The position numbers were made by a program, and so were the translations under genes. This document shows, piece after piece, positions 1-64,000 of a stretch of 64,000 nt of DNA; within the stretch, counting starts at the first letter, position 1; every line of letters begins with the position of its first letter. The notes under the pieces are model-generated. The model was given only the letters and a program-made list of their open reading frames with translations, did no database searches and was not told the DNA's origin. This stretch comes from an uncultured Roseobacter sp. (GTDB lineage Bacteria; Pseudomonadota; Alphaproteobacteria; Rhodobacterales; Rhodobacteraceae). The stretch is from positions 1-64,000 of the forward strand of contig NZ_CANMDB010000015.1 of the NCBI RefSeq assembly GCF_947496515.1, in the 5' to 3' direction.

Positions 1-48
1 CACCGAGAGCCCCCCGCCCCGCAGGGGACCGCGCGCAACCGACAGTGC

Positions 49-72
49 AAAGGCCGCCACCGGGCGGCCTTT
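49..72 (+). terminator. Hairpin terminator at the left edge
   Basis: A perfect 10-bp stem (AAAGGCCGCC, 49-58, with GGCGGCCTTT, 63-72) encloses a 4-nt loop. The stem begins with A and ends with T, so it could stop transcription from either side. It probably ends a gene that lies left of the window. Confidence 0.7.
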
Positions 73-763
73 GTCACCTTGTCACGAGAGCGGACCCCGG
101 TGCGCGAGCCCCTCGCCCCGCACACCGCATGTGCGGCACCAGCGGCAGGAGGTCCGCAGCACCCGGTTGCAGTCTGAGACCCCAATGCCATCAGCCCCGC
201 TCGTGCGCGGCCTACCGTAATTTGCGCCGATCACGCGGCCCTGCGGCCCGTGACCCTCACGAACAGCGCCACAAAACTCAGCATCAGCGGGCTGCGCTCA
301 TCGTGGCATGTGCCGCCAGTTTCGTACCATATGTGCCACACTCACAATCGCCGATCCCCTACGATCACTGCAAGCAAAAGAACCGCCCCAAGACACAACA
401 CCGGGGCCGGTTTGGGTTCAGCATCGGCGCGCATGAGTGGACGGTGCCCAGCGAAGCGTGGCGTGTAAGGAAGATGCGCTACACGGGCCAAGCGGATGAT
501 AAAGAGAACGGCGAAAGTGCTACTTTGTGTGCTGTAGGGCAGTCTGCGGTGTCAGTTGCCTTCAGGATTATGGTGCAGCTGGGCAGGTATAGCCGGGCTG
601 TTGTCCCGGTAGTGATCGCGCAAAAACCGCCAAAAGCAGCGGCGGCAGGCATGGGTTCAGCCTACGACAACCTCAACCACCAATGCTGAGTGACCTTGGG
701 TGATCAGCTCGGTCAAAGAACCACGCTTTCTACATCGCGGACATCCTGTGGCGTAAAGCAAGA
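73..763. other. Gene-poor stretch, nothing recognised
   Basis: The long frame across this interval has no family resemblance and an odd composition rich in Arg, His, Gln and Cys, typical of a chance reading frame. I could not find a decayed gene in any frame. A 30-codon frame on the minus strand (342-434) encodes a short hydrophobic peptide, but it has no ribosome binding site, so I do not call it. Confidence 0.5.
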
Positions 764-790
764 CGGCCCCGGGCAACGCACCCGGGGCCG
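764..790 (-). terminator. GC-rich hairpin terminator
   Basis: A 10-bp perfect stem (CGGCCCCGGG, 764-773, with CCCGGGGCCG, 781-790) has a 7-nt loop. Read on the minus strand it is followed by TCTTGCTTT, a weak T-tract. It therefore suits the small minus-strand ORF that ends 40 bp upstream. Confidence 0.6.
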
Positions 791-829
791 CTCTACTTAA
801 CCAGCAGCAAGAAAACGCTGCCGTACTCG

Positions 830-967
830 TCACCGTCTCCTGTGATCCTCCGGCGCCCCGCTCTCGGAGCTGGCCAAGGTGCGCGATGTGCGCTCCTGAC
901 CATCGGTGGCCACCGCTGCGAGAATAATGCCCGCGCCCGCGATGAAGGAGATGAACTTCAAATGCAT
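830..967 (-). CDS. Small secreted or membrane peptide (45 aa), unknown
   Basis: This is a 45-codon ATG-to-TGA frame. It starts MHLKFISFIAGAGIILAAVA, a charged start followed by a hydrophobic run that resembles a signal peptide or a single membrane helix. The rest is a short hydrophilic tail rich in Ser, Arg and acidic residues. A strong hairpin with a partial T-tract follows 40 bp downstream in the same direction, which supports a short transcription unit. I do not recognise a family and the ribosome binding site is weak. It may instead be part of the leader of something else. Confidence 0.45.
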   Translation of the reverse strand: MHLKFISFIAGAGIILAAVATDGQERTSRTLASSESGAPEDHRRR

Positions 968-1180
968 CTTTCTGCTATCCTGACGTGCGACCCGTCTGAG
1001 GGGCCGCCCAAAAGCCTGTCTTCAAAAAGCCCCGGCGTGAATTTCCGACGCTTGAGGCTGTCATTGCAGAAAACGGGTGACTGAACTGTGAACAGGATCA
1101 CGTAAAGCGCTTTTTCTGATGTGGGATTGCAGATTTTTTTGCGCTAATGCTCCACCGAACGTTGCCAGAGGAAGAAACCC

Positions 1181-1837
1181 ATGCCGTTTCCGGATCCGAT
1201 GACACCGCACCCGGTGACTTTGCCGGATGGGAGTGCGCTGCGGAACAACGTCTTTCTGAAAGCGGTGATCGACCATCCGCGGATCGAGGTCGGCGAGTAC
1301 ACTTACGCGAATGATTTTGACCCGCCGTCAGAAACCGCTGGCTGGGCAGGCCGGATTGCCCCGTATCTCTTTCCCTCCGCCCGGGATCGGTTGATCATCG
1401 GGAAATTCGGGCAGTTTGCCCATGGCGTGCGCTTCATCACGTCCGGTGCAAATCATGATATGCGGGGTGTCTCGACGTTTCCTTTCGCCATCCATGATCC
1501 GGCCCGTTTCGGGGGGTATATGGCCACGCTGCCGCCGGGGCGCGATACCATTGTGGGGCACGACGTCTGGATTGGTACGGACGCCCGGATCCTGCCCGGT
1601 GCCCGGATCGGATCTGGTGTGATCATCGGCGCCGCGGCCGTGGTGGGCGGGACCGTCCCGGACTACAGTGTTGTCGTGGGCAACCCGGGCAGGGTCATCC
1701 GGCAGCGCTTTGACAGCGATACCACACGCAGGCTGATGGCGCTCGCGTGGTGGGACTGGCCGATAGACCGGATCCTGAAGCACGAAGGGTTGATTGCCGG
1801 CGGAGATATCGATGCTTTGGAGGCTGTCGCTGTCTAG
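1181..1837 (+). CDS. CatB/Vat-type hexapeptide acetyltransferase
   Basis: A 218-aa protein of the xenobiotic acetyltransferase class of left-handed beta-helix enzymes, which move an acetyl group from acetyl-CoA to a hydroxyl. The segment TSGANHDM near residue 92 matches the active-site region with the catalytic His of this class. Hexapeptide repeats (IVGHDVWIG, ILPGARIG, VIIGAAAVV, VVVGNPGRVIR) fill residues 123-172. The start follows GAGGAA at a good distance. It stands alone, followed by tRNA-Trp. Family members include chloramphenicol and streptogramin acetyltransferases, but most chromosomal homologues have unknown substrates, so a resistance role should not be assumed. Confidence 0.85.
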   Translation: MPFPDPMTPHPVTLPDGSALRNNVFLKAVIDHPRIEVGEYTYANDFDPPSETAGWAGRIAPYLFPSARDRLIIGKFGQFAHGVRFITSGANHDMRGVSTFPFAIHDPARFGGYMATLPPGRDTIVGHDVWIGTDARILPGARIGSGVIIGAAAVVGGTVPDYSVVVGNPGRVIRQRFDSDTTRRLMALAWWDWPIDRILKHEGLIAGGDIDALEAVAV

Positions 1838-1946
1838 GATCATCGACTGTGAGGCGTCGGATACGACGACTGCTGGCTTTTTGGCATGGTGCAGATGGAT
1901 CCCCCTTGAACCTGAGCCTATTTCCGACTACGCCCACAGACGGCGA

Positions 1947-2022
1947 AGGGGTTTAGCTCAGTTGGTAGAGCATCGGTCTCCAAAACCGAGGGTCGTGGGT
2001 TCGAGTCCCTCAGCCCCTGCCA
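1947..2022 (+). tRNA. tRNA-Trp (CCA anticodon)
   Basis: A 76-nt cloverleaf with encoded CCA. The acceptor AGGGGTT pairs with AGCCCCT, the D-arm GCTC..GAGC and the T-arm GGGTTCGAGTCCC are intact, and the anticodon loop CTCCAAA gives CCA. A possible -35 element TTGAAC lies at 1906-1911, but the -10 is poor. A 14-bp palindrome (GGTCCAATTGGACC) follows the 3' end at once. secE and nusG, which often follow trnW in alphaproteobacteria, are not downstream. Confidence 0.97.
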
Positions 2023-2341
2023 AACGGTCCAATTGGACCTGCTCGCCGTGAAGCCCAAACTGGTGCCTCCTTTGGCACACTTCTCCCAACTTGATCCGTA
2101 CAGCCCGCGCGACGGGTTGATGCTCGGGCTGCGCAAGCCGCTTCCCACCGGAGCTGGACCCCGTGGACACTCACTGGTTTGGCCCCGTGATAGACTGCTA
2201 TTGTGCGGGTGGTGTCCGGCTTATTCGGCTCATCAGAGAGTTGTGCCAAGAATCCCTGCAAAAAAACGCAGCGATAGCTCACGATGCGGCGGGACACCCA
2301 GATGACACATTCAGCCGTCTCTTTCATGCAAAAAGCGACTG
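2023..2341. other. Gene-free segment after tRNA-Trp
   Basis: The overlapping frames here have no recognisable protein character. Apart from the 14-bp palindrome next to the tRNA I see nothing. It leads into the left repeat of the decayed element. Confidence 0.5.
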
Positions 2342-2468
2342 TGGCGCGGATGATAAGAGAGAACTGGAACCAAGCGCTCTCATCGTTTCCTCGAAACGAC
2401 TGCCGCATGACTCCATTGCGCCGAGCTTCGTCGCTTTTGTCCACAGCGACTGTGGTGCCCGGGAGAGG
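2342..2468 (+). repeat. Left copy of 127-bp direct repeat (att-like)
   Basis: This segment aligns without gaps to 4355-4481. I count 15 mismatches in 127 positions, about 88% identity, in the same orientation. Its right end, TGGTGCCCGGGAGAGG, matches the 3' end of tRNA-Leu(CAG) at one mismatch in 16, and similarity fades in the next ten bases where the T-arm would be. The hairpin that follows the tRNA (GTCGCT..AGCGAC) is kept. It is either an attachment-site copy left by an element inserted at the tRNA 3' end or a decayed duplicate of the tRNA tail. Confidence 0.8.
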
Positions 2469-2490
2469 CATTGAAGCTCTGTCTCGTGTT

Positions 2491-2566
2491 GTGTCAGGCT
2501 GTTTAAACCGAGGTCTAAATTGATTGATTTCAGATGGTTGCTGTTTCAACTGGTGTCAGGCTGTTT
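2491..2566 (+). repeat. Pair of 14-bp direct repeats
   Basis: GTGTCAGGCTGTTT occurs exactly at 2491-2504 and 2553-2566, 62 bp apart. The pair lies between the left att-like repeat and the integrase remnant, where arm-type binding sites of tyrosine recombinases often lie. The function is inferred from position only. Confidence 0.5.
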
Positions 2567-2609
2567 CATCCTACGCCACATTTAGAGGTGGATATGCGGG
2601 TGGATAGAA

Positions 2610-2765
2610 TTGGCCAGGCCCAAACGCAAACTCACGGCAAGCGCACTCAAAACTTTGGACGCTGCGAAGCACTCAGATGGTAGTGGCCTGTAGTTTCACA
2701 AGCGCAAGGACGGAGGGGCGCAGTAGTTCCTCCGCTATACCCTCTAGTCGGCAACGTCTTGCCGA
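2610..2765 (+). pseudogene. P4-type tyrosine integrase, N-terminal remnant with three TAG stops
   Basis: Read from TTG at 2610, the frame gives LARPKRKLTASALKTLDA, then AKHSDGSGL, stop, FHKRKDGGAQ, stop, FLRYTL, stop. This is the N-terminal (DUF4102-like) pattern of P4-family integrases: KLT near the start, then DGxGL, a positively charged strand, and a W/F-RY strand ending at a Gly. The first two TAG codons fall where the family has Trp (GLW, QWF), as expected from TGG to TAG changes. Homology fades after about 50 codons and there is no catalytic domain. It marks the inner edge of the old element flanked by the 127-bp repeats. Confidence 0.75.
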
Positions 2766-2928
2766 TTGTGTTCCCTTATTTTAGAATATCTTCGGTGCCC
2801 GTCGCACGCCCTCATTCATCAAGAGCCTCCTATTGGTGGATCGCGCGAGGTGGTCTGCGAGCGTCGAACTGTATTTCGGCGTTAGCTTAAGAGAAGTGAC
2901 ATATGGCACTATGTTCTTGGCCGAAGCC

Positions 2929-2990
2929 GGTAAGTGCTTGCGCTTACCAGCGTTACCGGTTTGGCAAGTGGGAAACTGTTGTTTCCCACT
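2929..2990. other. Two adjacent stem-loops
   Basis: GGTAAGTGC (2929-2937) pairs with GCGCTTACC (2940-2948) with one G-U. AGTGGGAAAC (2967-2976) pairs perfectly with GTTTCCCACT (2981-2990) around a TGTT loop. Neither has a T-tract. They lie in the low-GC core of the decayed element, where frames on both strands (for example a TTG-started minus frame, 2781-3215) look non-coding. They may be the remains of a structured RNA or a recombination site. Confidence 0.45.
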
Positions 2991-3175
2991 GCCGTTCATA
3001 TCCTTCGCGCTAGAGGGATACAGACCCTGCGAAGGTAGAGTGTACCAATGCGATGGGCGCCGCCTAACTCGGAACCCTAATGTTAGACAATCCAATTCGC
3101 TCACCACAAAGATCAGCGCTTCATTCTGAGTCAAATCTGCAAAAATAGAAATGATGTCTTCGAAGTATGCGGATC

Positions 3176-3343
3176 TCAATGCCAAGAGAGTGTCTGATCC
3201 AGACCACCCGGCCAAATCTTGTGTGTCTGAGGGATAGCGATAGCATTCGCATCGCCAGCCATCTCCAGCGCCTCTCCCATGATGCCAGCCAAGGCATAGC
3301 CCTGTCTCGGGTGGTTAAGTAGCTTCTGCGGCGAGAGCGGCAA
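3176..3343 (-). other. Possible gene fragment inside the decayed element
   Basis: A 55-codon minus-strand frame ends at TGA (3176-3178) and opens at TTG or earlier. It has a balanced, protein-like composition, including the stretch GYALAGIMGEALEMAGDANA. There is no good start or ribosome binding site and I do not recognise a family. It is more likely the tail of a lost gene than an active one. Confidence 0.25.
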
Positions 3344-3550
3344 ACGTAGGATCTCTAGACATCGTGGTTCCCCGAGCTGCCCGGTGATGGGGGTTTGTGG
3401 AACGCGGAGTGCGTAGTTGGGAAGTCAGGATTTTGGCCGATTTTAACTAAAAGTTAAATTAAATCGGCGGTTGGCTCGATGGTCAGCTATATTTCTGCAA
3501 CCAGCTGGCCAAGCGAAGACGCAAGGCCAGGTTAAGCGTCGGAGAAAGCT

Positions 3551-3877
3551 ATGGCTGTGCAACTGCATGAGATTCTACTGCGTGATATTGGCCAGCCGAC
3601 GAGCTTGGGGCCCTTGTTCAACGACCAGCAACGGAACGAAATGATATTGGAGCGCATGCAGGCTGAAAGACTTCTGGCGGCTTGTACCCTCGACAACGTG
3701 GGATCACTGGTCGATGTTTTGGGCGCGGTCTTGAAAAGACGTTCGACAACGATGCCTGGTGCGAAAAACTTAGATGATGAGTTACATGTCATATATCGAG
3801 CGTTTCGATCAGAACTCGCGTACGATGAAGTTGATGTCGTAATGGCCAGCAAAGATCACGAGTGGGAAGAGTTCTGA
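3551..3877 (+). CDS. Hypothetical protein (108 aa), cargo of the decayed element
   Basis: A 108-aa acidic, Leu-rich protein, probably mostly helical, with no membrane segment. GGAG lies 8 nt before the ATG and an inverted repeat follows the stop, so the unit looks intact in contrast to its decayed surroundings. Upstream (about 3440-3475) is an AT-rich potential hairpin. I do not recognise the family. Its position between the integrase remnant and tRNA-Leu suggests it came in as cargo. Confidence 0.6.
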   Translation: MAVQLHEILLRDIGQPTSLGPLFNDQQRNEMILERMQAERLLAACTLDNVGSLVDVLGAVLKRRSTTMPGAKNLDDELHVIYRAFRSELAYDEVDVVMASKDHEWEEF

Positions 3878-3886
3878 TCGTTTGCA

Positions 3887-3920
3887 GTTGCTCTGCGGCT
3901 TTGCATGACTGTAGAGCAAC
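3887..3920 (+). terminator. Inverted repeat after the 108-aa gene
   Basis: GTTGCTCT (3887-3894) and AGAGCAAC (3913-3920) form an 8-bp stem with an 18-nt loop, starting about 10 bp after the stop codon. There is no T-tract, so termination is only plausible. Confidence 0.4.
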
Positions 3921-3957
3921 GTCGGATGCTAGCAGCCCTTCGAGCCAAAGCTCCCAT

Positions 3958-4185
3958 TCAGTCAGCTAGGTAAGCAAGTATCTCCTTTGCAGTCACCGCT
4001 CCAATGCCGAACATGCGGTTCCCTATATGCGCTTCAACGCATTCATGCAGTAGGTGCCGCAGCTCGCATACTGAATAAATGTCGTTCTTGGCCAGCGCCC
4101 GCTTTTTACTTACCTTCATAACGATGCGGACCCATTTGGTATTGGCGGCCACACGTCTGGCAAGTGGCCAGAAATCCAATGTCAT
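3958..4185 (-). CDS. Doubtful small ORF (75 aa)
   Basis: An ATG-started frame with a basic N-terminal half and a reasonable C-terminal half (FGIGAVTAKEILAYLAD). A stop lies just upstream in frame, so ATG 4185 is the earliest start, but no clear ribosome binding site precedes it. In an overlapping minus-strand frame the same DNA reads CQTCGRQYQM, a zinc-ribbon-like string resembling the protein at 57026-57286. This may therefore be a frameshifted remnant of a small Cys-rich protein. Confidence 0.35.
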   Translation of the reverse strand: MTLDFWPLARRVAANTKWVRIVMKVSKKRALAKNDIYSVCELRHLLHECVEAHIGNRMFGIGAVTAKEILAYLAD

Positions 4186-4354
4186 GATCTGCTGGCTTCA
4201 ACAGGCTCCCCACTTCTGTGAGAAAGATATACAGCAGAGCAGTCCTTGCTGTGTCACACTGTGAGGAAGGCAGCGCAGAGGTGGACAGCGGGATGGATGG
4301 AGACCTCGCAAATCCCTTTAGAGAATTGTTTTTACTAGCTTGTTTTTCAAGAAA
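4186..4354. other. Non-coding tail of the decayed element
   Basis: Slightly AT-rich sequence between the doubtful ORF and the right repeat. I see no gene, promoter or hairpin worth naming. Confidence 0.5.
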
Positions 4355-4481
4355 TGGTGCGGATGAGAAGAGAGAACCAGAACCAAGCGCTCTCATCGTT
4401 TTTTCGAAACGACTGCCGCGTGACACCATTGTGAATAGCTTCGTCGCTTTTATCCAAAGCGACTGTGGTGCCCAGGAGAGG
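4355..4481 (+). repeat. Right copy of 127-bp direct repeat, overlapping tRNA-Leu
   Basis: Ungapped partner of 2342-2468, offset 2,013 bp. The last 16 bases are the 3' end of the minus-strand tRNA-Leu, including its CCA. The other 111 bp lie downstream of the tRNA and contain two hairpins that would form in the tRNA-Leu transcript (TCGTTT..AAACGA and GTCGCTTT..AAAGCGAC). This copy is probably the original chromosomal site because it joins an intact tRNA. Confidence 0.85.
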
Positions 4482-4551
4482 ACTCGAACCTCCACGTCCA
4501 TACAGACACTAGCACCTGAAGCTAGCGCGTCTACCATTCCGCCACCTGGGC
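4466..4551 (-). tRNA. tRNA-Leu (CAG anticodon)
   Basis: An 86-nt class II tRNA with encoded CCA. The acceptor GCCCAGG pairs with CCTGGGC, the anticodon stem CTAGC/GCTAG holds loop TTCAGGT (anticodon CAG), and a long variable arm precedes GGTTCGAGTCC. Its 3' end coincides with the right end of the 127-bp direct repeat, the usual target position of tRNA-specific integrases. Confidence 0.96.
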
Positions 4552-4722
4552 AGGTGTCGTGAAACGTGGATTTAAGCCCATGTTTGGGGGGTGTCAAACG
4601 GAAAGTCGCCGTTTTTTCAGGCTTGGGCGATAGGGCGTGCAAGCGCTCTGCGCTGATTTGCGCCTTGTCTCAGGTAGGGGGCGGCGATACATCCAACAGA
4701 AGCACAAAATGAGGGTCGCACT

Positions 4723-5706
4723 ATGTCCAAGTTGGTCACGATTTACGGTGGGTCTGGCTTTGTCGGGCGATATATTGCGAGACGCATGGCCAAGGCAGGT
4801 TGGCGGGTGCGTGTTGCCGTGCGCCGCCCCAATGAGGCGATTTTTGTCAAACCCTACGGTGTGGTTGGTCAGGTCGAACCGGTGCTGTGCAATATTCGCG
4901 ATGATACATCCGTCCGGGCGGTGATGTCGGGTGCGGATGCGGTGGTCAACTGTGTCGGCATCCTCGCTGAAAGTGGCAAGAACCAGTTTGAAGCGGTGCA
5001 GGCCGAAGGTGCGGCCCGCGTGGCGCGCATCGCAGCGGAAGAGGGTGTGACCGCTTTGGTCCAGCTCTCTGCGATCGGCGCGGATGCGGGGTCTGCCAGC
5101 GAGTACGCGCGGACCAAGGCCGCGGGCGAGGCGGCGGTGCTGGAGCATATGCCCCAAGCGGTGATCCTGCGGCCGTCAATTGTTTTCGGAGCAGAGGATC
5201 AGTTCTTCAACCGCTTTGCTTCCATGGCGCGGTTCGGCCCCGTGCTGCCGGTTGTTGGCGCTGAAACACGCTTTCAACCTGTTTACGTGGACGACGTCGC
5301 CAAAGCGGCGGAGCTGGCGCTGACGGGAAAAGCAGCGCCGGGCATCTACGAACTGGGCGGGCCCGATGTGGCGAGTTTTCGCGCGTTGATGGAGCAGATG
5401 CTGAAGGTGATCCACCGGCGTCGCCTGGTGCTCAACGTGCCGTTCTTTGCGGCGCGGATCATGGCCTTTGGTTTTGATATGCTGCAGACCCTGTCGCTGG
5501 GGCTTTTTACCAACGGCATGATCACCCGGGATCAGGTGCGCAATCTGGCCAATGACAATGTGGTCAGCGACGGCGCGCGCGGGTTTGCGGAGTTGGGGAT
5601 CACGCCCACATCCATGGCGTCGGTGTTGCCGGAGTATCTGTGGCGCTTCCGTCCGTCGGGTCAGTATGATGCCATCAAGGATTCCGCCAAGAACCTGCGC
5701 ACTTAG
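4723..5706 (+). CDS. NDUFA9-like complex I-associated NAD(P)-binding protein
   Basis: A 327-aa atypical short-chain dehydrogenase. The Rossmann motif GGSGFVG (residues 9-15) is at the N-terminus, followed by VNCVG and by a YARTKAAGE segment in the position of the YxxxK motif. The family contains the NDUFA9 subunit of mitochondrial complex I and alphaproteobacterial homologues, which bind NADPH structurally rather than as active dehydrogenases. GAGGG precedes the ATG. It is tail-to-tail with uppP, with a 4-bp overlap of the two coding ends. No complex I genes are nearby, so the complex I link rests on the family. Confidence 0.85.
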   Translation: MSKLVTIYGGSGFVGRYIARRMAKAGWRVRVAVRRPNEAIFVKPYGVVGQVEPVLCNIRDDTSVRAVMSGADAVVNCVGILAESGKNQFEAVQAEGAARVARIAAEEGVTALVQLSAIGADAGSASEYARTKAAGEAAVLEHMPQAVILRPSIVFGAEDQFFNRFASMARFGPVLPVVGAETRFQPVYVDDVAKAAELALTGKAAPGIYELGGPDVASFRALMEQMLKVIHRRRLVLNVPFFAARIMAFGFDMLQTLSLGLFTNGMITRDQVRNLANDNVVSDGARGFAELGITPTSMASVLPEYLWRFRPSGQYDAIKDSAKNLRT

Positions 5707-6506
5707 CTGTAGGCGTAAGCCAGCAGGATGACGCCGAGCACCACGCGGTAGATGACGTAAGGCGTAAAGCTGACGCTGCGCAGCAGGCGCATCATCAGGA
5801 TCAGGGCCAAGAGGGCGGCGGCAAAGGCGAAGACCGCCGCGATCAGCCCATCGCGCATCAGCGCCCAGTCCGCCTGACCGGCCACATCGACGCCCAGCAC
5901 AAGGCCGGAGGCCGCGATGGTGGGGATAGACATGAGCATGGCGAGCTTGGCCGCCCCTTCACGCCCGTAGCCCAGCTTGCGCGCCGCCGTGATCGTGATG
6001 CCCGACCGGGAGGTGCCGGGGATCAGTGCCAGCATCTGCGCCAGCCCCATCAGGAAAGCGTCGCGCAGGTGCCAGTCGCCGGCCTGCGCCGTCTCGGCGC
6101 CGGTCTTGTCCGCCCAATAGAGCACGATGCCAAAGCCCAGCATGGTCCAGCCAATCACCGCGACGGACCGCATCATCTGGTCGACCCCGGTGAGCTTGAT
6201 GGCGATGCCTGCGAGCACCACGGGAACCGTGGCCACCGCGAGGCAGAGGGCGAGGCGCGCGCCATCGGTGTCCACGCGCCCGCACAGCAGACGGACGCTG
6301 CCCGCGAGGGCGATTTTGACGTCGGACCAGAAATAGAGTACAACCGCAAAGAGAGTTCCCACATGCACCGCCACGTCGATGGCCAGGCCCTGGTCGTCCC
6401 AGTTCGTCACTGATGGCAGCAGAACGAGGTGGCCGGAGGAGCTGACGGGCAGAAACTCCGTCAGGCCCTGGATGGCCGCGACGACGAAAAGCTGAAAAAG
6501 CGTCAT
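5703..6506 (-). CDS. uppP: Undecaprenyl-diphosphatase UppP (BacA)
   Basis: A 267-aa polytopic membrane protein that removes a phosphate from undecaprenyl diphosphate to recycle the lipid carrier for peptidoglycan and other envelope polymers. The two family signatures are present: QGLTEFLPVSSSGHL (13-27) and PGTSRSGIT (163-171), which supply the catalytic Glu, Ser and Arg. Length and the spread of about eight membrane helices are normal. It is transcribed away from gltD, sharing the 180-bp intergenic region upstream. Resistance to bacitracin is a known overexpression effect of the family, not something shown here. Confidence 0.95.
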   Translation of the reverse strand: MTLFQLFVVAAIQGLTEFLPVSSSGHLVLLPSVTNWDDQGLAIDVAVHVGTLFAVVLYFWSDVKIALAGSVRLLCGRVDTDGARLALCLAVATVPVVLAGIAIKLTGVDQMMRSVAVIGWTMLGFGIVLYWADKTGAETAQAGDWHLRDAFLMGLAQMLALIPGTSRSGITITAARKLGYGREGAAKLAMLMSIPTIAASGLVLGVDVAGQADWALMRDGLIAAVFAFAAALLALILMMRLLRSVSFTPYVIYRVVLGVILLAYAYS

Positions 6507-6613
6507 TGAGAATCCCCGACCGGTGCTCTGCTGCCGTGGTATAAACAGTCAGAATCAAAAGGAAAGTCCCGGCAATAGGGCCGGATCGGAACCTTTTTCG
6601 ACGATTTTCTACT

Positions 6614-6643
6614 TTGACGCACGCGGTAGCCAAAAAAATAATC
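6614..6643 (+). promoter_or_regulatory. Predicted sigma-70 promoter of gltD
   Basis: TTGACG (6614-6619) is followed after 17-18 bp by AATAATC, a good -35/-10 pair. It lies about 85 bp before the gltD ATG. I see no clear NtrC or Lrp-like operator beside it. Confidence 0.5.
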
Positions 6644-6729
6644 CTACAAAGGACAGCATTGCTGACTTTATTTCCCCGGCGACATGATTTATGCGTGCGG
6701 TTCCGGAGTTTTGGTGGAGGCAGCAGCCC

Positions 6730-8163
6730 ATGGCGAAGCAACCCATGTTGAAATTCGTGCAGGTTGAGCGCGACATGCCCGAAAAGCGTGCAGCAGATGT
6801 ACGCCGTGAGGATTTCAACGAGATTTACGCGGAGTACGCGGAAGCCAAGGCGCAGGAGCAATCCGCGCGGTGCAGCCAGTGTGGCGTGCCCTATTGTCAG
6901 AGCCACTGCCCGCTGCACAACAACATCCCCGACTGGCTGCGGCTGACCGCCGAAGGGCGTCTGCAGGAAGCCTATGAGGTGAGCCAGGCGACGAATACCT
7001 TTCCGGAGATCTGCGGGCGCATTTGCCCTCAGGACCGGCTCTGCGAAGGCAACTGCGTGATCGAGCAATCCGGCCACGGTACGGTCACCATCGGCGCTGT
7101 GGAGAAATACATCACCGACACCGCGTGGGAGGAAGGCTGGGTCCAGCCCATCGTGCCGCGCGCGGAGCGGAGTGAGAGCGTGGGCATCATCGGCGCGGGC
7201 CCCGGTGGTCTGGCGGCGGCGGATGTGCTGCGGCGTGCGGGCGTTCAGGTGACCGTCTATGACCGGTACGACCGCGCCGGTGGTTTGATGACCTACGGCA
7301 TCCCCGGTTTCAAACTGGAGAAGGACGTGGTGATGCGCCGCAACGACCAGCTGGCGCAGGGCGGGGTCACATTCGAGCTGAATACCAACGTGGGCGAGGA
7401 CGTCTCCTTTGCCGATCTGCGCGCGCGGCATGACGCGGTGATCATCGCCACAGGTGTCTATGAAACAAGGGAAATCGAGGCCCCGGGTGTCGGCTCCAAA
7501 GGGCTGGTGCGGGCCATTGATTTCCTGACCGCGAGCAACCGCAAGAGCTTTGGCGACGCGGTGCCGGAGTTTGACAACGGCGATCTGAACGCCGAGGGCA
7601 AGCGCGTCGTGGTGATCGGTGGCGGTGACACGGCCATGGACTGTGTGCGCACCTCCGTGCGGCAAGGGGCCACGTCGGTCAAATGTCTTTACCGCCGGGA
7701 CCGGGCGAACATGCCGGGCAGCCAGCGCGAAGTGCAGAACGCCGAAGAGGAAGGCGTGATCTTTGAGTGGCTCTCTGCCCCAAAGGGGTTTGTGGGTGAT
7801 CCCGTTACCGGCGTGATGGTGCAAAAGATGCGGCTGGGCGCACCGGATGCGACGGGCCGTCAGGCCCCCGAGGTGATCGAGGGCGCGGATTACGTTGAGG
7901 ACGCGGATCTGGTGATCATGGCGCTGGGCTTTGAGCCCGAAGCGCTGCCGACGCTCTGGGATGAGCCAAGCCTGCCGGTGACCCGCTGGGGCACGATCAA
8001 GGCCGAGTACACCACGGGTGCGACGGATCTGCCGGGCGTTTACGCGGTGGGTGACATCGTGCGGGGTGCGAGCCTCGTGGTCTGGGCGATCCGCGACGGG
8101 CGCGATTGCGCCGACGCCATCCTGAAAAAGCTGGGTGCCGAAACGGCGATCGCCGCGGAATAA
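6730..8163 (+). CDS. gltD: Glutamate synthase small subunit GltD
   Basis: A 477-aa FAD/NAD(P)H oxidoreductase that passes electrons from NADPH to GltB for making glutamate from glutamine and 2-oxoglutarate. The N-terminal Cys-rich region (CSQCGVPYCQSHCP, then CGRICPQDRLCEGNC) binds two 4Fe-4S clusters. Two dinucleotide folds follow (GAGPGGLAA and GGGDTAMD). I chose ATG 6730 because GGAGG lies 9 nt before it and MAKQPMLKF is the usual start; the frame runs further upstream without a better site. It precedes a GFA-family gene and gltB on the same strand, so all three may be cotranscribed. Confidence 0.95.
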   Translation: MAKQPMLKFVQVERDMPEKRAADVRREDFNEIYAEYAEAKAQEQSARCSQCGVPYCQSHCPLHNNIPDWLRLTAEGRLQEAYEVSQATNTFPEICGRICPQDRLCEGNCVIEQSGHGTVTIGAVEKYITDTAWEEGWVQPIVPRAERSESVGIIGAGPGGLAAADVLRRAGVQVTVYDRYDRAGGLMTYGIPGFKLEKDVVMRRNDQLAQGGVTFELNTNVGEDVSFADLRARHDAVIIATGVYETREIEAPGVGSKGLVRAIDFLTASNRKSFGDAVPEFDNGDLNAEGKRVVVIGGGDTAMDCVRTSVRQGATSVKCLYRRDRANMPGSQREVQNAEEEGVIFEWLSAPKGFVGDPVTGVMVQKMRLGAPDATGRQAPEVIEGADYVEDADLVIMALGFEPEALPTLWDEPSLPVTRWGTIKAEYTTGATDLPGVYAVGDIVRGASLVVWAIRDGRDCADAILKKLGAETAIAAE

Positions 8164-8170
8164 ACACCCA

Positions 8171-8225
8171 TCGGTGCAGTGTCGGTACCGCGTCGGTAAT
8201 ACGTCGGTATCACGTCGGTGCGCAG
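8171..8225 (+). repeat. Five tandem 11-bp units between gltD and the GFA gene
   Basis: TCGGT recurs at 8171, 8182, 8193, 8204 and 8215, an exact 11-bp period. Most units also share a final G or CG (TCGGTACCGCG, TCGGTAATACG, TCGGTATCACG). The spacing is about one helical turn, so the TCGGT motifs face the same side of the DNA. The array sits directly after the gltD stop and about 30 bp before the next gene's GTG start. Confidence 0.8.
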
Positions 8226-8257
8226 CGCACGGTGACAACTTGTTAAGGACAGCCATT

Positions 8258-8704
8258 GTGACCCAATCTGGGACCACCTCCAAAGAAGAACTGACCGGCG
8301 CCTGCCTGTGCGGTGCCGTGCGGATCACCGTGGCGGGCGCCTATGACCCGCGGCCCGGTGCCTGCCATTGCCGCATGTGTCAGCGCTGGTCGGGGGGGCT
8401 GTTTTTGTGTTTCGAGGCGCAGCCCGAGGCGGTGACCGTGACAGGCGAGGTGGCGCGGTTTCGATCCTCCGCCTTTGCGGAGCGCGCGTTCTGCCCGGCG
8501 TGCGGATCGCATCTGTGGATGCGCGATGGCGAGGGTGCCTATGACCTGATGCCGGGCCTGTTCGACGAGATGCGGAGCGCGCCGTTGCGGTCGGAAATCT
8601 ACGTGGATCAAGCGATGGCGGCTGTGCAGCTGAAGGGGGATCACCCGACAGCGACGCGCGCCGTTTATGAAGCAAAGAATAACTTCGTCGAGGGAGATGC
8701 CTGA
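8258..8704 (+). CDS. GFA (glutathione-dependent formaldehyde-activating enzyme) family protein
   Basis: A 148-aa zinc-binding protein of the Gfa/CENP-V superfamily. Conserved Cys pairs are visible: TGACLCGAVRI near the start, ACHCRMCQRWSGG, and FCPACGSHLW in the centre, the usual structural and catalytic zinc ligands. The start is GTG 8258, preceded by AAGGA. Its stop overlaps the gltB ATG by one base, indicating translational coupling. Gfa itself promotes condensation of formaldehyde with glutathione, but many members have no known substrate. Its place inside the gltD-gltB locus suggests coexpression with nitrogen assimilation rather than a proven role in it. Confidence 0.85.
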   Translation: MTQSGTTSKEELTGACLCGAVRITVAGAYDPRPGACHCRMCQRWSGGLFLCFEAQPEAVTVTGEVARFRSSAFAERAFCPACGSHLWMRDGEGAYDLMPGLFDEMRSAPLRSEIYVDQAMAAVQLKGDHPTATRAVYEAKNNFVEGDA

Positions 8705-11700
8705 TGACTTACGATGACGCCTGGGTGGCACGCGAAGAGGCCAAACGCGCCTATATGGCCGAGCATGGGCTTTATTCGGAAAGCGAAGAGCATTCTTCCT
8801 GCGGGGTGGGGCTGGTCGTGTCGGTGGACGGTGCCAAGAGCCGGTCCGTGGTGGAAAAGGGCATTCAGGCGCTCAAGGCGATCTGGCACCGCGGGGCGGT
8901 GGATGCCGATGGTAAGACCGGCGACGGCGCGGGCATCCATGTGCAGATCCCGGTGGAGTTCTTCTACGATCAGGTCAAGCGCACCGGGCATGACCCGCGC
9001 ACCGACGAGATGATCGCGGTGGGTCAGGTGTTTCTGCCGCGCACGGATTTCGGCGCGCAGGAGACCTGCCGGACCATCGTGGAGACAGAAGTGCTGCGCA
9101 TGGGCTACTATATCTACGGCTGGCGGCACGTGCCGGTGGATATCTCCTGCCTCGGTGAAAAGGCCAATGCGACGCGGCCGGAGATCGAGCAGATCCTGAT
9201 TTCCAACGCCAAGGGCGTGGATGAGGACACGTTTGAGCGGGAGCTTTACGTGATCCGGCGGCGGATCGAAAAGGCGGCTTTGGCGGCGCAGGTGCCGACG
9301 CTGTATATCGCGTCGATGTCCTGCCGCTCGATCATCTACAAGGGGATGATGCTGGCCGAGCAGGTGGCGGAATTCTACCCCGACCTGATGGACGACCGGT
9401 TCGAGAGCGCCTTTGCGATCTATCACCAGCGCTATTCCACGAATACCTTTCCGCAGTGGTGGCTGGCCCAGCCGTTCCGGATGCTGGCCCACAACGGTGA
9501 GATCAACACGCTGAAGGGTAACCTCAACTGGATGAAAAGCCACGAGATCCGCATGGCGTCCAGCGCCTTTGGCGAGATGGCGGAGGATATCAAACCGATC
9601 GTCGCCGCCGGGTCCAGCGACAGTGCCGCACTCGATGCGGTCTTCGAGGTGCTGGTGCGCGCGGGCCGGAATGCGCCCATGGCCAAGACGATGCTGGTGC
9701 CTGAAAGCTGGTCCAAGCAGGCCATAGAGCTGCCGCAGGCGTGGCGCGATATGTATTCCTACTGCAACTCGGTGATGGAGCCCTGGGACGGCCCCGCAGC
9801 CCTTGCGATGACCGATGGTCGCTGGGTCTGTGCCGGGCTTGACCGCAACGGGCTGCGGCCCATGCGCTACGTGGTGACGCGGGACGGTCTGCTGATCGCC
9901 GGGTCAGAGGCGGGGATGGTTCCGCTGGATGAGGCCTCCGTGGTGGAGAAAGGCGCGCTTGGGCCCGGTCAATTGCTGGCCGTGGACATGAAGGAAGGCG
10001 CGCTTTTCCACGATGAGGAGATCAAGAACCAGCTTGCCGCCAGCCAGCCCTTTGGCGACTGGGTGGGCAAGATCAACGATCTGGAAGAAGTGCTGGACGA
10101 TGTGACGGAGGTGCCGATCTTCACCGGATCGGAGCTGCGGCGGCGGCAGGTGGCCGCGGGCTATACCGTTGAGGAGCTGGAGCAGATCCTGGCGCCCATG
10201 GCCGAGGACGGTAAGGAAGTGCTGGCGTCCATGGGCGACGATACCCCGTCGGCGGTGTTGTCGGGCAAGTACCGGCCGCTGAGCCATTTTTTCCGGCAGA
10301 ACTTCAGCCAGGTGACCAACCCGCCGATTGACAGCCTGCGGGAATTCCGGGTGATGAGCCTGAAGACGCGGTTTGGGAACCTCAAGAACGTGCTAGATGA
10401 GGACAGCAGCCAGACGGAGATTTTCACACTGGACAGCCCCTTTCTGGGGAATGCGCAGTTCGACGAGCTGATCAGCCACTTCAACGCGGATGTGGTGACC
10501 ATCGACTGTACCTTCCCGCCCGGGCGCGGGAACCTGAGTGCGGGGCTGGAGCGGATCCGCGCCGAGGCAGAGGATGCGGTGCGGTCGGGTGCCGGGCATA
10601 TCGTGCTGACCGACCAGTCCAGCGGGCCGGAGCGGGTGGCGATGCCGATGATCCTCGCGACCTCTGCGGTACACAGCCATCTGGTGCGCAAGGGGCTGCG
10701 GACGTTCACCTCGCTCAACGCGCGATCCGCGGAATGTGTGGACCCGCATTACTTTGCCGTGCTGATCGGTGCGGGGGCGACGACTGTAAACGCCTATCTG
10801 GCGGAGGATTCGCTGGCCGACCGGATCGAGCGTGGCCTGCTGGATATCACGCTGACGCAAGCCATCGACCGCTACCGCATCGCCATTGACCAGGGCCTGT
10901 TGAAGATCATGGCCAAGATGGGGATTTCGGTGATTTCCTCCTACCGGGGGGGGCTGAATTTCGAGGCCGTGGGGCTGAGCCGCGCCATGTGTGCGGAGTA
11001 TTTTCCCGGCATGACCAGCCGGATTTCCGGCATCGGCATCTGGGGCATCCAGCGCAAGGCCGAAGAGGTGCACGACCGGGCCTGGGGCGGGCCGCAAAGC
11101 GTGCTGCCCATCGGCGGCTTTTACAAGGCACGCAAATCGGGCGAGACCCACGCCTGGGAGGCGACCTCCATGCACCTGATGCAGGCGGCGTGCAACCGGG
11201 CGTCCTATGCCATGTGGCAGCAGTATTCCAAGAAGATGCAGAGCAACCCGCCCATTCATCTGCGCGATCTTCTGGACATCAAGCCGCTGGGCAAGCCCGT
11301 GCCGTTGGAGGAGGTGGAGAGCATCACCTCCATCCGGAAACGCTTTGTGACGCCGGGGATGTCCTTGGGCGCGTTGTCGCCAGAGGCGCATAAGACGCTG
11401 AATGTGGCGATGAACCGGATCGGCGCGAAGTCTGATAGTGGCGAGGGGGGCGAGGATCCGGCGCATTTCGTGCCCGAGCCCAACGGGGACAACCCGTCTG
11501 CCAAGATCAAGCAGGTCGCCTCGGGCCGGTTCGGGGTGACGGCGGAGTACCTGAACCAGTGCGAGGAGCTTGAGATCAAGGTCGCGCAGGGCGCGAAACC
11601 GGGTGAGGGCGGGCAGCTGCCCGGCATGAAGGTCACCGACCTGATCGCGCGGCTGCGGCATTCCACAAGAGGGGTGACGCTGATTTCACCCCCGCCGCAC

Positions 11701-13233
11701 CACGATATCTATTCCATCGAGGATCTGGCGCAGCTGATCTACGATCTGAAACAGATCAACCCGCGCTGCAAGGTGACGGTGAAGCTGGTGGCGTCGTCCG
11801 GCGTCGGCACGATTGCCGCCGGTGTGGCCAAGGCCAAGGCGGATGTGATCCTGATTTCGGGACATAACGGGGGCACCGGGGCGAGCCCCGCGACCTCGAT
11901 CAAATACGCCGGGCTGCCGTGGGAGATGGGCCTGACCGAAGCGCATCAGGTTCTGGCCATGAACAACCTGCGCGACCGGATCACTCTGCGCACCGATGGG
12001 GGCCTGCGCACCGGGCGCGACATTGTGATGGCGGCGATGCTGGGGGCCGAGGAATACGGGATCGGGACAGCGGCGCTGATCGCCATGGGCTGCATCATGG
12101 TGCGGCAGTGTCAGTCCAACACCTGCCCCGTGGGGGTCTGCACCCAGGACGAAAGCCTGCGGGAGAAGTTCACCGGCAACGCGGATAAGGTGGTGAACCT
12201 GATCACCTTTTACGCCACAGAAGTGCGGGAAATTCTGGCCTCCATCGGGGCGCGCAGTCTGGATGATGTGATCGGGCGCGCGGATCTGCTGGCGCAGGTC
12301 AGCCGCGGGTCGGCGCATCTGGACGATCTGGATCTGAACCCGCTGTTGATCACCGTCGATGGCGCGGCAGAGATCGTCTATGATCGCTCCAAGGAACGGA
12401 ACCCGGTGCCCGACACGCTGGATTCCGAGATTGTGCGCGATGCCGCGCGCTTTTTGCAGGATGGCGAAAAGATGCAGCTATCCTACGCGGTGCAGAACAC
12501 GCACCGGACCGTGGGCACCCGCACATCGAGCCATATCGTCAAGCAATTCGGGATGCGCAATACGCTTCAACCGGATCATTTAACGGTTAAACTATCCGGG
12601 AGCGCCGGTCAGTCGCTGGGTGCTTTTGCGGCGCCCGGGCTGAAACTGGAAGTGTCGGGCGATGCCAACGACTATGTGGGCAAGGGCTTGTCGGGTGGTC
12701 GCATCGTGGTCCGCCCGCCCATGGCCTCGCCCATCGAGGCGGCGCGTAACACGATCATCGGGAACACCGTACTTTATGGTGCGACGGACGGGTATCTCTT
12801 TGCTGCCGGGCGTGCGGGCGAGCGGTTTGCCGTGCGCAACTCCGGTGCCAAGGTGGTGATCGAGGGCTGCGGATCCAACGGGTGCGAATACATGACCGGC
12901 GGTGTCGCGGTCATCCTCGGCGAGATCGGTGCCAATTTCGGGGCGGGCATGACCGGCGGTATGGCCTATCTGTATGATCCGGACGGTGCCGCACCGGCGA
13001 TGATGAACATGGAAACGCTGGTGACCTGCCCGGTGACGGTGGATCACTGGCGGGCGGAGTTGAAAGCGCTGGTGGAGCAACATCTGCACGAGACGGGCAG
13101 CCGGCGCGCGGCGGATCTGTTGCAGCATTGGGAGGCCGAAGAGCAGCATTTCCTTCAGGTCTGCCCCAGGGAGATGCTGGACAAGCTGGTCGCACCGCTG
13201 GGCACTGAAGATACGGCGATCCCGGCTGAATAG
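8704..13233 (+). CDS. gltB: Glutamate synthase large subunit GltB
   Basis: A 1,509-aa enzyme. The N-terminal class II glutamine amidotransferase releases ammonia, which is channelled to the FMN site and added to 2-oxoglutarate. The catalytic Cys is residue 33 (HSSCGVG), so about 32 residues must be removed as a propeptide to expose it. The 3Fe-4S ligands lie in GCIMVRQCQSNTCPVG, and glycine-rich GXXGXXXG repeats form the C-terminal beta-helix. Length is normal for the NADPH type. It starts by one-base overlap with the GFA gene. With gltD upstream this completes the GOGAT enzyme. Confidence 0.97.
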   Translation: MTYDDAWVAREEAKRAYMAEHGLYSESEEHSSCGVGLVVSVDGAKSRSVVEKGIQALKAIWHRGAVDADGKTGDGAGIHVQIPVEFFYDQVKRTGHDPRTDEMIAVGQVFLPRTDFGAQETCRTIVETEVLRMGYYIYGWRHVPVDISCLGEKANATRPEIEQILISNAKGVDEDTFERELYVIRRRIEKAALAAQVPTLYIASMSCRSIIYKGMMLAEQVAEFYPDLMDDRFESAFAIYHQRYSTNTFPQWWLAQPFRMLAHNGEINTLKGNLNWMKSHEIRMASSAFGEMAEDIKPIVAAGSSDSAALDAVFEVLVRAGRNAPMAKTMLVPESWSKQAIELPQAWRDMYSYCNSVMEPWDGPAALAMTDGRWVCAGLDRNGLRPMRYVVTRDGLLIAGSEAGMVPLDEASVVEKGALGPGQLLAVDMKEGALFHDEEIKNQLAASQPFGDWVGKINDLEEVLDDVTEVPIFTGSELRRRQVAAGYTVEELEQILAPMAEDGKEVLASMGDDTPSAVLSGKYRPLSHFFRQNFSQVTNPPIDSLREFRVMSLKTRFGNLKNVLDEDSSQTEIFTLDSPFLGNAQFDELISHFNADVVTIDCTFPPGRGNLSAGLERIRAEAEDAVRSGAGHIVLTDQSSGPERVAMPMILATSAVHSHLVRKGLRTFTSLNARSAECVDPHYFAVLIGAGATTVNAYLAEDSLADRIERGLLDITLTQAIDRYRIAIDQGLLKIMAKMGISVISSYRGGLNFEAVGLSRAMCAEYFPGMTSRISGIGIWGIQRKAEEVHDRAWGGPQSVLPIGGFYKARKSGETHAWEATSMHLMQAACNRASYAMWQQYSKKMQSNPPIHLRDLLDIKPLGKPVPLEEVESITSIRKRFVTPGMSLGALSPEAHKTLNVAMNRIGAKSDSGEGGEDPAHFVPEPNGDNPSAKIKQVASGRFGVTAEYLNQCEELEIKVAQGAKPGEGGQLPGMKVTDLIARLRHSTRGVTLISPPPHHDIYSIEDLAQLIYDLKQINPRCKVTVKLVASSGVGTIAAGVAKAKADVILISGHNGGTGASPATSIKYAGLPWEMGLTEAHQVLAMNNLRDRITLRTDGGLRTGRDIVMAAMLGAEEYGIGTAALIAMGCIMVRQCQSNTCPVGVCTQDESLREKFTGNADKVVNLITFYATEVREILASIGARSLDDVIGRADLLAQVSRGSAHLDDLDLNPLLITVDGAAEIVYDRSKERNPVPDTLDSEIVRDAARFLQDGEKMQLSYAVQNTHRTVGTRTSSHIVKQFGMRNTLQPDHLTVKLSGSAGQSLGAFAAPGLKLEVSGDANDYVGKGLSGGRIVVRPPMASPIEAARNTIIGNTVLYGATDGYLFAAGRAGERFAVRNSGAKVVIEGCGSNGCEYMTGGVAVILGEIGANFGAGMTGGMAYLYDPDGAAPAMMNMETLVTCPVTVDHWRAELKALVEQHLHETGSRRAADLLQHWEAEEQHFLQVCPREMLDKLVAPLGTEDTAIPAE

Positions 13234-13327
13234 GGCGGGAGCCTCCGGCGGGAGTTTATCTGGCAAAGTGAGCGAGCATCTGAGATAAGACCCGTTCCGG
13301 AAGTGTGCGGGATCGGGGACTGTGAAC

Positions 13328-14044
13328 ATGGCCAAACGGGCGGTGAGGTCGAAGCGGAGGCGCAAGGGCCCATCCGTCGTGCAGCGCATACGGCGCGCCT
13401 TGCTGCGCGCGGGGTTGGTTCTGGTGCTGGCAGTAGTAGGGATCATCGGGTTGGGAACCGTGGTGAACCCGATTGTGACGCCTTACGTGGTGTCGGAACG
13501 GTGGCGGTTGGGGTCGGTTACGCGGGAGTGGGTGCCTTTGGAACAGATGGCACCGGTGATGGCGCTGGCGGCGGTCGCTGCGGAAGACGCGAATTTCTGT
13601 CTTCACTGGGGGCTCGATCTGGCCGCGATCCGGCAGGCGATTGATGCGGGGGCCGCGCGCGGTGCATCCACCATCAGCCAGCAAACGGTCAAGAATGTGT
13701 ATCTGTGGCACGGGCGCAGCTATCCGCGCAAAGCGCTGGAGGCGCTGCTGACCCCGGTGCTGGAGGCCATCTGGTCCAAGCGGCGGATCGTCGAGGTTTA
13801 TCTGAACGTGGCGGAATTCGATGAAGGCGTCTTTGGTGTCGGGGCCGCGGCGCGGCATTACTTTGGGGTGTCTGCCTCGGGTTTGAGCGACACTCAGGCC
13901 GCACGGCTCGCCGCGATCCTGCCGGATCCCAAGGGGCGTTCGGCCAGCCAACCGTCGGATTTCGTGCAGCGCCGCGCGCGGGCGATCCTGTCAGGGGCCG
14001 CGACAATCCGCAAAGACGGGCGCGCGGCCTGTTTCGAGAGTTGA
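13328..14044 (+). CDS. mtgA: Monofunctional peptidoglycan glycosyltransferase MtgA
   Basis: A 238-aa glycosyltransferase family 51 enzyme that polymerises lipid II into glycan strands. A basic N-terminus is followed by one membrane helix (about residues 27-45). Catalytic Glu 86 lies in AAEDANF, followed by GASTISQQTVKN (112-123) and KRRIVEVYLNVAE (151-163), the standard GT51 motifs. No transpeptidase domain follows, which separates it from PBP1. I prefer ATG 13328, 8 nt after GGGGA, over GTG 13322, which is too close to that site. It lies about 95 bp after gltB and may be read through. Confidence 0.93.
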   Translation: MAKRAVRSKRRRKGPSVVQRIRRALLRAGLVLVLAVVGIIGLGTVVNPIVTPYVVSERWRLGSVTREWVPLEQMAPVMALAAVAAEDANFCLHWGLDLAAIRQAIDAGAARGASTISQQTVKNVYLWHGRSYPRKALEALLTPVLEAIWSKRRIVEVYLNVAEFDEGVFGVGAAARHYFGVSASGLSDTQAARLAAILPDPKGRSASQPSDFVQRRARAILSGAATIRKDGRAACFES

Positions 14045-14103
14045 ACTGACGCGCCGCTCAGGGCATTGAAGAGCGACCCGGCAATGATTTTGGACCGACC
14101 CCC

Positions 14104-14769
14104 ATGGCGCGCCTCTTTCACGTTCCCCTCTCGCCCTTCTGCCGCAAGGTGCGGCTGAGCCTGGCGGAAAAGAAGATTGAGGTCGAACTGGTCGAGGAGC
14201 GCTATTGGGAGGCGGATCCGGATTTCCTGCGCCGTAATCCGGCGGCCAAGGTGCCCGTGTTGCGGCTCGACGGGATCATGATGGCCGAGAGCACGGCGAT
14301 TTGCGAATACATCGAAGAGACGCGGCCCGATCCGGCGCTGATGCCCAAGGAGGCTGCGGCGCGGCAGGAGGTCCGGCGGCTGGTGAGCTGGTTTGACGAC
14401 AAGTTTCATCACGAGGTGACATCGAAGCTGCTGTATGAGCGGGTCAATAAAAAGGTGATGGGGCAGGGGTATCCGGACAGCGGCAATGTGAAGGCGGGCG
14501 CCAAGGCGATCAAATATCATCTGGACTACATGACCTGGTTGCTGGATCACCGCCGCTGGCTGGCGGGAGATGTCATGACGCTGGCGGATTTCGCGGCGGC
14601 GGCGCATCTGAGCGCGCTGGATTACATCTCGGACGTGGATTGGAACCGCTCGGAGGGGGTCAAGGACTGGTACGCCAAGATCAAGTCGCGCCCTGCGTTC
14701 CGGGGGCTGCTGGCCGATCAGGTGCCCGGGTTTCCGCCGCCGAGGCACTACAATGATCTGGATTTCTGA
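14104..14769 (+). CDS. Glutathione S-transferase family protein
   Basis: A 221-aa protein with an N-terminal thioredoxin fold. SPFCRKV (residues 10-16) sits at the glutathione site and ESTAICEYIEE contains the Glu-Ser pair that binds the gamma-glutamyl moiety. The C-terminal half is helical and carries the GST_C pattern DWLLDHRRWLAGDVMTLADF-like (around the WLAGD..TLADF motif). It is followed 6 bp later by queG on the same strand. The substrate is unknown. A second, different GST lies at 47712. Confidence 0.85.
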   Translation: MARLFHVPLSPFCRKVRLSLAEKKIEVELVEERYWEADPDFLRRNPAAKVPVLRLDGIMMAESTAICEYIEETRPDPALMPKEAAARQEVRRLVSWFDDKFHHEVTSKLLYERVNKKVMGQGYPDSGNVKAGAKAIKYHLDYMTWLLDHRRWLAGDVMTLADFAAAAHLSALDYISDVDWNRSEGVKDWYAKIKSRPAFRGLLADQVPGFPPPRHYNDLDF

Positions 14770-14775
14770 GGCTTT

Positions 14776-15849
14776 TTGCCGACGTTTCGTGATGCGCCGG
14801 TGAGCGGTGCGCTCAAGACGCGGTTGGTGGCGGAGGCGCTGGCGGCAGGCTTTGTCAGCGCGCGGGTCTGCCGGCCTGACGCGGTGCCCCAGGTGGCCGA
14901 CCGGCTGCGGGCGTTTGTTGACGCGGGCTATCACGGGCAGATGGCGTGGATGGCCGAACGGATGCATTGGCGGGGTGATCCCGCGGCGCTCTGGCCCGAG
15001 GCGCGGTCGATTGTCATGCTGGCCGAGAGCTACACGCCGGAGCACGACCCGCTGGCGGTCATGGAGAGGGCGGATCGTGGGGCGATTTCGGTCTATGCGC
15101 AGGGTCGCGACTATCACGACGTTGTCAAAAAGCGGCTCAAACGGGTGGCGCGCTGGTTGGTGGCGGAAACCTCGGCGGAGGTGAAGGTCTTTGTCGACAC
15201 CGCGCCGGTGCCGGAGAAAGCGCTGGCGGCGGCGGCGGGGCTCGGCTGGCAGGGCAAACATACCAACCTGGTCAGCCGGGATTGGGGAAACTGGGCGTTT
15301 CTGGGCGCTATTTTCACGACTGCAGATCTGCCGCCCGATGCGGGTGAGGTGGATCATTGCGGATCGTGCCGGGCGTGCCTCGATATTTGCCCGACCGATG
15401 CGTTTCCGGCGCCTTATCAGCTCGATGCGCGGCGGTGCATTTCTTACCTGACAATTGAGCACAAAGGGCCTGTTCCGGATGAATTGCGTGCGCGGATGGG
15501 CAACCGGATTTATGGGTGCGACGATTGCCTGGCTGTGTGCCCGTGGAACAAGTTTGCGGTGGCGGCGCGCGATATGCGACTGGCCGCGCGGGCTGAGCTG
15601 ACAGCCCCGCATCTGGCGGAGTTGGCGCAGTTGGATGATGCGGCATTTCGGGCGTTGTTCTCCGGCTCGGCGGTCAAGCGCATCGGGCGGGAGCGGTTCG
15701 TGCGCAATGTGCTCTACGCGATTGGGAATTCCGGTGTCCCTGCCCTGCGTGATGCCGCGTTGGCATTGACCGACGATCCCGATCCTGTGGTGGCGGATGC
15801 CGCGCGATGGGCAGCCGGACGGTTGCGCGATCTGGAGGGTCGGGGCTGA
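14776..15849 (+). CDS. queG: Epoxyqueuosine reductase QueG
   Basis: A 357-aa cobalamin-dependent iron-sulfur enzyme that makes the last step of queuosine synthesis in tRNA, reducing epoxyqueuosine to queuosine. Two ferredoxin-like cluster motifs are clear: [12 protein letters not shown] and [13 protein letters not shown], with the C-terminal HEAT-like repeat ([17 protein letters not shown]) after them. The frame opens at TTG 14776, four bases after GAGG that overlaps the preceding stop codon. A GTG at about 14800 is an alternative. Its cobalamin need fits with cobO further along (39.7 kb). Confidence 0.92.
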
Positions 15850-16449
15850 GCTTTCCGCTGATCGTGCGGTCGACCCCTGGGCAGTCACGGCGGTGGTGCT
15901 GGCAGGCTGGATTTTGGCGGTGACGGACGTGTGCCGATTGCAAGATCAGTTGCGGTGTCTCACGCAGCTTGTCGATGCTGTATCGTTACGTTTTTGGAAA
16001 CTTGGATCTGACGTCCAAAGTGTCACCCTGCTTTGTGAGCTGCAGCAGGTAGCGGGGTGTGGAAGGTCCGATCCGTGTCACTCTTGACGGTTGTCATGGT
16101 CCCCATCTGGCTGCGGTCGAGATCGCCCCACATGAAGTCGTACTGCAGTCAATGCAGCGATTGGTGAGGGTCAGGGTCCATGCGTGCCCACCTTGTGTGG
16201 CAGCGTTTTGGGACGAAACCGGGGACCTGTTTTTTGCTGGCGGGTTTGTCCATTGTCAAACGCAGCCTGTGACGGTGGGTTATAGGTCCGGTTCAGGCGC
16301 CCTTTGGGGAGATTTTCGCGTGAGGCCCGATGGTTGGAGCAGTGATTTCCGCCTCCTATGGGGCGTCTGTAAGCTGTCTTCGGGAAGGCCACGGACCGAC
16401 CGGACGCTGACCGCTGATATGTCGATGAGGCACGTTCAGGGCAGAGCGA
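15850..16449. other. 600-bp gap without a recognisable gene
   Basis: The frames here (for example 15797-16087 and 16059-16514 on the plus strand) overlap real genes and have no family resemblance or good starts. I could not detect a decayed transposase or RNA gene. It separates queG from the minus-strand chemoreceptor gene, and no clear terminator hairpin is visible for either. Confidence 0.5.
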
Positions 16450-18537
16450 CTAAGACGCCAGTTTTTTCGCCTCTTCTCCCAGCTCGTCCGTCGTTCCATC
16501 ATCGTCTATCTTGAAGAAAGAAGTGATCTTTCCGAGCGATATCACCTGATTGGCCAGAGATTGCGTCGCGGCGTTGGTTTCCTCGAACATCGCGGCGTTT
16601 TTCTGTGTGACTTCATCGAGAGAGCTGACAGAGGTGGTGATCTCTTCCAAACCACTGGCTTGTTCTGCTGCGGCCGCGGCGATGTCATTGACCATTTTTG
16701 TCACATCGGACACCAGATCATCGATTTCCGTCAGCGCTTCGCCGGTTTTCGAGACGATCGATACGCCCTGTTCCACCTGATCGGCGGAGGCGGAGATCAG
16801 CTGCGCGATCTGGGTTGCTGCCTCGGAGGAGCGTTGCGCAAGCGCGCGCACTTCGGACGCGACCACTGCAAAGCCCCGACCCGCCTCACCGGCGCGCGCT
16901 GCCTCAACACCTGCATTCAAGGCCAGCAGGTTCGTCTGGAACGCGATGTCCTCGATCACGGTCGTGATCTTGGAGATTTCATCAGAACTGTTCGCAATCG
17001 CATCCATGGTGGTGCGGGCGTCGTTCATGGTTTCAGCACCGGCGGTTGCACAGGCCTTGGTCTTTTCCACGACACTGCGCGTACTGTTGGAGATCTCGGA
17101 TGTGGATTTGACCGAAGCCGACATTTCCGTGATCGCGGCGGCGGTTTCTTCCAGCGAGGCGGCCTGGCTTTCGGTCCGGCGGCTCAGATCATCGGAGGCA
17201 TTGGAGATTTCCTCGGTTCCCGAGCCGATCTCGTGCCCGATGCCGACAACGCCGCCGATGCTTTCACGCAACTGGCAGATCGCGGCGTTGATGTCGTCAA
17301 TCAGGGGATCGAATTCTTCACCGAAGGACTCGGTAATTTCGTGGCGCAGATCGCCTTTCGCCAAGTCCTCGATGGCATCTCTTACCGCCTTGATCGCGCG
17401 TACGCGGGGGGTGATGTCGCTGGCGTATTTCACCACCTTGACGGTTTCCCCCTTGGGACCGACGACCGGCGTGTAGCTGGCGGCGATCCAGACGTCTGAG
17501 CCGTCCTTGGCCTTGCGCCGATATTCGCCGCTGTGAAAGTTGCCTTCCTGGAGGACCCGCCAGTGATCGGAATAGGCTTCGGTCGCAGCTTCGCCATCGG
17601 GCATGAACATGCTGTGGTGCTTGCCGACGATCTCTTCGAGGGTGTAGCCCATCGCGTTGAGGAAAATGTCGTTCGCGTCGCGGATGATACCGTCGGGGAA
17701 AAACTCGATCACCGCCTGCACTTTGGCAATGGTGTTGGTCATGTCGTTGGCTTCCTGGATCCGGGTCACATCGCTCTTGATCGAGATCAGCCGAGTGACA
17801 TTCCCGTTGACATCACGCTCGGGACAGAAGATCGCCTGCACCCAGATAGGCTCCCCGTCTTTGCGGAACCGTTTGAACACCCCGGCGGGGATCTTGCCGT
17901 CCTGCACATCCTTGAGGAAGCTTTCATACCGGTCGCTGCCGGCATATTCGCGGTGAACGAGTACGGAATGGTTCTTACCGACGAGTTCGTCGCGGGCATA
18001 GCCCAACATCTCCAGCACCTTGTCATTGGCTTCGAGAATCGTGCCGTCGGTGTCGTAGACCAGCCTGCCGTGGGTCGAGGAGATGGCGTCAACCTGACCC
18101 ACCAGGTTTTCCGTGTTGGAGGCCTCCAATTGCATTTTCTGGGTTACATCATGACTGATGGTCATCACCTTGATCAGGTTGCCATCGTCATCCTTGATCG
18201 GCACATATGTCGCGGACAGCCAGCGCTTTTCGCCTGTCTTGATCACGCGGCATATGATGTCTGCCCGCGGCGAGACCACATCGAGCCCCTTGGTCTCCGC
18301 GCTGTCGCCTTCCTGATCCAGGGTCTCCGGATCGATCAGGATGGTCCGGGATTTCCCGATCACCTCATCCCGGGAATAGCGGAACGTTTTGCAAAAGTTG
18401 TCGTTCACGTCCAAGATCGTGCCATCCGGTGCGAAGGAGACGATCAAATGGCTCAGATTCATACCTGCGATGAACGCATCCGCCTCGGCCTTCGCCTCGG
18501 TGGCGGCCTTACGTTTTGATCCAGAAAACAAACCCAT
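16450..18537 (-). CDS. Soluble methyl-accepting chemotaxis protein with three PAS domains
   Basis: A 695-aa cytoplasmic chemoreceptor. Three PAS/PAC units span about residues 28-132, 151-258 and 273-378, each ending with a PAC-like strand such as ISHDVTQ or IKSDVTR. A short HAMP-like linker (about 380-430) precedes the coiled-coil signalling domain. Its hairpin tip contains [16 protein letters not shown] (545-560), which binds CheA and CheW. There is no membrane segment, so the ligand or redox signal must be intracellular. PAS cofactors cannot be assigned from sequence. No che genes are in the window. The protein ends at a TAG with no clear terminator. Confidence 0.93.
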
Positions 18538-18648
18538 TGCATCAGCTCCGTAGCTCCGTATCGAGCTGTCCTAGAGCCTTTGCCTTAAAATAGCATTTAC
18601 ACCATGTGGCCCAGCCTTGGCCGCGTCGTCAGCGCGTGTCAGGCTTGG

Positions 18649-19170
18649 TCATTCGGCGGCATTGACCGTGCGGGATACCTTGGGCAGCACCCATTCGGCG
18701 CGGGGGAAATGGCAGGTGTAGCCGTTGGGGATCCGTTCAAGATAGTCCTGATGCTCGGGCTCGGCCTGCCAGAAGGGGCCAACCGGTTCGACCTCGGTCA
18801 CGACCTTGCCGGGCCAGAGACCCGAGGCCTCCACATCGGCGATGGTCTGCTCTGCCATCTGCTTCTGCGCCGCGTCCACGTAGTAGATGGCCGAGCGATA
18901 GCTGAGCCCGCGGTCATTGCCCTGCCGGTTCAGTGTGGTGGGGTCGTGGATCTGGAAAAAAAGCTCCAACAGATCGCGGTAGCTCACGCGGTCGGGGTCA
19001 AAGATGATCTCGATCCCTTCGGCGTGGGTGCCGTGGTTGCGATAGGTGGCGTTGGGCACGTCCCCGCCGGTATAGCCCACACGGGTCGAGATAACGCCCG
19101 GGCGTTTGCGGATCAGATCCTGCATGCCCCAGAAGCATCCCCCCGCCAGAACGGCGCGCTGATGGCTCAT
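18649..19170 (-). CDS. msrA: Peptide-methionine (S)-S-oxide reductase MsrA
   Basis: A 173-aa enzyme that reduces the S epimer of methionine sulfoxide in proteins. The catalytic motif GGCFWG (10-15) with nucleophile Cys 12 is intact, followed by GYTGG and the [17 protein letters not shown] segment of the active-site pocket. It is the second gene of an msrB-msrA pair: its ATG overlaps the msrB stop by 4 bp, so the two are translationally coupled and both epimers of MetO are covered. It has no signal peptide, so it acts in the cytoplasm. Confidence 0.95.
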
Positions 19171-19616
19171 GCCACATCCTCCACTTGTTCGATGTAGTCG
19201 CCGTAGCCTTCGGCTGCCATGTCGTCGCGGTGCACGAACCGCAGGGAGGCAGAGTTGATGCAGTAGCGCAGCCCGCCGCGATCCGCGGGACCATCGGGGA
19301 AGACGTGGCCCAGATGGCTGTCGCCGTGGGTGGAGCGGACTTCGGTGCGGACCATGCCGAGGCTGGCATCGCGCAACTCTGTCACATGCGCGGGCTCGAT
19401 GGGTTTGGTGAAACTGGGCCAGCCGCAGCCGGATTCGTATTTGTCAGCGGAGGCAAAGAGCGGCTCCCCCGACACGATATCCACGTAGATGCCCGGTTCC
19501 TTGTTCCCGAGCAGCGCACCGGTGCCGGGGCGTTCGGTGCCGTCCTGCTGGGTGACTCGGAATTCCTCAGGCGAGAGGCGCGCGATGGCCGCTTCGGTCT
19601 TTTCGTATGTGGGCAT
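19167..19616 (-). CDS. msrB: Peptide-methionine (R)-S-oxide reductase MsrB
   Basis: A 149-aa protein that reduces the R epimer of methionine sulfoxide. The nucleophilic Cys 119 lies in [23 protein letters not shown] (62-69) and [10 protein letters not shown] (101-110) complete the fold. The two CxxC pairs that bind structural zinc in many MsrB proteins are absent, so this is the zinc-free form. It opens the msrBA unit and faces the glutathione peroxidase gene across a 137-bp divergent promoter region. Confidence 0.95.
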
Positions 19617-19679
19617 GAATGTCTCCCTTGTCAGCTTTGTGATTAAGATGGGTCGCCTGGCGGAAAGTTAAAGAGGGGT

Positions 19680-19693
19680 GTGCGACGTCGCAC
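19680..19693. promoter_or_regulatory. 14-bp palindrome between msrB and the peroxidase gene
   Basis: GTGCGACGTCGCAC is a perfect palindrome between two divergently transcribed oxidative-repair units, about 60 bp from each start. It is a candidate operator for a shared regulator; no known consensus is matched with confidence. Confidence 0.4.
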
Positions 19694-19753
19694 CCGCTGA
19701 CAATCGCTTGATGCGCACTATCTCAGGGGCAAGCAAACGAAGGAGAGCCAGAG

Positions 19754-20275
19754 ATGTTGCGCACTGCCCTGACCGCCCTGTTCCTAAGTGCCGGTGCCGC
19801 GAGTGCTGCGGGCCTGTCGGATCACAGTTTTGCCTCCATCGACGGTGGCACGCTGGAGACGGGTGACTGGGCCGGTCAGCCGGTGCTGGTGGTCAACACC
19901 GCCTCGCAATGCGGCTTCACCGGGCAGTACGACGGGCTGCAGGCGCTGCACGAGCGCTACAGTGACGCGGGGCTGGTGGTACTGGCCGTCCCGTCGGATG
20001 ACTTTCGCCAGGAGCTTGGCAGCGCCGAGGAAGTGAAGGAGTTCTGCGAGATGAACTTTGGATTGACGCTGCCGATGTCGGATATCACCCATGTCAGGGG
20101 GCCTGACGCGCATCCCTTCTATGCTGAACTGGCAGCGACCACGGGGTTCGTGCCGCGCTGGAATTTCAACAAGGTGCTGATTGGTCCCGATGGCAGGGTG
20201 GTGGAGACCTGGGGGTCCGGTACGCGGCCTCTGTCCCCCCAGATTACAGGGGCGGTCGAGGCGCTGTTGCAGTAG
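19754..20275 (+). CDS. Periplasmic glutathione peroxidase-like protein
   Basis: A 173-aa thiol peroxidase of the GPx family. An N-terminal signal peptide (MLRTALTALFLSAGAASA, cleavage about residue 18) sends it to the periplasm. The catalytic Cys 53 is in NTASQCGFTGQY, and WNFNKVLI near residue 138 gives the conserved Trp-Asn of the active site. Cys replaces selenocysteine, so the reductant is probably thioredoxin-like. It is divergent from msrBA, giving a small oxidative-damage cluster. GGAG lies 8 nt before the ATG. Confidence 0.88.
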   Translation: MLRTALTALFLSAGAASAAGLSDHSFASIDGGTLETGDWAGQPVLVVNTASQCGFTGQYDGLQALHERYSDAGLVVLAVPSDDFRQELGSAEEVKEFCEMNFGLTLPMSDITHVRGPDAHPFYAELAATTGFVPRWNFNKVLIGPDGRVVETWGSGTRPLSPQITGAVEALLQ

Positions 20276-20329
20276 ACATAGCGTCCCGCACAGCGCCGGG
20301 ATCCAGCGATCCGGGAGCCGCTGCGCCGC

Positions 20330-20397
20330 CCGGTGGCACACCGGGCAGCGTCCGACCCCCCTCGATGGGGGAGAGGACGCTTCCTCCCTCCGCGGTC
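20330..20397. repeat. REP-like hairpin element, copy 1
   Basis: The core CCGGGCAGCG, then TCCGACCC, then a hairpin with CCCCC and GGGGG arms around TCGAT, then AGAGGACGCTTCC. It closely matches a second element at 24452-24527. Both lie between convergent genes, here the peroxidase and the EamA transporter. Arm sequences differ while pairing is kept, which suggests selection for the hairpin, perhaps as a two-way terminator. Confidence 0.75.
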
Positions 20398-20404
20398 GCC
20401 TGCA

Positions 20405-21274
20405 TCAGACCCGTTGACGTGAGAGCTGGACCGCCAGGATGCCCACGGCGATGATCCCGACGCCGAGGATATCGAGCGGGCCGAGCGCCTCTCCCAACAG
20501 CAGCGCCGCAATCACCACGCCCAAAAACGGGTTGAGAAAGTGGAACGTGGCAGCGCGGGTCGCCCCGATCCGGTTGACCAGCCAGAACCACACGAAGGTG
20601 GCGGCCAGTCCCGGGACCAGCGTCGTGTAGGCAAAGGCCGCCGCCAGTGGCCAGCTGGGGGTCATCCGCGGTGTCTCCAGTACCGCAGTTGCCAGCGCGA
20701 GCGCGGCGCAGCCCACGAGCATCTGCAGCCCCACCACCATCAGGAAGTTGCCGCCCGAGGTCGCGCCCCGCACCGACAGCGTCGCCACGGTCAGCGCCAC
20801 CACCCCCACGCCGCAAAGGGCCAGTCCCTGCAGGCTGATCCCGCCGGTGATCCGGCTGCCCATGATCAGCGCGACACCCGCCAGCCCGGCGAGCAATCCG
20901 GCGATGGCCAGCGGCTTCAGCCGGTCACCGAGAAAGACCCAGCCCGCCAGCGCGACCAGCAGCGGCATGGTGGAGGCGATGATGGCCGCCACCGATGCAG
21001 GCACCGTCTGCATGGCGACAAAATTCGTGCCGAGATAAACGGCGTTCTGCAAGATGCCAAAGACGATCGTCGCGCGCCACTGCGCGGGCGTGAGCCGCCA
21101 GGACTGCCCCAGCCACCAGCGCGCCACCGCGATGCCGATCAGCCCTGACAGCAGATAGCGCAGGGTCAGCGCCGCCAGCGGCGAGGCATCGGCCACGATC
21201 ACGCGTGCGGAGGTAAAGGCCGAGGACCACATCACCGCAAAGGCGAGCCCGGCGAGCACTGCGCGGATGTCCAT
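20405..21274 (-). CDS. EamA/DMT-family transporter
   Basis: A 289-aa membrane protein with about ten hydrophobic segments arranged as two EamA repeats. Typical elements are WSSAFTSARV near the start of helix 1 and FHFLNPFLGVVIAALLLGE in the second repeat. The start ATG 21274 follows AAAGG; the frame continues 13 codons further but without a binding site. DMT members export amino acids, nucleobase-like metabolites or drugs, and the substrate cannot be read from the sequence. It is divergent from the ClpP-like gene. Confidence 0.88.
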   Translation of the reverse strand: MDIRAVLAGLAFAVMWSSAFTSARVIVADASPLAALTLRYLLSGLIGIAVARWWLGQSWRLTPAQWRATIVFGILQNAVYLGTNFVAMQTVPASVAAIIASTMPLLVALAGWVFLGDRLKPLAIAGLLAGLAGVALIMGSRITGGISLQGLALCGVGVVALTVATLSVRGATSGGNFLMVVGLQMLVGCAALALATAVLETPRMTPSWPLAAAFAYTTLVPGLAATFVWFWLVNRIGATRAATFHFLNPFLGVVIAALLLGEALGPLDILGVGIIAVGILAVQLSRQRV

Positions 21275-21416
21275 GGGAGCCTTTCTGCGGTCATGGTCTG
21301 GTGCCGGGACCATTTCCTACTTCCCCGCAGAGGGCAAGGCAGCCCCGACCCCGTGGACAATCCCGCCCGGCTCGCTAGAGTTCGCGCATAGGTTACCCTC
21401 AGGACGGAGAGATCCC

Positions 21417-22010
21417 ATGGCCGAGACCCTGCTTGACGACACCAGTGCCGCCCCCGAGAAGTCCGACGCGGGTCGGATCGAGGCGCTGTTTTTCAAAAGC
21501 CGCAACGTGATCATCGCGGGCGAGATCAACGACAAGCTGGCGCAGCGCACCGTGACGCATCTGCTGGCGCTGGCCGAGGAAAGCGACGACCCGATCAACG
21601 TCTATATCTCCTCGCCCGGCGGGCATGTGGAGAGCGGTGACATGGTGCATGACGTGATCAAGTTCATCCGCCCCACGGTGCGGGTCATCGGCTCCGGCTG
21701 GGTGGCGAGCGCGGGGGCGCTGATCTTTGTCGGTGCGGCCAAGGAGAACCGCTATTGCCTGCCCAACACGCGGTTTCTGCTGCACGAGCCGCGCGGCGGT
21801 ATCGGCGGTCAGGCCACGGATATGATGATCCAGGCAGAGCAGATCCGCATCATGCGTGAACGGTTCCACACTCTGTTTGCCGAGGCCACCGGCCAGACAC
21901 CCGACAAGATCGCAGAGGACATGCACCGGGACTTCTGGCTGACCACCGATGAGGCGCTGGACTACGGTCTTGTGGGCAAGGTGATCTCCTCCATCGGCGA
22001 GCTGGGCTAG
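21417..22010 (+). CDS. ClpP-like serine protease subunit
   Basis: A 197-aa protein of the ClpP fold. The catalytic triad is visible: Ser 98 in GWVASAGA, His 123 in RFLLHEPRGG and Asp 172 in MHRDFWLT. SSPGGHVESG (65-74) is the substrate-binding loop. The oxyanion Gly motif differs slightly from canonical ClpP (VASAG instead of AASMG), and it does not lie beside clpX, so this looks like a paralogue with a specialised partner. GGAGAG lies 5 nt before the ATG. Active-site residues are complete, so activity is likely. It is followed 7 bp later by a LysE-family gene. Confidence 0.87.
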   Translation: MAETLLDDTSAAPEKSDAGRIEALFFKSRNVIIAGEINDKLAQRTVTHLLALAEESDDPINVYISSPGGHVESGDMVHDVIKFIRPTVRVIGSGWVASAGALIFVGAAKENRYCLPNTRFLLHEPRGGIGGQATDMMIQAEQIRIMRERFHTLFAEATGQTPDKIAEDMHRDFWLTTDEALDYGLVGKVISSIGELG

Positions 22011-22017
22011 GCGCCAC

Positions 22018-22650
22018 ATGATACCGGGGGATGTTCTGGCCATCTTCGTGATGGCTTCGGTCGCACTGGCGCTCGCCCCCGGTCCGGACAACATATTTGT
22101 GCTGACGCAAGCGGCACTCGCGGGTCGGCTCGCGGGCGTTCTGGTCACGCTGGGGCTCTGCGCAGGTGTCATGGTGCACACGGTGCTGGTGGCGCTTGGG
22201 GTGGCAGCGATCTTTGCCACCTCGCCACTGGCCTTCACGGTGCTGAAGCTTTTGGGGGCCGGGTATCTGCTTTATCTCGCATGGGGCGCATTCCGGGCCG
22301 GTGCCGGTCAGGTCGGGGCGGGTGCGGCCCCTTTGAGCGGGCCTGCGCTGGTGCTGCGCGGTGTGGTGATGAATGTGACGAACCCTAAGGTCGCGATCTT
22401 CTTTCTGGCCTTTCTGCCGCAGTTCGCGGATCCGGCGCGCGGCCCGGTGACCCGGCAGATCGTCCTTTTCGGTCTGGTCTTCGCGCTTTGTGCTTTCGCG
22501 ATCTTTTGCGCTGTGGCGCTGGCCGCCGGGTCGCTGGGGGCGTGGCTGCGCCGGACACCGCGCGCCCAGGTGATCATCAACCGGTTGGCGGGGGCCGTGT
22601 TTGTGGGGTTGGCGCTGCGGCTTTTGGTCGTGGAGCGCGGCACCAGTTAG
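22018..22650 (+). CDS. LysE-family exporter
   Basis: A 210-aa membrane protein with about six helices. The N-terminal APGPDNIFVLTQAALAG motif and the central NVTNPKVAIFFLAFLPQF motif are signatures of the LysE/RhtB family, which exports amino acids such as lysine, threonine or homoserine lactones. The substrate is not predictable. It begins 7 bp after the ClpP-like gene and may be cotranscribed with it. Confidence 0.92.
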   Translation: MIPGDVLAIFVMASVALALAPGPDNIFVLTQAALAGRLAGVLVTLGLCAGVMVHTVLVALGVAAIFATSPLAFTVLKLLGAGYLLYLAWGAFRAGAGQVGAGAAPLSGPALVLRGVVMNVTNPKVAIFFLAFLPQFADPARGPVTRQIVLFGLVFALCAFAIFCAVALAAGSLGAWLRRTPRAQVIINRLAGAVFVGLALRLLVVERGTS

Positions 22651-22710
22651 CGTACCCAAGCCGCCCGCAGCTGTGCTAGGCTCATGCCCGGGACCTGCAG
22701 GGAGAGGCCG

Positions 22711-23511
22711 ATGACAAAGATATCCAACAAAGCCTACGAGGCCGAGCTTGCACGGCTGCAGATCGAGTTGGTCAAGCTGCAGGAATGGGTCAAGCACAGC
22801 GGTGAGCGGATCGCCATCGTCTTTGAAGGGCGGGATGCGGCGGGCAAGGGCGGCACGATCAAACGCATCACCGAGGCGATGAACCCGCGCATCTGCCAGG
22901 TGGTCGCCCTGCCGGCCCCCACCGAGCGGCAGAAGTCGCAGTGGTATTTCCAGCGCTACGTGGAGCATCTGCCCGCGGCGGGCGAGATCATCATCTTTGA
23001 CCGCTCGTGGTACAACCGTGCGGGCGTCGAGCGGGTGATGGGCTTTTGCACCGAGCACGAATACCGTGAGTTCATGCGGTCCTGCCCGGAGTTCGAGCGG
23101 ATGCTGGTGCGCTCTGGCATCCGGTTGATCAAGTACTGGTTTTCGGTCAGCGACGAAGAGCAGGAACGCCGCTTTCAAAAGCGCCGCACCCATCCCACCA
23201 AGCGCTGGAAGCTGAGCCCCATGGATCTGGAAAGCCGCAAACGCTGGGTCGATTACTCCAAGGCGAAAGACGACATGTTCGCCCATACGGACATCAAGCA
23301 ATGCCCGTGGTATGTGGTGGAATCCGACATCAAGAAACACGCGCGGCTCAACTGTATCAGCCATCTGCTGTCGCTCATTCCCTACGAGGATATTCAGGCG
23401 GATGAGATCGTGCTGGAAGAGCGCCCGCCGCAGCGCGGCTATGTCCGTCCGCCCATGGCCGATCAGACCTTTGTGCCCGATGCGCATGCGACCTTGCTCA
23501 AGGGGGCGTGA
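22711..23511 (+). CDS. ppk2: Polyphosphate kinase 2
   Basis: A 266-aa single-domain PPK2 enzyme. It transfers phosphate between polyphosphate and nucleotides, in this class mostly phosphorylating NDP or NMP from polyP. Walker A EGRDAAGKGGT (39-49) and the DRSWYNRAGVE lid/Walker B region (97-107) are intact. GGAGAGG lies 4 nt before the chosen ATG 22711. The C-terminal tail after about residue 235 is family-typical. Substrate class (ADP, GDP or AMP) cannot be decided from the motifs I can see. Confidence 0.93.
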   Translation: MTKISNKAYEAELARLQIELVKLQEWVKHSGERIAIVFEGRDAAGKGGTIKRITEAMNPRICQVVALPAPTERQKSQWYFQRYVEHLPAAGEIIIFDRSWYNRAGVERVMGFCTEHEYREFMRSCPEFERMLVRSGIRLIKYWFSVSDEEQERRFQKRRTHPTKRWKLSPMDLESRKRWVDYSKAKDDMFAHTDIKQCPWYVVESDIKKHARLNCISHLLSLIPYEDIQADEIVLEERPPQRGYVRPPMADQTFVPDAHATLLKGA

Positions 23512-23571
23512 CGGGCGGGCGGTACACAATGATCGCTGAATGCAGGGTGCCGACACCATAAGGAGCCTGAC

Positions 23572-24444
23572 GTGAAAGCCTATGACCTGATCATCATGCC
23601 GGGCCGGTCCCCTCGCGATGCCGGTATGCAGGGCTGGTGCTTTGGCCTGCCGCCGGGAATTGAGCCGGAGCAGTGGCCGCTGGACCCCTGCTCGGGTTAT
23701 CCGCTCTGCCATGGCTTTACGCTGCGCTTGCCGGAGGAGTACCGCATCCACGGCCCGGAGATCGTGGGTTTGAGCTTTTTCGCGGTGGCGGCGGAGCATA
23801 ACGACGGCGCACCGGTGACAACACCCCGTCTGGCGAATACGATCCTGAATCCGCCTCCACAGCCACCGGCCGAGCGCGCGCTGCTGCCCTTCTGGACCCA
23901 TGCGATGAATGCACACCCACGGCTCGCGCGCATGACGGATATCCTTGGCTGTGCCTATGCGATGATCCTTCTGACCGAAGCCGAGCTCGATGGCCCCTTC
24001 TGTGACGTGCCAGAGGTCATCGACAGTCCGCTTTTGCGTCCGACGCCCACGCCGGGCTGGATCAGCATGGAGGCGACCTCGACCTGGACAAATATCTATC
24101 TGAGCGCTGCCGGTCGGCTCCCCTCCAGAGGAGACGTCACGGCGCGCGCAGAAGCAAGCGCCGTCGCTTTTGTCAAAAAACCACGACTGACCGACCCGAA
24201 CGCGGGCAAAGCAGTGACGGATCCATCGTATGAAGATCGGCTGACAGAGACATTCGCGCTTAAGCCGTGGCTGCAGGATCTTGCTGTGAACCACATTGGC
24301 GGCACGATGGATGCCGTCCAAGCGGAGCCGTCTTTCGGGCGGCATTACATCGGGTTCGACGAATTCTTCGGCGGGTTCAATTTCGGAGGTGGCACGGCGC
24401 AGCTCGATTTCGAGCAAATGGCCATCAACTGGAGCTGCGGGTAG
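23572..24444 (+). CDS. Uncharacterised protein (290 aa)
   Basis: A GTG-started gene with a good AAGGAG 7 nt upstream, coding for a soluble, Pro-rich protein. It has no signal peptide or membrane segment. Visible features are a PPGIEPEQWPLDP segment at residues 27-39, a middle part that may be linker (SRGDVTARAEASAVAF), and a Gly/Phe-rich C-terminus (FGGFNFGGGTAQLDFEQM). I do not recognise the family. The tail resembles the end of DUF1963-type beta-sandwich proteins only loosely. It follows ppk2 by 60 bp and may be in the same transcript; a REP-like element follows. Confidence 0.75.
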   Translation: MKAYDLIIMPGRSPRDAGMQGWCFGLPPGIEPEQWPLDPCSGYPLCHGFTLRLPEEYRIHGPEIVGLSFFAVAAEHNDGAPVTTPRLANTILNPPPQPPAERALLPFWTHAMNAHPRLARMTDILGCAYAMILLTEAELDGPFCDVPEVIDSPLLRPTPTPGWISMEATSTWTNIYLSAAGRLPSRGDVTARAEASAVAFVKKPRLTDPNAGKAVTDPSYEDRLTETFALKPWLQDLAVNHIGGTMDAVQAEPSFGRHYIGFDEFFGGFNFGGGTAQLDFEQMAINWSCG

Positions 24445-24451
24445 CGGCGGG

Positions 24452-24527
24452 GTGCCCCCGGCCATGGGCCGGGCAGCGCCCGACCCTCCTCGATGGAGGA
24501 GAGGGGGCTTCCCCCCCCCGGGGGGCC
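24452..24527. repeat. REP-like hairpin element, copy 2
   Basis: Shares with copy 1 the string GCCGGGCAGCG-CCGACCC, then the hairpin CCTCC-TCGAT-GGAGG, then AGAGGGGGCTTCC. It also lies between convergent genes, here the 290-aa gene and the HU gene. The hairpin arms differ from copy 1 at paired positions, a covariation pattern. Confidence 0.75.
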
Positions 24528-24619
24528 GCAGTCCAGCGCGACGGTTTGTGGAAACATGGGATGGCCGAGATCACGCCTGCACGATTGCAGCCCGGTCCAT
24601 CGCACAGATCCCGCGCATG

Positions 24620-24646
24620 AAAAAAGGGCCGCCCGGAGGCGACCCT
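24620..24646 (-). terminator. Terminator of the HU gene
   Basis: On the minus strand AGGGTCGCC pairs with GGCGGCCCT (one G-U pair) around a 4-nt loop, followed by six Ts. It lies 25-50 bp after the HU stop codon and is a textbook intrinsic terminator. Confidence 0.85.
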
Positions 24647-24669
24647 GAACAGTCCCAGTGATCGGGCGA

Positions 24670-24957
24670 TTAGCCGTTCACACTGTCCTTGAGCGCTTTG
24701 GCGATGGTCATCTTGACCACCTTGTCCGCGTCTTTCTTGAATTGCTCGCCGGTGGCAGGGTTGCGCACCATGCGCTCGGGGCGCTCGCGGCAGTAGATCT
24801 TGCCCACACCGGGCAGCGTCACCGCGCCACCGCCGGAGACTTCCTTGGTGATCAGGTTGCAGACCGCATCCAGTGCCGCGCCCGCGGATTTCTTATCCGT
24901 GTCCATTTCGTCAGCCAATGCCGCCACGAGTTGGGTCTTTGTCATTGGTTTCGCCAT
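24670..24957 (-). CDS. HU-family DNA-binding protein
   Basis: A 95-aa histone-like protein. The N-terminal MTKTQLVAALADEM helix, the GVGKIYCRERPER segment and the beta-arm region RNPATGEQFKKDADKVVKM are typical of HU/IHF. The arm has NPATGE rather than the RNPQTGE of classical HU, still within the family. I chose ATG 24957 because AAGGAG lies 9 nt upstream; the longer GTG start would place that site inside the coding region. It may be a secondary HU; no partner gene is adjacent. Confidence 0.9.
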   Translation of the reverse strand: MAKPMTKTQLVAALADEMDTDKKSAGAALDAVCNLITKEVSGGGAVTLPGVGKIYCRERPERMVRNPATGEQFKKDADKVVKMTIAKALKDSVNG

Positions 24958-25016
24958 CTTGTTTTTCTCCTTCACTGCCCGAAGAATTGGGCCTCATGCC
25001 CGAAATCTACCCGGAT

Positions 25017-25034
25017 GTTGTGTATGAACACAAC
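25017..25034. promoter_or_regulatory. 18-bp palindrome upstream of the HU gene
   Basis: GTTGTGT and ACACAAC are perfect inverted 7-mers separated by ATGA, 60 bp upstream of the HU start. It is a candidate repressor operator or leader hairpin. Confidence 0.45.
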
Positions 25035-25067
25035 GATTAGTAGAGCATTGCAAGGAAAAACATGCAG

Positions 25068-25092
25068 AAAAACCCTATTTTATTGGGTTTTC
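25068..25092 (-). terminator. Terminator of the ade-amn unit
   Basis: AAAACCC (69-75 within the 25,0xx block) pairs with GGGTTTT (25085-25091) around a 9-nt AT-rich loop, with a T-run on the minus-strand side. It begins just after the amn stop. Confidence 0.75.
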
Positions 25093-25097
25093 GGCTT

Positions 25098-26561
25098 TCA
25101 GAGGAAGGCAGTCTCCTCAAAGGAGCGTAGTTTCCGGCTGTGGATGCGCTCCAACGGCATGTCGCGTAGCTGCTCCATGGCGCGGATCCCGATCATCAGA
25201 TGGCGCGCAACTTGCGTCTTGTAGAAGTCCGATGCCATGCCCGGCAGCTTTAATTCGCCGTGCAGCGGTTTGTCCGAGACACACAGCAGCGTGCCGTAGG
25301 GCACCCGGAACCGGTAGCCATTGGCGGCGATCGTGGCGCTCTCCATGTCCAGCGCCACCGCGCGGGACTGGCTGAGCCGCTGCACGGGACCCGACTGGTC
25401 GCGCAGCTCCCAGTTGCGGTCGTCGTGGGTGGCGACCGTGCCGGTGCGCATGATGCGCTTGAGCTCGTAGCCTTCCAGATTGGTGACCTGTGCCACGGCC
25501 TTTTCCAGCGCGATCTGGATCTCGGCCAGCGCCGGGATGGGCACCCAGGGCGGCAGATCATCGTCGAGCACGTGATCCTCGCGCAGATAGCCGTGGGCGA
25601 GGACGAAATCGCCCAGAGCCTGTGAGTTGCGCAGCCCCGCACAGTGACCCACCATCAGCCACGCATGCGGGCGTAGCACGGCGATATGGTCCGTCGCCGT
25701 CTTGGCGTTCGACGGCCCGACCCCGATGTTGACCAGCGTGATCCCGGAGCTGTCCTCGCGTTTGAGGTGATAGGTGGGCATCTGCGGTGTCTTGATCGGG
25801 TCGGCGAGCGGTTGGTCCCCGGCGGTGATGGTGGCGTTATCGGTGGAGACGAATTCGGTATAGCCCGAGGTTGGATCATCCAGCTGGGCGCGGGCGTAGG
25901 CCTCGAACTCCGATACGTAGAACTGATAGTTGGTGAACAGCACGTGGTTCTGGAAGTGCTGTGCGTCGGTCGCCGTATAGTGGCTGAGCCGAGCCAGCGA
26001 ATAGTCCACCCGTTGCGCCGTGAAAGGCGCCAGCGGGCCAACACCATCGGCGGAGACATGGGTGCCGTTGACGATGTCGTCATTGGTGGTGTTGAGATCC
26101 GGCACGTCAAAGACATCGCGCAGTGTGAAGTCGGCTGCGCCTTCCTGCGGCACGGTCATCGTCGCATCATGGGCGACGGCGAAATGCACGGGCATGGGCG
26201 TTTCCGACGGACCGATGCTGACAGGCTGGCCGTGGTTCTCGATCAGCAGACCGATCTGCTGGGTCAGGTAGTTGCGGAAGAGATCGGGCCGGGTGATCGT
26301 GGCGCGGAACGTCCCGGGTGCCGAGACGTGGCCGAAGCTCAGCCGCGTGTCCACCTGCGCATAGGAGGATGTCCGGAAGAGCACCTGCGGGTAGAAGGCG
26401 CGGATGCGGCCCGCGGGCGCACCCTCCGCCATGGCGGTGACGAAGTGCTCGCAGAGGAACTGCGTGGCCTGCGTATAAAGCTCCTCCAGCCGGGCGACGG
26501 CGGCGGCGGGATCCATGAAGTCCTGCGCTTCGGGGGTGTCTGGGGTCAAGGTATCGGTCAT
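25098..26561 (-). CDS. amn: AMP nucleosidase
   Basis: A 487-aa enzyme that splits AMP into adenine and ribose 5-phosphate. The N-terminal half (residues about 20-160) is the Amn-specific substrate-binding domain, and the C-terminal half is a nucleoside phosphorylase fold, with GLRNSQALGDFVLAHGYLR and the ALDMESATIAANG segment that holds the conserved Met-Glu-Ser of this fold. The ade gene upstream overlaps by 4 bp, so both are one unit. Together they convert AMP to adenine and then hypoxanthine, a purine salvage or nucleotide turnover route. Confidence 0.94.
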   Translation of the reverse strand: MTDTLTPDTPEAQDFMDPAAAVARLEELYTQATQFLCEHFVTAMAEGAPAGRIRAFYPQVLFRTSSYAQVDTRLSFGHVSAPGTFRATITRPDLFRNYLTQQIGLLIENHGQPVSIGPSETPMPVHFAVAHDATMTVPQEGAADFTLRDVFDVPDLNTTNDDIVNGTHVSADGVGPLAPFTAQRVDYSLARLSHYTATDAQHFQNHVLFTNYQFYVSEFEAYARAQLDDPTSGYTEFVSTDNATITAGDQPLADPIKTPQMPTYHLKREDSSGITLVNIGVGPSNAKTATDHIAVLRPHAWLMVGHCAGLRNSQALGDFVLAHGYLREDHVLDDDLPPWVPIPALAEIQIALEKAVAQVTNLEGYELKRIMRTGTVATHDDRNWELRDQSGPVQRLSQSRAVALDMESATIAANGYRFRVPYGTLLCVSDKPLHGELKLPGMASDFYKTQVARHLMIGIRAMEQLRDMPLERIHSRKLRSFEETAFL

Positions 26562-28360
26562 GAGAGAGGTTCCACCACGGGAATGAATTCAAAGCTGCGC
26601 ACATCCACGAGGCCAAGATCGGAAATGCGCAGTTCGGGGATGACCACAAGGGCCAGCAGGGAGTGTTGCATATAGGCGTTGTTCAGCGTGCAGCCGCAGG
26701 CGCGCATTGCCGCCATCATCCGCTCGGCGGCGGCTGCGACCTCGGCTGCGGGGCGGTCGGACATGAGCCCTGCGATGGGCAGCTCTACCAGGGCCAGCTC
26801 TTCGCTGTCCTTAAAGATCACGATGCCGCCGCCGACTTCGCCCAGCCGGTTGGCGGCCAGCGCCATCTGCTGGTCATCAGTGCCCACGACGATCATGTGG
26901 TGGCTGTCGTGTGCCACCGTCGAGGCCATCGCCATGGGACCTTCGTAACCGAAGCCCGAAACAAAGGCGTTGGTGACGGCGCCCGTGGCGCGGTGGCGCT
27001 CGACCAGGGCGATCTGACAGACCTCACCGGTTGCTTGAACACGGCCGTCGGTCACCGGCAATTCGAATTGCCGGGCCTGCGTCGGGGCCTGGTTCTCCAC
27101 CACCCCGATGACATTGGCGCGCACCGCATTGGCCCCCGCGGGGGAAGGGATTTCGAAATCCCTTCCGCTCAGCGTCTTGCCCAGCCGAACCGTCGCGCGG
27201 GCAGGGGCGGGCCAGTCGTAATGCGGGCAGTCCACCAGGCATTCACCCTCCTGCGCGACGATCTGACCCCGGGCGATCACCGTCTCGATGGGCAGCGTGT
27301 CCAGATCGGAGGTCAGGATCACATCCGCCCGCCGCCCCGGTGTGATGGAGCCGATCTCCCGCTCCAGCCCGAAATGCGTCGCGGTGTTCACGGTGGCCAT
27401 CTGCAGTGCGACCAGCGGATCGCAGCCGCAGGCTATTGCGTGCCGAACGACCCGGTTCATGTGACCTTCGTTCACGAGTGTGCCGGAGTGGCAATCGTCG
27501 GTGCACAGGATCATATTGCGCGGATCGAGGCCCTTTTCGGTCACCGCCGTGATCTGGCTTTCCACGTCGTACCAGGCCGAGCCCAGCCGGATCATCGACC
27601 GCATCCCCTGTCGCATGCGCGCAATGGCATCGGCCTCGCAGGTGCCCTCGTGATCATCCGCCGGACCGCCCGCCACGTAGCCTGCAAAGGCCGGGCCCAG
27701 ATCGGGCGAAGCATAGTGCCCGCCCACAGTCTTGCCAGCTGCTTGCGTGGCGGCAATCTCGGCCAGCATTTTCGGGTCCGCCGCGGAGACACCGGGGAAA
27801 TTCATCATCTCGCCCAGCCCGATGATGCCGGGCCAGCTCATCGCTTCGGCCACATCCTCGGGGGTGATCTCATAGCCCGTGGTCTCCATCCCCGGGGCGG
27901 AGGGCGCGCAGGAGGGCATCTGGGTGAAGATATTGACCGGCTGCAGGAGCGCTTCGTCATGCATCATGCGCACGCCCTCCAGCCCCAGCACATTGGCGAT
28001 CTCGTGCGGGTCGGTGAACATGCTCGTGGTGCCGTGGGGGATCACCGCGCGGGCGAATTCCGCCGGTGTCAGCATGCCGCTTTCGATGTGCATATGCCCG
28101 TCGCAGAGGCCGGGGATCATGTAGCGCCCGTCTGCCTCGATCACCCGCGTGTCGGGGGCGGTGCAGTAGCCTGCATCCGGCACCACGCAAGCGATACGGC
28201 CCGCGGCGATGGCGATGTCATGTCCCTCCAGCACCTCGCGGGTGTGGACATTGACCCATTTGCCTGCGCGAATGACCGTATCGGCGGGCTGGCGGCCGGT
28301 GGCAACGGCGATGAGCGTCGTGGCCACCTCGGACCACGCGGGGAAGGGAGAGTGCGTCAT
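26558..28360 (-). CDS. ade: Adenine deaminase
   Basis: An approximately 600-aa amidohydrolase of the Ade type, which deaminates adenine to hypoxanthine. The metal ligands are in GLCDGHMHIESGM, and later TDDCHSG and HDSHHMIVVG contribute active-site residues. The start is uncertain: ATG 28360 is used here, but AAGG is only two bases before it, and GTG 28375 is possible. It is divergent from the VOC gene with almost no gap, so their promoters must overlap the coding starts. It is coupled to amn downstream. Confidence 0.93.
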   Translation of the reverse strand: MTHSPFPAWSEVATTLIAVATGRQPADTVIRAGKWVNVHTREVLEGHDIAIAAGRIACVVPDAGYCTAPDTRVIEADGRYMIPGLCDGHMHIESGMLTPAEFARAVIPHGTTSMFTDPHEIANVLGLEGVRMMHDEALLQPVNIFTQMPSCAPSAPGMETTGYEITPEDVAEAMSWPGIIGLGEMMNFPGVSAADPKMLAEIAATQAAGKTVGGHYASPDLGPAFAGYVAGGPADDHEGTCEADAIARMRQGMRSMIRLGSAWYDVESQITAVTEKGLDPRNMILCTDDCHSGTLVNEGHMNRVVRHAIACGCDPLVALQMATVNTATHFGLEREIGSITPGRRADVILTSDLDTLPIETVIARGQIVAQEGECLVDCPHYDWPAPARATVRLGKTLSGRDFEIPSPAGANAVRANVIGVVENQAPTQARQFELPVTDGRVQATGEVCQIALVERHRATGAVTNAFVSGFGYEGPMAMASTVAHDSHHMIVVGTDDQQMALAANRLGEVGGGIVIFKDSEELALVELPIAGLMSDRPAAEVAAAAERMMAAMRACGCTLNNAYMQHSLLALVVIPELRISDLGLVDVRSFEFIPVVEPLS

Positions 28361-28410
28361 GTCCTTCCGTGCCACGGGTTCGGAGGATGTTCAAGCGGGG
28401 AAGGCAGGCC

Positions 28411-28830
28411 ATGGACTTCGAGACAGTATCGCCGGAGGATTTCGGCAAGAGCCTGCGCGGTATCGGGTTGAACCTGCTGGTGCGGGATGTCAGGGCGACC
28501 GCGGCGCTGCTGAGCTGCGTCTTTGACATGGGGGTGCACCGGGTGACGGCGGATTTCGCGATTGTCACCTACGGGGAGCAGGTGTTTCAGCTGCACAGCG
28601 ACGGGACCTATCACGCCAATCCGCTTCTGGGGCTCCTGCCGGAGAACCCGCCGCGCGGGGCAGGTGCGGAAATCCGGCTCTATGACACCGATCCGGAGGA
28701 GGCCACGCGGCGGGCCGAGGCCAACGGCATGGTCGTGCTGCAAGCGCCCACCGACAAACCGCACGGGCTGAGGGAAGCCTATCTGCTGGATCCCGACGGC
28801 TACGCCTGGGTGCCGAGCCGACCGCTCTGA
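28411..28830 (+). CDS. VOC (glyoxalase/bleomycin-resistance fold) family protein
   Basis: A 139-aa protein with one pair of beta-alpha-beta-beta-beta units (GIGLNLLVRDVRATAALLSC and the AYLLDPDGYAWVP strand). A single VOC unit pair is normal for glyoxalase-like enzymes, but the metal ligands are not clear here, so the reaction is unknown. ATG 28411 is preferred over upstream codons because the protein then starts at MDFETVSPEDF. It is divergent from ade. Confidence 0.8.
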   Translation: MDFETVSPEDFGKSLRGIGLNLLVRDVRATAALLSCVFDMGVHRVTADFAIVTYGEQVFQLHSDGTYHANPLLGLLPENPPRGAGAEIRLYDTDPEEATRRAEANGMVVLQAPTDKPHGLREAYLLDPDGYAWVPSRPL

Positions 28831-28886
28831 GACAGGTCGCGGTGGATTTGCGGGAACAGCCGGGGCGCGGGTCGCGTTAGGCTGGC

Positions 28887-29891
28887 ATGCCTGCCGCTCC
28901 CAACCGCCCATCCCGCAGACCCGATCTGGTCTACTATCCCGACACTGCCCCGGGCATCCGTCGGCAACGGCGGGGCCGTGGCTTCAGCTACATCGCCCCC
29001 GATGGTACGACCATCGCCCGCGGGGCGGAGCGCCAGCGGATCGAGGCGCTGGCCGTGCCGCCTGCCTACTGCGACGTGTGGATCTGCCCCAAACCCGACG
29101 GCTACCTGCAGGCCACGGGCCGCGACGCCCGGGCGCGTAAGCAATACCGCTATCATCCGGATTGGACGGCCTACCGGTCGCTGCATAAATACGACCATCT
29201 GGCTGATTTTGGCGCGGCCCTGCCCCGGATCCGCCGGCGGATTCTGCAGGATCTCAAAGGCGATCCCGGCGACCGGGATTTCGCCATCGCGGCTGTGCTG
29301 GCGCTGTTGGACCGCGCCTCCATGCGGATCGGAAACCCGGAGTACGCCCGCGAGAACGGCACATTCGGGGCGACGACACTGAGGCCGCGCCATGTCTCGC
29401 TGTCGGGCAGCGAGATCAAGCTGCACTACCCGGCCAAGGGCGGGCACAAGGTGCGCAAGACCCTGCGCGATGCGACGTTGAACCGGACGCTCGCCCGGCT
29501 CGACGATCTGCCGGGCACGTCGCTGGTGGCCTGGGTCGACGAGGCGGGTGCACCCCATCAGGTGACCTCGGATGCGGTCAACACCCGTCTGGTGGATCTG
29601 ACCGGTCAGGAGGCCGTGACCGCCAAAACGTTTCGCACCTGGAACGGCAGCGTCGCGGCGCTTGAGGCCGCACTGGGGCCCGGCAAACGCACCATAACGG
29701 CCATGGCCGAGGCTGCGGCGGCGCGGCTGCACAATACGCCCGCCATCGCGCGCAACAGCTATATCCATCCTGCGGTTACCGAACTGACCGACGAGGATGC
29801 GGGCGACCGGGTCGAGCGGCTGAAGGAGGTCGAGAGCCGGTCCGGCCTGCGCCGGGCCGAAGCACAGCTGCTGGCACTTCTACAGGGATAA
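28887..29891 (+). CDS. DNA topoisomerase IB (poxvirus type)
   Basis: A 334-aa type IB enzyme that relaxes supercoils through a transient 3'-phosphotyrosine. Tyr 292 in ARNSYIHP is the nucleophile, and the other catalytic residues lie in ASMRIGN (Arg 147), the KVRKTL region and AKTFRTWN (Arg 250). Length and motif order match the short bacterial/poxviral form. It is an accessory topoisomerase found in many alphaproteobacteria. It is followed 90 bp later by a class II aldolase gene. Confidence 0.93.
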   Translation: MPAAPNRPSRRPDLVYYPDTAPGIRRQRRGRGFSYIAPDGTTIARGAERQRIEALAVPPAYCDVWICPKPDGYLQATGRDARARKQYRYHPDWTAYRSLHKYDHLADFGAALPRIRRRILQDLKGDPGDRDFAIAAVLALLDRASMRIGNPEYARENGTFGATTLRPRHVSLSGSEIKLHYPAKGGHKVRKTLRDATLNRTLARLDDLPGTSLVAWVDEAGAPHQVTSDAVNTRLVDLTGQEAVTAKTFRTWNGSVAALEAALGPGKRTITAMAEAAAARLHNTPAIARNSYIHPAVTELTDEDAGDRVERLKEVESRSGLRRAEAQLLALLQG

Positions 29892-29980
29892 TCGCCCGCT
29901 GCCCTAACACGGCTGCTTTATCGGTGGCGGTGACACAGCGGGCATGGTTCAATTGGCGAAACTGAACCGAGGAGCACGCC

Positions 29981-30736
29981 ATGAACATCCAGGAGAACCG
30001 CCCCAACATCGACCATGGGCGGGAGCGCTTGGATCTGGCTGCCGCCTTTCGCTGGACCGTGCGGCTCAACATGCACGAGGCGGTGGCGAACCATTTCAGC
30101 CTGGCCATCAATGAGGACGGGACGAAGTTCCTGATGAACCCCAACCAGATGCATTTTGCACGGATCCGTGCGTCTGACCTGATCGTTGTGGATGCGAATG
30201 ACCCCGGAACACTGGAAGGACCGGATGCGCCCGATCCGACCGCCTGGGGGCTGCACGGCGGCTTGCACCGCCACTGCCCGCACGCGCGCTGTGCCATGCA
30301 CGTTCACTCGCCGTATGCGACGGCACTCGCCACCCTGGCTGACAGCCGCCTGCCGCCCGTGGACCAGAATGCCTGCACGTTTTTCAACCGCGTGGTGGTG
30401 GATGAAAACTACGGTGGGCTGGCCTTTGAAGAAGAAGGTGAGCGCTGCGCGCAGCTTTTCGATGATCCCAAGAAGAAGGTCATGGTGATGGGCAACCACG
30501 GGGTCATGGTGATCGGCGACACGGTGGCCGATACCTTCAACCGGCTCTTTTACTTCGAGCGGGCCTGCATGACCTATATCCTTGCGCTGCAGACGGGCAA
30601 GCCGTTGCGGGTGCTGCCTGATGCGGTGGCCGAGAAGACCGCACGGGAGCTGGAGAGCTACCCAGAACAGGACCAGCGGCATCTGGCGGAGTTGCGTGCC
30701 ATTCTCGATGACGAAGGCAGCAACTACGCCAGCTGA
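29981..30736 (+). CDS. Class II aldolase/adducin family protein
   Basis: A 251-aa protein of the fuculose-1-phosphate aldolase/adducin fold. The zinc ligands are visible as HVHSPYA (the H-x-H pair, about residue 107), MGNHGVMV and the preceding conserved Glu. GAGGA precedes the ATG. Members include sugar-phosphate aldolases and epimerases, and many bacterial copies have an unknown substrate. Neighbouring genes give no pathway clue. Confidence 0.88.
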   Translation: MNIQENRPNIDHGRERLDLAAAFRWTVRLNMHEAVANHFSLAINEDGTKFLMNPNQMHFARIRASDLIVVDANDPGTLEGPDAPDPTAWGLHGGLHRHCPHARCAMHVHSPYATALATLADSRLPPVDQNACTFFNRVVVDENYGGLAFEEEGERCAQLFDDPKKKVMVMGNHGVMVIGDTVADTFNRLFYFERACMTYILALQTGKPLRVLPDAVAEKTARELESYPEQDQRHLAELRAILDDEGSNYAS

Positions 30737-30781
30737 CCGGCGCCTCTTGAACCCCCGGGCGGCACGGCGCATTTTGAGCGG

Positions 30782-31660
30782 ATGACGCGGACGCTTCTTT
30801 CCTTTGGACACGGTTTCAGCGCCCGGGCGCTGGCACCCCGGCTGCTTGACGCAGGTTGGCGCGTGATCGGCACCACACGCAGCGCCGAGAAAGCTGAAAC
30901 CATCGCCCGAACAGGTGTCGAGCCGCTGATCTGGCCGGGGTCGGACCCAAGTGCTGCCATCGGGCAGGCGCAGGCCCTGCTGATCTCAGCCGGGCCAGGG
31001 CCGGACGGCGACCCGGTTCTGGCGGAACTTGAGGCGGACATTCGCGCTGCTGCGCAGAGGCTGGCATGGGTCGGGTACCTCTCCACCACGGGCGTTTACG
31101 GCGATCACGATGGCGGCTGGGTCGATGAGGCGACACCGCTGGCTCCTTCGACAAAGCGTGGTCAGGCGCGGGTCGCGGCAGAGACCGCTTGGCAGACGAT
31201 CCCGGGGCTGCCGCTCCATATCTTTCGGCTGGCGGGGATCTACGGGCCCGGGCGCGGACCCTTTGCCAAGGTCCGCAACGGTACGGCTCGGAGGATCATC
31301 AAGAAAGGGCAGGTCTTCTCCCGCATCCATGTGGAGGATATTGCAACGGTGCTCGAAGCGTCCCTGGCGCAGCCCAACCCGGGGGCTGTCTACAACCTCT
31401 GCGACGATGACCCGGCGCCACCGCAAGACGTCATCGCTTACGCTGCCGAGTTGCTGGGCCAGCCGTTGCCGCCCGCGGTGGATTTCGAGACGGCGGAGAT
31501 GACCCCGATGGCGCGGAGTTTTTACGCCGAGAGCAAGAAAGTGCGGAACGATCGCATCAAGGAGGAGTTGGGTATTGAACTGAGATACCCCACTTACCGA
31601 ACGGGTCTGGAGGCCCTGCTGCGTGACGAAGACCCGAGCCCGGACATTCCAGCCCTTTGA
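30782..31660 (+). CDS. NAD(P)-binding epimerase/dehydratase-like protein (YeeZ type)
   Basis: A 292-aa protein with an N-terminal Rossmann fold. The first strand is followed by GHGFSARALA, a variant of the GxGxxG motif, and YLSTTGVYGDHDGGWVDE and RLAGIYGPGR are the usual SDR-e family strings. It lacks a clear YxxxK pair, as is common in this subgroup. The function is unknown. Its end overlaps the ExoD gene start by 38 bp in another frame. Confidence 0.8.
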   Translation: MTRTLLSFGHGFSARALAPRLLDAGWRVIGTTRSAEKAETIARTGVEPLIWPGSDPSAAIGQAQALLISAGPGPDGDPVLAELEADIRAAAQRLAWVGYLSTTGVYGDHDGGWVDEATPLAPSTKRGQARVAAETAWQTIPGLPLHIFRLAGIYGPGRGPFAKVRNGTARRIIKKGQVFSRIHVEDIATVLEASLAQPNPGAVYNLCDDDPAPPQDVIAYAAELLGQPLPPAVDFETAEMTPMARSFYAESKKVRNDRIKEELGIELRYPTYRTGLEALLRDEDPSPDIPAL

Positions 31661-32240
31661 CGATTGGCCCATGACCCATCTGCTGGACGCTGTCGAGCGC
31701 GCGGCGGAGAGCCGTGAGGTCGAGATGGGCGATATTCTGTCCGAGATCGGTGATCGCACGATCACCCCCATCATCCTTGTGGTCGCGCTTTTGCTGGTCT
31801 CGCCGCTGTCGGGTATTCCCGGGCTGCCGACCCTCGGGGCGGTGATCATCATCATGCTGGCGGTGCAGGGGTTAATGGGGCAGAGGCTGTGGTTGCCGCG
31901 CAGGCTGATGCGGATCAGTGTCGCAGGGCCCAACCTGAAACGGGCCATCGGGTGGCTGCGGCGGCCCGCTGACTGGATTGACCGCAATTCCCATCCGCGG
32001 CTGCAGTATCTGACCCGGGGACCAATGCGCGCGCTGATCCTGCTGCAATGCGCGATCATCCCGTTGGGCTGGCCCGCGCTGGAGTTGCTGCCCGGTGTGA
32101 CCTCTTTCGCGGCGGCAACCGTGGGCCTCTTTGCCTTCGGTCTGTTCGCGCGGGACGGGTACTACGTGATTGCGGGGTATGTCGGGATGGTGGCACTGCC
32201 GCTGTGCCTGTTCCTGCTGGCGCGCATGGCGGTGGCGTAA
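31623..32240 (+). CDS. Exopolysaccharide synthesis protein ExoD
   Basis: A 205-aa membrane protein of the ExoD family, named after a rhizobial gene needed for exopolysaccharide production and alkali tolerance. About four or five hydrophobic segments are visible (IILVVALLLVSPLSGIPGLP is characteristic). GTG 31623 is chosen because GGAGG lies 9 nt before it, which gives a 38-bp overlap with the preceding gene; ATG 31671 without such a site is the alternative. The real role of the family is unclear. Confidence 0.85.
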   Translation: MTKTRARTFQPFDDWPMTHLLDAVERAAESREVEMGDILSEIGDRTITPIILVVALLLVSPLSGIPGLPTLGAVIIIMLAVQGLMGQRLWLPRRLMRISVAGPNLKRAIGWLRRPADWIDRNSHPRLQYLTRGPMRALILLQCAIIPLGWPALELLPGVTSFAAATVGLFAFGLFARDGYYVIAGYVGMVALPLCLFLLARMAVA

Positions 32241-32535
32241 GGAATGATTCTAGCCGCCGCGTGAAGTTGTACCGGACCCGCGGGCGGCTTACGGACGCAA
32301 ATCGCATCGGGCGGAGAAAACGGCGACGTTGTGGACCGGATCGCGGATGCGCGCAATGAGATGATATGTCTCCGTCCGGCGAGTTTATTGGATACGCTCA
32401 ACCTCTGCAGACTTGCCAGACATACAACCACCTTGATGGGCGCACCGGAAAAATCTGAGGCTGATACCGTCACGCATCCAGCATCGCTGGAGGCCCGAAC
32501 GCCAAGTGCTTCCGGGCCACCCTATCAGGCGTTGA
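32241..32535. other. Convergent gap between exoD and dxs
   Basis: About 295 bp. GCCGCC near 32253 and GGCGGC near 32283 form an inverted repeat that could end the exoD transcript. No gene is visible. Confidence 0.45.
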
Positions 32536-34467
32536 TCAAGCGCGTTTGTCGCTGATCGAGGCGACGCCCAGCACGTCCAGTACCTTGCGTTCTATGTGCT
32601 CGGCGTTCATGCCCGCGACCGCGTACATCTCGGCCGGGCTGGCCTGGTCGATGAAGATGTCGGGCAGGACCATGGAGCGGAATTTGAGGCCGGTATCAAA
32701 CACCCCTTCATCCGCCAGAAGCTGGGCGACATGGCTGCCAAACCCGCCGACGGATCCTTCCTCGACGGTGATCAGCGCGTCATGATCTGCGGCCAGTTGC
32801 AGGATCAGATCGCGGTCCAGCGGCTTGGCGAAACGCGCATCGGCCACGGTCGGGGCAACCCCGCGGGCGGCCAAGGCTTCGGCGGACTTTTCCACTTCGG
32901 CCAGACGGGTGCCGAAAGACAGGATGGCCACGCCGGATCCCTCGCGGATCATACGGCCCTTGCCAATCTCCAGCACCTCGCCGCGCTCGGGCATCTCGAC
33001 GCCGTTGCCTTCGCCCCGCGGAAAGCGGAAGGCGATGGGCCCGTCGTCATGGGCTGCGGCGGTGGCGACCATATGCTTCAGCTCGGCCTCATCTGCGGCG
33101 GCCATCACCACGAACCCCGGCAAGTTGGCCAGATAGGCGATGTCAAAGGCACCGGCGTGCGTCGCCCCGTCGGCGCCCACCAGACCCGCGCGGTCGATGG
33201 CAAACCGCACCGGTAACCGCTGGATCGCAACATCATGCACAACCTGATCGTAGCCCCGCTGCAGAAAAGTGGAGTACATCGCACAGAAAGGTTTGAGCCC
33301 GCCCGCTGCCAGTCCGGCGCTGAAGGTGACGCCGTGTTGCTCTGCGATGCCCACATCGAAACAGCGGCTGGGGTAGCGTTCGGCAAAAAGGTTGAGGCCC
33401 GTGCCATCGGGCATCGCGGCTGTCACCGCGCAGATCCGGTCGTCGTCGGCGGCTTCCTGCAGCAGGCTGTCCGCGAAAACACGGGTGTAGCTGGGGGCGT
33501 TGGAGGGCGATTTCTTCTGCTTGCCTGTCACCACATCGAATTTCGCCGTGGCGTGGCCCTTGTCGCGCGCGGTCTCTGCGGGGCCGTAGCCCTTGCCCTT
33601 GCGGGTGATCGCGTGGATCAGAATGGGACCAGTGGCCCGCGCCTTGACCGTGCGCAGGACAGGCAGCAGCTGGTCCATATCATGGCCGTCAATCGGGCCG
33701 AGGTAGGAAAACCCCAGCTCTTCGAAGAGCGTGCCGCCAACCGCCATACCCTTGAGCATGTCCTTGGCGCGCTTGGCGCCCTCGCGGAAGGGTTCGGGCA
33801 GCAGGCTGACAGCCCCTTTGGCGGCGGCCTTGAGGTCCTGAAACGGCTCTTCGGCGTAAAGACGGCTGAGGTAGGAGGACATCGCCCCCGTGGGCGGCGC
33901 GATCGACATCTCATTGTCGTTCAGGATCACGATCATGCGCTTTTTCAGATGGCCCGCGTTGTTCATCGCCTCATAGGCCATGCCCGCGCTCATCGCGCCG
34001 TCACCGATCACCGCGATGGCATCGCCCAGACCTTCGGGCACCACACCGCCCAGATCCCGCGCCACCGCAAAGCCCAGAGCGGCCGAGATCGACGTGGAGC
34101 TGTGCGCGGCCCCGAAGGGATCGTAGGGAGATTCCTTGCGCTTGGTGAACCCGCTCAGCCCGTCTTTCATGCGCAGGGTGCGGATGCGGTCGCGCCGTTC
34201 TGTCAGGATCTTGTGGGGATAGCACTGGTGGCCCACGTCCCAGATGATCTTGTCCCGCGGTGTGTCAAAGACCGCGTGTAGCGCCACGGTCAGCTCCACC
34301 ACGCCGAGACCCGCGCCCAGATGCCCGCCGGTGACGGAGACGGCCGAGACCGTCTCGGCCCGCAGCTCATCTGCCAATCGCCGTAACTCCGGGTCGCTCA
34401 GCGCTTTGAGGTCCGCAGGGCGCCGGATGGTGTCGAGCAGGGGGGTGTCAGGTCGGTCGAGGCTCAT
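32536..34467 (-). CDS. dxs: 1-deoxy-D-xylulose-5-phosphate synthase
   Basis: A 643-aa thiamine diphosphate enzyme that makes the first intermediate of the MEP isoprenoid pathway from pyruvate and glyceraldehyde 3-phosphate. The ThDP motif [18 protein letters not shown] is intact, as are the transketolase-type Tyr/Glu and [15 protein letters not shown] segments. Length is standard. It is the third gene of xseB-ispA-dxs, with only 12 bp after ispA. With ispA downstream in the pathway, this unit supplies C15 diphosphate. A thiBPQ transporter under thiamine control lies at 43.7 kb. Confidence 0.97.
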
Positions 34468-34479
34468 GGGTTCCCCTTC

Positions 34480-35349
34480 TCAATTCACGCGGGCGAGCAC
34501 GAAGCGTGCTGCATCTTGTAACGTTTCGGCCTGCGGGCCGTAACCCGCGACGCTGTCGCAGGCGGTCTCGATCAGGTCCGCGGCGCGGCGTTCCGCCCCC
34601 TCCAGCCCCAGCAGGGACACGAAAGTCGCTTTGCCTGCGCGGGCGTCCTTGCCCACGGCCTTGCCAACGGTAGCGGTATCACCCGTCACGTCCAGCACGT
34701 CATCGGCAATCTGGAACGCAAGGCCAAGCGCCCGGGCGTAGGCCTGCAACGGGCCGGGATCGGCCTCCGCCAGCACCGGGCCCGCGGTCGCCGCCCATTC
34801 GATGAGCGCGCCTGTCTTGCCCCGTTGCAAGGCGCTGATGTCTTCCAGCGTCAGCGGATCCTTCGCCGTCTCCGCCGCAATGTCGAGCGCCTGGCCCAGC
34901 ACCATGCCCGCAGCACCGCTGGCCCGTGAGAGGCGCAGGGCAAGCTCAGCCCGGACCTGTGGCTTGGGGCTGGCCTCGGGCCGGGTGACCAGCTCGAACG
35001 CGAGGGTCTGGAGCGCGTCGCCCGCCAGCACCGCGGTTGCTTCATCCCATTTGCGGTGCACCGTGGGTTGGCCGCGGCGAAGATCATCGTCGTCCATGCA
35101 GGGCAGATCGTCATGCACGAGGCTGTAGGCGTGCAGCGCCTCGATGGCGGTTGCCGGCAAGATCGCGCCTGTGGCGTCGATGCCATGCAGCCGCGCGCTT
35201 TCCAGCACAAGAAAGCCCCGCAGGCGCTTGCCACCGCGGGTTGCATGCGCCATCGCATGGATCACCGGAAGGTCGTCGAATTGGTCCAGTACCGCATCGA
35301 ACTGCGCCTGGATGGCCCGGGCGGCATCGCCCAGACGTGCGTCGAACAT
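34480..35349 (-). CDS. ispA: Polyprenyl synthetase (farnesyl diphosphate synthase-like)
   Basis: A 289-aa trans-prenyltransferase. Both Asp-rich motifs are present: the first DDLPCMDDDDLRRG and the second FQIADDVLD. The residues before the first motif (HAYSLVH) fit a C15 product, but chain length is only inferred. It condenses IPP with DMAPP and GPP. It starts 3 bp after xseB and precedes dxs, the common order in Rhodobacterales. Confidence 0.94.
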   Translation of the reverse strand: MFDARLGDAARAIQAQFDAVLDQFDDLPVIHAMAHATRGGKRLRGFLVLESARLHGIDATGAILPATAIEALHAYSLVHDDLPCMDDDDLRRGQPTVHRKWDEATAVLAGDALQTLAFELVTRPEASPKPQVRAELALRLSRASGAAGMVLGQALDIAAETAKDPLTLEDISALQRGKTGALIEWAATAGPVLAEADPGPLQAYARALGLAFQIADDVLDVTGDTATVGKAVGKDARAGKATFVSLLGLEGAERRAADLIETACDSVAGYGPQAETLQDAARFVLARVN

Positions 35350-35352
35350 GAT

Positions 35353-35595
35353 CTACAGCCCCTCGACCGGGGTCGTACCAGTGGGCGCACCGTCGCCGTC
35401 TAATGTGATGGCGGCGACCTTCTCTTCGGCTTCTTTCAGCTTGGTTTCGCAGCGCGCCTTGAGTGCCGCCCCGCGTTCGTAAAGCGCGATGCTCTCATCC
35501 AGCGCAACATCGCCACGCTCAAGCTGGCCCAGCACGGTTTCGAGCTCGGACATGGCCTGTTCAAAGCTCATCTGATCTACGGGCGTGTCGGTCAT
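35353..35595 (-). CDS. xseB: Exodeoxyribonuclease VII small subunit
   Basis: An 80-aa acidic coiled-coil protein. MSFEQAMSELETVLGQLERG and LDESIALYERG are the standard XseB helices. It binds XseA to form the nuclease that degrades single-stranded DNA into oligonucleotides. The chosen ATG 35595 gives MTDTPVDQ; longer versions of the frame have no family support. It is cotranscribed with ispA and dxs by tight spacing, although the functions are unrelated. Confidence 0.92.
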   Translation of the reverse strand: MTDTPVDQMSFEQAMSELETVLGQLERGDVALDESIALYERGAALKARCETKLKEAEEKVAAITLDGDGAPTGTTPVEGL

Positions 35596-35675
35596 GGCGG
35601 GCAGCATCCTGTCGTTTATCAGCGCCTTCTCTAGCCCGTTTGGCCGGTCTGCACCAGCCCGACCGACCACAAGAT

Positions 35676-36377
35676 CTACTCGGGTGCCAGCATATATCCC
35701 GCCCCGCGCACGGTCTGCAGATAGCGCGGTTGCTTGGGGTCTTCCTCGATCTTGCGACGCAGCCGGGTGATCTGCACATCCACCGCGCGCTCCTGCGCCT
35801 GACCGCGGTCGCGGCCCAGCTCTTCGACCAGTTTCGCGCGGCTGACGGGTTCATTGCAGCTGGCCGAGAAGATCTTCATCAACTGCATCTCGGTGGCCGT
35901 AAGCCGGACCAGTTCCTCGCCCTGCCACATCTCGCCGCGTTCCATGTCATAGCGGATGGTCCCGAGCGCCAGCACCTTGGGTGTCGTCTGATCGCCGATC
36001 ACCTCGGGCACCCGCCGCAGGATCGCGTTGATCCGCAGCAGCAGCTCTTTTGGCTCGAAGGGTTTGGACAGGTAGTCGTCAGCCCCCGCTTCCAGCCCCT
36101 CGATCCGGTTGTTCGTCTCCCCTTTGGCGGTCAGCAGCAGGATGGGGACGCTGCGCTCCTCCCGGAGCGATTTCGTCAGCGCCAGACCATCCTCGCCGGG
36201 CATCATCACGTCAAGGACGATCAGATCGAAGTCGAGCCCTGACAGGATGCGCCGCGCGTGGGCGGCATCGCGGGCGGCGGTGACCAGAAAGCCGTGGCGC
36301 ATCAGGAACTTCTGCAGCAGCATCCGGATACGCTCGTCATCGTCGACGATCAGCAGATGGGCATCCATATCGCTCAT
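35676..36377 (-). CDS. petR: OmpR-type response regulator, PetR-like
   Basis: A 233-aa two-component regulator. The receiver has the acidic pocket VDDDE, the phosphoacceptor Asp 56 in IVLDVMMP, Thr (LLLTAK) and Lys (SKPF). The C-terminal winged helix contains AVDVQITRLRRKIEEDP. Its gene overlaps the MarR-type gene by 4 bp, as in the petPR operon of Rhodobacter capsulatus, which is needed for expression of the cytochrome bc1 operon. No histidine kinase is adjacent. petABC is 12 kb away rather than next to it. Confidence 0.85.
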   Translation of the reverse strand: MSDMDAHLLIVDDDERIRMLLQKFLMRHGFLVTAARDAAHARRILSGLDFDLIVLDVMMPGEDGLALTKSLREERSVPILLLTAKGETNNRIEGLEAGADDYLSKPFEPKELLLRINAILRRVPEVIGDQTTPKVLALGTIRYDMERGEMWQGEELVRLTATEMQLMKIFSASCNEPVSRAKLVEELGRDRGQAQERAVDVQITRLRRKIEEDPKQPRYLQTVRGAGYMLAPE

Positions 36378-36886
36378 GTGCCGCTGTCCCGCAGGCGGCC
36401 GTAGGCGCCGCGCATTTCCTTGTCCATCATCGCCTCCAACACCGTGCGGAACCCCGAGACAGCCTCCGGGCCTGCGTCGCGGTACGCGGCCCGCATCCTT
36501 GCTCTTTGCGCGTCCGACAGTTTTTGTTCCAACGCTTTGCCGTCGGGTGTCAGAAACAGATGGCGTTCGCGCCGGTCGGCTTGGCCGACCTTGCTCTCAA
36601 CCAGACCATCCGCAATGAGCGTACGCAACACACGGTTAAGCGATTGTTTCGTGACCCCCAGAATATTCAGTAGATTGTTGACGGTCGTGCCCGGTGCGCG
36701 GTTGACAAAATGCATCGCCCGGTGGTGCGCGCGACCGTAGGCCAGATCGCTCAGGATCCTGTCGGGGTCCGCCGTGAACCCGCGATAGGCAAAGAACATT
36801 GCCTCGATCCCCTGTCTGAGCTGCTCGTCTGTCAGAAAGAGCAGGCTTTCGCCTCCATGGGCCGAAGACATACGCCCATTCGCCAT
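36374..36886 (-). CDS. petP: MarR-family regulator, PetP-like
   Basis: A 170-aa winged-helix protein. The recognition helix region NNLLNILGVTKQSLNRVLRT and the wing with QADRRERHLFLTPDGKAL are typical MarR. GAGG precedes ATG 36886. Translational overlap with petR supports the petPR identity. The product probably binds the divergent region shared with ilvE, which contains inverted repeats. In R. capsulatus both proteins are linked to the bc1 genes; here that is inferred from homology and order. Confidence 0.82.
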   Translation of the reverse strand: MANGRMSSAHGGESLLFLTDEQLRQGIEAMFFAYRGFTADPDRILSDLAYGRAHHRAMHFVNRAPGTTVNNLLNILGVTKQSLNRVLRTLIADGLVESKVGQADRRERHLFLTPDGKALEQKLSDAQRARMRAAYRDAGPEAVSGFRTVLEAMMDKEMRGAYGRLRDSGT

Positions 36887-36913
36887 TTCTTGCCTCGGTG
36901 TTCTTAGTGCGTT

Positions 36914-37004
36914 TGACGGAAACTATACGTCAGTGTTGTTGACATTCCAAGAGGTGACCGCTAGGGATTCTCATCTTTTGCGTAACTTTATGTCCGTTTC
37001 GGAC
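36914..37004. promoter_or_regulatory. Divergent petP/ilvE region with two inverted repeats
   Basis: TGACG (36914-36918) and CGTCA (36928-36932) form an inverted repeat with 9 bp between. GTCCG-TTT-CGGAC lies at 36992-37004. The first is about 30 bp from the petP start and could be its autoregulatory operator; the second is near ilvE. A TTGACA-like hexamer lies around 36938. Assignment is by position only. Confidence 0.4.
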
Positions 37005-37057
37005 GTATATGGCGCAACTTTTGGAAATCCGGTAGGGATGTTGGGAAGGAAAAGACG

Positions 37058-37927
37058 ATGGTTGGCGGTTATGATGATCGGGACGGGTTGATCTGGATGG
37101 ACGGTCGGATGACCGACTGGCGCGATGCCAATGTCCACATCCTCACCCACGCGATGCACTATGCGTCCTCGGTGTTCGAGGGCGAACGCGCTTACAACGG
37201 CAAGATCTTCAAGAGCCGCGCGCATTCGGAACGGCTGCATTTCTCCGCCGGAGAGCTGGATTTCGATATCCCCTACACCGTCGATGAAATCGAGGCCGCC
37301 AAACAGCAGGTGCTGACGGCCAATGGCTTGACCGATGCCTACGTGCGCGCCGTGGCCTGGCGCGGGGCAGGGCCCGACATGGGGGTCGCTTCGGCGCGCA
37401 ATCCGGTACATCTGGCCATCGCCGCCTGGGAGTGGGGCAGCTATTATGGCGACGCCAAGTTCAAGGGCGCCAAGCTGGACATCGCCAAATGGAAGCGCCC
37501 CAGCCCGGAGACGATCCCCGTGCATGCCAAGGCTGCCGGGCTCTACATGATCTGCACGACCTCGAAACACGCAGCAGAGGCAAAGGGATGCTCGGACGCG
37601 CTCTTTATGGACTATCGCGGCTATGTGGCGGAGGCGACGGGGGCCAACATCTTCTTCGTCAAGGATGGCGAGGTGCATACGCCTGATCCCGATTGCTTTC
37701 TCAACGGGCTGACGCGGCAGACTGTCATCGGCATGCTCAAGGATCGCCAGATCAAGGTGCACGAGCGGGTGATCATGCCTGAGGAACTGGAAAGCTTTGA
37801 GCAGTGCTGGCTGACGGGGACCGCCGCAGAGGTTACCCCCGTGGGGCAGATTGGCGACTACAACTTTGAGGTTGGCAGCCTGACCCGCAGCATCGCGGAG
37901 GATTACGAGAAGCTGGTGCGCAGCTGA
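37058..37927 (+). CDS. ilvE: Branched-chain amino acid aminotransferase
   Basis: A 289-aa class IV PLP enzyme that transfers amino groups between glutamate and the keto acids of Leu, Ile and Val. The N-terminal HYASSVFEGERAYNG motif and catalytic Lys 158 in IPVHAKAAGLYM fit IlvE of the short type, and EATGANIFFVKDGE lies in the PLP site. GGGAAGG precedes the ATG. It is divergent from petP. A D-amino acid transaminase is possible but the motifs favour IlvE. Confidence 0.94.
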   Translation: MVGGYDDRDGLIWMDGRMTDWRDANVHILTHAMHYASSVFEGERAYNGKIFKSRAHSERLHFSAGELDFDIPYTVDEIEAAKQQVLTANGLTDAYVRAVAWRGAGPDMGVASARNPVHLAIAAWEWGSYYGDAKFKGAKLDIAKWKRPSPETIPVHAKAAGLYMICTTSKHAAEAKGCSDALFMDYRGYVAEATGANIFFVKDGEVHTPDPDCFLNGLTRQTVIGMLKDRQIKVHERVIMPEELESFEQCWLTGTAAEVTPVGQIGDYNFEVGSLTRSIAEDYEKLVRS

Positions 37928-38050
37928 CCCTGTGCCAATCCGGAGGGCGGCGCTTGGCATCGACATGCGTAGCCTCCGGACGGGCGGAAGGTTGAAACTC
38001 TTCCAAGATTGAAGCTCAAAGGTCTTTTTCAGGAGGCGAATTTCGACGAA

Positions 38051-38066
38051 AGTGACCTTGGTCACA
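38051..38066. promoter_or_regulatory. CRP-like operator of the adenylate cyclase gene
   Basis: AGTGA-CCTTGG-TCACA matches the CRP consensus TGTGA-N6-TCACA at 9 of 10 informative positions. Its centre (38058.5) lies about 41.5 bp before the start site predicted from the -10-like TATGGC (38088-38093), the class II activator position. The gene's ATG is 38131. Confidence 0.6.
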
Positions 38067-38130
38067 GTGGCGACCCATGCTCTGGAGTATGGCCTTGCCG
38101 ACGTGATTGCGCTTGGGGGAGCAAAAGTCG

Positions 38131-39702
38131 ATGGAACGTTTCGGGCTGTTTTTCGTCAAAAGGCCGTCGATACTGATCGTTCTGGTGCTGGTCGCCTTGG
38201 TGGGTTTGCCGTTTGCGATCTGGCTGGATCTCAAGAACCTGTCGGATGAGACCCTGAAACGGCAGGCCAAGAGCCTCAACGGTGTGATTACCAACGTGCG
38301 GTCCTACTATGCCACCAATGTGGTCGGGCGGGTGATCAGCACGGATGAAGAGACCCAGGCGCTGCACAACTATCTGGATGTGACAGGAGCCATTCCCATC
38401 CCCGCGACCCTGTCGCTGGAACTGGGGGCTGCCATTGGCGCGGCAGAGGGGGATGTGGCCTACCGTTTCGTGTCGGATTACACTTTTCGGGACAGACCGC
38501 CCCACACGTTGAGTGATTTCGAGCGGGATGCCTTGGTGCGTTTTCGCGATGAGGCCGATGCACCTGCCTGGGTGATCGAATCGACCGGCAGCATTTGGGA
38601 CAGGCAGATCTCCTACGCCACACCGGTGGTGATGTCGGGGTCCTGCGTCAATTGCCACAACTCGCACCCTGAGAGCCCCAAGAAGGATTGGACAGTGGGA
38701 GACGTGCGGGCGCTGCAGACGGTGACCGTGCAGCAGCCGGTCGCGCTCAATATATGGTCGTTCAAATCCTTGCTGGTCTATTTTGCGGTTTCCGGCACCA
38801 TCGGGATGCTTTTTGCCGGGGCGCAGTTTCGTCTGGCCGGGCGGTTTCGGCGGCTGAACGAAGAGCTGGCCGCGAACAATGAGTTTCTGGCCGGCGTCTC
38901 CCTGAAAATTTCCAAATACCTGTCGCCGCAGGTCTACCGGTCGATCTTTTCGGGAGAGAAAGACAGCACCATCTCAACCGAGCGCAAGAAGCTGACGGTA
39001 TTTTTCTCTGACATCAAGGATTTTACCGCCACGACCGAGCGGATGCAGCCCGAAGAGCTGACCAATCTGTTGAATGAATATTTCACCGAGATGTCGGAGA
39101 TTGCCGAGGCGCACGGCGCGACCATCGACAAGTTCATCGGCGATGCGATCGTGGCCTTCTTTGGCGATCCCGAGACCAAGGGCACGGCGGAGGATGCGCG
39201 CGCCTGCGTGCGCATGGCGCTGGCGATGCAGAAACGGCTGGCCGATCTGGGCACGGTCTGGCAGCTCAAAGGGCTGGAGCATCCGTTCAAGGCCAGGATG
39301 GGCATCAACACGGGCTATTGCAACGTGGGCAATTTCGGCTCTGAGGCGCGGATGGACTATACCATCATCGGGGCGGAGGCGAACCTCGCGGCACGGCTGG
39401 AGAGCATCGCGGAGCCCGGTGGCATCGTGCTGAGCTATGAGACCTACGCCCATGTGCGCGACATCGTGGAGGCCACGGCATCAGAGCCTGTGCATTTCAA
39501 GGGGATCGCGCGCGAGATCGTGCCCTACCACGTGAAAAACCTTGTCCCGGTAACGCCGATTTCGGCGATACAGGGGGTCGATGAGACGGGTCTTCTGACG
39601 CTCGATCTGGGGGCGCTGGACCCGGAGACGCGCGACAAGGTCCGCGACGCGATCCATGACGCCTTGAAGACCGGTTCGCCCGAGGGCGCGCGCCGAGGTT
39701 AG
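38131..39702 (+). CDS. Membrane adenylate cyclase with periplasmic haem-binding (DUF3365) sensor
   Basis: A 523-aa class III cyclase. One membrane helix (about 13-33) leads to a periplasmic sensor with CVNCH (172-176), a c-type haem motif, in a DUF3365/Tll0287-like region. A second helix (about 212-232) and a linker join the cyclase domain. Metal ligands Asp 294 (FSDIKDF) and Asp 338 (GDAIVAFFG), Lys 334, and the transition-state pair Asn 418 and Arg 422 (NLAAR) are intact. Lys 334 plus the DYT segment indicate ATP rather than GTP. GGGGGAG precedes ATG 38131. A CRP-like site upstream suggests feedback. Redox or gas sensing by the haem is inferred. Confidence 0.9.
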   Translation: MERFGLFFVKRPSILIVLVLVALVGLPFAIWLDLKNLSDETLKRQAKSLNGVITNVRSYYATNVVGRVISTDEETQALHNYLDVTGAIPIPATLSLELGAAIGAAEGDVAYRFVSDYTFRDRPPHTLSDFERDALVRFRDEADAPAWVIESTGSIWDRQISYATPVVMSGSCVNCHNSHPESPKKDWTVGDVRALQTVTVQQPVALNIWSFKSLLVYFAVSGTIGMLFAGAQFRLAGRFRRLNEELAANNEFLAGVSLKISKYLSPQVYRSIFSGEKDSTISTERKKLTVFFSDIKDFTATTERMQPEELTNLLNEYFTEMSEIAEAHGATIDKFIGDAIVAFFGDPETKGTAEDARACVRMALAMQKRLADLGTVWQLKGLEHPFKARMGINTGYCNVGNFGSEARMDYTIIGAEANLAARLESIAEPGGIVLSYETYAHVRDIVEATASEPVHFKGIAREIVPYHVKNLVPVTPISAIQGVDETGLLTLDLGALDPETRDKVRDAIHDALKTGSPEGARRG

Positions 39703-40298
39703 AAATCCACCCCGCGCTGCGCCTTGATCCCGGCGTTGTAGGGGTGTTTGACCTCCGTCATCTCGGTGACAAGATCGGCGTAGTCCATGAGCGCGGGTTT
39801 GGCGTCGCGCCCTGTCAGGATCACCCCGGTGCGCGCGTGCCGCTGGTCGAGGCTGTCGATCACCTCATACACATCGAGATAGTCATAGCGCAGCGCGATG
39901 TTGATCTCGTCCAATACGATTAAATCGTATTCCCCGCTCCGCATCATCGTCTCACCCTTGGCAAAGGCGGCCCGTGCCGCGGCGATGTCGCGGTCGCGGT
40001 CCTGGGTGTCCCAGGTGAAGCCCTCGCCCATGGTGTGCCAGGTGACCTCGCCCAGCTTGTCGAAGAAGCGCTTCTCACCGGTGATCCATTTGCCCTTGAT
40101 GAACTGCACCGCGCCGACCCGCTGCCCCCAGCCGAGCGCGCGGATGATCACACCGAAGGCGCTGGAGGACTTGCCCTTACCTTTGCCGGTATGCACCAGC
40201 ACCAGCCCGCGGTCCGGATCTTGGGCCTCGGCCACCTTGGCGCGGTGTTTGGCCTGCACCTTCTTCATCTCGTCTTTGTGGGTGTCTGCGTCGCTCAT
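39699..40298 (-). CDS. cobO: Cob(I)alamin adenosyltransferase (CobO/BtuR)
   Basis: A 199-aa enzyme that adds the adenosyl group of ATP to the cobalt of corrinoids, the last activation step for coenzyme B12. The P-loop GKGKGKSS (38-45), ALGWGQRVGAVQFIKG and VLDEIN are the family motifs. ATG 40298 follows AGAGG; the longer frame has no support. Its end overlaps the adenylate cyclase gene end by 4 bp, tail-to-tail. It follows the DMT transporter gene by 16 bp on the same strand. Confidence 0.94.
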   Translation of the reverse strand: MSDADTHKDEMKKVQAKHRAKVAEAQDPDRGLVLVHTGKGKGKSSSAFGVIIRALGWGQRVGAVQFIKGKWITGEKRFFDKLGEVTWHTMGEGFTWDTQDRDRDIAAARAAFAKGETMMRSGEYDLIVLDEINIALRYDYLDVYEVIDSLDQRHARTGVILTGRDAKPALMDYADLVTEMTEVKHPYNAGIKAQRGVDF

Positions 40299-40314
40299 CC
40301 TCTGCCTCTCTGGT

Positions 40315-41289
40315 TCAAGGGGTGCCCGGGGGCGATTGATTTGGTTTCGACTTGCTGCGGTCAACCCCCAACTGGTGCTCGCGCCAGATGATGAGCACTC
40401 CGCCCGCGATCACGAGGCTGGCGCCGAGGATGATGGGGCCGGTGGGGACCTCACCGAAGGCCACATAGCCGATGACGCCCGCAAAGATCATCGAGGCGTA
40501 GTCGAAGGGGGCCAGCATCGAGGCCGCCCCGAACCGGTAGGAGGAGGTCACCATGATCTGCGCGACCCCGCCAATAAGCCCCGCCGTGATCAGCCAGTAG
40601 ACCACGGACTGCGCGGGCCAGACCCAGACAAAGGCGGGATGATCGATGATCCAGCCCAAGGGCGCCGAGATCAGCGCCAGCACCGTCGCGGTGACCGAGA
40701 AATAAAAGACGATAGCCGCGGTATGGTCCGTCTGCACCAGACGGCGCACGTGAATCTGCACCAGCGCGCGCAGGATCGCGGCGATCAGCACGAGGATCGC
40801 CCCGAGTGTCGCGGCACGGGACAGATCGTCGCCCCCCACGCTCAACCGCGGTGCGATGACGATCAGCACGCCGAACAGACCGAGTGCCACCGCCGACAGC
40901 CGGATCAGCCGAATGCGCTCGCCCAGAAAAGCGGCTGCAAAGAGCACGGCGAAAAGAGGCGTCGCGTAGCCGATGGCGGTGACTTCGGGCAAGGGCAGCA
41001 GCCCCAGCCCCGCAAAGGTCAGCGCCATGGCTGACGTGCCGAAGACCCCGCGCCAGACGTGACCCATCAGGTTGGAGGGGATCAGCCCCTGGCGCAGTTG
41101 CCCGCGTTGTGCCAGCCAGAGCGCGATAACCGGGATCGCGAAGAGGGAGCGGAAAAACACCGCCTGTCCAGGGGGCACCGCGTCCGAGACGCCTTTGATG
41201 ATCGCCGCCATCACCATGAACAGAAAGACCGCGCAAAGCTTGAGAGCGATTGCGCGGCCGGGGCGGTTCTGGGTCAGGTCTGCGGCCAT
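40315..41289 (-). CDS. EamA/DMT-family transporter
   Basis: A 324-aa protein with about ten membrane helices in two EamA repeats. Strings such as FFRSLFAIPVIALWL in the first repeat and FDYASMIFAGVIGYVAFGE in the second are typical of this subgroup, which includes the RhaT/RarD-like permeases. The substrate is unknown. It precedes cobO with a 16-bp gap, but a corrinoid link is not indicated. Confidence 0.88.
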   Translation of the reverse strand: MAADLTQNRPGRAIALKLCAVFLFMVMAAIIKGVSDAVPPGQAVFFRSLFAIPVIALWLAQRGQLRQGLIPSNLMGHVWRGVFGTSAMALTFAGLGLLPLPEVTAIGYATPLFAVLFAAAFLGERIRLIRLSAVALGLFGVLIVIAPRLSVGGDDLSRAATLGAILVLIAAILRALVQIHVRRLVQTDHTAAIVFYFSVTATVLALISAPLGWIIDHPAFVWVWPAQSVVYWLITAGLIGGVAQIMVTSSYRFGAASMLAPFDYASMIFAGVIGYVAFGEVPTGPIILGASLVIAGGVLIIWREHQLGVDRSKSKPNQSPPGTP

Positions 41290-41334
41290 GGCTTTCTCTT
41301 GCGCCTGTGGGGCGGAAAGATCAAGCCGTGCCAG

Positions 41335-41721
41335 CTACCCCAGAGCGGCGACGCCCAGAGGCACCGAGAATTTCAGGCACCAGATGTAGATTTCGTTATA
41401 GCTATCCGCATCGACGGAGGCCGGGACATGGTAGACCTGCGCGCCGTTGAGCTTTTTCAGCACGCCCAGATCGGCCTCTGCCGCGTAGGCGCCGTCCTTG
41501 CCGAAAGCGACACGCGGGTCCGGTGCGCCATCGAGCGAGAAATCGGCGGAGAGCGTGACGGTCGCGCTGCCGTCGCTGTGTTTTTCCACGGTGACGCTGC
41601 CGGTGGTGACATGGTCACTTTTGCCGGTGAAGGTGCCGCGGGTATCGGGTTCTGCCAGTGCGCCCGCGGCTGCGAGTGCGGTGAGCGCGATGACAAAGAC
41701 AGCGGAGAGGAGGTTTTTCAT
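41335..41721 (-). CDS. DM13-domain secreted protein
   Basis: A 128-aa exported protein. The signal peptide covers about the first 23 residues (cleavage near AGALA-EP). The rest is a DM13 domain: GTFTGKSDHVTTGSVTV and a Cys near the end in YIWCLKFSVPLG. DM13 domains are proposed to carry out electron transfer through a redox Cys. ATG 41721 follows AAGG. A divergent TetR gene with palindromes between them suggests local control. Confidence 0.8.
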   Translation of the reverse strand: MKNLLSAVFVIALTALAAAGALAEPDTRGTFTGKSDHVTTGSVTVEKHSDGSATVTLSADFSLDGAPDPRVAFGKDGAYAAEADLGVLKKLNGAQVYHVPASVDADSYNEIYIWCLKFSVPLGVAALG

Positions 41722-41771
41722 GGGGGTGCCTTTCGGGTTCGTGTTGGTGTGACTCGGAGATATAGTTAGGA

Positions 41772-41808
41772 ACCGAACGGTACAATACACGGTTGCGTGA
41801 GTTGTGTA
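41772..41808. promoter_or_regulatory. Inverted repeats between the DM13 and TetR genes
   Basis: ACCG-AA-CGGT (41772-41781) is a perfect 10-bp palindrome, and TACAC (41786-41790) pairs with GTGTA (41804-41808). They lie midway between divergent starts, which suits autoregulation by the TetR protein. Confidence 0.45.
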
Positions 41809-41854
41809 ACGGTCAGTTCCGAATTATAGGAACCCGGTGAAACAGGAGTGACCC

Positions 41855-42454
41855 ATGGCCAGACCCCGTGCCTTTGACACCGAGGACGCATTGCGCCGCG
41901 CAACGGATGTGTTCTGGGAAAAGGGCTATCTTGACGCGTCTTTGCCGGATCTTCTGGACGGGATGGGGTTGACGCGGGGGAGCCTTTATAAGGCGTTCAA
42001 GGACAAAAAGAGTCTCTATCTGATGGTGCTTGCCCGCTATGAGGCAGAGGCCGTCGGGGCAGCGCAGGCCCGGCTGACGGACAGCACTGTCCCGGATGGG
42101 CGGGAGCGGATCATCGGCCTTTTCGATGCGCTCCGCAAAGCGGTCGCACACGGCGATACCCGGGGCTGTCTGCTCTGCTCTGCCGCGGCGGGTACGGAGA
42201 TGTCCGATCCGGAGATCGCCGCCGCTGTGGAGGCTGGGCTCACCGGTATCCGCGATGGGCTGACTGCCGCCCTTGCCGCCTCGCCGGTCCATGCCGCTTG
42301 GTCAGAGCCTGCGCGCGAGGCACTCGCCAACGCGCTGCTGACCCACTATATCGGGCTGCGTGTCCTGGCTCGCTCGCGCTTGCCCTTGGGGATCGTGGAG
42401 CAGGCGGCGACAAGTGCGACCAGGCTCTTGACGATGGATCAGCCCCCGATGTGA
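41855..42454 (+). CDS. TetR-family regulator
   Basis: A 199-aa repressor type. The N-terminal helix-turn-helix is in residues 10-50: [20 protein letters not shown] and [20 protein letters not shown]. The ligand domain contains [11 protein letters not shown], the Gly-Cys-Leu string shared by the NemR/YxaF-like subgroup that responds to electrophiles. It is divergent from the DM13 gene, its likely target. Its end overlaps that of aroC by 16 bp, tail-to-tail. Confidence 0.88.
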
Positions 42455-43542
42455 CCGCGGTTGCTGCCTACCTGACCGCGATGCAGCAACAGGTGATCCA
42501 GCAGGATACAGGCCATCATCGCCTCACCCACGGGCACCGCGCGGATACCGACGCAGGGATCGTGGCGACCCTTGGTGATGATCTCGGTCTCCTCGCCGTC
42601 CTTTGTGATGGTCCGCCGGGTTGTCAGAATGCTCGACGTGGGTTTCACCGCAAAGCGGACCACGATGTCCTGCCCGGTGCTGATGCCACCGAGAATACCG
42701 CCCGCGTGGTTGGAGGAATAGACCGGACCGTCCGGCCCCATGGTGATCTCGTCGGCGTTGAGCTCACCCGTCAGCATTGCCGCCGACATGCCTTCGCCAA
42801 TCTCCACACCCTTGACGGCATTGATGCTCATCATCCCGGCGGCCAGATCCGTGTCGAGCTTGCCATAGATGGGCGCACCCAGACCCGCGGGAACACCGCG
42901 CGCGACCACCTCGATGACCGCGCCCACCGAACTGCCGGATTTGCGCAGACCGTCCAGATAGCCTGCCCATTCGGTAGCCGCCTGCGCATCGGGGACCCAA
43001 AAGGGATTGCGGTCGATCTCGTTCCAGTCAAAGCGGTCCCGGTCGATCTGATGCGGACCCATCTGGGTCATGTACCCCTTGATCTCGACACCCGCCACAA
43101 GCGCCGCGATGCCCGCGCGCGCTAGACCACCCGCCGCCACACGCGCCGCGGTTTCGCGCGCGCTTGATCTGCCGCCGCCGCGGTAGTCCCGCACGCCATA
43201 TTTCTGGAAATAAGTAATGTCCGCGTGCCCTGGGCGGAACTTGTCCTTGATGTCACCGTAATCCTTGGAGCGCTGGTCGGTGTTCTCGATCATCAGCTGC
43301 ACGGGGGTGCCCGTCGTCACCCCTTCGAAAACCCCTGACAGGATTTTCACCGCGTCGGCTTCGCGCCGCTGGGTGGTGTATTTGTTCTGCCCCGGTTTGC
43401 GCTTGTCGAGCCAGTGCTGGATCATCGCCGCGTCCACCGCCACGCCCGGCGGGCAGCCATCCACCGTTGCGCCCAACGCAGGACCATGGCTCTCGCCCCA
43501 GGTGGTCACGCGGAAGAGATGGCCAAATGTATTCATCGACAT
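42439..43542 (-). CDS. aroC: Chorismate synthase
   Basis: A 367-aa FMN-dependent enzyme that converts EPSP to chorismate, the branch point of aromatic synthesis. The three signatures are present: GESHGPALG near the start, [18 protein letters not shown] in the middle, and the [17 protein letters not shown] segment near the end. AAAGGAG lies 8 nt before ATG 43542. Its start is divergent from the thiamine riboswitch unit. Confidence 0.96.
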
Positions 43543-43637
43543 GACGTGGGCTCCTTTGGCCCGCTGATTACCGGGGTGGGAACCCCGCCTCAAGAGCTTA
43601 TCGCTTGCCAAGACCGCACTGCGCATTTACGTCTTTG

Positions 43638-43724
43638 GCTACCTCGGGGGGCCAGCAGGCTGAGATGCGAACGTTCGCGGACCCGTAGAACCTGAACCGG
43701 TTAACACCGGCGGAGGGAAGGTGA
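43638..43724 (+). promoter_or_regulatory. TPP riboswitch (thi box)
   Basis: The conserved blocks appear in the right order: GGGGGGCC, CTGAGAT, ACCCGTAGAACCTGAACCGG, then GGAGGGAAGG, with a variable P3 stem GCGAACGTTCGC between. ACCT near 43641 pairs with AGGT near 43719 to close P1. It lies about 48 bp before the thiB start, so thiamine diphosphate probably represses the thiBPQ transporter, at initiation of translation or by early termination. Confidence 0.93.
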
Positions 43725-43771
43725 GCGTGATCATCCTCTCACTCCGTCCGTTGCAGACGAAAGGAACGATC

Positions 43772-44752
43772 ATGCGAAGGACACTTCTGGCGACGACATT
43801 GCTGATGGCAGGTCCGGCACTGGCCGAGACGCCCGTGCTGACGGTCTATGCGGGTGACTACTTTACTTCCGAGTGGGGTCCCGGCCCGCGGATCGAAGAA
43901 GGGTTCGAGGCAATCTGCGACTGTGATCTGCAGTTCTCCACCGGCGATCTGTTGCCGCGGCTCATGCTGGAGGGCGCGCGGACCAAGGCGGATGTGGTGA
44001 TCGGGCTGACATCGGACGTGACCGCGCGCGCACGCGCGACGGGGCTTTTCGCGCCGCACGGTCAGGACAACGGCGCTCTGACCCTGCCCATCGACTGGAC
44101 CGACGACACGTTTCTGCCGTTCAACTACGGGCACACGGCCTTCATCTATAACGAAACCTTGATGGACACGCCGCCTGCCAGTTTCGATGCGCTGTTGGCG
44201 ATGCCGGATGACATCAAGATCGTCATTCAGGATCCGCGCACCTCGATTTCCGGTCTGGCGCTGTTGCTCTGGGTCGATGCGGTCTACGGCGAGGATGCAG
44301 GCGCCGTGTGGGAGCAGCTTGCCCCCAAGATCCTCACCGTGACCAAGGACTGGTCGTCGAGCTACGGCATGTTCACCGATGGCGAGGTCGATATGGTGCT
44401 GAGCTACACCACCTCGCCCGCCTATCACATGTTTGCCGAGGACGATTTCACCAAAAAGGCCGCGATCTTCCCCGAGGGCCATTACTTCATGACGGAGACG
44501 GTCGCCAAGCTCTCGCGCACGGAGGTGCCGGAGCTCGCGGATGCTTTCCTGGCGTATGTGCTGAGCGAGGATTTCCAGCGGATGATCCCCACGGCCAACT
44601 GGTCTTTGCCGTCCGCCTTGCCGGAGCAGGACTGGCCCGAGGGGTGGTCCGATCTGCCCTTGCCCGAGGCAGTCCTGTTTTACGACGAAGATGAAGCGGA
44701 GGCCCGCAAGGCCGAGGCGATCGAGACATGGCGCCGCGCGCTCAGCCAGTAG
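43772..44752 (+). CDS. thiB: Thiamine-binding periplasmic protein ThiB
   Basis: A 326-aa solute-binding protein. The signal peptide covers about residues 1-18 (cleavage after ALA). LTVYAGDYFTSEWGPGP, ADVVIGLTSD and the FNYGHTAFIYNE region fit the ThiB family, which delivers thiamine or its phosphates to ThiPQ. AAAGGA lies 8 nt before ATG 43772. The TPP riboswitch upstream confirms the substrate. Its end overlaps thiP by 25 bp. Confidence 0.95.
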   Translation: MRRTLLATTLLMAGPALAETPVLTVYAGDYFTSEWGPGPRIEEGFEAICDCDLQFSTGDLLPRLMLEGARTKADVVIGLTSDVTARARATGLFAPHGQDNGALTLPIDWTDDTFLPFNYGHTAFIYNETLMDTPPASFDALLAMPDDIKIVIQDPRTSISGLALLLWVDAVYGEDAGAVWEQLAPKILTVTKDWSSSYGMFTDGEVDMVLSYTTSPAYHMFAEDDFTKKAAIFPEGHYFMTETVAKLSRTEVPELADAFLAYVLSEDFQRMIPTANWSLPSALPEQDWPEGWSDLPLPEAVLFYDEDEAEARKAEAIETWRRALSQ

Positions 44753-46284
44753 TCGGCCGCAGCGGTGCTCTCGCGGGCGCGGCGGTGGTCGGGCTCGTGG
44801 TTCTGTCATTCGTCGGGCTCGGGATGCGGGCAGAGGTCGGGCGCGGGCTGGGGCCGGCGGAATGGGCCGCGATCCGGTTCACGGTCGTGCAGGCGGCACT
44901 CTCGGCAGTGTTGTCCGTGGTCTTCGCCATCCCGCTGGCCCGGGCGCTGGCGCGGCGGCGCTTTGCGGGTCGGGGTATCCTGATCACCTTGCTGGGTGCG
45001 CCGTTCATCCTGCCAGTGATCGTTGCGGTGCTGGGCCTGCTGACCGTCTTTGGCCGGAATGGTTGGCTCAACACAGTGCTGGAGGCAGCGGGCCTGCCGG
45101 GGGTCAGTATCTACGGTATCCACGGTGTCGTTCTGGCGCATGTGTTCTTTAACCTGCCACTGGCCACCCGGCTCTTGCTGCAGGGCTGGCAGAGCATCCC
45201 GGCGGAGCGATTTCGCCTTGCAGCACAGCTTGATCTGCCGCCTGCGACCCTGCGCCGGACGTTGGAGTACCCGCTGCTCGTGCAGATCGTACCGGGCGCG
45301 GCGGCGCTGATCTTTGTGATTTGCCTGACCAGCTTTGCGGTCGCGCTGACCTTGGGCGGAGGGCCGCGGGCGACCACCATTGAACTTGCGATCTACCAGG
45401 CATTCCGCTTCGATTTCGATCTGGCGCGTGCCTCCCTGTTGTCACTGGTGCAACTGGCACTGGCGGGCAGTGCGGCACTCATCGCGCTCTGGATCATCCC
45501 GAATTTCCCGCTGACTGCCGGGTTGGACCGTGTCCAGCAGCGGTGGGACGTGCGTGGCGGTGTGCAACGTGCGGGTGATGTTGCCATGATCGCATTGGGC
45601 AGCGGGTTTCTCTTGCTGCCGCTTCTGGCCATTACGCTCGCGGGTCTGCGCGGTTTGCCGCAGATGCCGCCCGGGGTCTGGCTCACCGCGGGAAACTCGC
45701 TCTGGGTTGCGGTGCTGAGCATTGCGGTCCTGTTGCTGATCGCGCTGCCGATGGCCGCGTGGATCGCGACGCGTCGGGCAGGCGGGGCCGAGGCCATCGG
45801 GCTCATTGGCCTGTCCGCCTCGCCGCTGATGATCGGCACGGGCTGGTTTATCCTGATCAACCCCATCGCCGATCCGGTCGCCCTGGCGCTGCCGGTGACG
45901 GCACTGATCAATGCGCTGATGGGGCTGCCGTTCGCACTGCGCATCCTCGTGCCGCAGATGCGCGAGACCTTGCAAAGCTATCACCGGCTGGCCACAACAC
46001 TTGGACTGCGCGGCTGGTCTGCCTGGCGCTGGTTGGTCCTGCCGCGGCTGCGGCCACAGATCGGCTTTGCGGCAGGGCTGACCGGCGCCCTGTCGGTCGG
46101 GGATCTCGGCGTGATCGCCCTCTTCGCGGATCCGGAGCGGGCGACGCTGCCCTTGCAGATGTACCGGTTGATGGGCGCCTACCGGCTGGAGGCTGCGGCA
46201 GGTGCGGCGCTGCTGCTGGTGGCCATGGCGCTGGCGCTTTTCTGGACCTGTGACAGACTGGGGCGGCGCGATGCTGAAGCTTGA
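44728..46284 (+). CDS. thiP: Thiamine ABC transporter permease ThiP
   Basis: A 518-aa membrane protein made of two fused permease domains with about twelve helices. Each half has the EAA loop that contacts the ATPase: ERFRLAAQLDLPPATLRRT in the first and YHRLATTLGLRGWSAWRWL in the second. The fused form is normal for ThiP. It overlaps thiB by 25 bp and thiQ by 14 bp, so the three genes are tightly coupled. Confidence 0.94.
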   Translation: MAPRAQPVVGRSGALAGAAVVGLVVLSFVGLGMRAEVGRGLGPAEWAAIRFTVVQAALSAVLSVVFAIPLARALARRRFAGRGILITLLGAPFILPVIVAVLGLLTVFGRNGWLNTVLEAAGLPGVSIYGIHGVVLAHVFFNLPLATRLLLQGWQSIPAERFRLAAQLDLPPATLRRTLEYPLLVQIVPGAAALIFVICLTSFAVALTLGGGPRATTIELAIYQAFRFDFDLARASLLSLVQLALAGSAALIALWIIPNFPLTAGLDRVQQRWDVRGGVQRAGDVAMIALGSGFLLLPLLAITLAGLRGLPQMPPGVWLTAGNSLWVAVLSIAVLLLIALPMAAWIATRRAGGAEAIGLIGLSASPLMIGTGWFILINPIADPVALALPVTALINALMGLPFALRILVPQMRETLQSYHRLATTLGLRGWSAWRWLVLPRLRPQIGFAAGLTGALSVGDLGVIALFADPERATLPLQMYRLMGAYRLEAAAGAALLLVAMALALFWTCDRLGRRDAEA

Positions 46285-46963
46285 GCGGCTGGAACTGGCG
46301 CAGGGCGATTTCACGCTGCGGGCGGATCTGCATATCGAGGCCGGGCACCGGGTTGCGGTGATCGGGCCGTCGGGGTCGGGCAAGTCGACATTGCTGGCGG
46401 CCATCGGCGGGTTTCTGGCGCCCGTTGGTGGCAGGATCTGCTGGCATGCGACCGACATCACCGATGCGTCGCCGGGCAAGCGCCCCGTTGCGATGCTCTT
46501 TCAGGACAATAATCTCTTTCCGCATCTGAGCATCGACCGCAATGTGGGTTTGGGCATTCGTCCCGATCTGAAGCTGGACGCCAAGGACCGCGCGCGCGTT
46601 GCCGAGGCGCTGGCCCGGGTGGGACTCGCCGGGATGACAGAGCGCAAGCCCGCCGCCTTGTCCGGTGGTCAGCAAAGCCGCGCAGCACTGGCGCGGGTCC
46701 TGGTGCAGAACAGACCTATCCTGCTGCTGGATGAGCCGTTTGCGGCCCTGGGTCCGGCACTGCGACAGGAGATGCTGGATCTGGTCGCCGACCTGACGCG
46801 TGAGACAGGCGCGACCCTTCTGATGGTGACCCACGATCCGCAGGACGCACAGCGGATCGCCGATGACGTGATCTTTGTCGAAGGCGGTTGGGCGGCCCCG
46901 CCCCAGCCTGCGCAGGCGTTGCTGGAGAACCCGCCACCTGCCTTGCGCGCGTATCTGGGATAG
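46271..46963 (+). CDS. thiQ: Thiamine ABC transporter ATPase ThiQ
   Basis: A 230-aa ABC ATPase. Walker A GPSGSGKST, the Q-loop (MLFQDNNLFPHL), the signature LSGGQQSRAALARV, Walker B ILLLDEPFAALGP and the switch His (VTHD) are all present. It powers uptake by ThiBP. It overlaps thiP by 14 bp and ends the riboswitch-controlled unit; the next gene starts 77 bp later. Confidence 0.95.
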   Translation: MLKLERLELAQGDFTLRADLHIEAGHRVAVIGPSGSGKSTLLAAIGGFLAPVGGRICWHATDITDASPGKRPVAMLFQDNNLFPHLSIDRNVGLGIRPDLKLDAKDRARVAEALARVGLAGMTERKPAALSGGQQSRAALARVLVQNRPILLLDEPFAALGPALRQEMLDLVADLTRETGATLLMVTHDPQDAQRIADDVIFVEGGWAAPPQPAQALLENPPPALRAYLG

Positions 46964-47039
46964 GGGCGCGCAGGTGGCGCTTGCCATCGCGCTTTGCGGG
47001 CGGCAAGACTGGGTGTCCGACCGCCAAAAGGCCCATGCC

Positions 47040-47672
47040 ATGCATCCCAATCCCGTTTTTCACACCCAGACCCCCGCCCGGAATATCGCGTTCGCCCGCG
47101 CGCGCAGTTTCGGGATTTTGGCGGTCAGTGCGGAGGCCGCACCGATGCTGTCGCACGTCCCCTTTCTGATTGATGAGCCGGGCGAGACGCTGGCGCTGCA
47201 TCTGCTGCGTTCCAACCCAATCGCCCGCGCTTTGCAGACCGGGCCAGTGCCTGCGCGCATTGCCGTGTCGGGACCTGACAGCTACGTCTCGCCCGATTGG
47301 TATGAGATCCCCGATCAGGTGCCCACGTGGAACTATGTGGCGGTGCATCTGACCGGAACGCTGGAACGACGCCCGGACGCGGAGCTGCATGCGCTGCTGG
47401 ACCGGCAATCGGCGCATTTTGAAACACAACTGCTGCCCAAGACACCCTGGACGACGGACAAGATGTCGGAAGATGTGATGGCGCGGATGATGCGTGCGAT
47501 CGTGCCGTGCCGGATGCGGATCGACGATGTTGAAGGCACGTGGAAGCTCAACCAGAACAAACCAACCGACGTCCGTCTGCGCGCCGCGGATCAGGTCGCA
47601 TCGTCCTGTCAAGGCAGCGAGTGCGCGCAACTGGCCGCCTTGATGCGCGCCGCTGATGGACACGGCGGCTAG
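47040..47672 (+). CDS. PaiB-like FMN-binding protein
   Basis: A 210-aa protein of the PaiB/'FMN-binding negative transcriptional regulator' family, with a split-barrel flavin fold. MHPNPVF, SYVSPDWY, VPTWNYVAVHLTG and the C-terminal KLNQNKP string are characteristic. PaiB in Bacillus affects protease production and sporulation, but most homologues have no known function and are likely flavin-binding enzymes. ATG 47040 gives the typical start. Confidence 0.88.
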   Translation: MHPNPVFHTQTPARNIAFARARSFGILAVSAEAAPMLSHVPFLIDEPGETLALHLLRSNPIARALQTGPVPARIAVSGPDSYVSPDWYEIPDQVPTWNYVAVHLTGTLERRPDAELHALLDRQSAHFETQLLPKTPWTTDKMSEDVMARMMRAIVPCRMRIDDVEGTWKLNQNKPTDVRLRAADQVASSCQGSECAQLAALMRAADGHGG

Positions 47673-47711
47673 CTCTGCTACCGTCAACGGGCCCAGAAAA
47701 GGAAACCGCCT

Positions 47712-48323
47712 GTGAAACTGTTCTACTCCGCCGCGTCCCCTTTTGTCCGCAAGGTGGTGGTGCTGTTGCACGAATTGGGTAAGACCGACGATGTGGCGCT
47801 GGAGGAAGTGCAATCGACCGCCTTTGCCTCTGACGCCGGGCTGGCGGCCAGCAACCCGTTGGCCAAACTGCCTGCGCTGGTGCGCGACAATGGTACGACG
47901 CTCTATGACAGCAGGGTCATCACCGCCTATCTGGATGACCTTTATGAGGGCGGTCTCTACCCCGCCGGTGGTGCCCGCTGGGAAAGTCTGACGCTGGAGG
48001 CAACGGGCGACGGGATCATGGATTGCGCGGTTTCCATGACCTACGAAATCCGGCTGAGGCCCGAGGCGCAGCAATCGCCCGACTGGATCGAGGCACAATG
48101 GGCCAAGATCGATCGCGCCCTGTCGGTCTTGAGCGCGCGCTGGATCAGCCACCTGTCCGGGCCGCTTGATATAGGTCAGATCTCGGTCGGCTGCGCGTTG
48201 TCCTACATCGACTTCCGACACGGCGCGCGAAACTGGCGTCAGGGCAATGAGGCATTGGCCGCCTGGCACGAGCGTTTTGCGGCGCGTTCCTCGATGGGTG
48301 CGACGAAACCGCCCGCGGGATAG
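47712..48323 (+). CDS. Glutathione S-transferase family protein
   Basis: A 203-aa protein with an N-terminal thioredoxin fold (YSAASPFVRKV; Ser rather than Cys at the catalytic position) and the LYDSRVITAYLDDL region with the Asp/Glu-Ser glutathione contact. The C-terminal domain is helical. The start is GTG 47712 with AAGGA upstream. It is separate from the GST at 14104, about 25-30% alike by eye at best. The substrate is unknown. Confidence 0.86.
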   Translation: MKLFYSAASPFVRKVVVLLHELGKTDDVALEEVQSTAFASDAGLAASNPLAKLPALVRDNGTTLYDSRVITAYLDDLYEGGLYPAGGARWESLTLEATGDGIMDCAVSMTYEIRLRPEAQQSPDWIEAQWAKIDRALSVLSARWISHLSGPLDIGQISVGCALSYIDFRHGARNWRQGNEALAAWHERFAARSSMGATKPPAG

Positions 48324-48524
48324 ATTCCCCATACCCGTTAACGAAATGCAGGCAAAATCTGCGTACAAACCGTGAAAATCGTGCAGAAGTGCGACCGTTT
48401 GTGCCTGTTTGATCACTGGACGAGGTGGGAGCAGAACGCTAGGTACAATGCGAGATTGCTGCTGGTCTGCGGCTAATGATGTATTGGTCGGTTATTGTCT
48501 CGACCTTGGAAATGGAGCAAACCT

Positions 48525-49085
48525 GTGTCCCACGCAGAAGATCACGAAGGCACCCGCAGGGATTTCCTGTATTATGCCACGGCAGGCGCCGGTGCTGTCA
48601 CCGTCGGCGCGGCCGTCTGGCCCTTGGTTAATCAAATGAACCCCTCCGCAGATGTTCGGGCGCTGGCCTCGATCCGCGTTGACGTCAGCGGCGTCGGGAC
48701 AGGCTCGCAACTCACCGTGAAATGGTTGGGCAAACCGGTTTTCATCCGCCGGCGGACCGAAGAAGAGATCGCCGCGGCCCGCGAGGTCGAATTGTCGGAC
48801 TTGCCGGATCAAAGCGCGGAGAACGCCAATATCGCGGCAGGATCCGAGGCGGTGGATGCCAACCGCACGCTGGACGAAGCGGGCGAATGGCTCGTGATGA
48901 TGGGTGTGTGTACCCATTTGGGCTGTGTGCCCTTGGGCAATGCCGGTGATTTTGGCGGATGGTTCTGCCCATGCCACGGATCGCACTATGACACCGCAGG
49001 CCGCATCCGCAGGGGGCCTGCCCCCAGCAACCTGCCAGTCCCAACAGCAGAATTCGTGGACGAGACCACGATCAAACTCGGTTAA
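48525..49085 (+). CDS. petA: Rieske iron-sulfur subunit of cytochrome bc1
   Basis: A 186-aa protein. The N-terminus starts [23 protein letters not shown] resembles a twin-arginine motif and the hydrophobic helix that follows anchors the protein. The 2Fe-2S ligands are in CTHLGCVP and CPCHGSHYD. It receives electrons from quinol and passes them to cytochrome c1. The start is GTG 48525, with GGAG 7 nt before it, matching known Rhodobacter Rieske starts. It opens petABC. Confidence 0.97.
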
Positions 49086-49097
49086 GGGAGAAACTTC

Positions 49098-50441
49098 ATG
49101 TCTGGAATTCCTCACGACCATTACGAACCGACCACGCAAGGCGAAAAGTGGCTCCACCGCCGACTGCCGATCGTTGGTCTGATGTACGACACCTTGATGA
49201 TCCCCACGCCCAAGAACCTGAACTGGATGTGGATCTGGGGCATCGTTCTGACATTCGTTCTCGTCCTGCAGATCATTACCGGGATCGTGCTTGCGATGCA
49301 TTACACCCCGCATGTGGATCACGCCTTCGCCTCCGTCGAGCACATCATGCGGAACGTAAATAGTGGTGCGATGTTGCGCTATCTGCACATGAACGGCGCG
49401 TCGCTGTTCTTTGTGGCCGTTTACGCGCATATTTTTCGTGGTCTGTATTACGGCTCCTACAAAGCACCACGTGAGGTCACGTGGATCATCGGCATGCTGA
49501 TTTACCTGCTGATGATGGGCACGGCCTTCATGGGTTACGTGCTGCCATGGGGTCAGATGTCCTTCTGGGGTGCAACCGTGATCACTGGTCTGTTTGGTGC
49601 GATCCCCTTCATCGGCGATACCATTCTTGCATGGCTGCAGGGCGGCCCGGCGGTTGATAACGCGCTGCTGAACCGGTTCTTCTCGCTGCACTATCTGATG
49701 CCCTTTATGATCCTTGGTCTGGTGATCGTCCACATCTGGGCGTTTCACACCACGGGCAACAACAACCCAACGGGTGTTGAGGTCCGCCGGACATCCAAGG
49801 AAGAGGCGGAGAAAGATACACTGCCGTTCTGGCCCTACTTCGTGATCAAGGATCTTTTCGCGCTTGCGATTATCCTGGCCGTGTTTTTCGCCGTCGTCGG
49901 GTTCATGCCGAACTACCTCGGTCACCCCGACAACTACGTTGAGGCCAATGCGCTGGTGACACCGGCCCACATCGTGCCGGAGTGGTACTTCCTGCCATTC
50001 TACGCCATTCTGCGGGCCTTTACCGACGAAGTGTGGATTGTGCAGATCGCGTCCTTTGTGACAGGCGGGATTATCGACGCGAAATTCTTCGGCGTGCTGG
50101 CGATGTTCGGCGCGATTGCTGTCATGGCGCTCGCACCCTGGCTTGACACATCGTCGGTCCGGTCCGGCCGTTACCGCCCGATGTTCAAGTGGTGGTTTGC
50201 GCTGCTGGTCGTCGATTTCTTCGTGTTGATGTGGGTCGGTGCGCGTCCGGCGGAGGAGCCTTACAACACCATCTCGTTGATTGCCTCTACCTACTGGTTT
50301 GCTTTCTTCCTCGTCATCCTGCCGCTGCTTGGCGTGATTGAGAAACCGCTGCCACAACCGGCAACGATCGAAGAGGATTTCGCGTCCAAGAAAGGTGCGA
50401 GTTCCGGTGGTGCGGCCCCAGCGGCAGCCCCGGCGGAGTGA
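49098..50441 (+). CDS. petB: Cytochrome b subunit of cytochrome bc1
   Basis: A 447-aa membrane protein with eight helices that binds two b haems and both quinone sites. The N-terminal helix ([18 protein letters not shown]) and [14 protein letters not shown], the PEWY quinol-oxidation motif, are diagnostic. The His ligands lie in helices B and D. It begins 12 bp after petA. The C-terminal tail is Ala- and Pro-rich. Confidence 0.97.
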
Positions 50442-50452
50442 AGGAAATGAAT

Positions 50453-51244
50453 ATGTTCAGAAAACTAGCCATCGCGGCGACTGCCACCCTGGCCTTGTCT
50501 TCCGGCAGCGCATTTGCTGCCGGAGCCTATGACACCCATATCGAGGACTTCGACTTTTCCTTCGAAGGACCATTTGGCACCTACGATCAGAACCAATTGC
50601 AGCGCGGCCTGCAGGTCTACACGGAGATCTGCTCAGCCTGCCACGGTATGAAGTTTGTGCCGATCCGGTCCCTCGCCGAAGATGGTGGACCCGCTCTGCC
50701 GGAAGATCAGGTGCGGGCCTACGCTGAAAACTACGAAGTGTTCGACCCGGAGCTTGATGATTTTCGTGCGGCGACGCCCAACGATCATTTCCCCGAATCG
50801 AGCCTTGAGAATGCGCCCGACCTCAGCCTCATGGCCAAGGCCCGCGCTGGTTTCCATGGCCCTGCGGGACTGGGCATCAATCAGTTCTTCAAAGGTATTG
50901 GCGGACCGGAGTATATCGCGTCACTGCTGACCGGCTATACTGGCGAGGAAAAGGAAGAGGCGGGCGTGATCCTGTATGAGAACACCGCATTCCCCGGCGG
51001 CTGGATCGCGATGGCACCACCCCTCTACGGGGATGATGTCGAATACGCGGACGGTCACGAAGCGAGCCTGGAACACGTCTCTGAAGATGTCTCCGCTTTC
51101 CTGATGTGGACCGCCGAGCCAAAGATGATGGCTCGCAAGCAAGCGGGCTTCGTTGGCGTTGTCTTCCTCACGTTGTTGTCGGTTCTGCTTTACCTGACCA
51201 ACAAGCGCCTGTGGGCGCCGGTCAAAGGAAAAAAGTCCAGCTAG
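50453..51244 (+). CDS. petC: Cytochrome c1 subunit
   Basis: A 263-aa c-type cytochrome. The signal peptide covers about residues 1-22 (ends AFA). CSACH in [12 protein letters not shown] binds haem. The C-terminal helix ([16 protein letters not shown]) anchors it, with KRLW after it on the cytoplasmic side. I use ATG 50453 because AAGGA ends 7 nt before it; ATG 50447 and GTG 50438 are too close to that site. It closes the petABC operon, which is followed by a strong hairpin. Confidence 0.96.
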
Positions 51245-51273
51245 CACCAGCTTTCTTGATCGGCTGATCTAAA

Positions 51274-51305
51274 AAGCCCCCTGTGCGGTCCCGCACGGGG
51301 GGCTT
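51274..51305 (+). terminator. Terminator of petABC
   Basis: A 14-bp stem (AAGCCCCCTGTGCG with CGCACGGGGGGCTT, one G-U) and a 4-nt loop, 30 bp after the petC stop. The T-tract is short. Confidence 0.8.
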
Positions 51306-51478
51306 CCCGTCTGCGCCTCTGGAAGAGGCTAATGACAGACTCTGGGGAGAGTCAAAATCAGGGGTCCGAGGTGTCGTCGCTACTGGGATGAAGTTCACCC
51401 GTTCACTACGATCTCTTATCCGTCCTGTACCTAAAATCTGCTTACCAGCTACGTCGCCCGGGTATAGGGCGCCACTCA

Positions 51479-51646
51479 CTACCACTCACCGTTAATGCCG
51501 TATTGATACCGGCGAAGCCTCATCGCTTCTGTGAACTGGATCACATTGGAACGTTTTTCTGCATGATGCGGGAGCTTTCTTTTCAGTCGCAGATCACCTA
51601 GCTGGATATGCGCAATGACTGCCTTCACCTGAATGCTTAACATCAT
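51479..51646 (-). CDS. Doubtful small ORF (55 aa or more)
   Basis: From ATG 51646, with GGAGG 9 nt upstream, the frame codes for 55 residues (start MMLSIQVKAVIAHIQLGDLR). The open frame reaches back to 51886 with no better start, and the extra part also looks protein-like (GLIVLEAQSILESIKQVSHH), so the real gene could be longer. The perfect CRP-type palindrome at 51797-51812 lies 150 bp upstream of the short start. I recognise no family. Confidence 0.35.
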   Translation of the reverse strand: MMLSIQVKAVIAHIQLGDLRLKRKLPHHAEKRSNVIQFTEAMRLRRYQYGINGEW

Positions 51647-51796
51647 CAGTCCCGCCTCCGTTTTACAGTGATGGCTCACCTGCTTGATGCTTTCGAGTAT
51701 GCTTTGCGCCTCAAGAACGATGAGGCCGGCAAGACACCTGAATGTCAGCCAAGCTGAACCAACCTCGTCAGATTGGGTGCAGATACGGCCCGTGTC

Positions 51797-51812
51797 TGTG
51801 ACTTTGGTCACA
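51797..51812. promoter_or_regulatory. Perfect CRP-consensus palindrome
   Basis: TGTGA-CTTTGG-TCACA matches all ten informative bases of the CRP consensus. It lies in the scar 1.7 kb from the CRP-family gene and upstream of the doubtful minus-strand ORF. No promoter elements are clear, so it may be a leftover or a decoy site. Confidence 0.5.
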
Positions 51813-52368
51813 TCACGTCTTGAAGGCACGCGTCGATCCAAGACGTCAAAGTGGTGTAGCCGTTTGTGTTGCTTGGGTTGGGGCAACGCGCGGCAAACCG
51901 TCAGGCGCTGTTAATAACGTAAAAAGTCACCCGGCTCCTTAAAGCCCGCGAAGTGCCTTATGTTTTGTTTTCTTGGTCTGGCGATTGTGTTGGCCTCTGG
52001 CAGCTCGCGAGAGATACCATTCTGGCCAGACGATCCTAACTGGCTGAATGAATTGTCGCTGTAGCGAGGCGCAGGGTGTCCGCAATCGTGTATGTGGTTC
52101 AAGCTCTGGCAACGATACTCAATGCTACAATTCCTCTCAGCCCGGGAGGCGGTACTTTCACTTCAGTTCAGCGGCGCGCGGCACCTTTCGGTAGAGTAAT
52201 CATCACCGCTGGGGCATTAGCAGTTGATGTTTTGCGAGAATGTGATCGGTCCTATGAGAGCAATAAAATGCTGTAACGCGGAGCGCATCACGCACCACCG
52301 TTGCCCCTTGTCAGACCTGCGTCGTGCTGCCGCCATTCCCTTATCGTACTCAAATTGACGAGGACGGG

Positions 52369-52610
52369 ATGAGACTGCTTGTCGGACGGCATGTATCGTT
52401 GGGCAAGACCGCAAGCTGCTCGATCAGCGAGCGCGGCAAGGTCGTGAGAGAGGCCGGGAAGACCAGCTACTCTGGGGATTTGACGCGCTGGCTGAGCGGA
52501 TTGGCCCAGGCAGGTTCCAGCGGTTCGCGTGGAGGCTGGGCCATTCTCACACTGACTGCACCGTGCTCTTTCAGCGGAACTACGTCGAAGCAGCATGATG
52601 TTGGCAACCG
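52369..52610 (+). pseudogene. IS110-family transposase remnant
   Basis: From ATG 52369 the frame reads MRLLVGRHVSLGKTASCSIS and GKVVREAGK, the N-terminal pattern of IS110 transposases (normally V-G-L-D-V-S). The first catalytic Asp is replaced by His. After LTRWLSGL the homology shifts frame to AVRVEAGPFSH and a stop, where the family has GLEAGPxSxWL, then shifts again to TVLFQRNYVEAA and a stop. No C-terminal domain is found. This is the N-terminal third of a dead element with at least two frameshifts. Confidence 0.75.
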
Positions 52611-52656
52611 AAGCATGTACCCAACGGGCCTTGATCGAACGCCGTGACAGAAACCA

Positions 52657-52685
52657 GGGCGGGTCCAAGCAAAGCTGACCCGCCC
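52657..52685. terminator. Strong hairpin in the scar
   Basis: GGGCGGGTC and GACCCGCCC form a perfect 9-bp stem with an 11-nt loop. No T-tract follows. It could be a terminator or an end of the former element. Confidence 0.45.
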
Positions 52686-53537
52686 AACGGTGTTTATTCG
52701 AACGACTTTCGAAACCATCGTGAACGGTGCTCTACATGACCCTACGAGGTGCAGCATGATGGTAGATGCCGCGCTGTTGTTGGACAAAACCGGCTCCTGC
52801 TGACGGCACTTATGGATCAGCTTGTGTAAACCGCAGGTGATCCGCGGGCTTGGTGCCCAAAGAGCTAAAAACGGTTGCAAGCTTCTCACGGACGCCCTTC
52901 GGAAAGCGCACCAAGCCCCAAAAAAGGCCATCGGCGGATGCGTGGGAGATCAGGACCGTGGCCACCATCAATCTGATCAGAAGACCCGAGCGTCCGGCAA
53001 ACAGCGCCGATTGATCGCCTACAGTACGGGGATGGGGCGGCGTTGGTGGCCGGACATCTGTGTGACCATCGAAGCTGTGCAGGCCAGACAGCTCTTGGGC
53101 TAGTTCTGGTACAACGCGCGGCGGTTCACATCTGACCTCCACCCGGCACTCGGTTGCTGACTGCCGCAGCCACCGAGGCTGAGCTGCCACCTTAATCACA
53201 TCTGCGCTGACAGGTATGATGTGTCAGCCTCTGGCTGGAAACGAAAATTTGATCAGGCTACCCCGTTTTCAGTACTACGCATCCCCTACGTCGATGTGTC
53301 GGACGCTGCGCGGTGCATGTAAAACGACGTTCTCCAGGCAGTGTAGCACACAGAGTTCTTCGCTTTCCCCGTCTGCCTCACATGCCGCAATGCAGGTCGA
53401 TGATCTGACTGTTCAAAGCATTCAGGTTTTCACCGTCAACTTTTACGATGGGTTGCCATCACCCACTTGTCTGCCGTCATCGACTGGTCAGAAGCAGGCC
53501 AGACCGGTCGCCGTCAGGACACCCCTACGGCCGGAGA

Positions 53538-54212
53538 TCAGATCTGATGCAGATCCGCCATGGCCTGCAACGCCTCGCGGTCCAATACCCGCACACCGCC
53601 ACGAGACGCTTCAATCACGCCTGCGCGGCGCCAGAGCGACAGTGTCTTCGACACGGCTTCACGTGTGGCGCCAACAAACTCCGCCAGTTCGGATTGCGAC
53701 AGCGGCAGGATTGACAGGTGTCTAGATCCGTCGAGCGTAAGATAGAGGATCTTGCGTGCCAAACGGGCGGACATGGGCAGAAAGACCTGTTCATTAAGTT
53801 GGCTGTTCATCCAGCGCATCCGCTGTCCGGCCAATTGGATCATATCAAGACCCAGATCGGGAGCTTTGCGGATCGCCCGGCGGACATCGGCGTTTCGGAC
53901 CCCGCGCAACCGTGCCTGTTCCAGCGCGGTCACGGTTGCCGTCCGTGCCCCGGGATCAAAGAGCGCGATTTCCCCGAAGAGCGCGCCCGGGCGCATCACA
54001 TCGAGCGAGAGCTTGCGCCCTTCCTGCGACAGAACGCTGAATTCCAACGCGCCAGATACAATCGCGTAGAGCGTATCGCCATCGTCTCCCTGTTCAAACA
54101 GCGTCTGACCCTCGGCAAGCGACACATCTGTCGCCACTGATTCGAGCAGGTCAAAGAGCTCTTGCGATGCGTGTGCGAGAAACCCGGCCTTGGGAAGTGT
54201 CACCCGTTCCAT
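53538..54212 (-). CDS. CRP/FNR-family regulator, probably cAMP-responsive
   Basis: A 224-aa protein. The cyclic-nucleotide domain has the phosphate cassette FGEIALFDPGARTATV (79-94), with Glu 81, Arg 90 and Thr 91 placed like E72, R82 and S83 of E. coli CRP, so cAMP binding is likely. There are no N-terminal Cys for an Fe-S cluster, which rules out FNR. The C-terminal recognition helix ATREAVSKTL (182-191) keeps Arg-Glu of CRP, with Lys for the third contact, predicting TGTGA-type sites. Such sites occur at 38051 and 51797 in this window. Binding of cGMP or another ligand cannot be excluded. Confidence 0.88.
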   Translation of the reverse strand: MERVTLPKAGFLAHASQELFDLLESVATDVSLAEGQTLFEQGDDGDTLYAIVSGALEFSVLSQEGRKLSLDVMRPGALFGEIALFDPGARTATVTALEQARLRGVRNADVRRAIRKAPDLGLDMIQLAGQRMRWMNSQLNEQVFLPMSARLARKILYLTLDGSRHLSILPLSQSELAEFVGATREAVSKTLSLWRRAGVIEASRGGVRVLDREALQAMADLHQI

Positions 54213-54524
54213 CCGGCACCTCTCGGTTCATATGGTCCGGCCAGGCCCAAGATCGTGTGACCACAACGGTTGCGTCCGCTGCGGATCAACAAGGGATGAA
54301 TGCTGAGGTGGTGCCGAGGCGACCCGGTCGCCGGAAGCGCACGTTGGTGGGGGCATCTCAAAAGTCCGGACCACCCACATACACAGTTCGCAACATAATA
54401 TGGCCGGACCGGTAAGGGTCCAACCCACTGTCTTGTTTCACTCGACCTCTCCCACAGAGTATCGGCAGGTTAGGCACCCCACTAAGGCATTGTCACGCGA
54501 AATCTCGCGTTAAGGTAGGCGTCT
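54213..54524. other. Upstream region of the crp-like gene
   Basis: 312 bp between mtaB and the crp-like gene, both on the minus strand. One half-site TGTGA occurs near 54257, but no full palindrome. No hairpin terminator for mtaB is clear. Confidence 0.45.
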
Positions 54525-55784
54525 TTAAGCCGAAACGGTCAGTGTGTTTTCGTCGCGCCCGTCGATCATGGCCGTGATGATATCGCCTTCGGGCTGCGGT
54601 GTCGTGAAGGTGACGGGGCAAAACTGCTCCGTCCGTCCCATTGTCGGGCTTTCCATCAGAACACGGTGGGCCCGCCCCACCTGGCCCCTCAGGTGGCGGT
54701 CGATTTGCTGATGACCAAGGGCGCGCAACCGCACTGCACGTGCCTTGATCGTGCCGCCATCCACCGCTGGCATCCGCGCGGCGGGTGTGCCGGAGCGTGG
54801 TGAGTAGGGGAAAACATGCAGCCAGGTGAGGCCACAGGCGGTCACAAGCGTCTCGGAGCTGTGAAACATCTGGTCGGTTTCCGTTGGAAAACCTGCGATG
54901 ATATCCGCCCCAAAGGTCATGTCCGGGCGCAGGCGACGTGCTTGTTGGGTAAAGCGGATTGCATCGTCCCGAAGGTGCCGCCGTTTCATGCGTTTGAGGA
55001 TCATGTCGTCGCCGTGCTGAAGCGAGAGATGCAGATGCGGCATAAGCCGCGCCTCCGTCGCGATGGCCTGCATGAGATTTTCGTCCACCTCGATGCTGTC
55101 GATGGAGCTGATCCGAAGCCGGGGCAGGTCGGGCACCAGCCGCAGGATGCGCATGACCAGATCGCCGAGTTTTGGTGCGGCGGGCAGATCGGCACCCCAG
55201 CTGGTCAGGTCCACACCGGTCAGGACCACCTCATTATACCCCGCATCCACCAGCCGCTTGATCTGGTCCACGACCACGCCGGCAGGGACGGATCGCGAAT
55301 TGCCACGGCCATAGGGAATGATGCAAAAGGTGCAGCGGTGGTCACAGCCATTTTGTACCTGAACATAGGCACGGCTGCGGGTGCCGAACCCGTCGATCAG
55401 GTGGCCCGCCGTTTCTGTCACCGACATGATGTCATCCACCTGCACGGCTTCTGTCGGGCCGATAAAATCGGTCGCCAGCGTCTGCCAGGCGGCTTTCTGC
55501 ATCTTTTCGGTATTGCCGATGACAGCGTCGACCTCATCCATACCAGCAAAGGTCCCCGGCTCGGTCTGGGCTGCGCAACCAGTCACGATCAAGCGTGCGC
55601 TCGGGTGAGCGCGGCGTAGTTTGCGGATTTCCTGCCGCGCCTTTCGGACGGCTTCGCCGGTCACAGCACAGGTGTTGACGATGACCGCGTCTTTGAGACC
55701 GGCCTGTGCGACGAGCTCTTTCATCGCCTCGGTTTCATAGGCGTTCAAGCGACAGCCCATGGTGGAGAAAACCGGCGCCTTCAC
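54525..55784 (-). CDS. mtaB: tRNA t6A37 methylthiotransferase MtaB
   Basis: A 419-aa radical SAM enzyme that converts t6A to ms2t6A at position 37 of tRNAs reading ANN codons. The N-terminal domain has Cys in MGCRLN, NTCAVT and VTGCAAQ for the auxiliary cluster. The radical SAM motif is CDHRCTFC. The C-terminal TRAM-like domain is short. MtaB rather than MiaB or RimO is supported by GCRLN and [15 protein letters not shown]. The GTG start at 55784 overlaps the dapF stop by 4 bp. Confidence 0.93.
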
Positions 55785-56614
55785 GACAAGGATGCCAGGA
55801 ATTCCGGCGTCAACGTGCCATCGAAAACATGTGCTGTCGGGCCGGTCATCCAGACGCCGTCATCGCGCCAGTCCAGATCCAGCCGGCCGCCGTCAAGCGC
55901 GATCTCCACCTGTCGTCCGGTCAACCCTCGCCGGGCCGCCGCAACAGCTGTTGCACAGCTGGAAGACCCGGAGGCCAAGGTAATGCCCACGCCACGCTCC
56001 CACACGCGCATACGGATCCGGTCTGGCCCAGTGATCTCTGCGATCTGCACATTCGTGCGGTGTGGGAAGAGCGGATGGTGCTCGTACTGCGGGCCGAAGG
56101 TGTCGAGGTCGACGGCCATCACGTCCTCGACGAAGAAGGTGCAATGCGGGTTGCCCATCCCCGTTGCCACTGGCTTGCCCGCGATCGGCAGTGCCAGCGT
56201 GTCGACCTGCTGGGCGAGGGGGATCTGGTCCCAAGCGGTGTGTGGTGAGCCCATGTTGACGGACGTCAGTCCGTTGCCCGCATCCCGGGCGGAAAGCACG
56301 CCGCGCTCCGTCTTCAGCGTCAGATCGGATTGGCCTGTCTGATCCATCACATGCCGCGCGATGCAGCGTGTGGCATTGCCACAAGCCGCAGATGCAGACC
56401 CGTCCGCATTGTAGAACCGCAGTTCAAGCACACCTGATCTGTCCGACATCACCGCCAGTTGGTCAAAGCCTACACCGCGATGCCGGTCACCCAAGGCGCG
56501 CAGAAGGGACGGCTCCAAGGCGACGTCACCCCGCCGGGCATCGATGACGACGAAGTCATTTCCCAGCCCATGCATCTTCATGAAGGGCAAACCTGATGTG
56601 ACGAATCCAGACAT
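55781..56614 (-). CDS. dapF: Diaminopimelate epimerase
   Basis: A 277-aa cofactor-independent epimerase that makes meso-DAP from LL-DAP for peptidoglycan and lysine. The two catalytic Cys are in ACGNATRC and [22 protein letters not shown] is the standard start region. ATG 56614 (MSGFVTS) gives the family length; the frame extends 28 codons further upstream with no support. It is coupled to mtaB by a 4-bp overlap. Confidence 0.95.
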
Positions 56615-56719
56615 GCGCGCGATATAATCCGGTGCGGCAAAACTATCCAGTGTCTGCTCCGGGAAAGGGGTTTTTTGGGCTTGACCCTGACCCGCCATCT
56701 TTTTACTGACACAGACTGT

Positions 56720-56795
56720 GGGCCGTTAGCTCAGTTGGTAGAGCAACTGACTTTTAATCAGTGGGTCGCAGGTTCGAACCCTGCACGGCTCACCA
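56720..56795 (+). tRNA. tRNA-Lys (TTT anticodon)
   Basis: A 76-nt cloverleaf with encoded CCA. The acceptor GGGCCGT pairs with ACGGCTC (one G-U), the anticodon loop CTTTTAA gives TTT, and the T-arm is GCAGGTTCGAACCCTGC. It is preceded by dapF on the other strand and followed by an AT-rich stretch and a low-GC accessory region, which makes its 3' end a likely integration site. Confidence 0.97.
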
Positions 56796-57025
56796 CTGAA
56801 ATTAATTAAATTCAATGTCTTATGTGGGGCGCCGCGATTTGGCTGGCAGATTGAGTTTGCCTTGGGGGACATATGGGGGACAAATTGCCGATGTTGGTGG
56901 CGCTTTGACCTCTAATCAGGGCTCAGCTATTTCGTTGACAAGACTAGCGCGAGTCGTGTGATCAGAGGTCGCACCGTATGCCTCAGGCGACTTTCCAGTG
57001 GATCACCAACAGCCCACGGCCGTCA
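56796..57025. other. Junction after tRNA-Lys
   Basis: AT-rich sequence (TTAATTAAATT) directly after the tRNA, then an 11-bp tandem pair with TGGGGGACA at 56863 and 56874. No gene. I could not find a second copy of the tRNA end in the window, so an att pair is not shown. Confidence 0.5.
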
Positions 57026-57286
57026 TCACTGCACCTCACGGGCCAAGCACTCAGCCCGGTAGACGTAGTATCTTGCCCTCCCACGACAGTCACATCGCCG
57101 ACACCGAAACCGCCTGACCAGGTTGACCAATGGCATAGACGGGTTGAACCGGAGGTAAAGCTGATATGGCGGTACCATGTACTTATGAGAGCAATCGGCG
57201 CAGATGACTTCAAGCACGTCCGCCGCTGTGAGATCACAAATCCTGACGTGGTGACCGAAGCCATAGACTTGAGAGATGAGCGGCAT
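57026..57286 (-). CDS. Zinc-ribbon small protein (86 aa)
   Basis: A protein with two CxxC knuckles: ICADCSHKY near residue 31 and FRCRRCDCRG near residue 62, joined by a Pro-Tyr/Leu-rich segment. Such four-Cys proteins in alphaproteobacteria are uncharacterised. The ATG at 57286 has no clear ribosome binding site, so an alternative start is possible. A related-looking string (CQTCGRQYQM) occurs in a frame of the decayed element near 4.1 kb. Confidence 0.6.
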   Translation of the reverse strand: MPLISQVYGFGHHVRICDLTAADVLEVICADCSHKYMVPPYQLYLRFNPSMPLVNLVRRFRCRRCDCRGRARYYVYRAECLAREVQ

Positions 57287-57322
57287 ACGAGAGAGAACAT
57301 AATAAGAACATGCGTTCCGAGT

Positions 57323-57988
57323 CTAGCTACTGATTTCGGGTTGCTCTGTCATTCGTTCACCCTCACCGATCAACAGCATCAGATCCGCAGAGATACCACC
57401 AAGCAAGCTGTAGGCCGCGTCAGGCGAGCCTGTGAGCCAAGTCTCGTAGGCGTCCGGCGGGAGTATCACCGGCATACGGGTGTGGTACTGAGCGGCGAAG
57501 CTGTTGGGGCTGGCCGTCATGATAGAAAAGACCATGGCGTCAATCTCTGTCTCGCCTAGTGTTCCCACCTGCCGTTTCCATATCCCCGCAAAGGCAAAGC
57601 CCTCTGCATCCCTCACGTTAGCCCAGTGGTAGGTGGCCGGGTTGCGGCCCGTGGCCTCTGCATACGCCGTCGCAGGGATCAGGCAGCGCCGTGTCTCGAA
57701 GCTATCACGCCATAGGGGTGCGGACCTCACCTTGTCGTCGCGTGTGTTGTTCCATGCCTGTGGCTTGAGCCATTTGCCGGTCTTCTTGGATTTGTTGGGA
57801 GTGAGGAAACCCCAAGAGCCGCGGACAAGCTCTCTGTCTCCATCATCGATCAGGACAATGGGAGCCTCATCCTTCGGCCATATCGACCGCATTGGCTCCA
57901 GGTTCCCGACCCTTGCCCGATCAGGCTGCACATCGAAAATATGGCGGACCGCGTCAAGCGGCATGGTCATTGAATAGAGATTACACAC
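57323..57988 (-). CDS. SRAP (SOS response-associated peptidase/HMCES) protein
   Basis: A 221-aa protein that forms a stable thiazolidine link with abasic sites in single-stranded DNA. Catalytic Cys 2 follows the initiator Met (MCNLYS). The Asn and Arg in WNNTRDDKV, Glu in AYAE and His in YHTRMPVIL complete the active site. The start is GTG 57988. It is often found in islands and prophages as well as in core genomes; here it opens the accessory region. It is divergent from the K+ channel gene. Confidence 0.93.
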   Translation of the reverse strand: MCNLYSMTMPLDAVRHIFDVQPDRARVGNLEPMRSIWPKDEAPIVLIDDGDRELVRGSWGFLTPNKSKKTGKWLKPQAWNNTRDDKVRSAPLWRDSFETRRCLIPATAYAEATGRNPATYHWANVRDAEGFAFAGIWKRQVGTLGETEIDAMVFSIMTASPNSFAAQYHTRMPVILPPDAYETWLTGSPDAAYSLLGGISADLMLLIGEGERMTEQPEISS

Positions 57989-58136
57989 TGCGCCAAGGAT
58001 AAGGCCGGAAGCAGTCTATGTGAAGGAGCGACCGCAAAGCGCTCCGAAGCAGAACACTAAGCAGAGTTCTTCAACGCCTAACCAGCCCCACCAACGTAGG
58101 GATTGTCCCAATTGCGGTTAAGGGCAATATAGCCGT

Positions 58137-58150
58137 CCAAGGTGCCTTGG
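58137..58150. promoter_or_regulatory. Palindrome upstream of the K+ channel gene
   Basis: CCAAGG-TG-CCTTGG is a perfect 6-bp inverted repeat 38 bp before the channel ATG, in the divergent region with the SRAP gene. It is a candidate operator. Confidence 0.4.
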
Positions 58151-58187
58151 TGGACCGTTAATTTATTGAACTAAAAGAAATAGATAC

Positions 58188-58658
58188 ATGAATTTGTTTG
58201 TAACTGCTGTCGGAGCACTTTTTGTCTTCTCGGTTGCTTCTTTGGCGTTTCCTAAGGACGCAACTGATACCGGGCTTCTGATCAGGTACCTAGGCATCCT
58301 ATTTTTTCTCTTGATTCTTGCCTTAAGGTTGTTTGCCGGTGCTAAGCAGAGACAGTCACTGCCCTTTGCCTTGCTGCTTTTTGGTCAGGTTTACTACATT
58401 CTGATCAAAGGTTTCGCTAGCCTCTATGCAAAGACAGGCATCATAATCCATGATGCCCAATGGTTTGAGGTGGATCGGTTTGACTATGTTTACTTCGCCT
58501 TCATCACCATCACGTCTCTCGGTTATGGGGATGTAGCTCCGACGCCAGAATCCCGTCCGATTGTTGTTGTCAATGTGTGTGTTGGAGTAGTCATCAATGC
58601 CCTCTTCGTCTCTGTGCTGTTTAGAGCAATAACAGGAAGAGCACAGGGGAATGGCTAG
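58188..58658 (+). CDS. Two-pore-helix potassium channel protein
   Basis: A 156-aa ion channel. Hydrophobic segments lie at about residues 5-20, 32-50, 58-76 and 130-150, and the pore loop ends with the selectivity filter TITSLGYGDVAP (about residues 113-124). There is no cytoplasmic RCK domain or voltage sensor, so gating is unclear. GC is lower than in core genes and the codons are less biased, in line with transfer. Stand-alone small K+ channels occur as accessory genes and as effectors in some defence loci, but no partner is visible here. Confidence 0.88.
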   Translation: MNLFVTAVGALFVFSVASLAFPKDATDTGLLIRYLGILFFLLILALRLFAGAKQRQSLPFALLLFGQVYYILIKGFASLYAKTGIIIHDAQWFEVDRFDYVYFAFITITSLGYGDVAPTPESRPIVVVNVCVGVVINALFVSVLFRAITGRAQGNG

Positions 58659-59145
58659 AAAGCGCCTGCCGGAGAATGCACTAGGCTGCGCTCAGACACA
58701 TAAGATGTTGCCGGGTGATCCGGGTGAGACGTTCTTTTGGAGTTGAGCATCGCTTGAAGTGTCTGTTGCGCGAAAGGCGCTTGATTGCCCGAAGTTCAAC
58801 TAGGTAAGGTTTCGCTCCATGCTCGCCTTTATTCGCCCAACTGAGCGCTAGAAAGAGCGGAGCCGCTTGACCAGCAGTCTTCCACGTGTCGGCTCAATTT
58901 CTGAGTGAAGAGAGAACCTGCCCATCATGACTGACCCGCAAGATTAACAAGGGGTTAACCGATAGGTTTGTCCATCAAAACATAGACTCAGCACGGAATT
59001 TCGTATAGCTACTAAAGGAGGGGGTCACACCACTTGTGGCGGACCCCCTCTAGAAATCGCTGTCGAGCAACGCTTATGCACCACATATGTCCCACAAGAA
59101 GGACATGAAGTCAACGTTCGATGGCCCTTAAAATAGGTTATAAAG
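58659..59145. other. 490-bp gap with a strong hairpin
   Basis: No gene is visible. At 59018-59050, GAGGGGGTC and GACCCCCTC form a 9-bp stem enclosing an inner CCAC-TT-GTGG hairpin. On the minus strand it is followed by CTTTAG. This is stronger than needed for a terminator with no upstream minus-strand gene nearby, so an unannotated small RNA is possible. Confidence 0.5.
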
Positions 59146-59334
59146 GTGACTATCGATCAGTACTGGGCAAAGCTCAAACATCATGGCTTCACACCTTTTA
59201 GGATGCGCGAGAACTACGCAATTCTCACCGGGCCGGAAGGTGAAAAGGTCGGAATACCAACTCCAGATCAACTTACTTCAGAACAACGTCTCGAGGAAAT
59301 TAGCCACTTCCTGAAGACGCATATTCTCTGTTAG
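59146..59334 (+). CDS. Small HicA-like protein (62 aa)
   Basis: A GTG-started frame. The pattern LKHHGFTPFRMRENYAIL-TGPEG-KVGIP resembles the compact double-stranded RNA-binding fold of HicA (hGF...r..H/Y..h..p.G..v.iP), but the His that is catalytic in HicA is Tyr or Asn here, so RNase activity is doubtful. Its end overlaps by 4 bp the end of the HicB-like gene on the other strand. The ribosome binding site is weak. Confidence 0.5.
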   Translation: MTIDQYWAKLKHHGFTPFRMRENYAILTGPEGEKVGIPTPDQLTSEQRLEEISHFLKTHILC

Positions 59335-59594
59335 CAAGCTCGAGCTACAGCAGTTTTTGGAACGACCACCCACGGTGATACTGCAGAGTTATGTTTCTCT
59401 TCCGTCTCAAGCACGACTACGTTCTCGCCTTGCGCTTCGAACAGGTCCGCAATCATCTCTTTGACCGCTAGCTGCAGTTCTTCGATTGACTTCGCTGCTG
59501 CGTGGATACCCACCAGATCAGTACTGGTTGCCCGAAACAGACCTGATTGTGTTGCTTCAATCCGGATATTTACGATTTTCGCCCGATTGTCCAT
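59331..59594 (-). CDS. HicB/DUF1902-like protein (87 aa)
   Basis: A partial RNase H-like fold as in HicB antitoxins and DUF1902: RIEATQSGLFRATSTDLVG, then a helix SIEELQLAVKEMIADLFEAQ. There is no C-terminal DNA-binding domain (length too short). GGGAAAG precedes the ATG. It lies tail-to-tail with a HicA-like frame rather than in the usual cotranscribed order. An inverted repeat 100 bp upstream could be its operator. Confidence 0.65.
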   Translation of the reverse strand: MDNRAKIVNIRIEATQSGLFRATSTDLVGIHAAAKSIEELQLAVKEMIADLFEAQGENVVVLETEEKHNSAVSPWVVVPKTAVARAC

Positions 59595-59692
59595 TTGGTG
59601 CTTTCCCGTGGCAGCATTTCTGCTGTCCCCATAACGCCCCCAAGCATCTGGGAATTCCTTAAAGATATGGCTTTTGAACGCTAGTTGGCAAT

Positions 59693-59711
59693 AGGTAAGT
59701 TAATATTACCT
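59693..59711. promoter_or_regulatory. Inverted repeat upstream of the HicB-like gene
   Basis: AGGTAA and TTACCT are separated by 7 AT-rich bases, about 100 bp upstream of the HicB-like ATG. It is a plausible operator for an antitoxin-type autorepressor or another regulator. Confidence 0.4.
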
Positions 59712-60003
59712 TAAAGCGCGCGGAAGTGTGCTGCACGTTCTCCATGACAAATTTACTGTCAAAACGCTTTGCGACACTACGTCACTGATGGATACCACCT
59801 GCACCCACTTTGGTCCCAAGCGACCTCGCTTACCGGATCAAAGCGCACGAAGGCTTGAGATTGAGGGTCGAGAAGGTTGGCAATCAACGGACAGCTGGTG
59901 ACTTCGCCACCCCGAATGGCGGTTCCGCCGGAAGCGAACTGACATCAAACCACTTGAAGCCTGTGTTCGAGCGCTTCGGCTGCCTGCTACGACTAATGTA
60001 ACG
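59712..60003. other. Gene-free segment
   Basis: A short plus-strand frame (59810-60001) has no start signal or family pattern. I see nothing else. Confidence 0.5.
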
Positions 60004-60495
60004 TCAAGACGAAGAAGCCACTACCAACGGCGGCTCTTTGGGAAAGCTGGTGATGTCGAACCACCTGAACGCCGTCCCATCGTCGTTCTTCCGGTCTCCG
60101 TAGCGGATCGTCTGCCCATTGGTCGCCTGCCGGATCAACGCGGCGCGGAAGGCTCGCAGGTCCAATATCCACCACCTGTCCAGCCCGCCACAGGGGTCGG
60201 CATGGCCATAAAACATCCAGTCGGCATATCCGTTGACGATTTTCGAAAGCTCAGTCTCCCCGCCGTTCGGCACTTCGGTTCTCACTGTGAAGTGGTTCGG
60301 AAAGCGCTCGGCATAGCCTGGGCGGCGCACGCGGGCGGCGATGCGCATATCCTTGGCTCCGAACATCAGTAGGTCTGTGGCCTCGTGCCAGTCCAGCACA
60401 TCAGGGGCGTTGTGGAGGAGATGCGCGCCCACGATGCGCTGGATCTGGGGGAGGTACTGATCGGACCAAATGCGGTTTCGGACATAGATGTTCAT
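60004..60495 (-). CDS. Phage-type hypothetical protein (163 aa), possible PD-(D/E)XK fold
   Basis: A soluble protein. The order EATDLLMF, then KDMRIAARVRRPGY, FTVRTE and ETELSKIVNGYADWMFYG recalls small nuclease-fold proteins of alphaproteobacterial prophages, with Glu-x-x-Lys-like residues near residue 82-90, but a complete active site is not obvious. No good ribosome binding site is visible before ATG 60495. It ends the minus-strand series of the island. Confidence 0.55.
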   Translation of the reverse strand: MNIYVRNRIWSDQYLPQIQRIVGAHLLHNAPDVLDWHEATDLLMFGAKDMRIAARVRRPGYAERFPNHFTVRTEVPNGGETELSKIVNGYADWMFYGHADPCGGLDRWWILDLRAFRAALIRQATNGQTIRYGDRKNDDGTAFRWFDITSFPKEPPLVVASSS

Positions 60496-60551
60496 ATTTG
60501 AAATGGCCCGAAATGCGGGCGCTGCTTTGTGGAAATAATCTTAGGGTAATC

Positions 60552-60902
60552 TCAGGGTTCGTCGTATTCAAAATACTCAGGGTTCAACGTGAACACTTCG
60601 ACACCGCGTGCCATTAGCGCTTCAATATGACGCTCTGCCTGGTGGCGTTTAGTGCCGAGGGCGGTTTCCGTTGCCAGGATCAGCTTATCGCCAGGCCGTA
60701 GGAACCTGTTGCTCAACTTGCTGTAGGATGAACGGTGTTGAATGTGCCCAGTTGGTTCATCTGCAAAGACATGCTGAGCCCCCATGAAGTAGAGCTTGCG
60801 GGCCTCGCTTGCTGCCTGATCCACAGTGCGGGCGACGAGATAGCCGTAGACCACCCCGCCGCCTTCACGGAAAGCCTCAGGGGTACATGCTCCGCAGGTC
60901 AT
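60552..60902 (-). CDS. Serine-recombinase-like domain lacking catalytic residues
   Basis: A 116-aa protein. It follows the resolvase N-terminal fold strand by strand: YGYLVARTVDQ aligns with the YGYARVSTxDQ motif, then GAQHVFADEPTGHIQHRSS, RPGDKLIL and the HIEALMARGVEVF helix. The catalytic Ser is replaced by Arg and the nearby Arg by Val, so it cannot cleave DNA by this mechanism. There is no DNA-binding C-terminal domain. Its ATG overlaps the stop of the 72-aa gene by 4 bp. A regulatory or scaffold role is possible. Confidence 0.7.
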   Translation of the reverse strand: MTCGACTPEAFREGGGVVYGYLVARTVDQAASEARKLYFMGAQHVFADEPTGHIQHRSSYSKLSNRFLRPGDKLILATETALGTKRHQAERHIEALMARGVEVFTLNPEYFEYDEP

Positions 60903-61117
60903 GCCGAACCTGGATGGTAGTGAACCTGACGCATGAATTCCGCATCGTCCAAGCCATGTCCAATGGCGGCTTGTAGCGAAGCCAGAACCGCTTTCGGTTG
61001 GGCCAATTCATCGACCCTGTTCTCAAGCTGTTGAAGGGCCAGGGTCAAGGCCCTTACCTGCCTGATAGAATCGAGGACCTGCCGATAACAGGCCATCTCC
61101 GCTTCGCAAAACCTCAT
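60899..61117 (-). CDS. Small helical protein (72 aa)
   Basis: Starts at ATG 61117, which overlaps the stop of the preceding gene (ATGA), and ends overlapping the next start by 4 bp. It is predicted as coiled coil: YRQVLDSIRQVRALTLALQQ and LENRVDELAQPKAVLASLQA. The frame extends further upstream, but the overlap start is more likely. No family is recognised. It is the middle gene of a three-gene unit. Confidence 0.6.
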   Translation of the reverse strand: MRFCEAEMACYRQVLDSIRQVRALTLALQQLENRVDELAQPKAVLASLQAAIGHGLDDAEFMRQVHYHPGSA

Positions 61118-61950
61118 TCCATGCGCTTTCCAGCCATGAGCCATGCCCCGTGGCGCAGGTTGGCCAGCATCTTGTTGTTTGGGTTCTCCATCTCGCGCTC
61201 CCAGTCGGCTGTGCCTGCGATTGAGGACGGGCCAAAGTCTTTCCAGCACAGATCAGCCAGTGCAGCTACGCCCTCGGCAGTGCGTGGCACATAATTGATC
61301 GCCTCTTCGCAGACTTGATAGTAAGCATCGTCTACATCCACATAAGCCGGACTATTGGGAAGATGAGCCCTTTTATCAATGCACCGTTTCAGCTCTTCGC
61401 GGCGGTCCCGCAGGCGAACCAGAGGGTCAATCTCGGCAAGGATTTCTGTCATCTCTTCTTGCAGGATGGCCAGCGTTTCAGCCGTTAACTCACCTCGGAG
61501 TAGGCACGATACCTTGCGCAGTGCGTCAATTGGGTTGTCTGGGCAAAGTGCGCGTAGCTTCTGCTCGGCCAGCTCAACGCCGTTTGTGGATGGGTGAGCG
61601 TCAAAAAAGCTCTCGAAGTCCGGCTTGCCCTCTGAATCAGCCTTATCTCGCGCAACCCTGGCCTGATCTCGCTTGTGTCGCGCAAATTCTATTTCGGTAA
61701 CCGCCGCCAAGATGCTGCCAGAGGTGGGCATTTGGTCCAGTTGGGGCGTGTGCCGCTGCTGGGGACCAGTTCCGCTAATAAGCCAGTCCAACGAAAGGTT
61801 GGCTTTCTTTGCAAACTCAAAGAGGCTTTTGGAAACCTGGCCGTTGGCGGTCATTATATTCTCGGGAACGTCCACTCCCGCTGCGTCACAGTGAGCAGAA
61901 ATTCGGGCCTTGATGGCGTCGGCGTCAATAACCGGTGTTTGGATTGTCAT
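61114..61950 (-). CDS. Phage-type hypothetical protein (278 aa)
   Basis: First gene of the three-gene unit. ATG 61950 has GGAAG 9 nt upstream. The N-terminal part has SLFEFAKKANLSLDWLISGTGP, as seen in phage proteins with degenerate helix-turn-helix domains. The middle is a long charged helix (EIEFARHKRDQARVARDKAD), and the C-terminus is acidic. I do not recognise a function; it could be a phage-type regulator. Confidence 0.55.
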   Translation of the reverse strand: MTIQTPVIDADAIKARISAHCDAAGVDVPENIMTANGQVSKSLFEFAKKANLSLDWLISGTGPQQRHTPQLDQMPTSGSILAAVTEIEFARHKRDQARVARDKADSEGKPDFESFFDAHPSTNGVELAEQKLRALCPDNPIDALRKVSCLLRGELTAETLAILQEEMTEILAEIDPLVRLRDRREELKRCIDKRAHLPNSPAYVDVDDAYYQVCEEAINYVPRTAEGVAALADLCWKDFGPSSIAGTADWEREMENPNNKMLANLRHGAWLMAGKRME

Positions 61951-62012
61951 GATCAATTCTTCCCTTATGAGGCGGGGATCTGCGCCGCCTTGTTCGTGTT
62001 TGAGTAGTTCGT

Positions 62013-62648
62013 TCAGTGCCGGAACTCATAGACATATCCGTCCACGGCGATCCGGCTGATGGTTGCGAGGTTCACAGAGCGCGGCGCCCGCGCTTCAGCA
62101 TCCCAGACAGGCATGAGGTGCGGATGACACTCTGCACGCGTCTGAGCGGCTCTACGGGCGCTCTCTGAGGCTTTGTCTCCCTTGAGGTGATGCTTAAGCG
62201 TAGCGGGCTGGATGCGCATCTGGCGCTCGCTGCCGTCCTTCTTGGTGAAGGTGACGGATACGAAGCGGCCACGGGCTGCGGCAATCATCTTGCGCTTTGC
62301 TTCCATCTCGGCGTGGGCCTGTTCATCTGCTTCACGCTGGCGGGCCGCATGATAGGCGGTGCGCAGGTCTGCCAGTTGGTCGATGCCCTTGTGGCCCAGG
62401 GTGGTGCGGTTTTCGAGGTTCTGGATGTCTGCGCAGATGGTAGCCGATGGGCGCAGCGCTTGAGCGGCGCGTTTCGCAGCAATAGCGGCTCGGCGCTTCA
62501 TCTCAGCCCATGCTTTGCGGAGCGCGTCCCGGAACAGATTGCGAAGCTGTGATGACGGCAGACGGCGGGACCACAGCTCTTGCCGGGCGATGCTCCAAGC
62601 GAAGGTGAAGACTTCCGAGCGGTCTAGATGCGTTGTTGCCGTTATCAT
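62013..62648 (-). CDS. Phage-type protein (211 aa) with SH3-like C-terminal domain
   Basis: ATG 62648 has GGAGG 7 nt upstream. The N-terminal half is a basic helix-rich segment. The C-terminal half reads RFVSVTFTKKDGSERQMRIQ, LKHHLKGD and VNLATISRIAVDGYVYEF, a beta-barrel-like domain common in small alphaproteobacterial prophage proteins, usually annotated as hypothetical. It is divergent from an XRE regulator across a palindrome-rich promoter. Confidence 0.6.
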   Translation of the reverse strand: MITATTHLDRSEVFTFAWSIARQELWSRRLPSSQLRNLFRDALRKAWAEMKRRAAIAAKRAAQALRPSATICADIQNLENRTTLGHKGIDQLADLRTAYHAARQREADEQAHAEMEAKRKMIAAARGRFVSVTFTKKDGSERQMRIQPATLKHHLKGDKASESARRAAQTRAECHPHLMPVWDAEARAPRSVNLATISRIAVDGYVYEFRH

Positions 62649-62667
62649 GCGTTGCCTCCAATCATGC

Positions 62668-62729
62668 TACATGCTAGATGTAGGGTACAACACAAGGCAT
62701 GTCAACACTGGGCATGTATAAAAATACAT
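62668..62729. promoter_or_regulatory. Operator-like inverted repeats in the divergent promoter
   Basis: TACAT-GCTAG-ATGTA (62668-62682) is a perfect 5-bp repeat. ATGTAT-AAAA-ATACAT (62714-62729) is a perfect 6-bp repeat. GGCATGT also recurs at 62696 and 62711. These lie between the divergent starts of the phage-type gene (62648) and the XRE gene (62742), as in a phage lysogeny switch. Confidence 0.6.
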
Positions 62730-62741
62730 CTGAGGTGTAGT

Positions 62742-62993
62742 TTGCGCGCGTTGACCCAAGAAGACTGCAAAGCAGCAAGAGCATACTTGAACTTGAAAGC
62801 TGGTGATCTGGCCGAGATTTCTGGAGTATCAATCGACACACTGCGAAGCTTCGAGAGTGGGCGCAGCAAGACCCTATCCGCCTCAAATCAGGCGGCCATC
62901 GTGCACGCTCTTGAATCTCGGGGCGTTCAGTTCTTGGACACTGGTGAAATTGCCACGGGACCTGGCGTCACGCTTAAAAAACCTACCGACTAG
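62742..62993 (+). CDS. XRE-family regulator (83 aa)
   Basis: A small helix-turn-helix protein: LKAGDLAEISGVSIDTLRSF holds the HTH, followed by the GRSKTLSAS helix. The start is TTG 62742, after GAGGTG; a longer ORF reading begins in the other promoter and is not supported. It probably binds the palindromes upstream and represses both directions. Confidence 0.75.
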   Translation: MRALTQEDCKAARAYLNLKAGDLAEISGVSIDTLRSFESGRSKTLSASNQAAIVHALESRGVQFLDTGEIATGPGVTLKKPTD

Positions 62994-63126
62994 TGCGAAT
63001 CATACAGCGGTTCCTGACTGTTTGTTCTGACTAGACCTTGGACCGCACATTCGGTCGCCTGTTTGGCAAATTTTAAGACAATCGCCTCTAACACGAAGCC
63101 AATCCGGATGGTGGAGGAAACCTGCG
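62994..63126. other. Short gap
   Basis: 133 bp between the XRE gene and the nuclease fragment. GGAGG lies 11 nt before the nuclease ATG. No other signal is seen. Confidence 0.5.
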
Positions 63127-63615
63127 ATGAAAAACGCAACACTGGCTGTGACCTTGGCATCGATTTCATTTGCCGAACAGTCTGCTGCCCACCACTGCGG
63201 CTTGTACGAGTACAAAGCTAAGATTGTCCGGGTCTATGATGGTGATACCGTCTGGGCCGACATCGACCTTGGCTTTAACGTCACGCTGAACAATGAACCG
63301 CTGCGCCTTCATCGCATTGACACGCCAGAAGTGCGTGGCGAAGAGAAGGAGCGGGGGTTGCAAATCCGGGATCTACTTGCCGCCCGCATCCTCGATCAGG
63401 AGGTCATCTGCGCGGTCTGCAGACTCCCTGCTGTTCGGCAATGTCGTTATTCGTTTTTCGCAGCCCATGGCGTCTTCAGTGCTCATGTGGCGGGGTACGA
63501 TCACCCTGCGGCTGCAAATCGCAAGGGGTCATTCGCGCGTGCCTCACGCCGCAAGCCTGCGATATTCTTTGCAAGCCACTCTGAGCCATCTTGTCTGGAG
63601 GCGAAGCCACTTTGA
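63127..63615 (+). pseudogene. Thermonuclease (SNase) gene, C-terminal half lost
   Basis: The N-terminus is YEYKAKIVRVYDGDTVWADI, followed by LRLHRIDTPEVRGEEKERG. This gives the SNase residues Asp 38/Asp 40, Arg 60, Asp 65 and Glu 68. After about residue 94 the homology stops; the rest (CAVCRLPAVRQCRYSFF and on) is Arg/Ser/Ala-rich and overlaps the minus-strand phage-type gene. The second catalytic Arg of the family is missing, so it is a truncated gene. A signal-like start (MKNATLAVTLASISFA) may indicate secretion of the original. Confidence 0.7.
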
Positions 63616-63968
63616 ATGGTTTCGTCGGTGTGGGTGTCCTGCACCTTCCAGGTTCGGCCGTGAGGTACGACCTTGAAGTCACCGTCCTCGCCAGTAAAGG
63701 CGCTGGCAATCTCGACAACCTGCAGGGGGTAAACTTCAACGCCGGTGGAAGCCCAACCTGTAACAAGCAGCATGGCCCAGTATGATCCATCCTCTGCGAA
63801 CACTTCAATTCGGTGACCCTCGCGCAGTGCTCGGCGAACCTTCTGCCAGTATGCCGGATTTTTGATCTGATCGAGGGTGACACCGGTCTTGGGGCGGTGG
63901 TGGTGCGCGACCATTGATAGGTCTTGCGTCAATAGCTCATTGGGTCCGATTGATTTCTGAATTCCCAT
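63501..63968 (-). CDS. Phage-type hypothetical protein (155 aa)
   Basis: A soluble protein with TLDQIKNPAYWQKVRRALRE and GHRIEVFAEDGSYWAMLLV, a pattern seen in small alphaproteobacterial phage proteins, and a C-terminal part with WKVQDTHTDETIQSGFAS. No function is known. It overlaps the degenerate tail of the nuclease gene on the opposite strand, suggesting that a rearrangement joined the two. Confidence 0.6.
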   Translation of the reverse strand: MGIQKSIGPNELLTQDLSMVAHHHRPKTGVTLDQIKNPAYWQKVRRALREGHRIEVFAEDGSYWAMLLVTGWASTGVEVYPLQVVEIASAFTGEDGDFKVVPHGRTWKVQDTHTDETIQSGFASRQDGSEWLAKNIAGLRREARANDPLRFAAAG

Positions 63969-64000
63969 TTTCTTAGGCTCCGTTGTTTGTGTTTTGCAAG

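Follow-up and report, generated by a model that had tools for sequence, protein, structure and literature searches.

Two long direct repeats flank about 2 kb of sequence beside a tRNA-Leu(CAG) gene in the 64,000-nucleotide stretch of Roseobacter DNA analysed here (the window). The question raised by this locus is whether the repeats are the attachment sites of an integrated island or have another origin.

Layout of the tRNA-Leu(CAG) site

A sequence-only reading of the window had described ungapped 127-bp direct repeats of about 88% identity. Direct comparison bore this out: positions 2342-2468 and 4355-4481 are identical at 112 of 127 positions without gaps, and nine of the 15 mismatches are transitions. 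By a repeat search over positions 1-7000 the pair could be extended to 138 nt at 86% identity, and all other direct-repeat families found there were 31 nt or shorter. As had also been claimed, both copies include the end of tRNA-Leu(CAG), with its last 16 bases in the right copy and 15 of these 16 in the left one. The tRNA likeness was found to be wider than this: the 27 nt preceding the left 111-bp unit match the tRNA end at 22 positions and are dissimilar to the tails of the units described below. This segment is a true att trace, namely the displaced tRNA end left by an integrase element. The features of the site are collected in Table 1.

Table 1. Features at the tRNA-Leu(CAG) site (window positions)
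Feature	Position	Strand	Basis
tRNA-Leu(CAG), host tRNA, CCA encoded	4466-4551	-	ARAGORN; Rfam tRNA
Inner 111-bp unit (probably younger), starting after the tRNA CCA and ending in its own CCA	4355-4465	-	Model score 104.9 bits; 94% identity to unit 1 of tRNA-Leu(UAA)
Hairpin A, inner unit	4443-4463	-	Hairpin shuffle test
Hairpin B, inner unit, GGCA/GAGA internal loop	4389-4419	-	Pairing/covariation
tRNA-like tail, 29 nt, inner unit	4355-4383	-	Sequence; tail matrix
Decayed integrase element between both units	2480-4354		Boundaries deduced from units and displaced tRNA end
Intact 108-aa ORF, cargo, function unassigned	3551-3877	+	Amino acid homologues; no Pfam match
Tyrosine integrase N-terminus remnant, two in-frame stops	2610-2744	+	Protein match, 45 aa
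Two 31-nt direct repeats (77%), lying between the displaced tRNA end and the integrase	2479-2571	+	Repeat search, family D2
Displaced tRNA-Leu(CAG) 3' end, 22/27 identical	2453-2479	-	Comparison with tRNA end
Outer 111-bp unit (probably older)	2342-2452	-	Model score 102.7 bits; identity comparisons
Hairpin B, outer unit	2376-2406	-	Pairing/covariation
First part of another hairpin A, truncated, behind the outer unit	2330-2341	-	Sequence

As read from the sequence, the layers follow one another as tRNA, unit, decayed integrase element, displaced tRNA end and unit. Their order in time is a matter of interpretation, and the inner unit could have arrived with the integrase element. None of 18 relatives showed a unit behind tRNA-Leu(CAG), locus L037 being shorter than the rest and perhaps cut at a contig end. 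In the empty-site comparison, the sequence behind this tRNA differed genome by genome in the nine of the 18 relatives where it was readable.

The decayed integrase element

The integrase remnant that had been placed 142 bp inside the left copy was recovered. Over 45 aa, positions 2610-2744 are 55.6% identical (E 3e-8) to the N-terminal part of an integrase from Sinorhizobium, in which arm-binding, core and catalytic domains are present (PF13356, PF22022 and PF00589). None of the Pfam integrase models was matched by the fragment, and no further piece of the integrase was detected within positions 2300-4500. The two 31-nt direct repeats next to it are possibly arm sites of the integrase. The gene previously described as intact is indeed an open frame with homologues in two members of the genus (78% and 87% amino acid identity), and the base changes fall at third codon positions in 35 of 65 and 37 of 59 cases. 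It had no Pfam match. The neighbour of its homologue in genome G003 is presumably a type I restriction-modification methylase, judging from a frame read by eye.

The locus thus has an integrase gene beside the att site, although as a remnant only, and a displaced copy of the tRNA 3' end on the far side. These observations support an old, decayed integrase element at tRNA-Leu(CAG), as suggested by the sequence. To this extent the earlier proposal of a tRNA-targeted island stands; its second part, which took the 127-bp repeats as att ends, is not supported, for the reasons given below.

A dispersed unit behind tRNA genes

The window repeat was found to be multi-copy. Further copies lie on other contigs of the same genome, most of them behind tRNA-Leu or tRNA-Ser genes, and a covariance model located the unit at 12 places in this genome. 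The same model detected members in 14 of the 294 other genomes of the family sample (15 of 295 with the window's own) and in four of the 384 other genomes of the class sample, where the stricter filters of the search lost weak matches. The family search gave 26 places outside the own genome, 25 of which were turned into loci. Eighteen of these 25 loci start at the CCA of a called tRNA. The seven others are not preceded by a tRNA: five belong to genome G163, where four of them make up a hairpin-B array away from tRNAs, one lies behind a displaced tRNA half and a frame reading like an integrase end (L077), and one behind a tail-like end (L082).

Occurrence is sporadic, and the units are mostly missing from members of the genus: a unit was present in three of 26 Ser-region loci of the genus, in genomes G008 and G004, and another was found behind tRNA-Leu(UAG) in G014. 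An exact hairpin-B pattern, by which the loci share this hairpin by construction, returned 15 loci from GTDB genomes of Rhodobacteraceae, Hyphomicrobiales, Rhizobiaceae, Neomegalonema and Marinicaulis. Fourteen of them belong to arrays that follow tRNAs of Leu, Ser, Ala, Thr or Val directly. The pattern had no occurrence in viral contigs, and the units gave no blastn match to plasmids. Rfam showed no known RNA family above threshold in the unit region besides tRNA.

Two kinds of origin of the window repeats could be weighed by the kinship of the copies. With unit 1 of tRNA-Leu(UAA) the right window unit shares 94% identity, and with the left window unit 87%. Since the right copy is closer to the Leu(UAA) unit than to its neighbour, the window copies look like separate insertions, and their divergence therefore does not date the island, as had been assumed. 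Separate insertions of a dispersed unit are highly probable as the origin of the two repeats. That they are instead long, diverged att sites produced by the integration of a 2-kb island is very improbable. This reading accounts for the integrase remnant and for the displaced tRNA end, both of which lie where an att site is expected, but the 111 bp beyond the tRNA end recur at many other tRNAs and the window copies are not mutually closest. Long att sites are ruled out for the units by the identities just given; the idea, largely contradicted, could survive only with a history of gene conversion among the Leu units.

The tRNA-Ser genes showed the same picture. One group of units is common to Ser(GCU) and Ser(GGA) (88%), and a second comprises units of Ser(GCU), Ser(GGA), Ser(CGA) and G008 (83-92%). 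Neighbouring units at one tRNA share 64% at Ser(GGA) and 69% at Ser(GCU), and each of them has a counterpart of at least 88% identity at another tRNA. Local tandem duplication, whether by slippage or by unequal crossing over, would explain why tandem arrays exist, and on contig C1, where two neighbouring units are mutually closest (89%), it is possible. The neighbour identities contradict it at Ser(GGA), Ser(GCU) and Leu(CAG), and it is considered extremely improbable.

Amplification at several targets is evident from the 12 places in the own genome and from the groups of 83-94% identity at different tRNAs. A filled and an unfilled orthologous site could be compared in one case: G008, of the same genus, carries behind tRNA-Ser(GGA) a single unit that is 88% identical to the outer and 63% to the inner unit at this tRNA in the own genome. 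As only the outer-type unit is present in G008, a unit was added exactly at the CCA. Inner units also outscored outer ones in the arrays of the own genome, but this comparison is biased by a model trained on several of them and was not used.

Unit architecture and tail

The units are 111-117 bp long and contain no gene. In the sense of the tRNA, each starts right after the CCA. Hairpin A begins two bases further on and is followed by a spacer, by hairpin B (GC GGCA stem GAGA GC) and by a tRNA-like tail of 29 nt that has GTTC at its start and CCA at its end. Among 44 distinct aligned units, 93.6% of the hairpin-B cells were paired, in an alignment fitted to the model and thus leaning towards the structure, and five pairs showed double changes; slid versions used as control paired at 30-62%. 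In unit 2 of tRNA-Ser(GCU) the stem is largely different yet paired (TTGCATC/GATGCAA), and the internal loops are kept. Hairpin A was evaluated by an alignment-free test, in which at most 5 of 100 mononucleotide shuffles reached it in 31 of the 44 units.

The covarying hairpins indicate RNA or single-stranded DNA. They count against a plain double-strand recombinase site and are not explained by a recombinase. The units might be tRNA-trailer RNAs, cotranscribed with the tRNA, cut at the CCA-like ends, acting as small regulatory or stabilising RNAs and spread by gene conversion. Both hairpins speak for this, and the E. coli analogues rrA, rrB and rrF are small RNAs according to PMC8144298. The sporadic occurrence, in 15 of 295 family genomes and with most genus members lacking the unit, speaks against it, and the tRNA-class-specific groups and the layering look like insertions. 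Trailer RNAs are regarded as an unlikely, although not negligible, explanation.

The match of the tail to the host tRNA was evaluated with 40 units, hand-picked directly behind called tRNAs after leaving out duplicates of other loci and two decayed units of G004. The identical run between the end of the tail and the end of the tRNA was 0-9 nt (median 5). In the 31 pairs with CCA tails, positions -4 and -6 followed the host tRNA at 0.84 and 0.71, compared with 0.47 and 0.38, and none of 1000 shuffles reached the observed values. Beyond this short host match the tail belongs to the unit. One exception was seen by eye, L053, the tail of which is near-identical to the host tRNA with one mismatch in the last 17 positions.

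Link to serine-recombinase mobilizable elements

Three copies without a tRNA in the own genome (contigs C1, C5 and C17) adjoin mobC-like and relaxase genes and lie behind a tail-like end. The relaxase is present in 45 of the 295 family genomes. A matrix made from 30 unit tails exceeded all controls, of which the highest scored 14.4, in 24 of 30 relaxase loci, a count that includes L188, an own locus scoring best on a unit's own tail; without it, the figure is 23 of 29. The match is on the outer side of mobC, in most cases at a distance of 504-587 bp from the start of the relaxase. Nine elements were examined, and in six of them the far end is faced by a tRNA (Arg, Ser, Tyr, Leu, Thr or Ala), the CCA of which is followed by a serine recombinase; the recombinase domains were checked in one of these six and in the own protein on contig C18. 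The remaining three had no tRNA in the examined stretch, and in two of these genomes the recombinase lies just outside it.

The recombinase was found in 53 of the 295 genomes, and 34 of these 53 also have the relaxase, against 8.1 expected (p 1e-21). The left end of the element follows a tRNA CCA in 26 of 30 recombinase loci, and in 25 of 30 a GTTC lies at +56 or +59 behind the CCA. When 323 kb of unit loci were searched with a profile of these left ends, three hits had an E of at most 0.02, the third of them weak, each starting 0-2 nt from a unit end, and one further hit lay elsewhere (E 0.99). Left ends that abut units indicate that units and serine-recombinase elements share one insertion point and can be stacked in either order. 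In the own genome, such recombinases are encoded on C18, behind tRNA-Leu(GAG), and on C1. On contig C8 a cut frame behind tRNA-Leu(UAG) reads, by eye, like a recombinase of this kind.

Other comparisons did not tie the units to an enzyme. Within the 295 genomes, units and recombinase occurred together in four (2.7 expected, p 0.27) and units and relaxase in three (2.3 expected, p 0.41), so neither pair shows co-occurrence. ORF comparison across the unit loci revealed no recombinase or transposase family recurring beside units. When two recombinases, one integrase and two relaxases were compared with 56 unit loci by tblastn, the matches were the window integrase, the relaxase of contig C4 and short recombinase-end matches in L058/L078 (which contain the same unit), L083 and L093. 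Of the two unit ends, the tail recurs at the outer end of the relaxase elements (24 of 30 loci); the left parts of the units, with hairpins A and B, differ in sequence from the left ends of known elements, and a full-size element that has A-B as its left end was not encountered.

Units resembling an oriT or a T-border and served by the relaxase alone were also considered. This is kept as a mere possibility, demoted because the complete elements examined have a serine recombinase at the tRNA side.

A further origin would be the deletion of such elements, with recombination between a GTTCGA near the left end and the GTTCGA of the tail removing the genes and leaving the unit as a scar, a short block that ends in CCA. 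The elements do have the GTTC behind the CCA and, at their far end, a tail like that of the units, and the layout of a unit resembles a left end joined to a tail. Against this, the GTTC of the units lies about 82-88 nt behind the CCA, the hairpins differ, and near-identical units at several tRNAs would require spread after the scar had formed. Deletion scars are considered rather improbable.

Proposed explanation

The explanation that we prefer, with a confidence a little above even, is that a non-autonomous miniature integrative element, probably moved in trans, was inserted twice at different times. Such an element would insert exactly behind a tRNA CCA and push older occupants outward. Its tail mimics the T-loop and acceptor end of a tRNA, and the last 6 nt or so tend to match the host tRNA. 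At tRNA-Leu(CAG), the older unit would have been inserted first. A tyrosine-integrase element would then have integrated into the tRNA, displacing the old tRNA end together with this unit. The younger unit may have been inserted behind the restored CCA, or have come with the integrase element, which would finally have decayed.

A trans-acting recombinase would most likely move the units. The large serine recombinase of the relaxase-bearing mobilizable elements, which dock at the same CCA and carry the same tail, is the best candidate. This assignment is the least certain step, and we put it slightly below an even chance. The current mobility of the units, the enzyme and the order of events are what we infer from these data. 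More tentatively still, the units may form an unnamed class of mobile elements in Alphaproteobacteria: gene-free, 111-117 bp long, targeted to the tRNA CCA, with a tRNA-mimicking tail, with two hairpins conserved in structure and acting as RNA or single-stranded DNA, sharing a docking point with serine-recombinase mobilizable elements and accumulating in layered arrays.

Several consequences would follow. Long att-like repeats beside tRNAs can be independent mini-insertions, in which case they give no date for an island. Layered arrays keep a record of the elements that have arrived at a tRNA and of their succession. Through the tail that they have in common, small tRNA repeats are tied to a family of serine-recombinase mobilizable elements, and the origin of these repeats becomes accessible to testing. 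If the gene-free mobile class is real, it would give tRNA-linked repeats a mobile origin.

Comparison with known systems

Islands targeted to tRNAs by a tyrosine integrase of the P4 type explain the decayed 1.9-kb element between the units and leave the 111-bp units themselves unaccounted for. Integrative mobilizable elements that use a large serine recombinase and sit at tRNA 3' ends have the insertion point behind the CCA, the 29-nt tail and the stacking in common with the units, which differ from them in being 111-117 bp long and gene-free and in having other left ends.

MITE-like miniature elements are short, gene-free, amplified in the genome and tied to larger elements by one end. The units are alike in all these respects; unlike MITE-like elements, they are site-specific at the tRNA CCA, have no terminal inverted repeats and share one end only with the larger elements.

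Repeats linked to tRNA genes were reportedly described in E. coli in 1978. According to PMC8144298, the tRNA-linked repeats of this bacterium (TLR; RttR/tyrT) are small non-coding sequences that follow tRNA genes directly, singly or as several tandem copies, and their tRNA-like 3' end is defined by an identity of 18-19 bp to the host tRNA. The position directly behind a tRNA is shared by the units (18 of the 25 places outside the own genome and 14 of the 15 GTDB loci). The 18-19-bp identity to the host tRNA end given in that account was found in none of the 40 units; the hairpins differ as well, and the units are linked to mobilizable elements. The unit model had no hit to tyrT/RttR at E up to 10, Rfam RtT did not match the units, and no account of such units in Alphaproteobacteria was found in open-access text. 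The unit might work like a tRNA-linked repeat and could be called one by likeness only. The E. coli tRNA-linked repeats, as described in PMC8144298, are the nearest described system to the units.

Serine-recombinase elements docked at tRNA genes

Mobilizable elements carrying a serine recombinase and a relaxase were found in many Rhodobacteraceae genomes, with tRNA genes for Leu, Arg, Thr, Ala, Tyr and Ser as their hosts. In this family the large serine recombinase is encoded next to the tRNA, and mobC/relaxase occupy the opposite end. In one element (L224) the recombinase frame extends across the left att region and enters the tRNA antisense. Because this frame crosses att into the tRNA antisense, the C-terminus of the recombinase might, judging from the sequence, be altered upon integration.

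Location of the features described
Feature	Locus	Position
tRNA-docked serine-recombinase elements, family genomes	L223-L238, L239-L268	
tRNA-docked serine-recombinase elements, own genome	C18, C1, C8	
Recombinase frame across att	L224	9623-11296
tRNA-Ser(CGA), unit and relaxase module, own C4	L176	3442-5471
Integrase-end-like frame with unit	L180 (G021:C1)	about 1804400
108-aa ORF	window	3551-3877
Hairpin-B array	L101, L184 (G163:C11)	157151-157475
Lone hairpin B	L021 (G018:C33)	18952-18980

Units and related sequences at other loci

On own contig C4, a unit (the dispersed repeat behind tRNA CCA) stands at tRNA-Ser(CGA); a relaxase module follows 1.3 kb beyond, its outward tail pointing toward this tRNA and unit. 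In G021, an integrase-end-like frame is accompanied by a displaced tRNA 3' half and a unit, an arrangement that reads as a second instance of the window's layering. The 108-aa ORF of the window has homologues in two genus members (L271, L272), both remote from tRNAs, and the G003 homologue adjoins a frame reading like a type I methylase.

Hairpin B of the unit was also seen within a transposase-like gene sequence (as read) and, with no tRNA nearby, in a tandem array (period ~93 bp) adjoining a frame that reads like the groEL end.

In two relatives (L038, L044), tRNA-Leu(CAG) is trailed by a different short block with the tRNA-like end GGTTCGATTCCCG....GCACCA, after which comes AAACCCGCAACACTTC, identical in both. 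This block end is possibly a second kind of tail.
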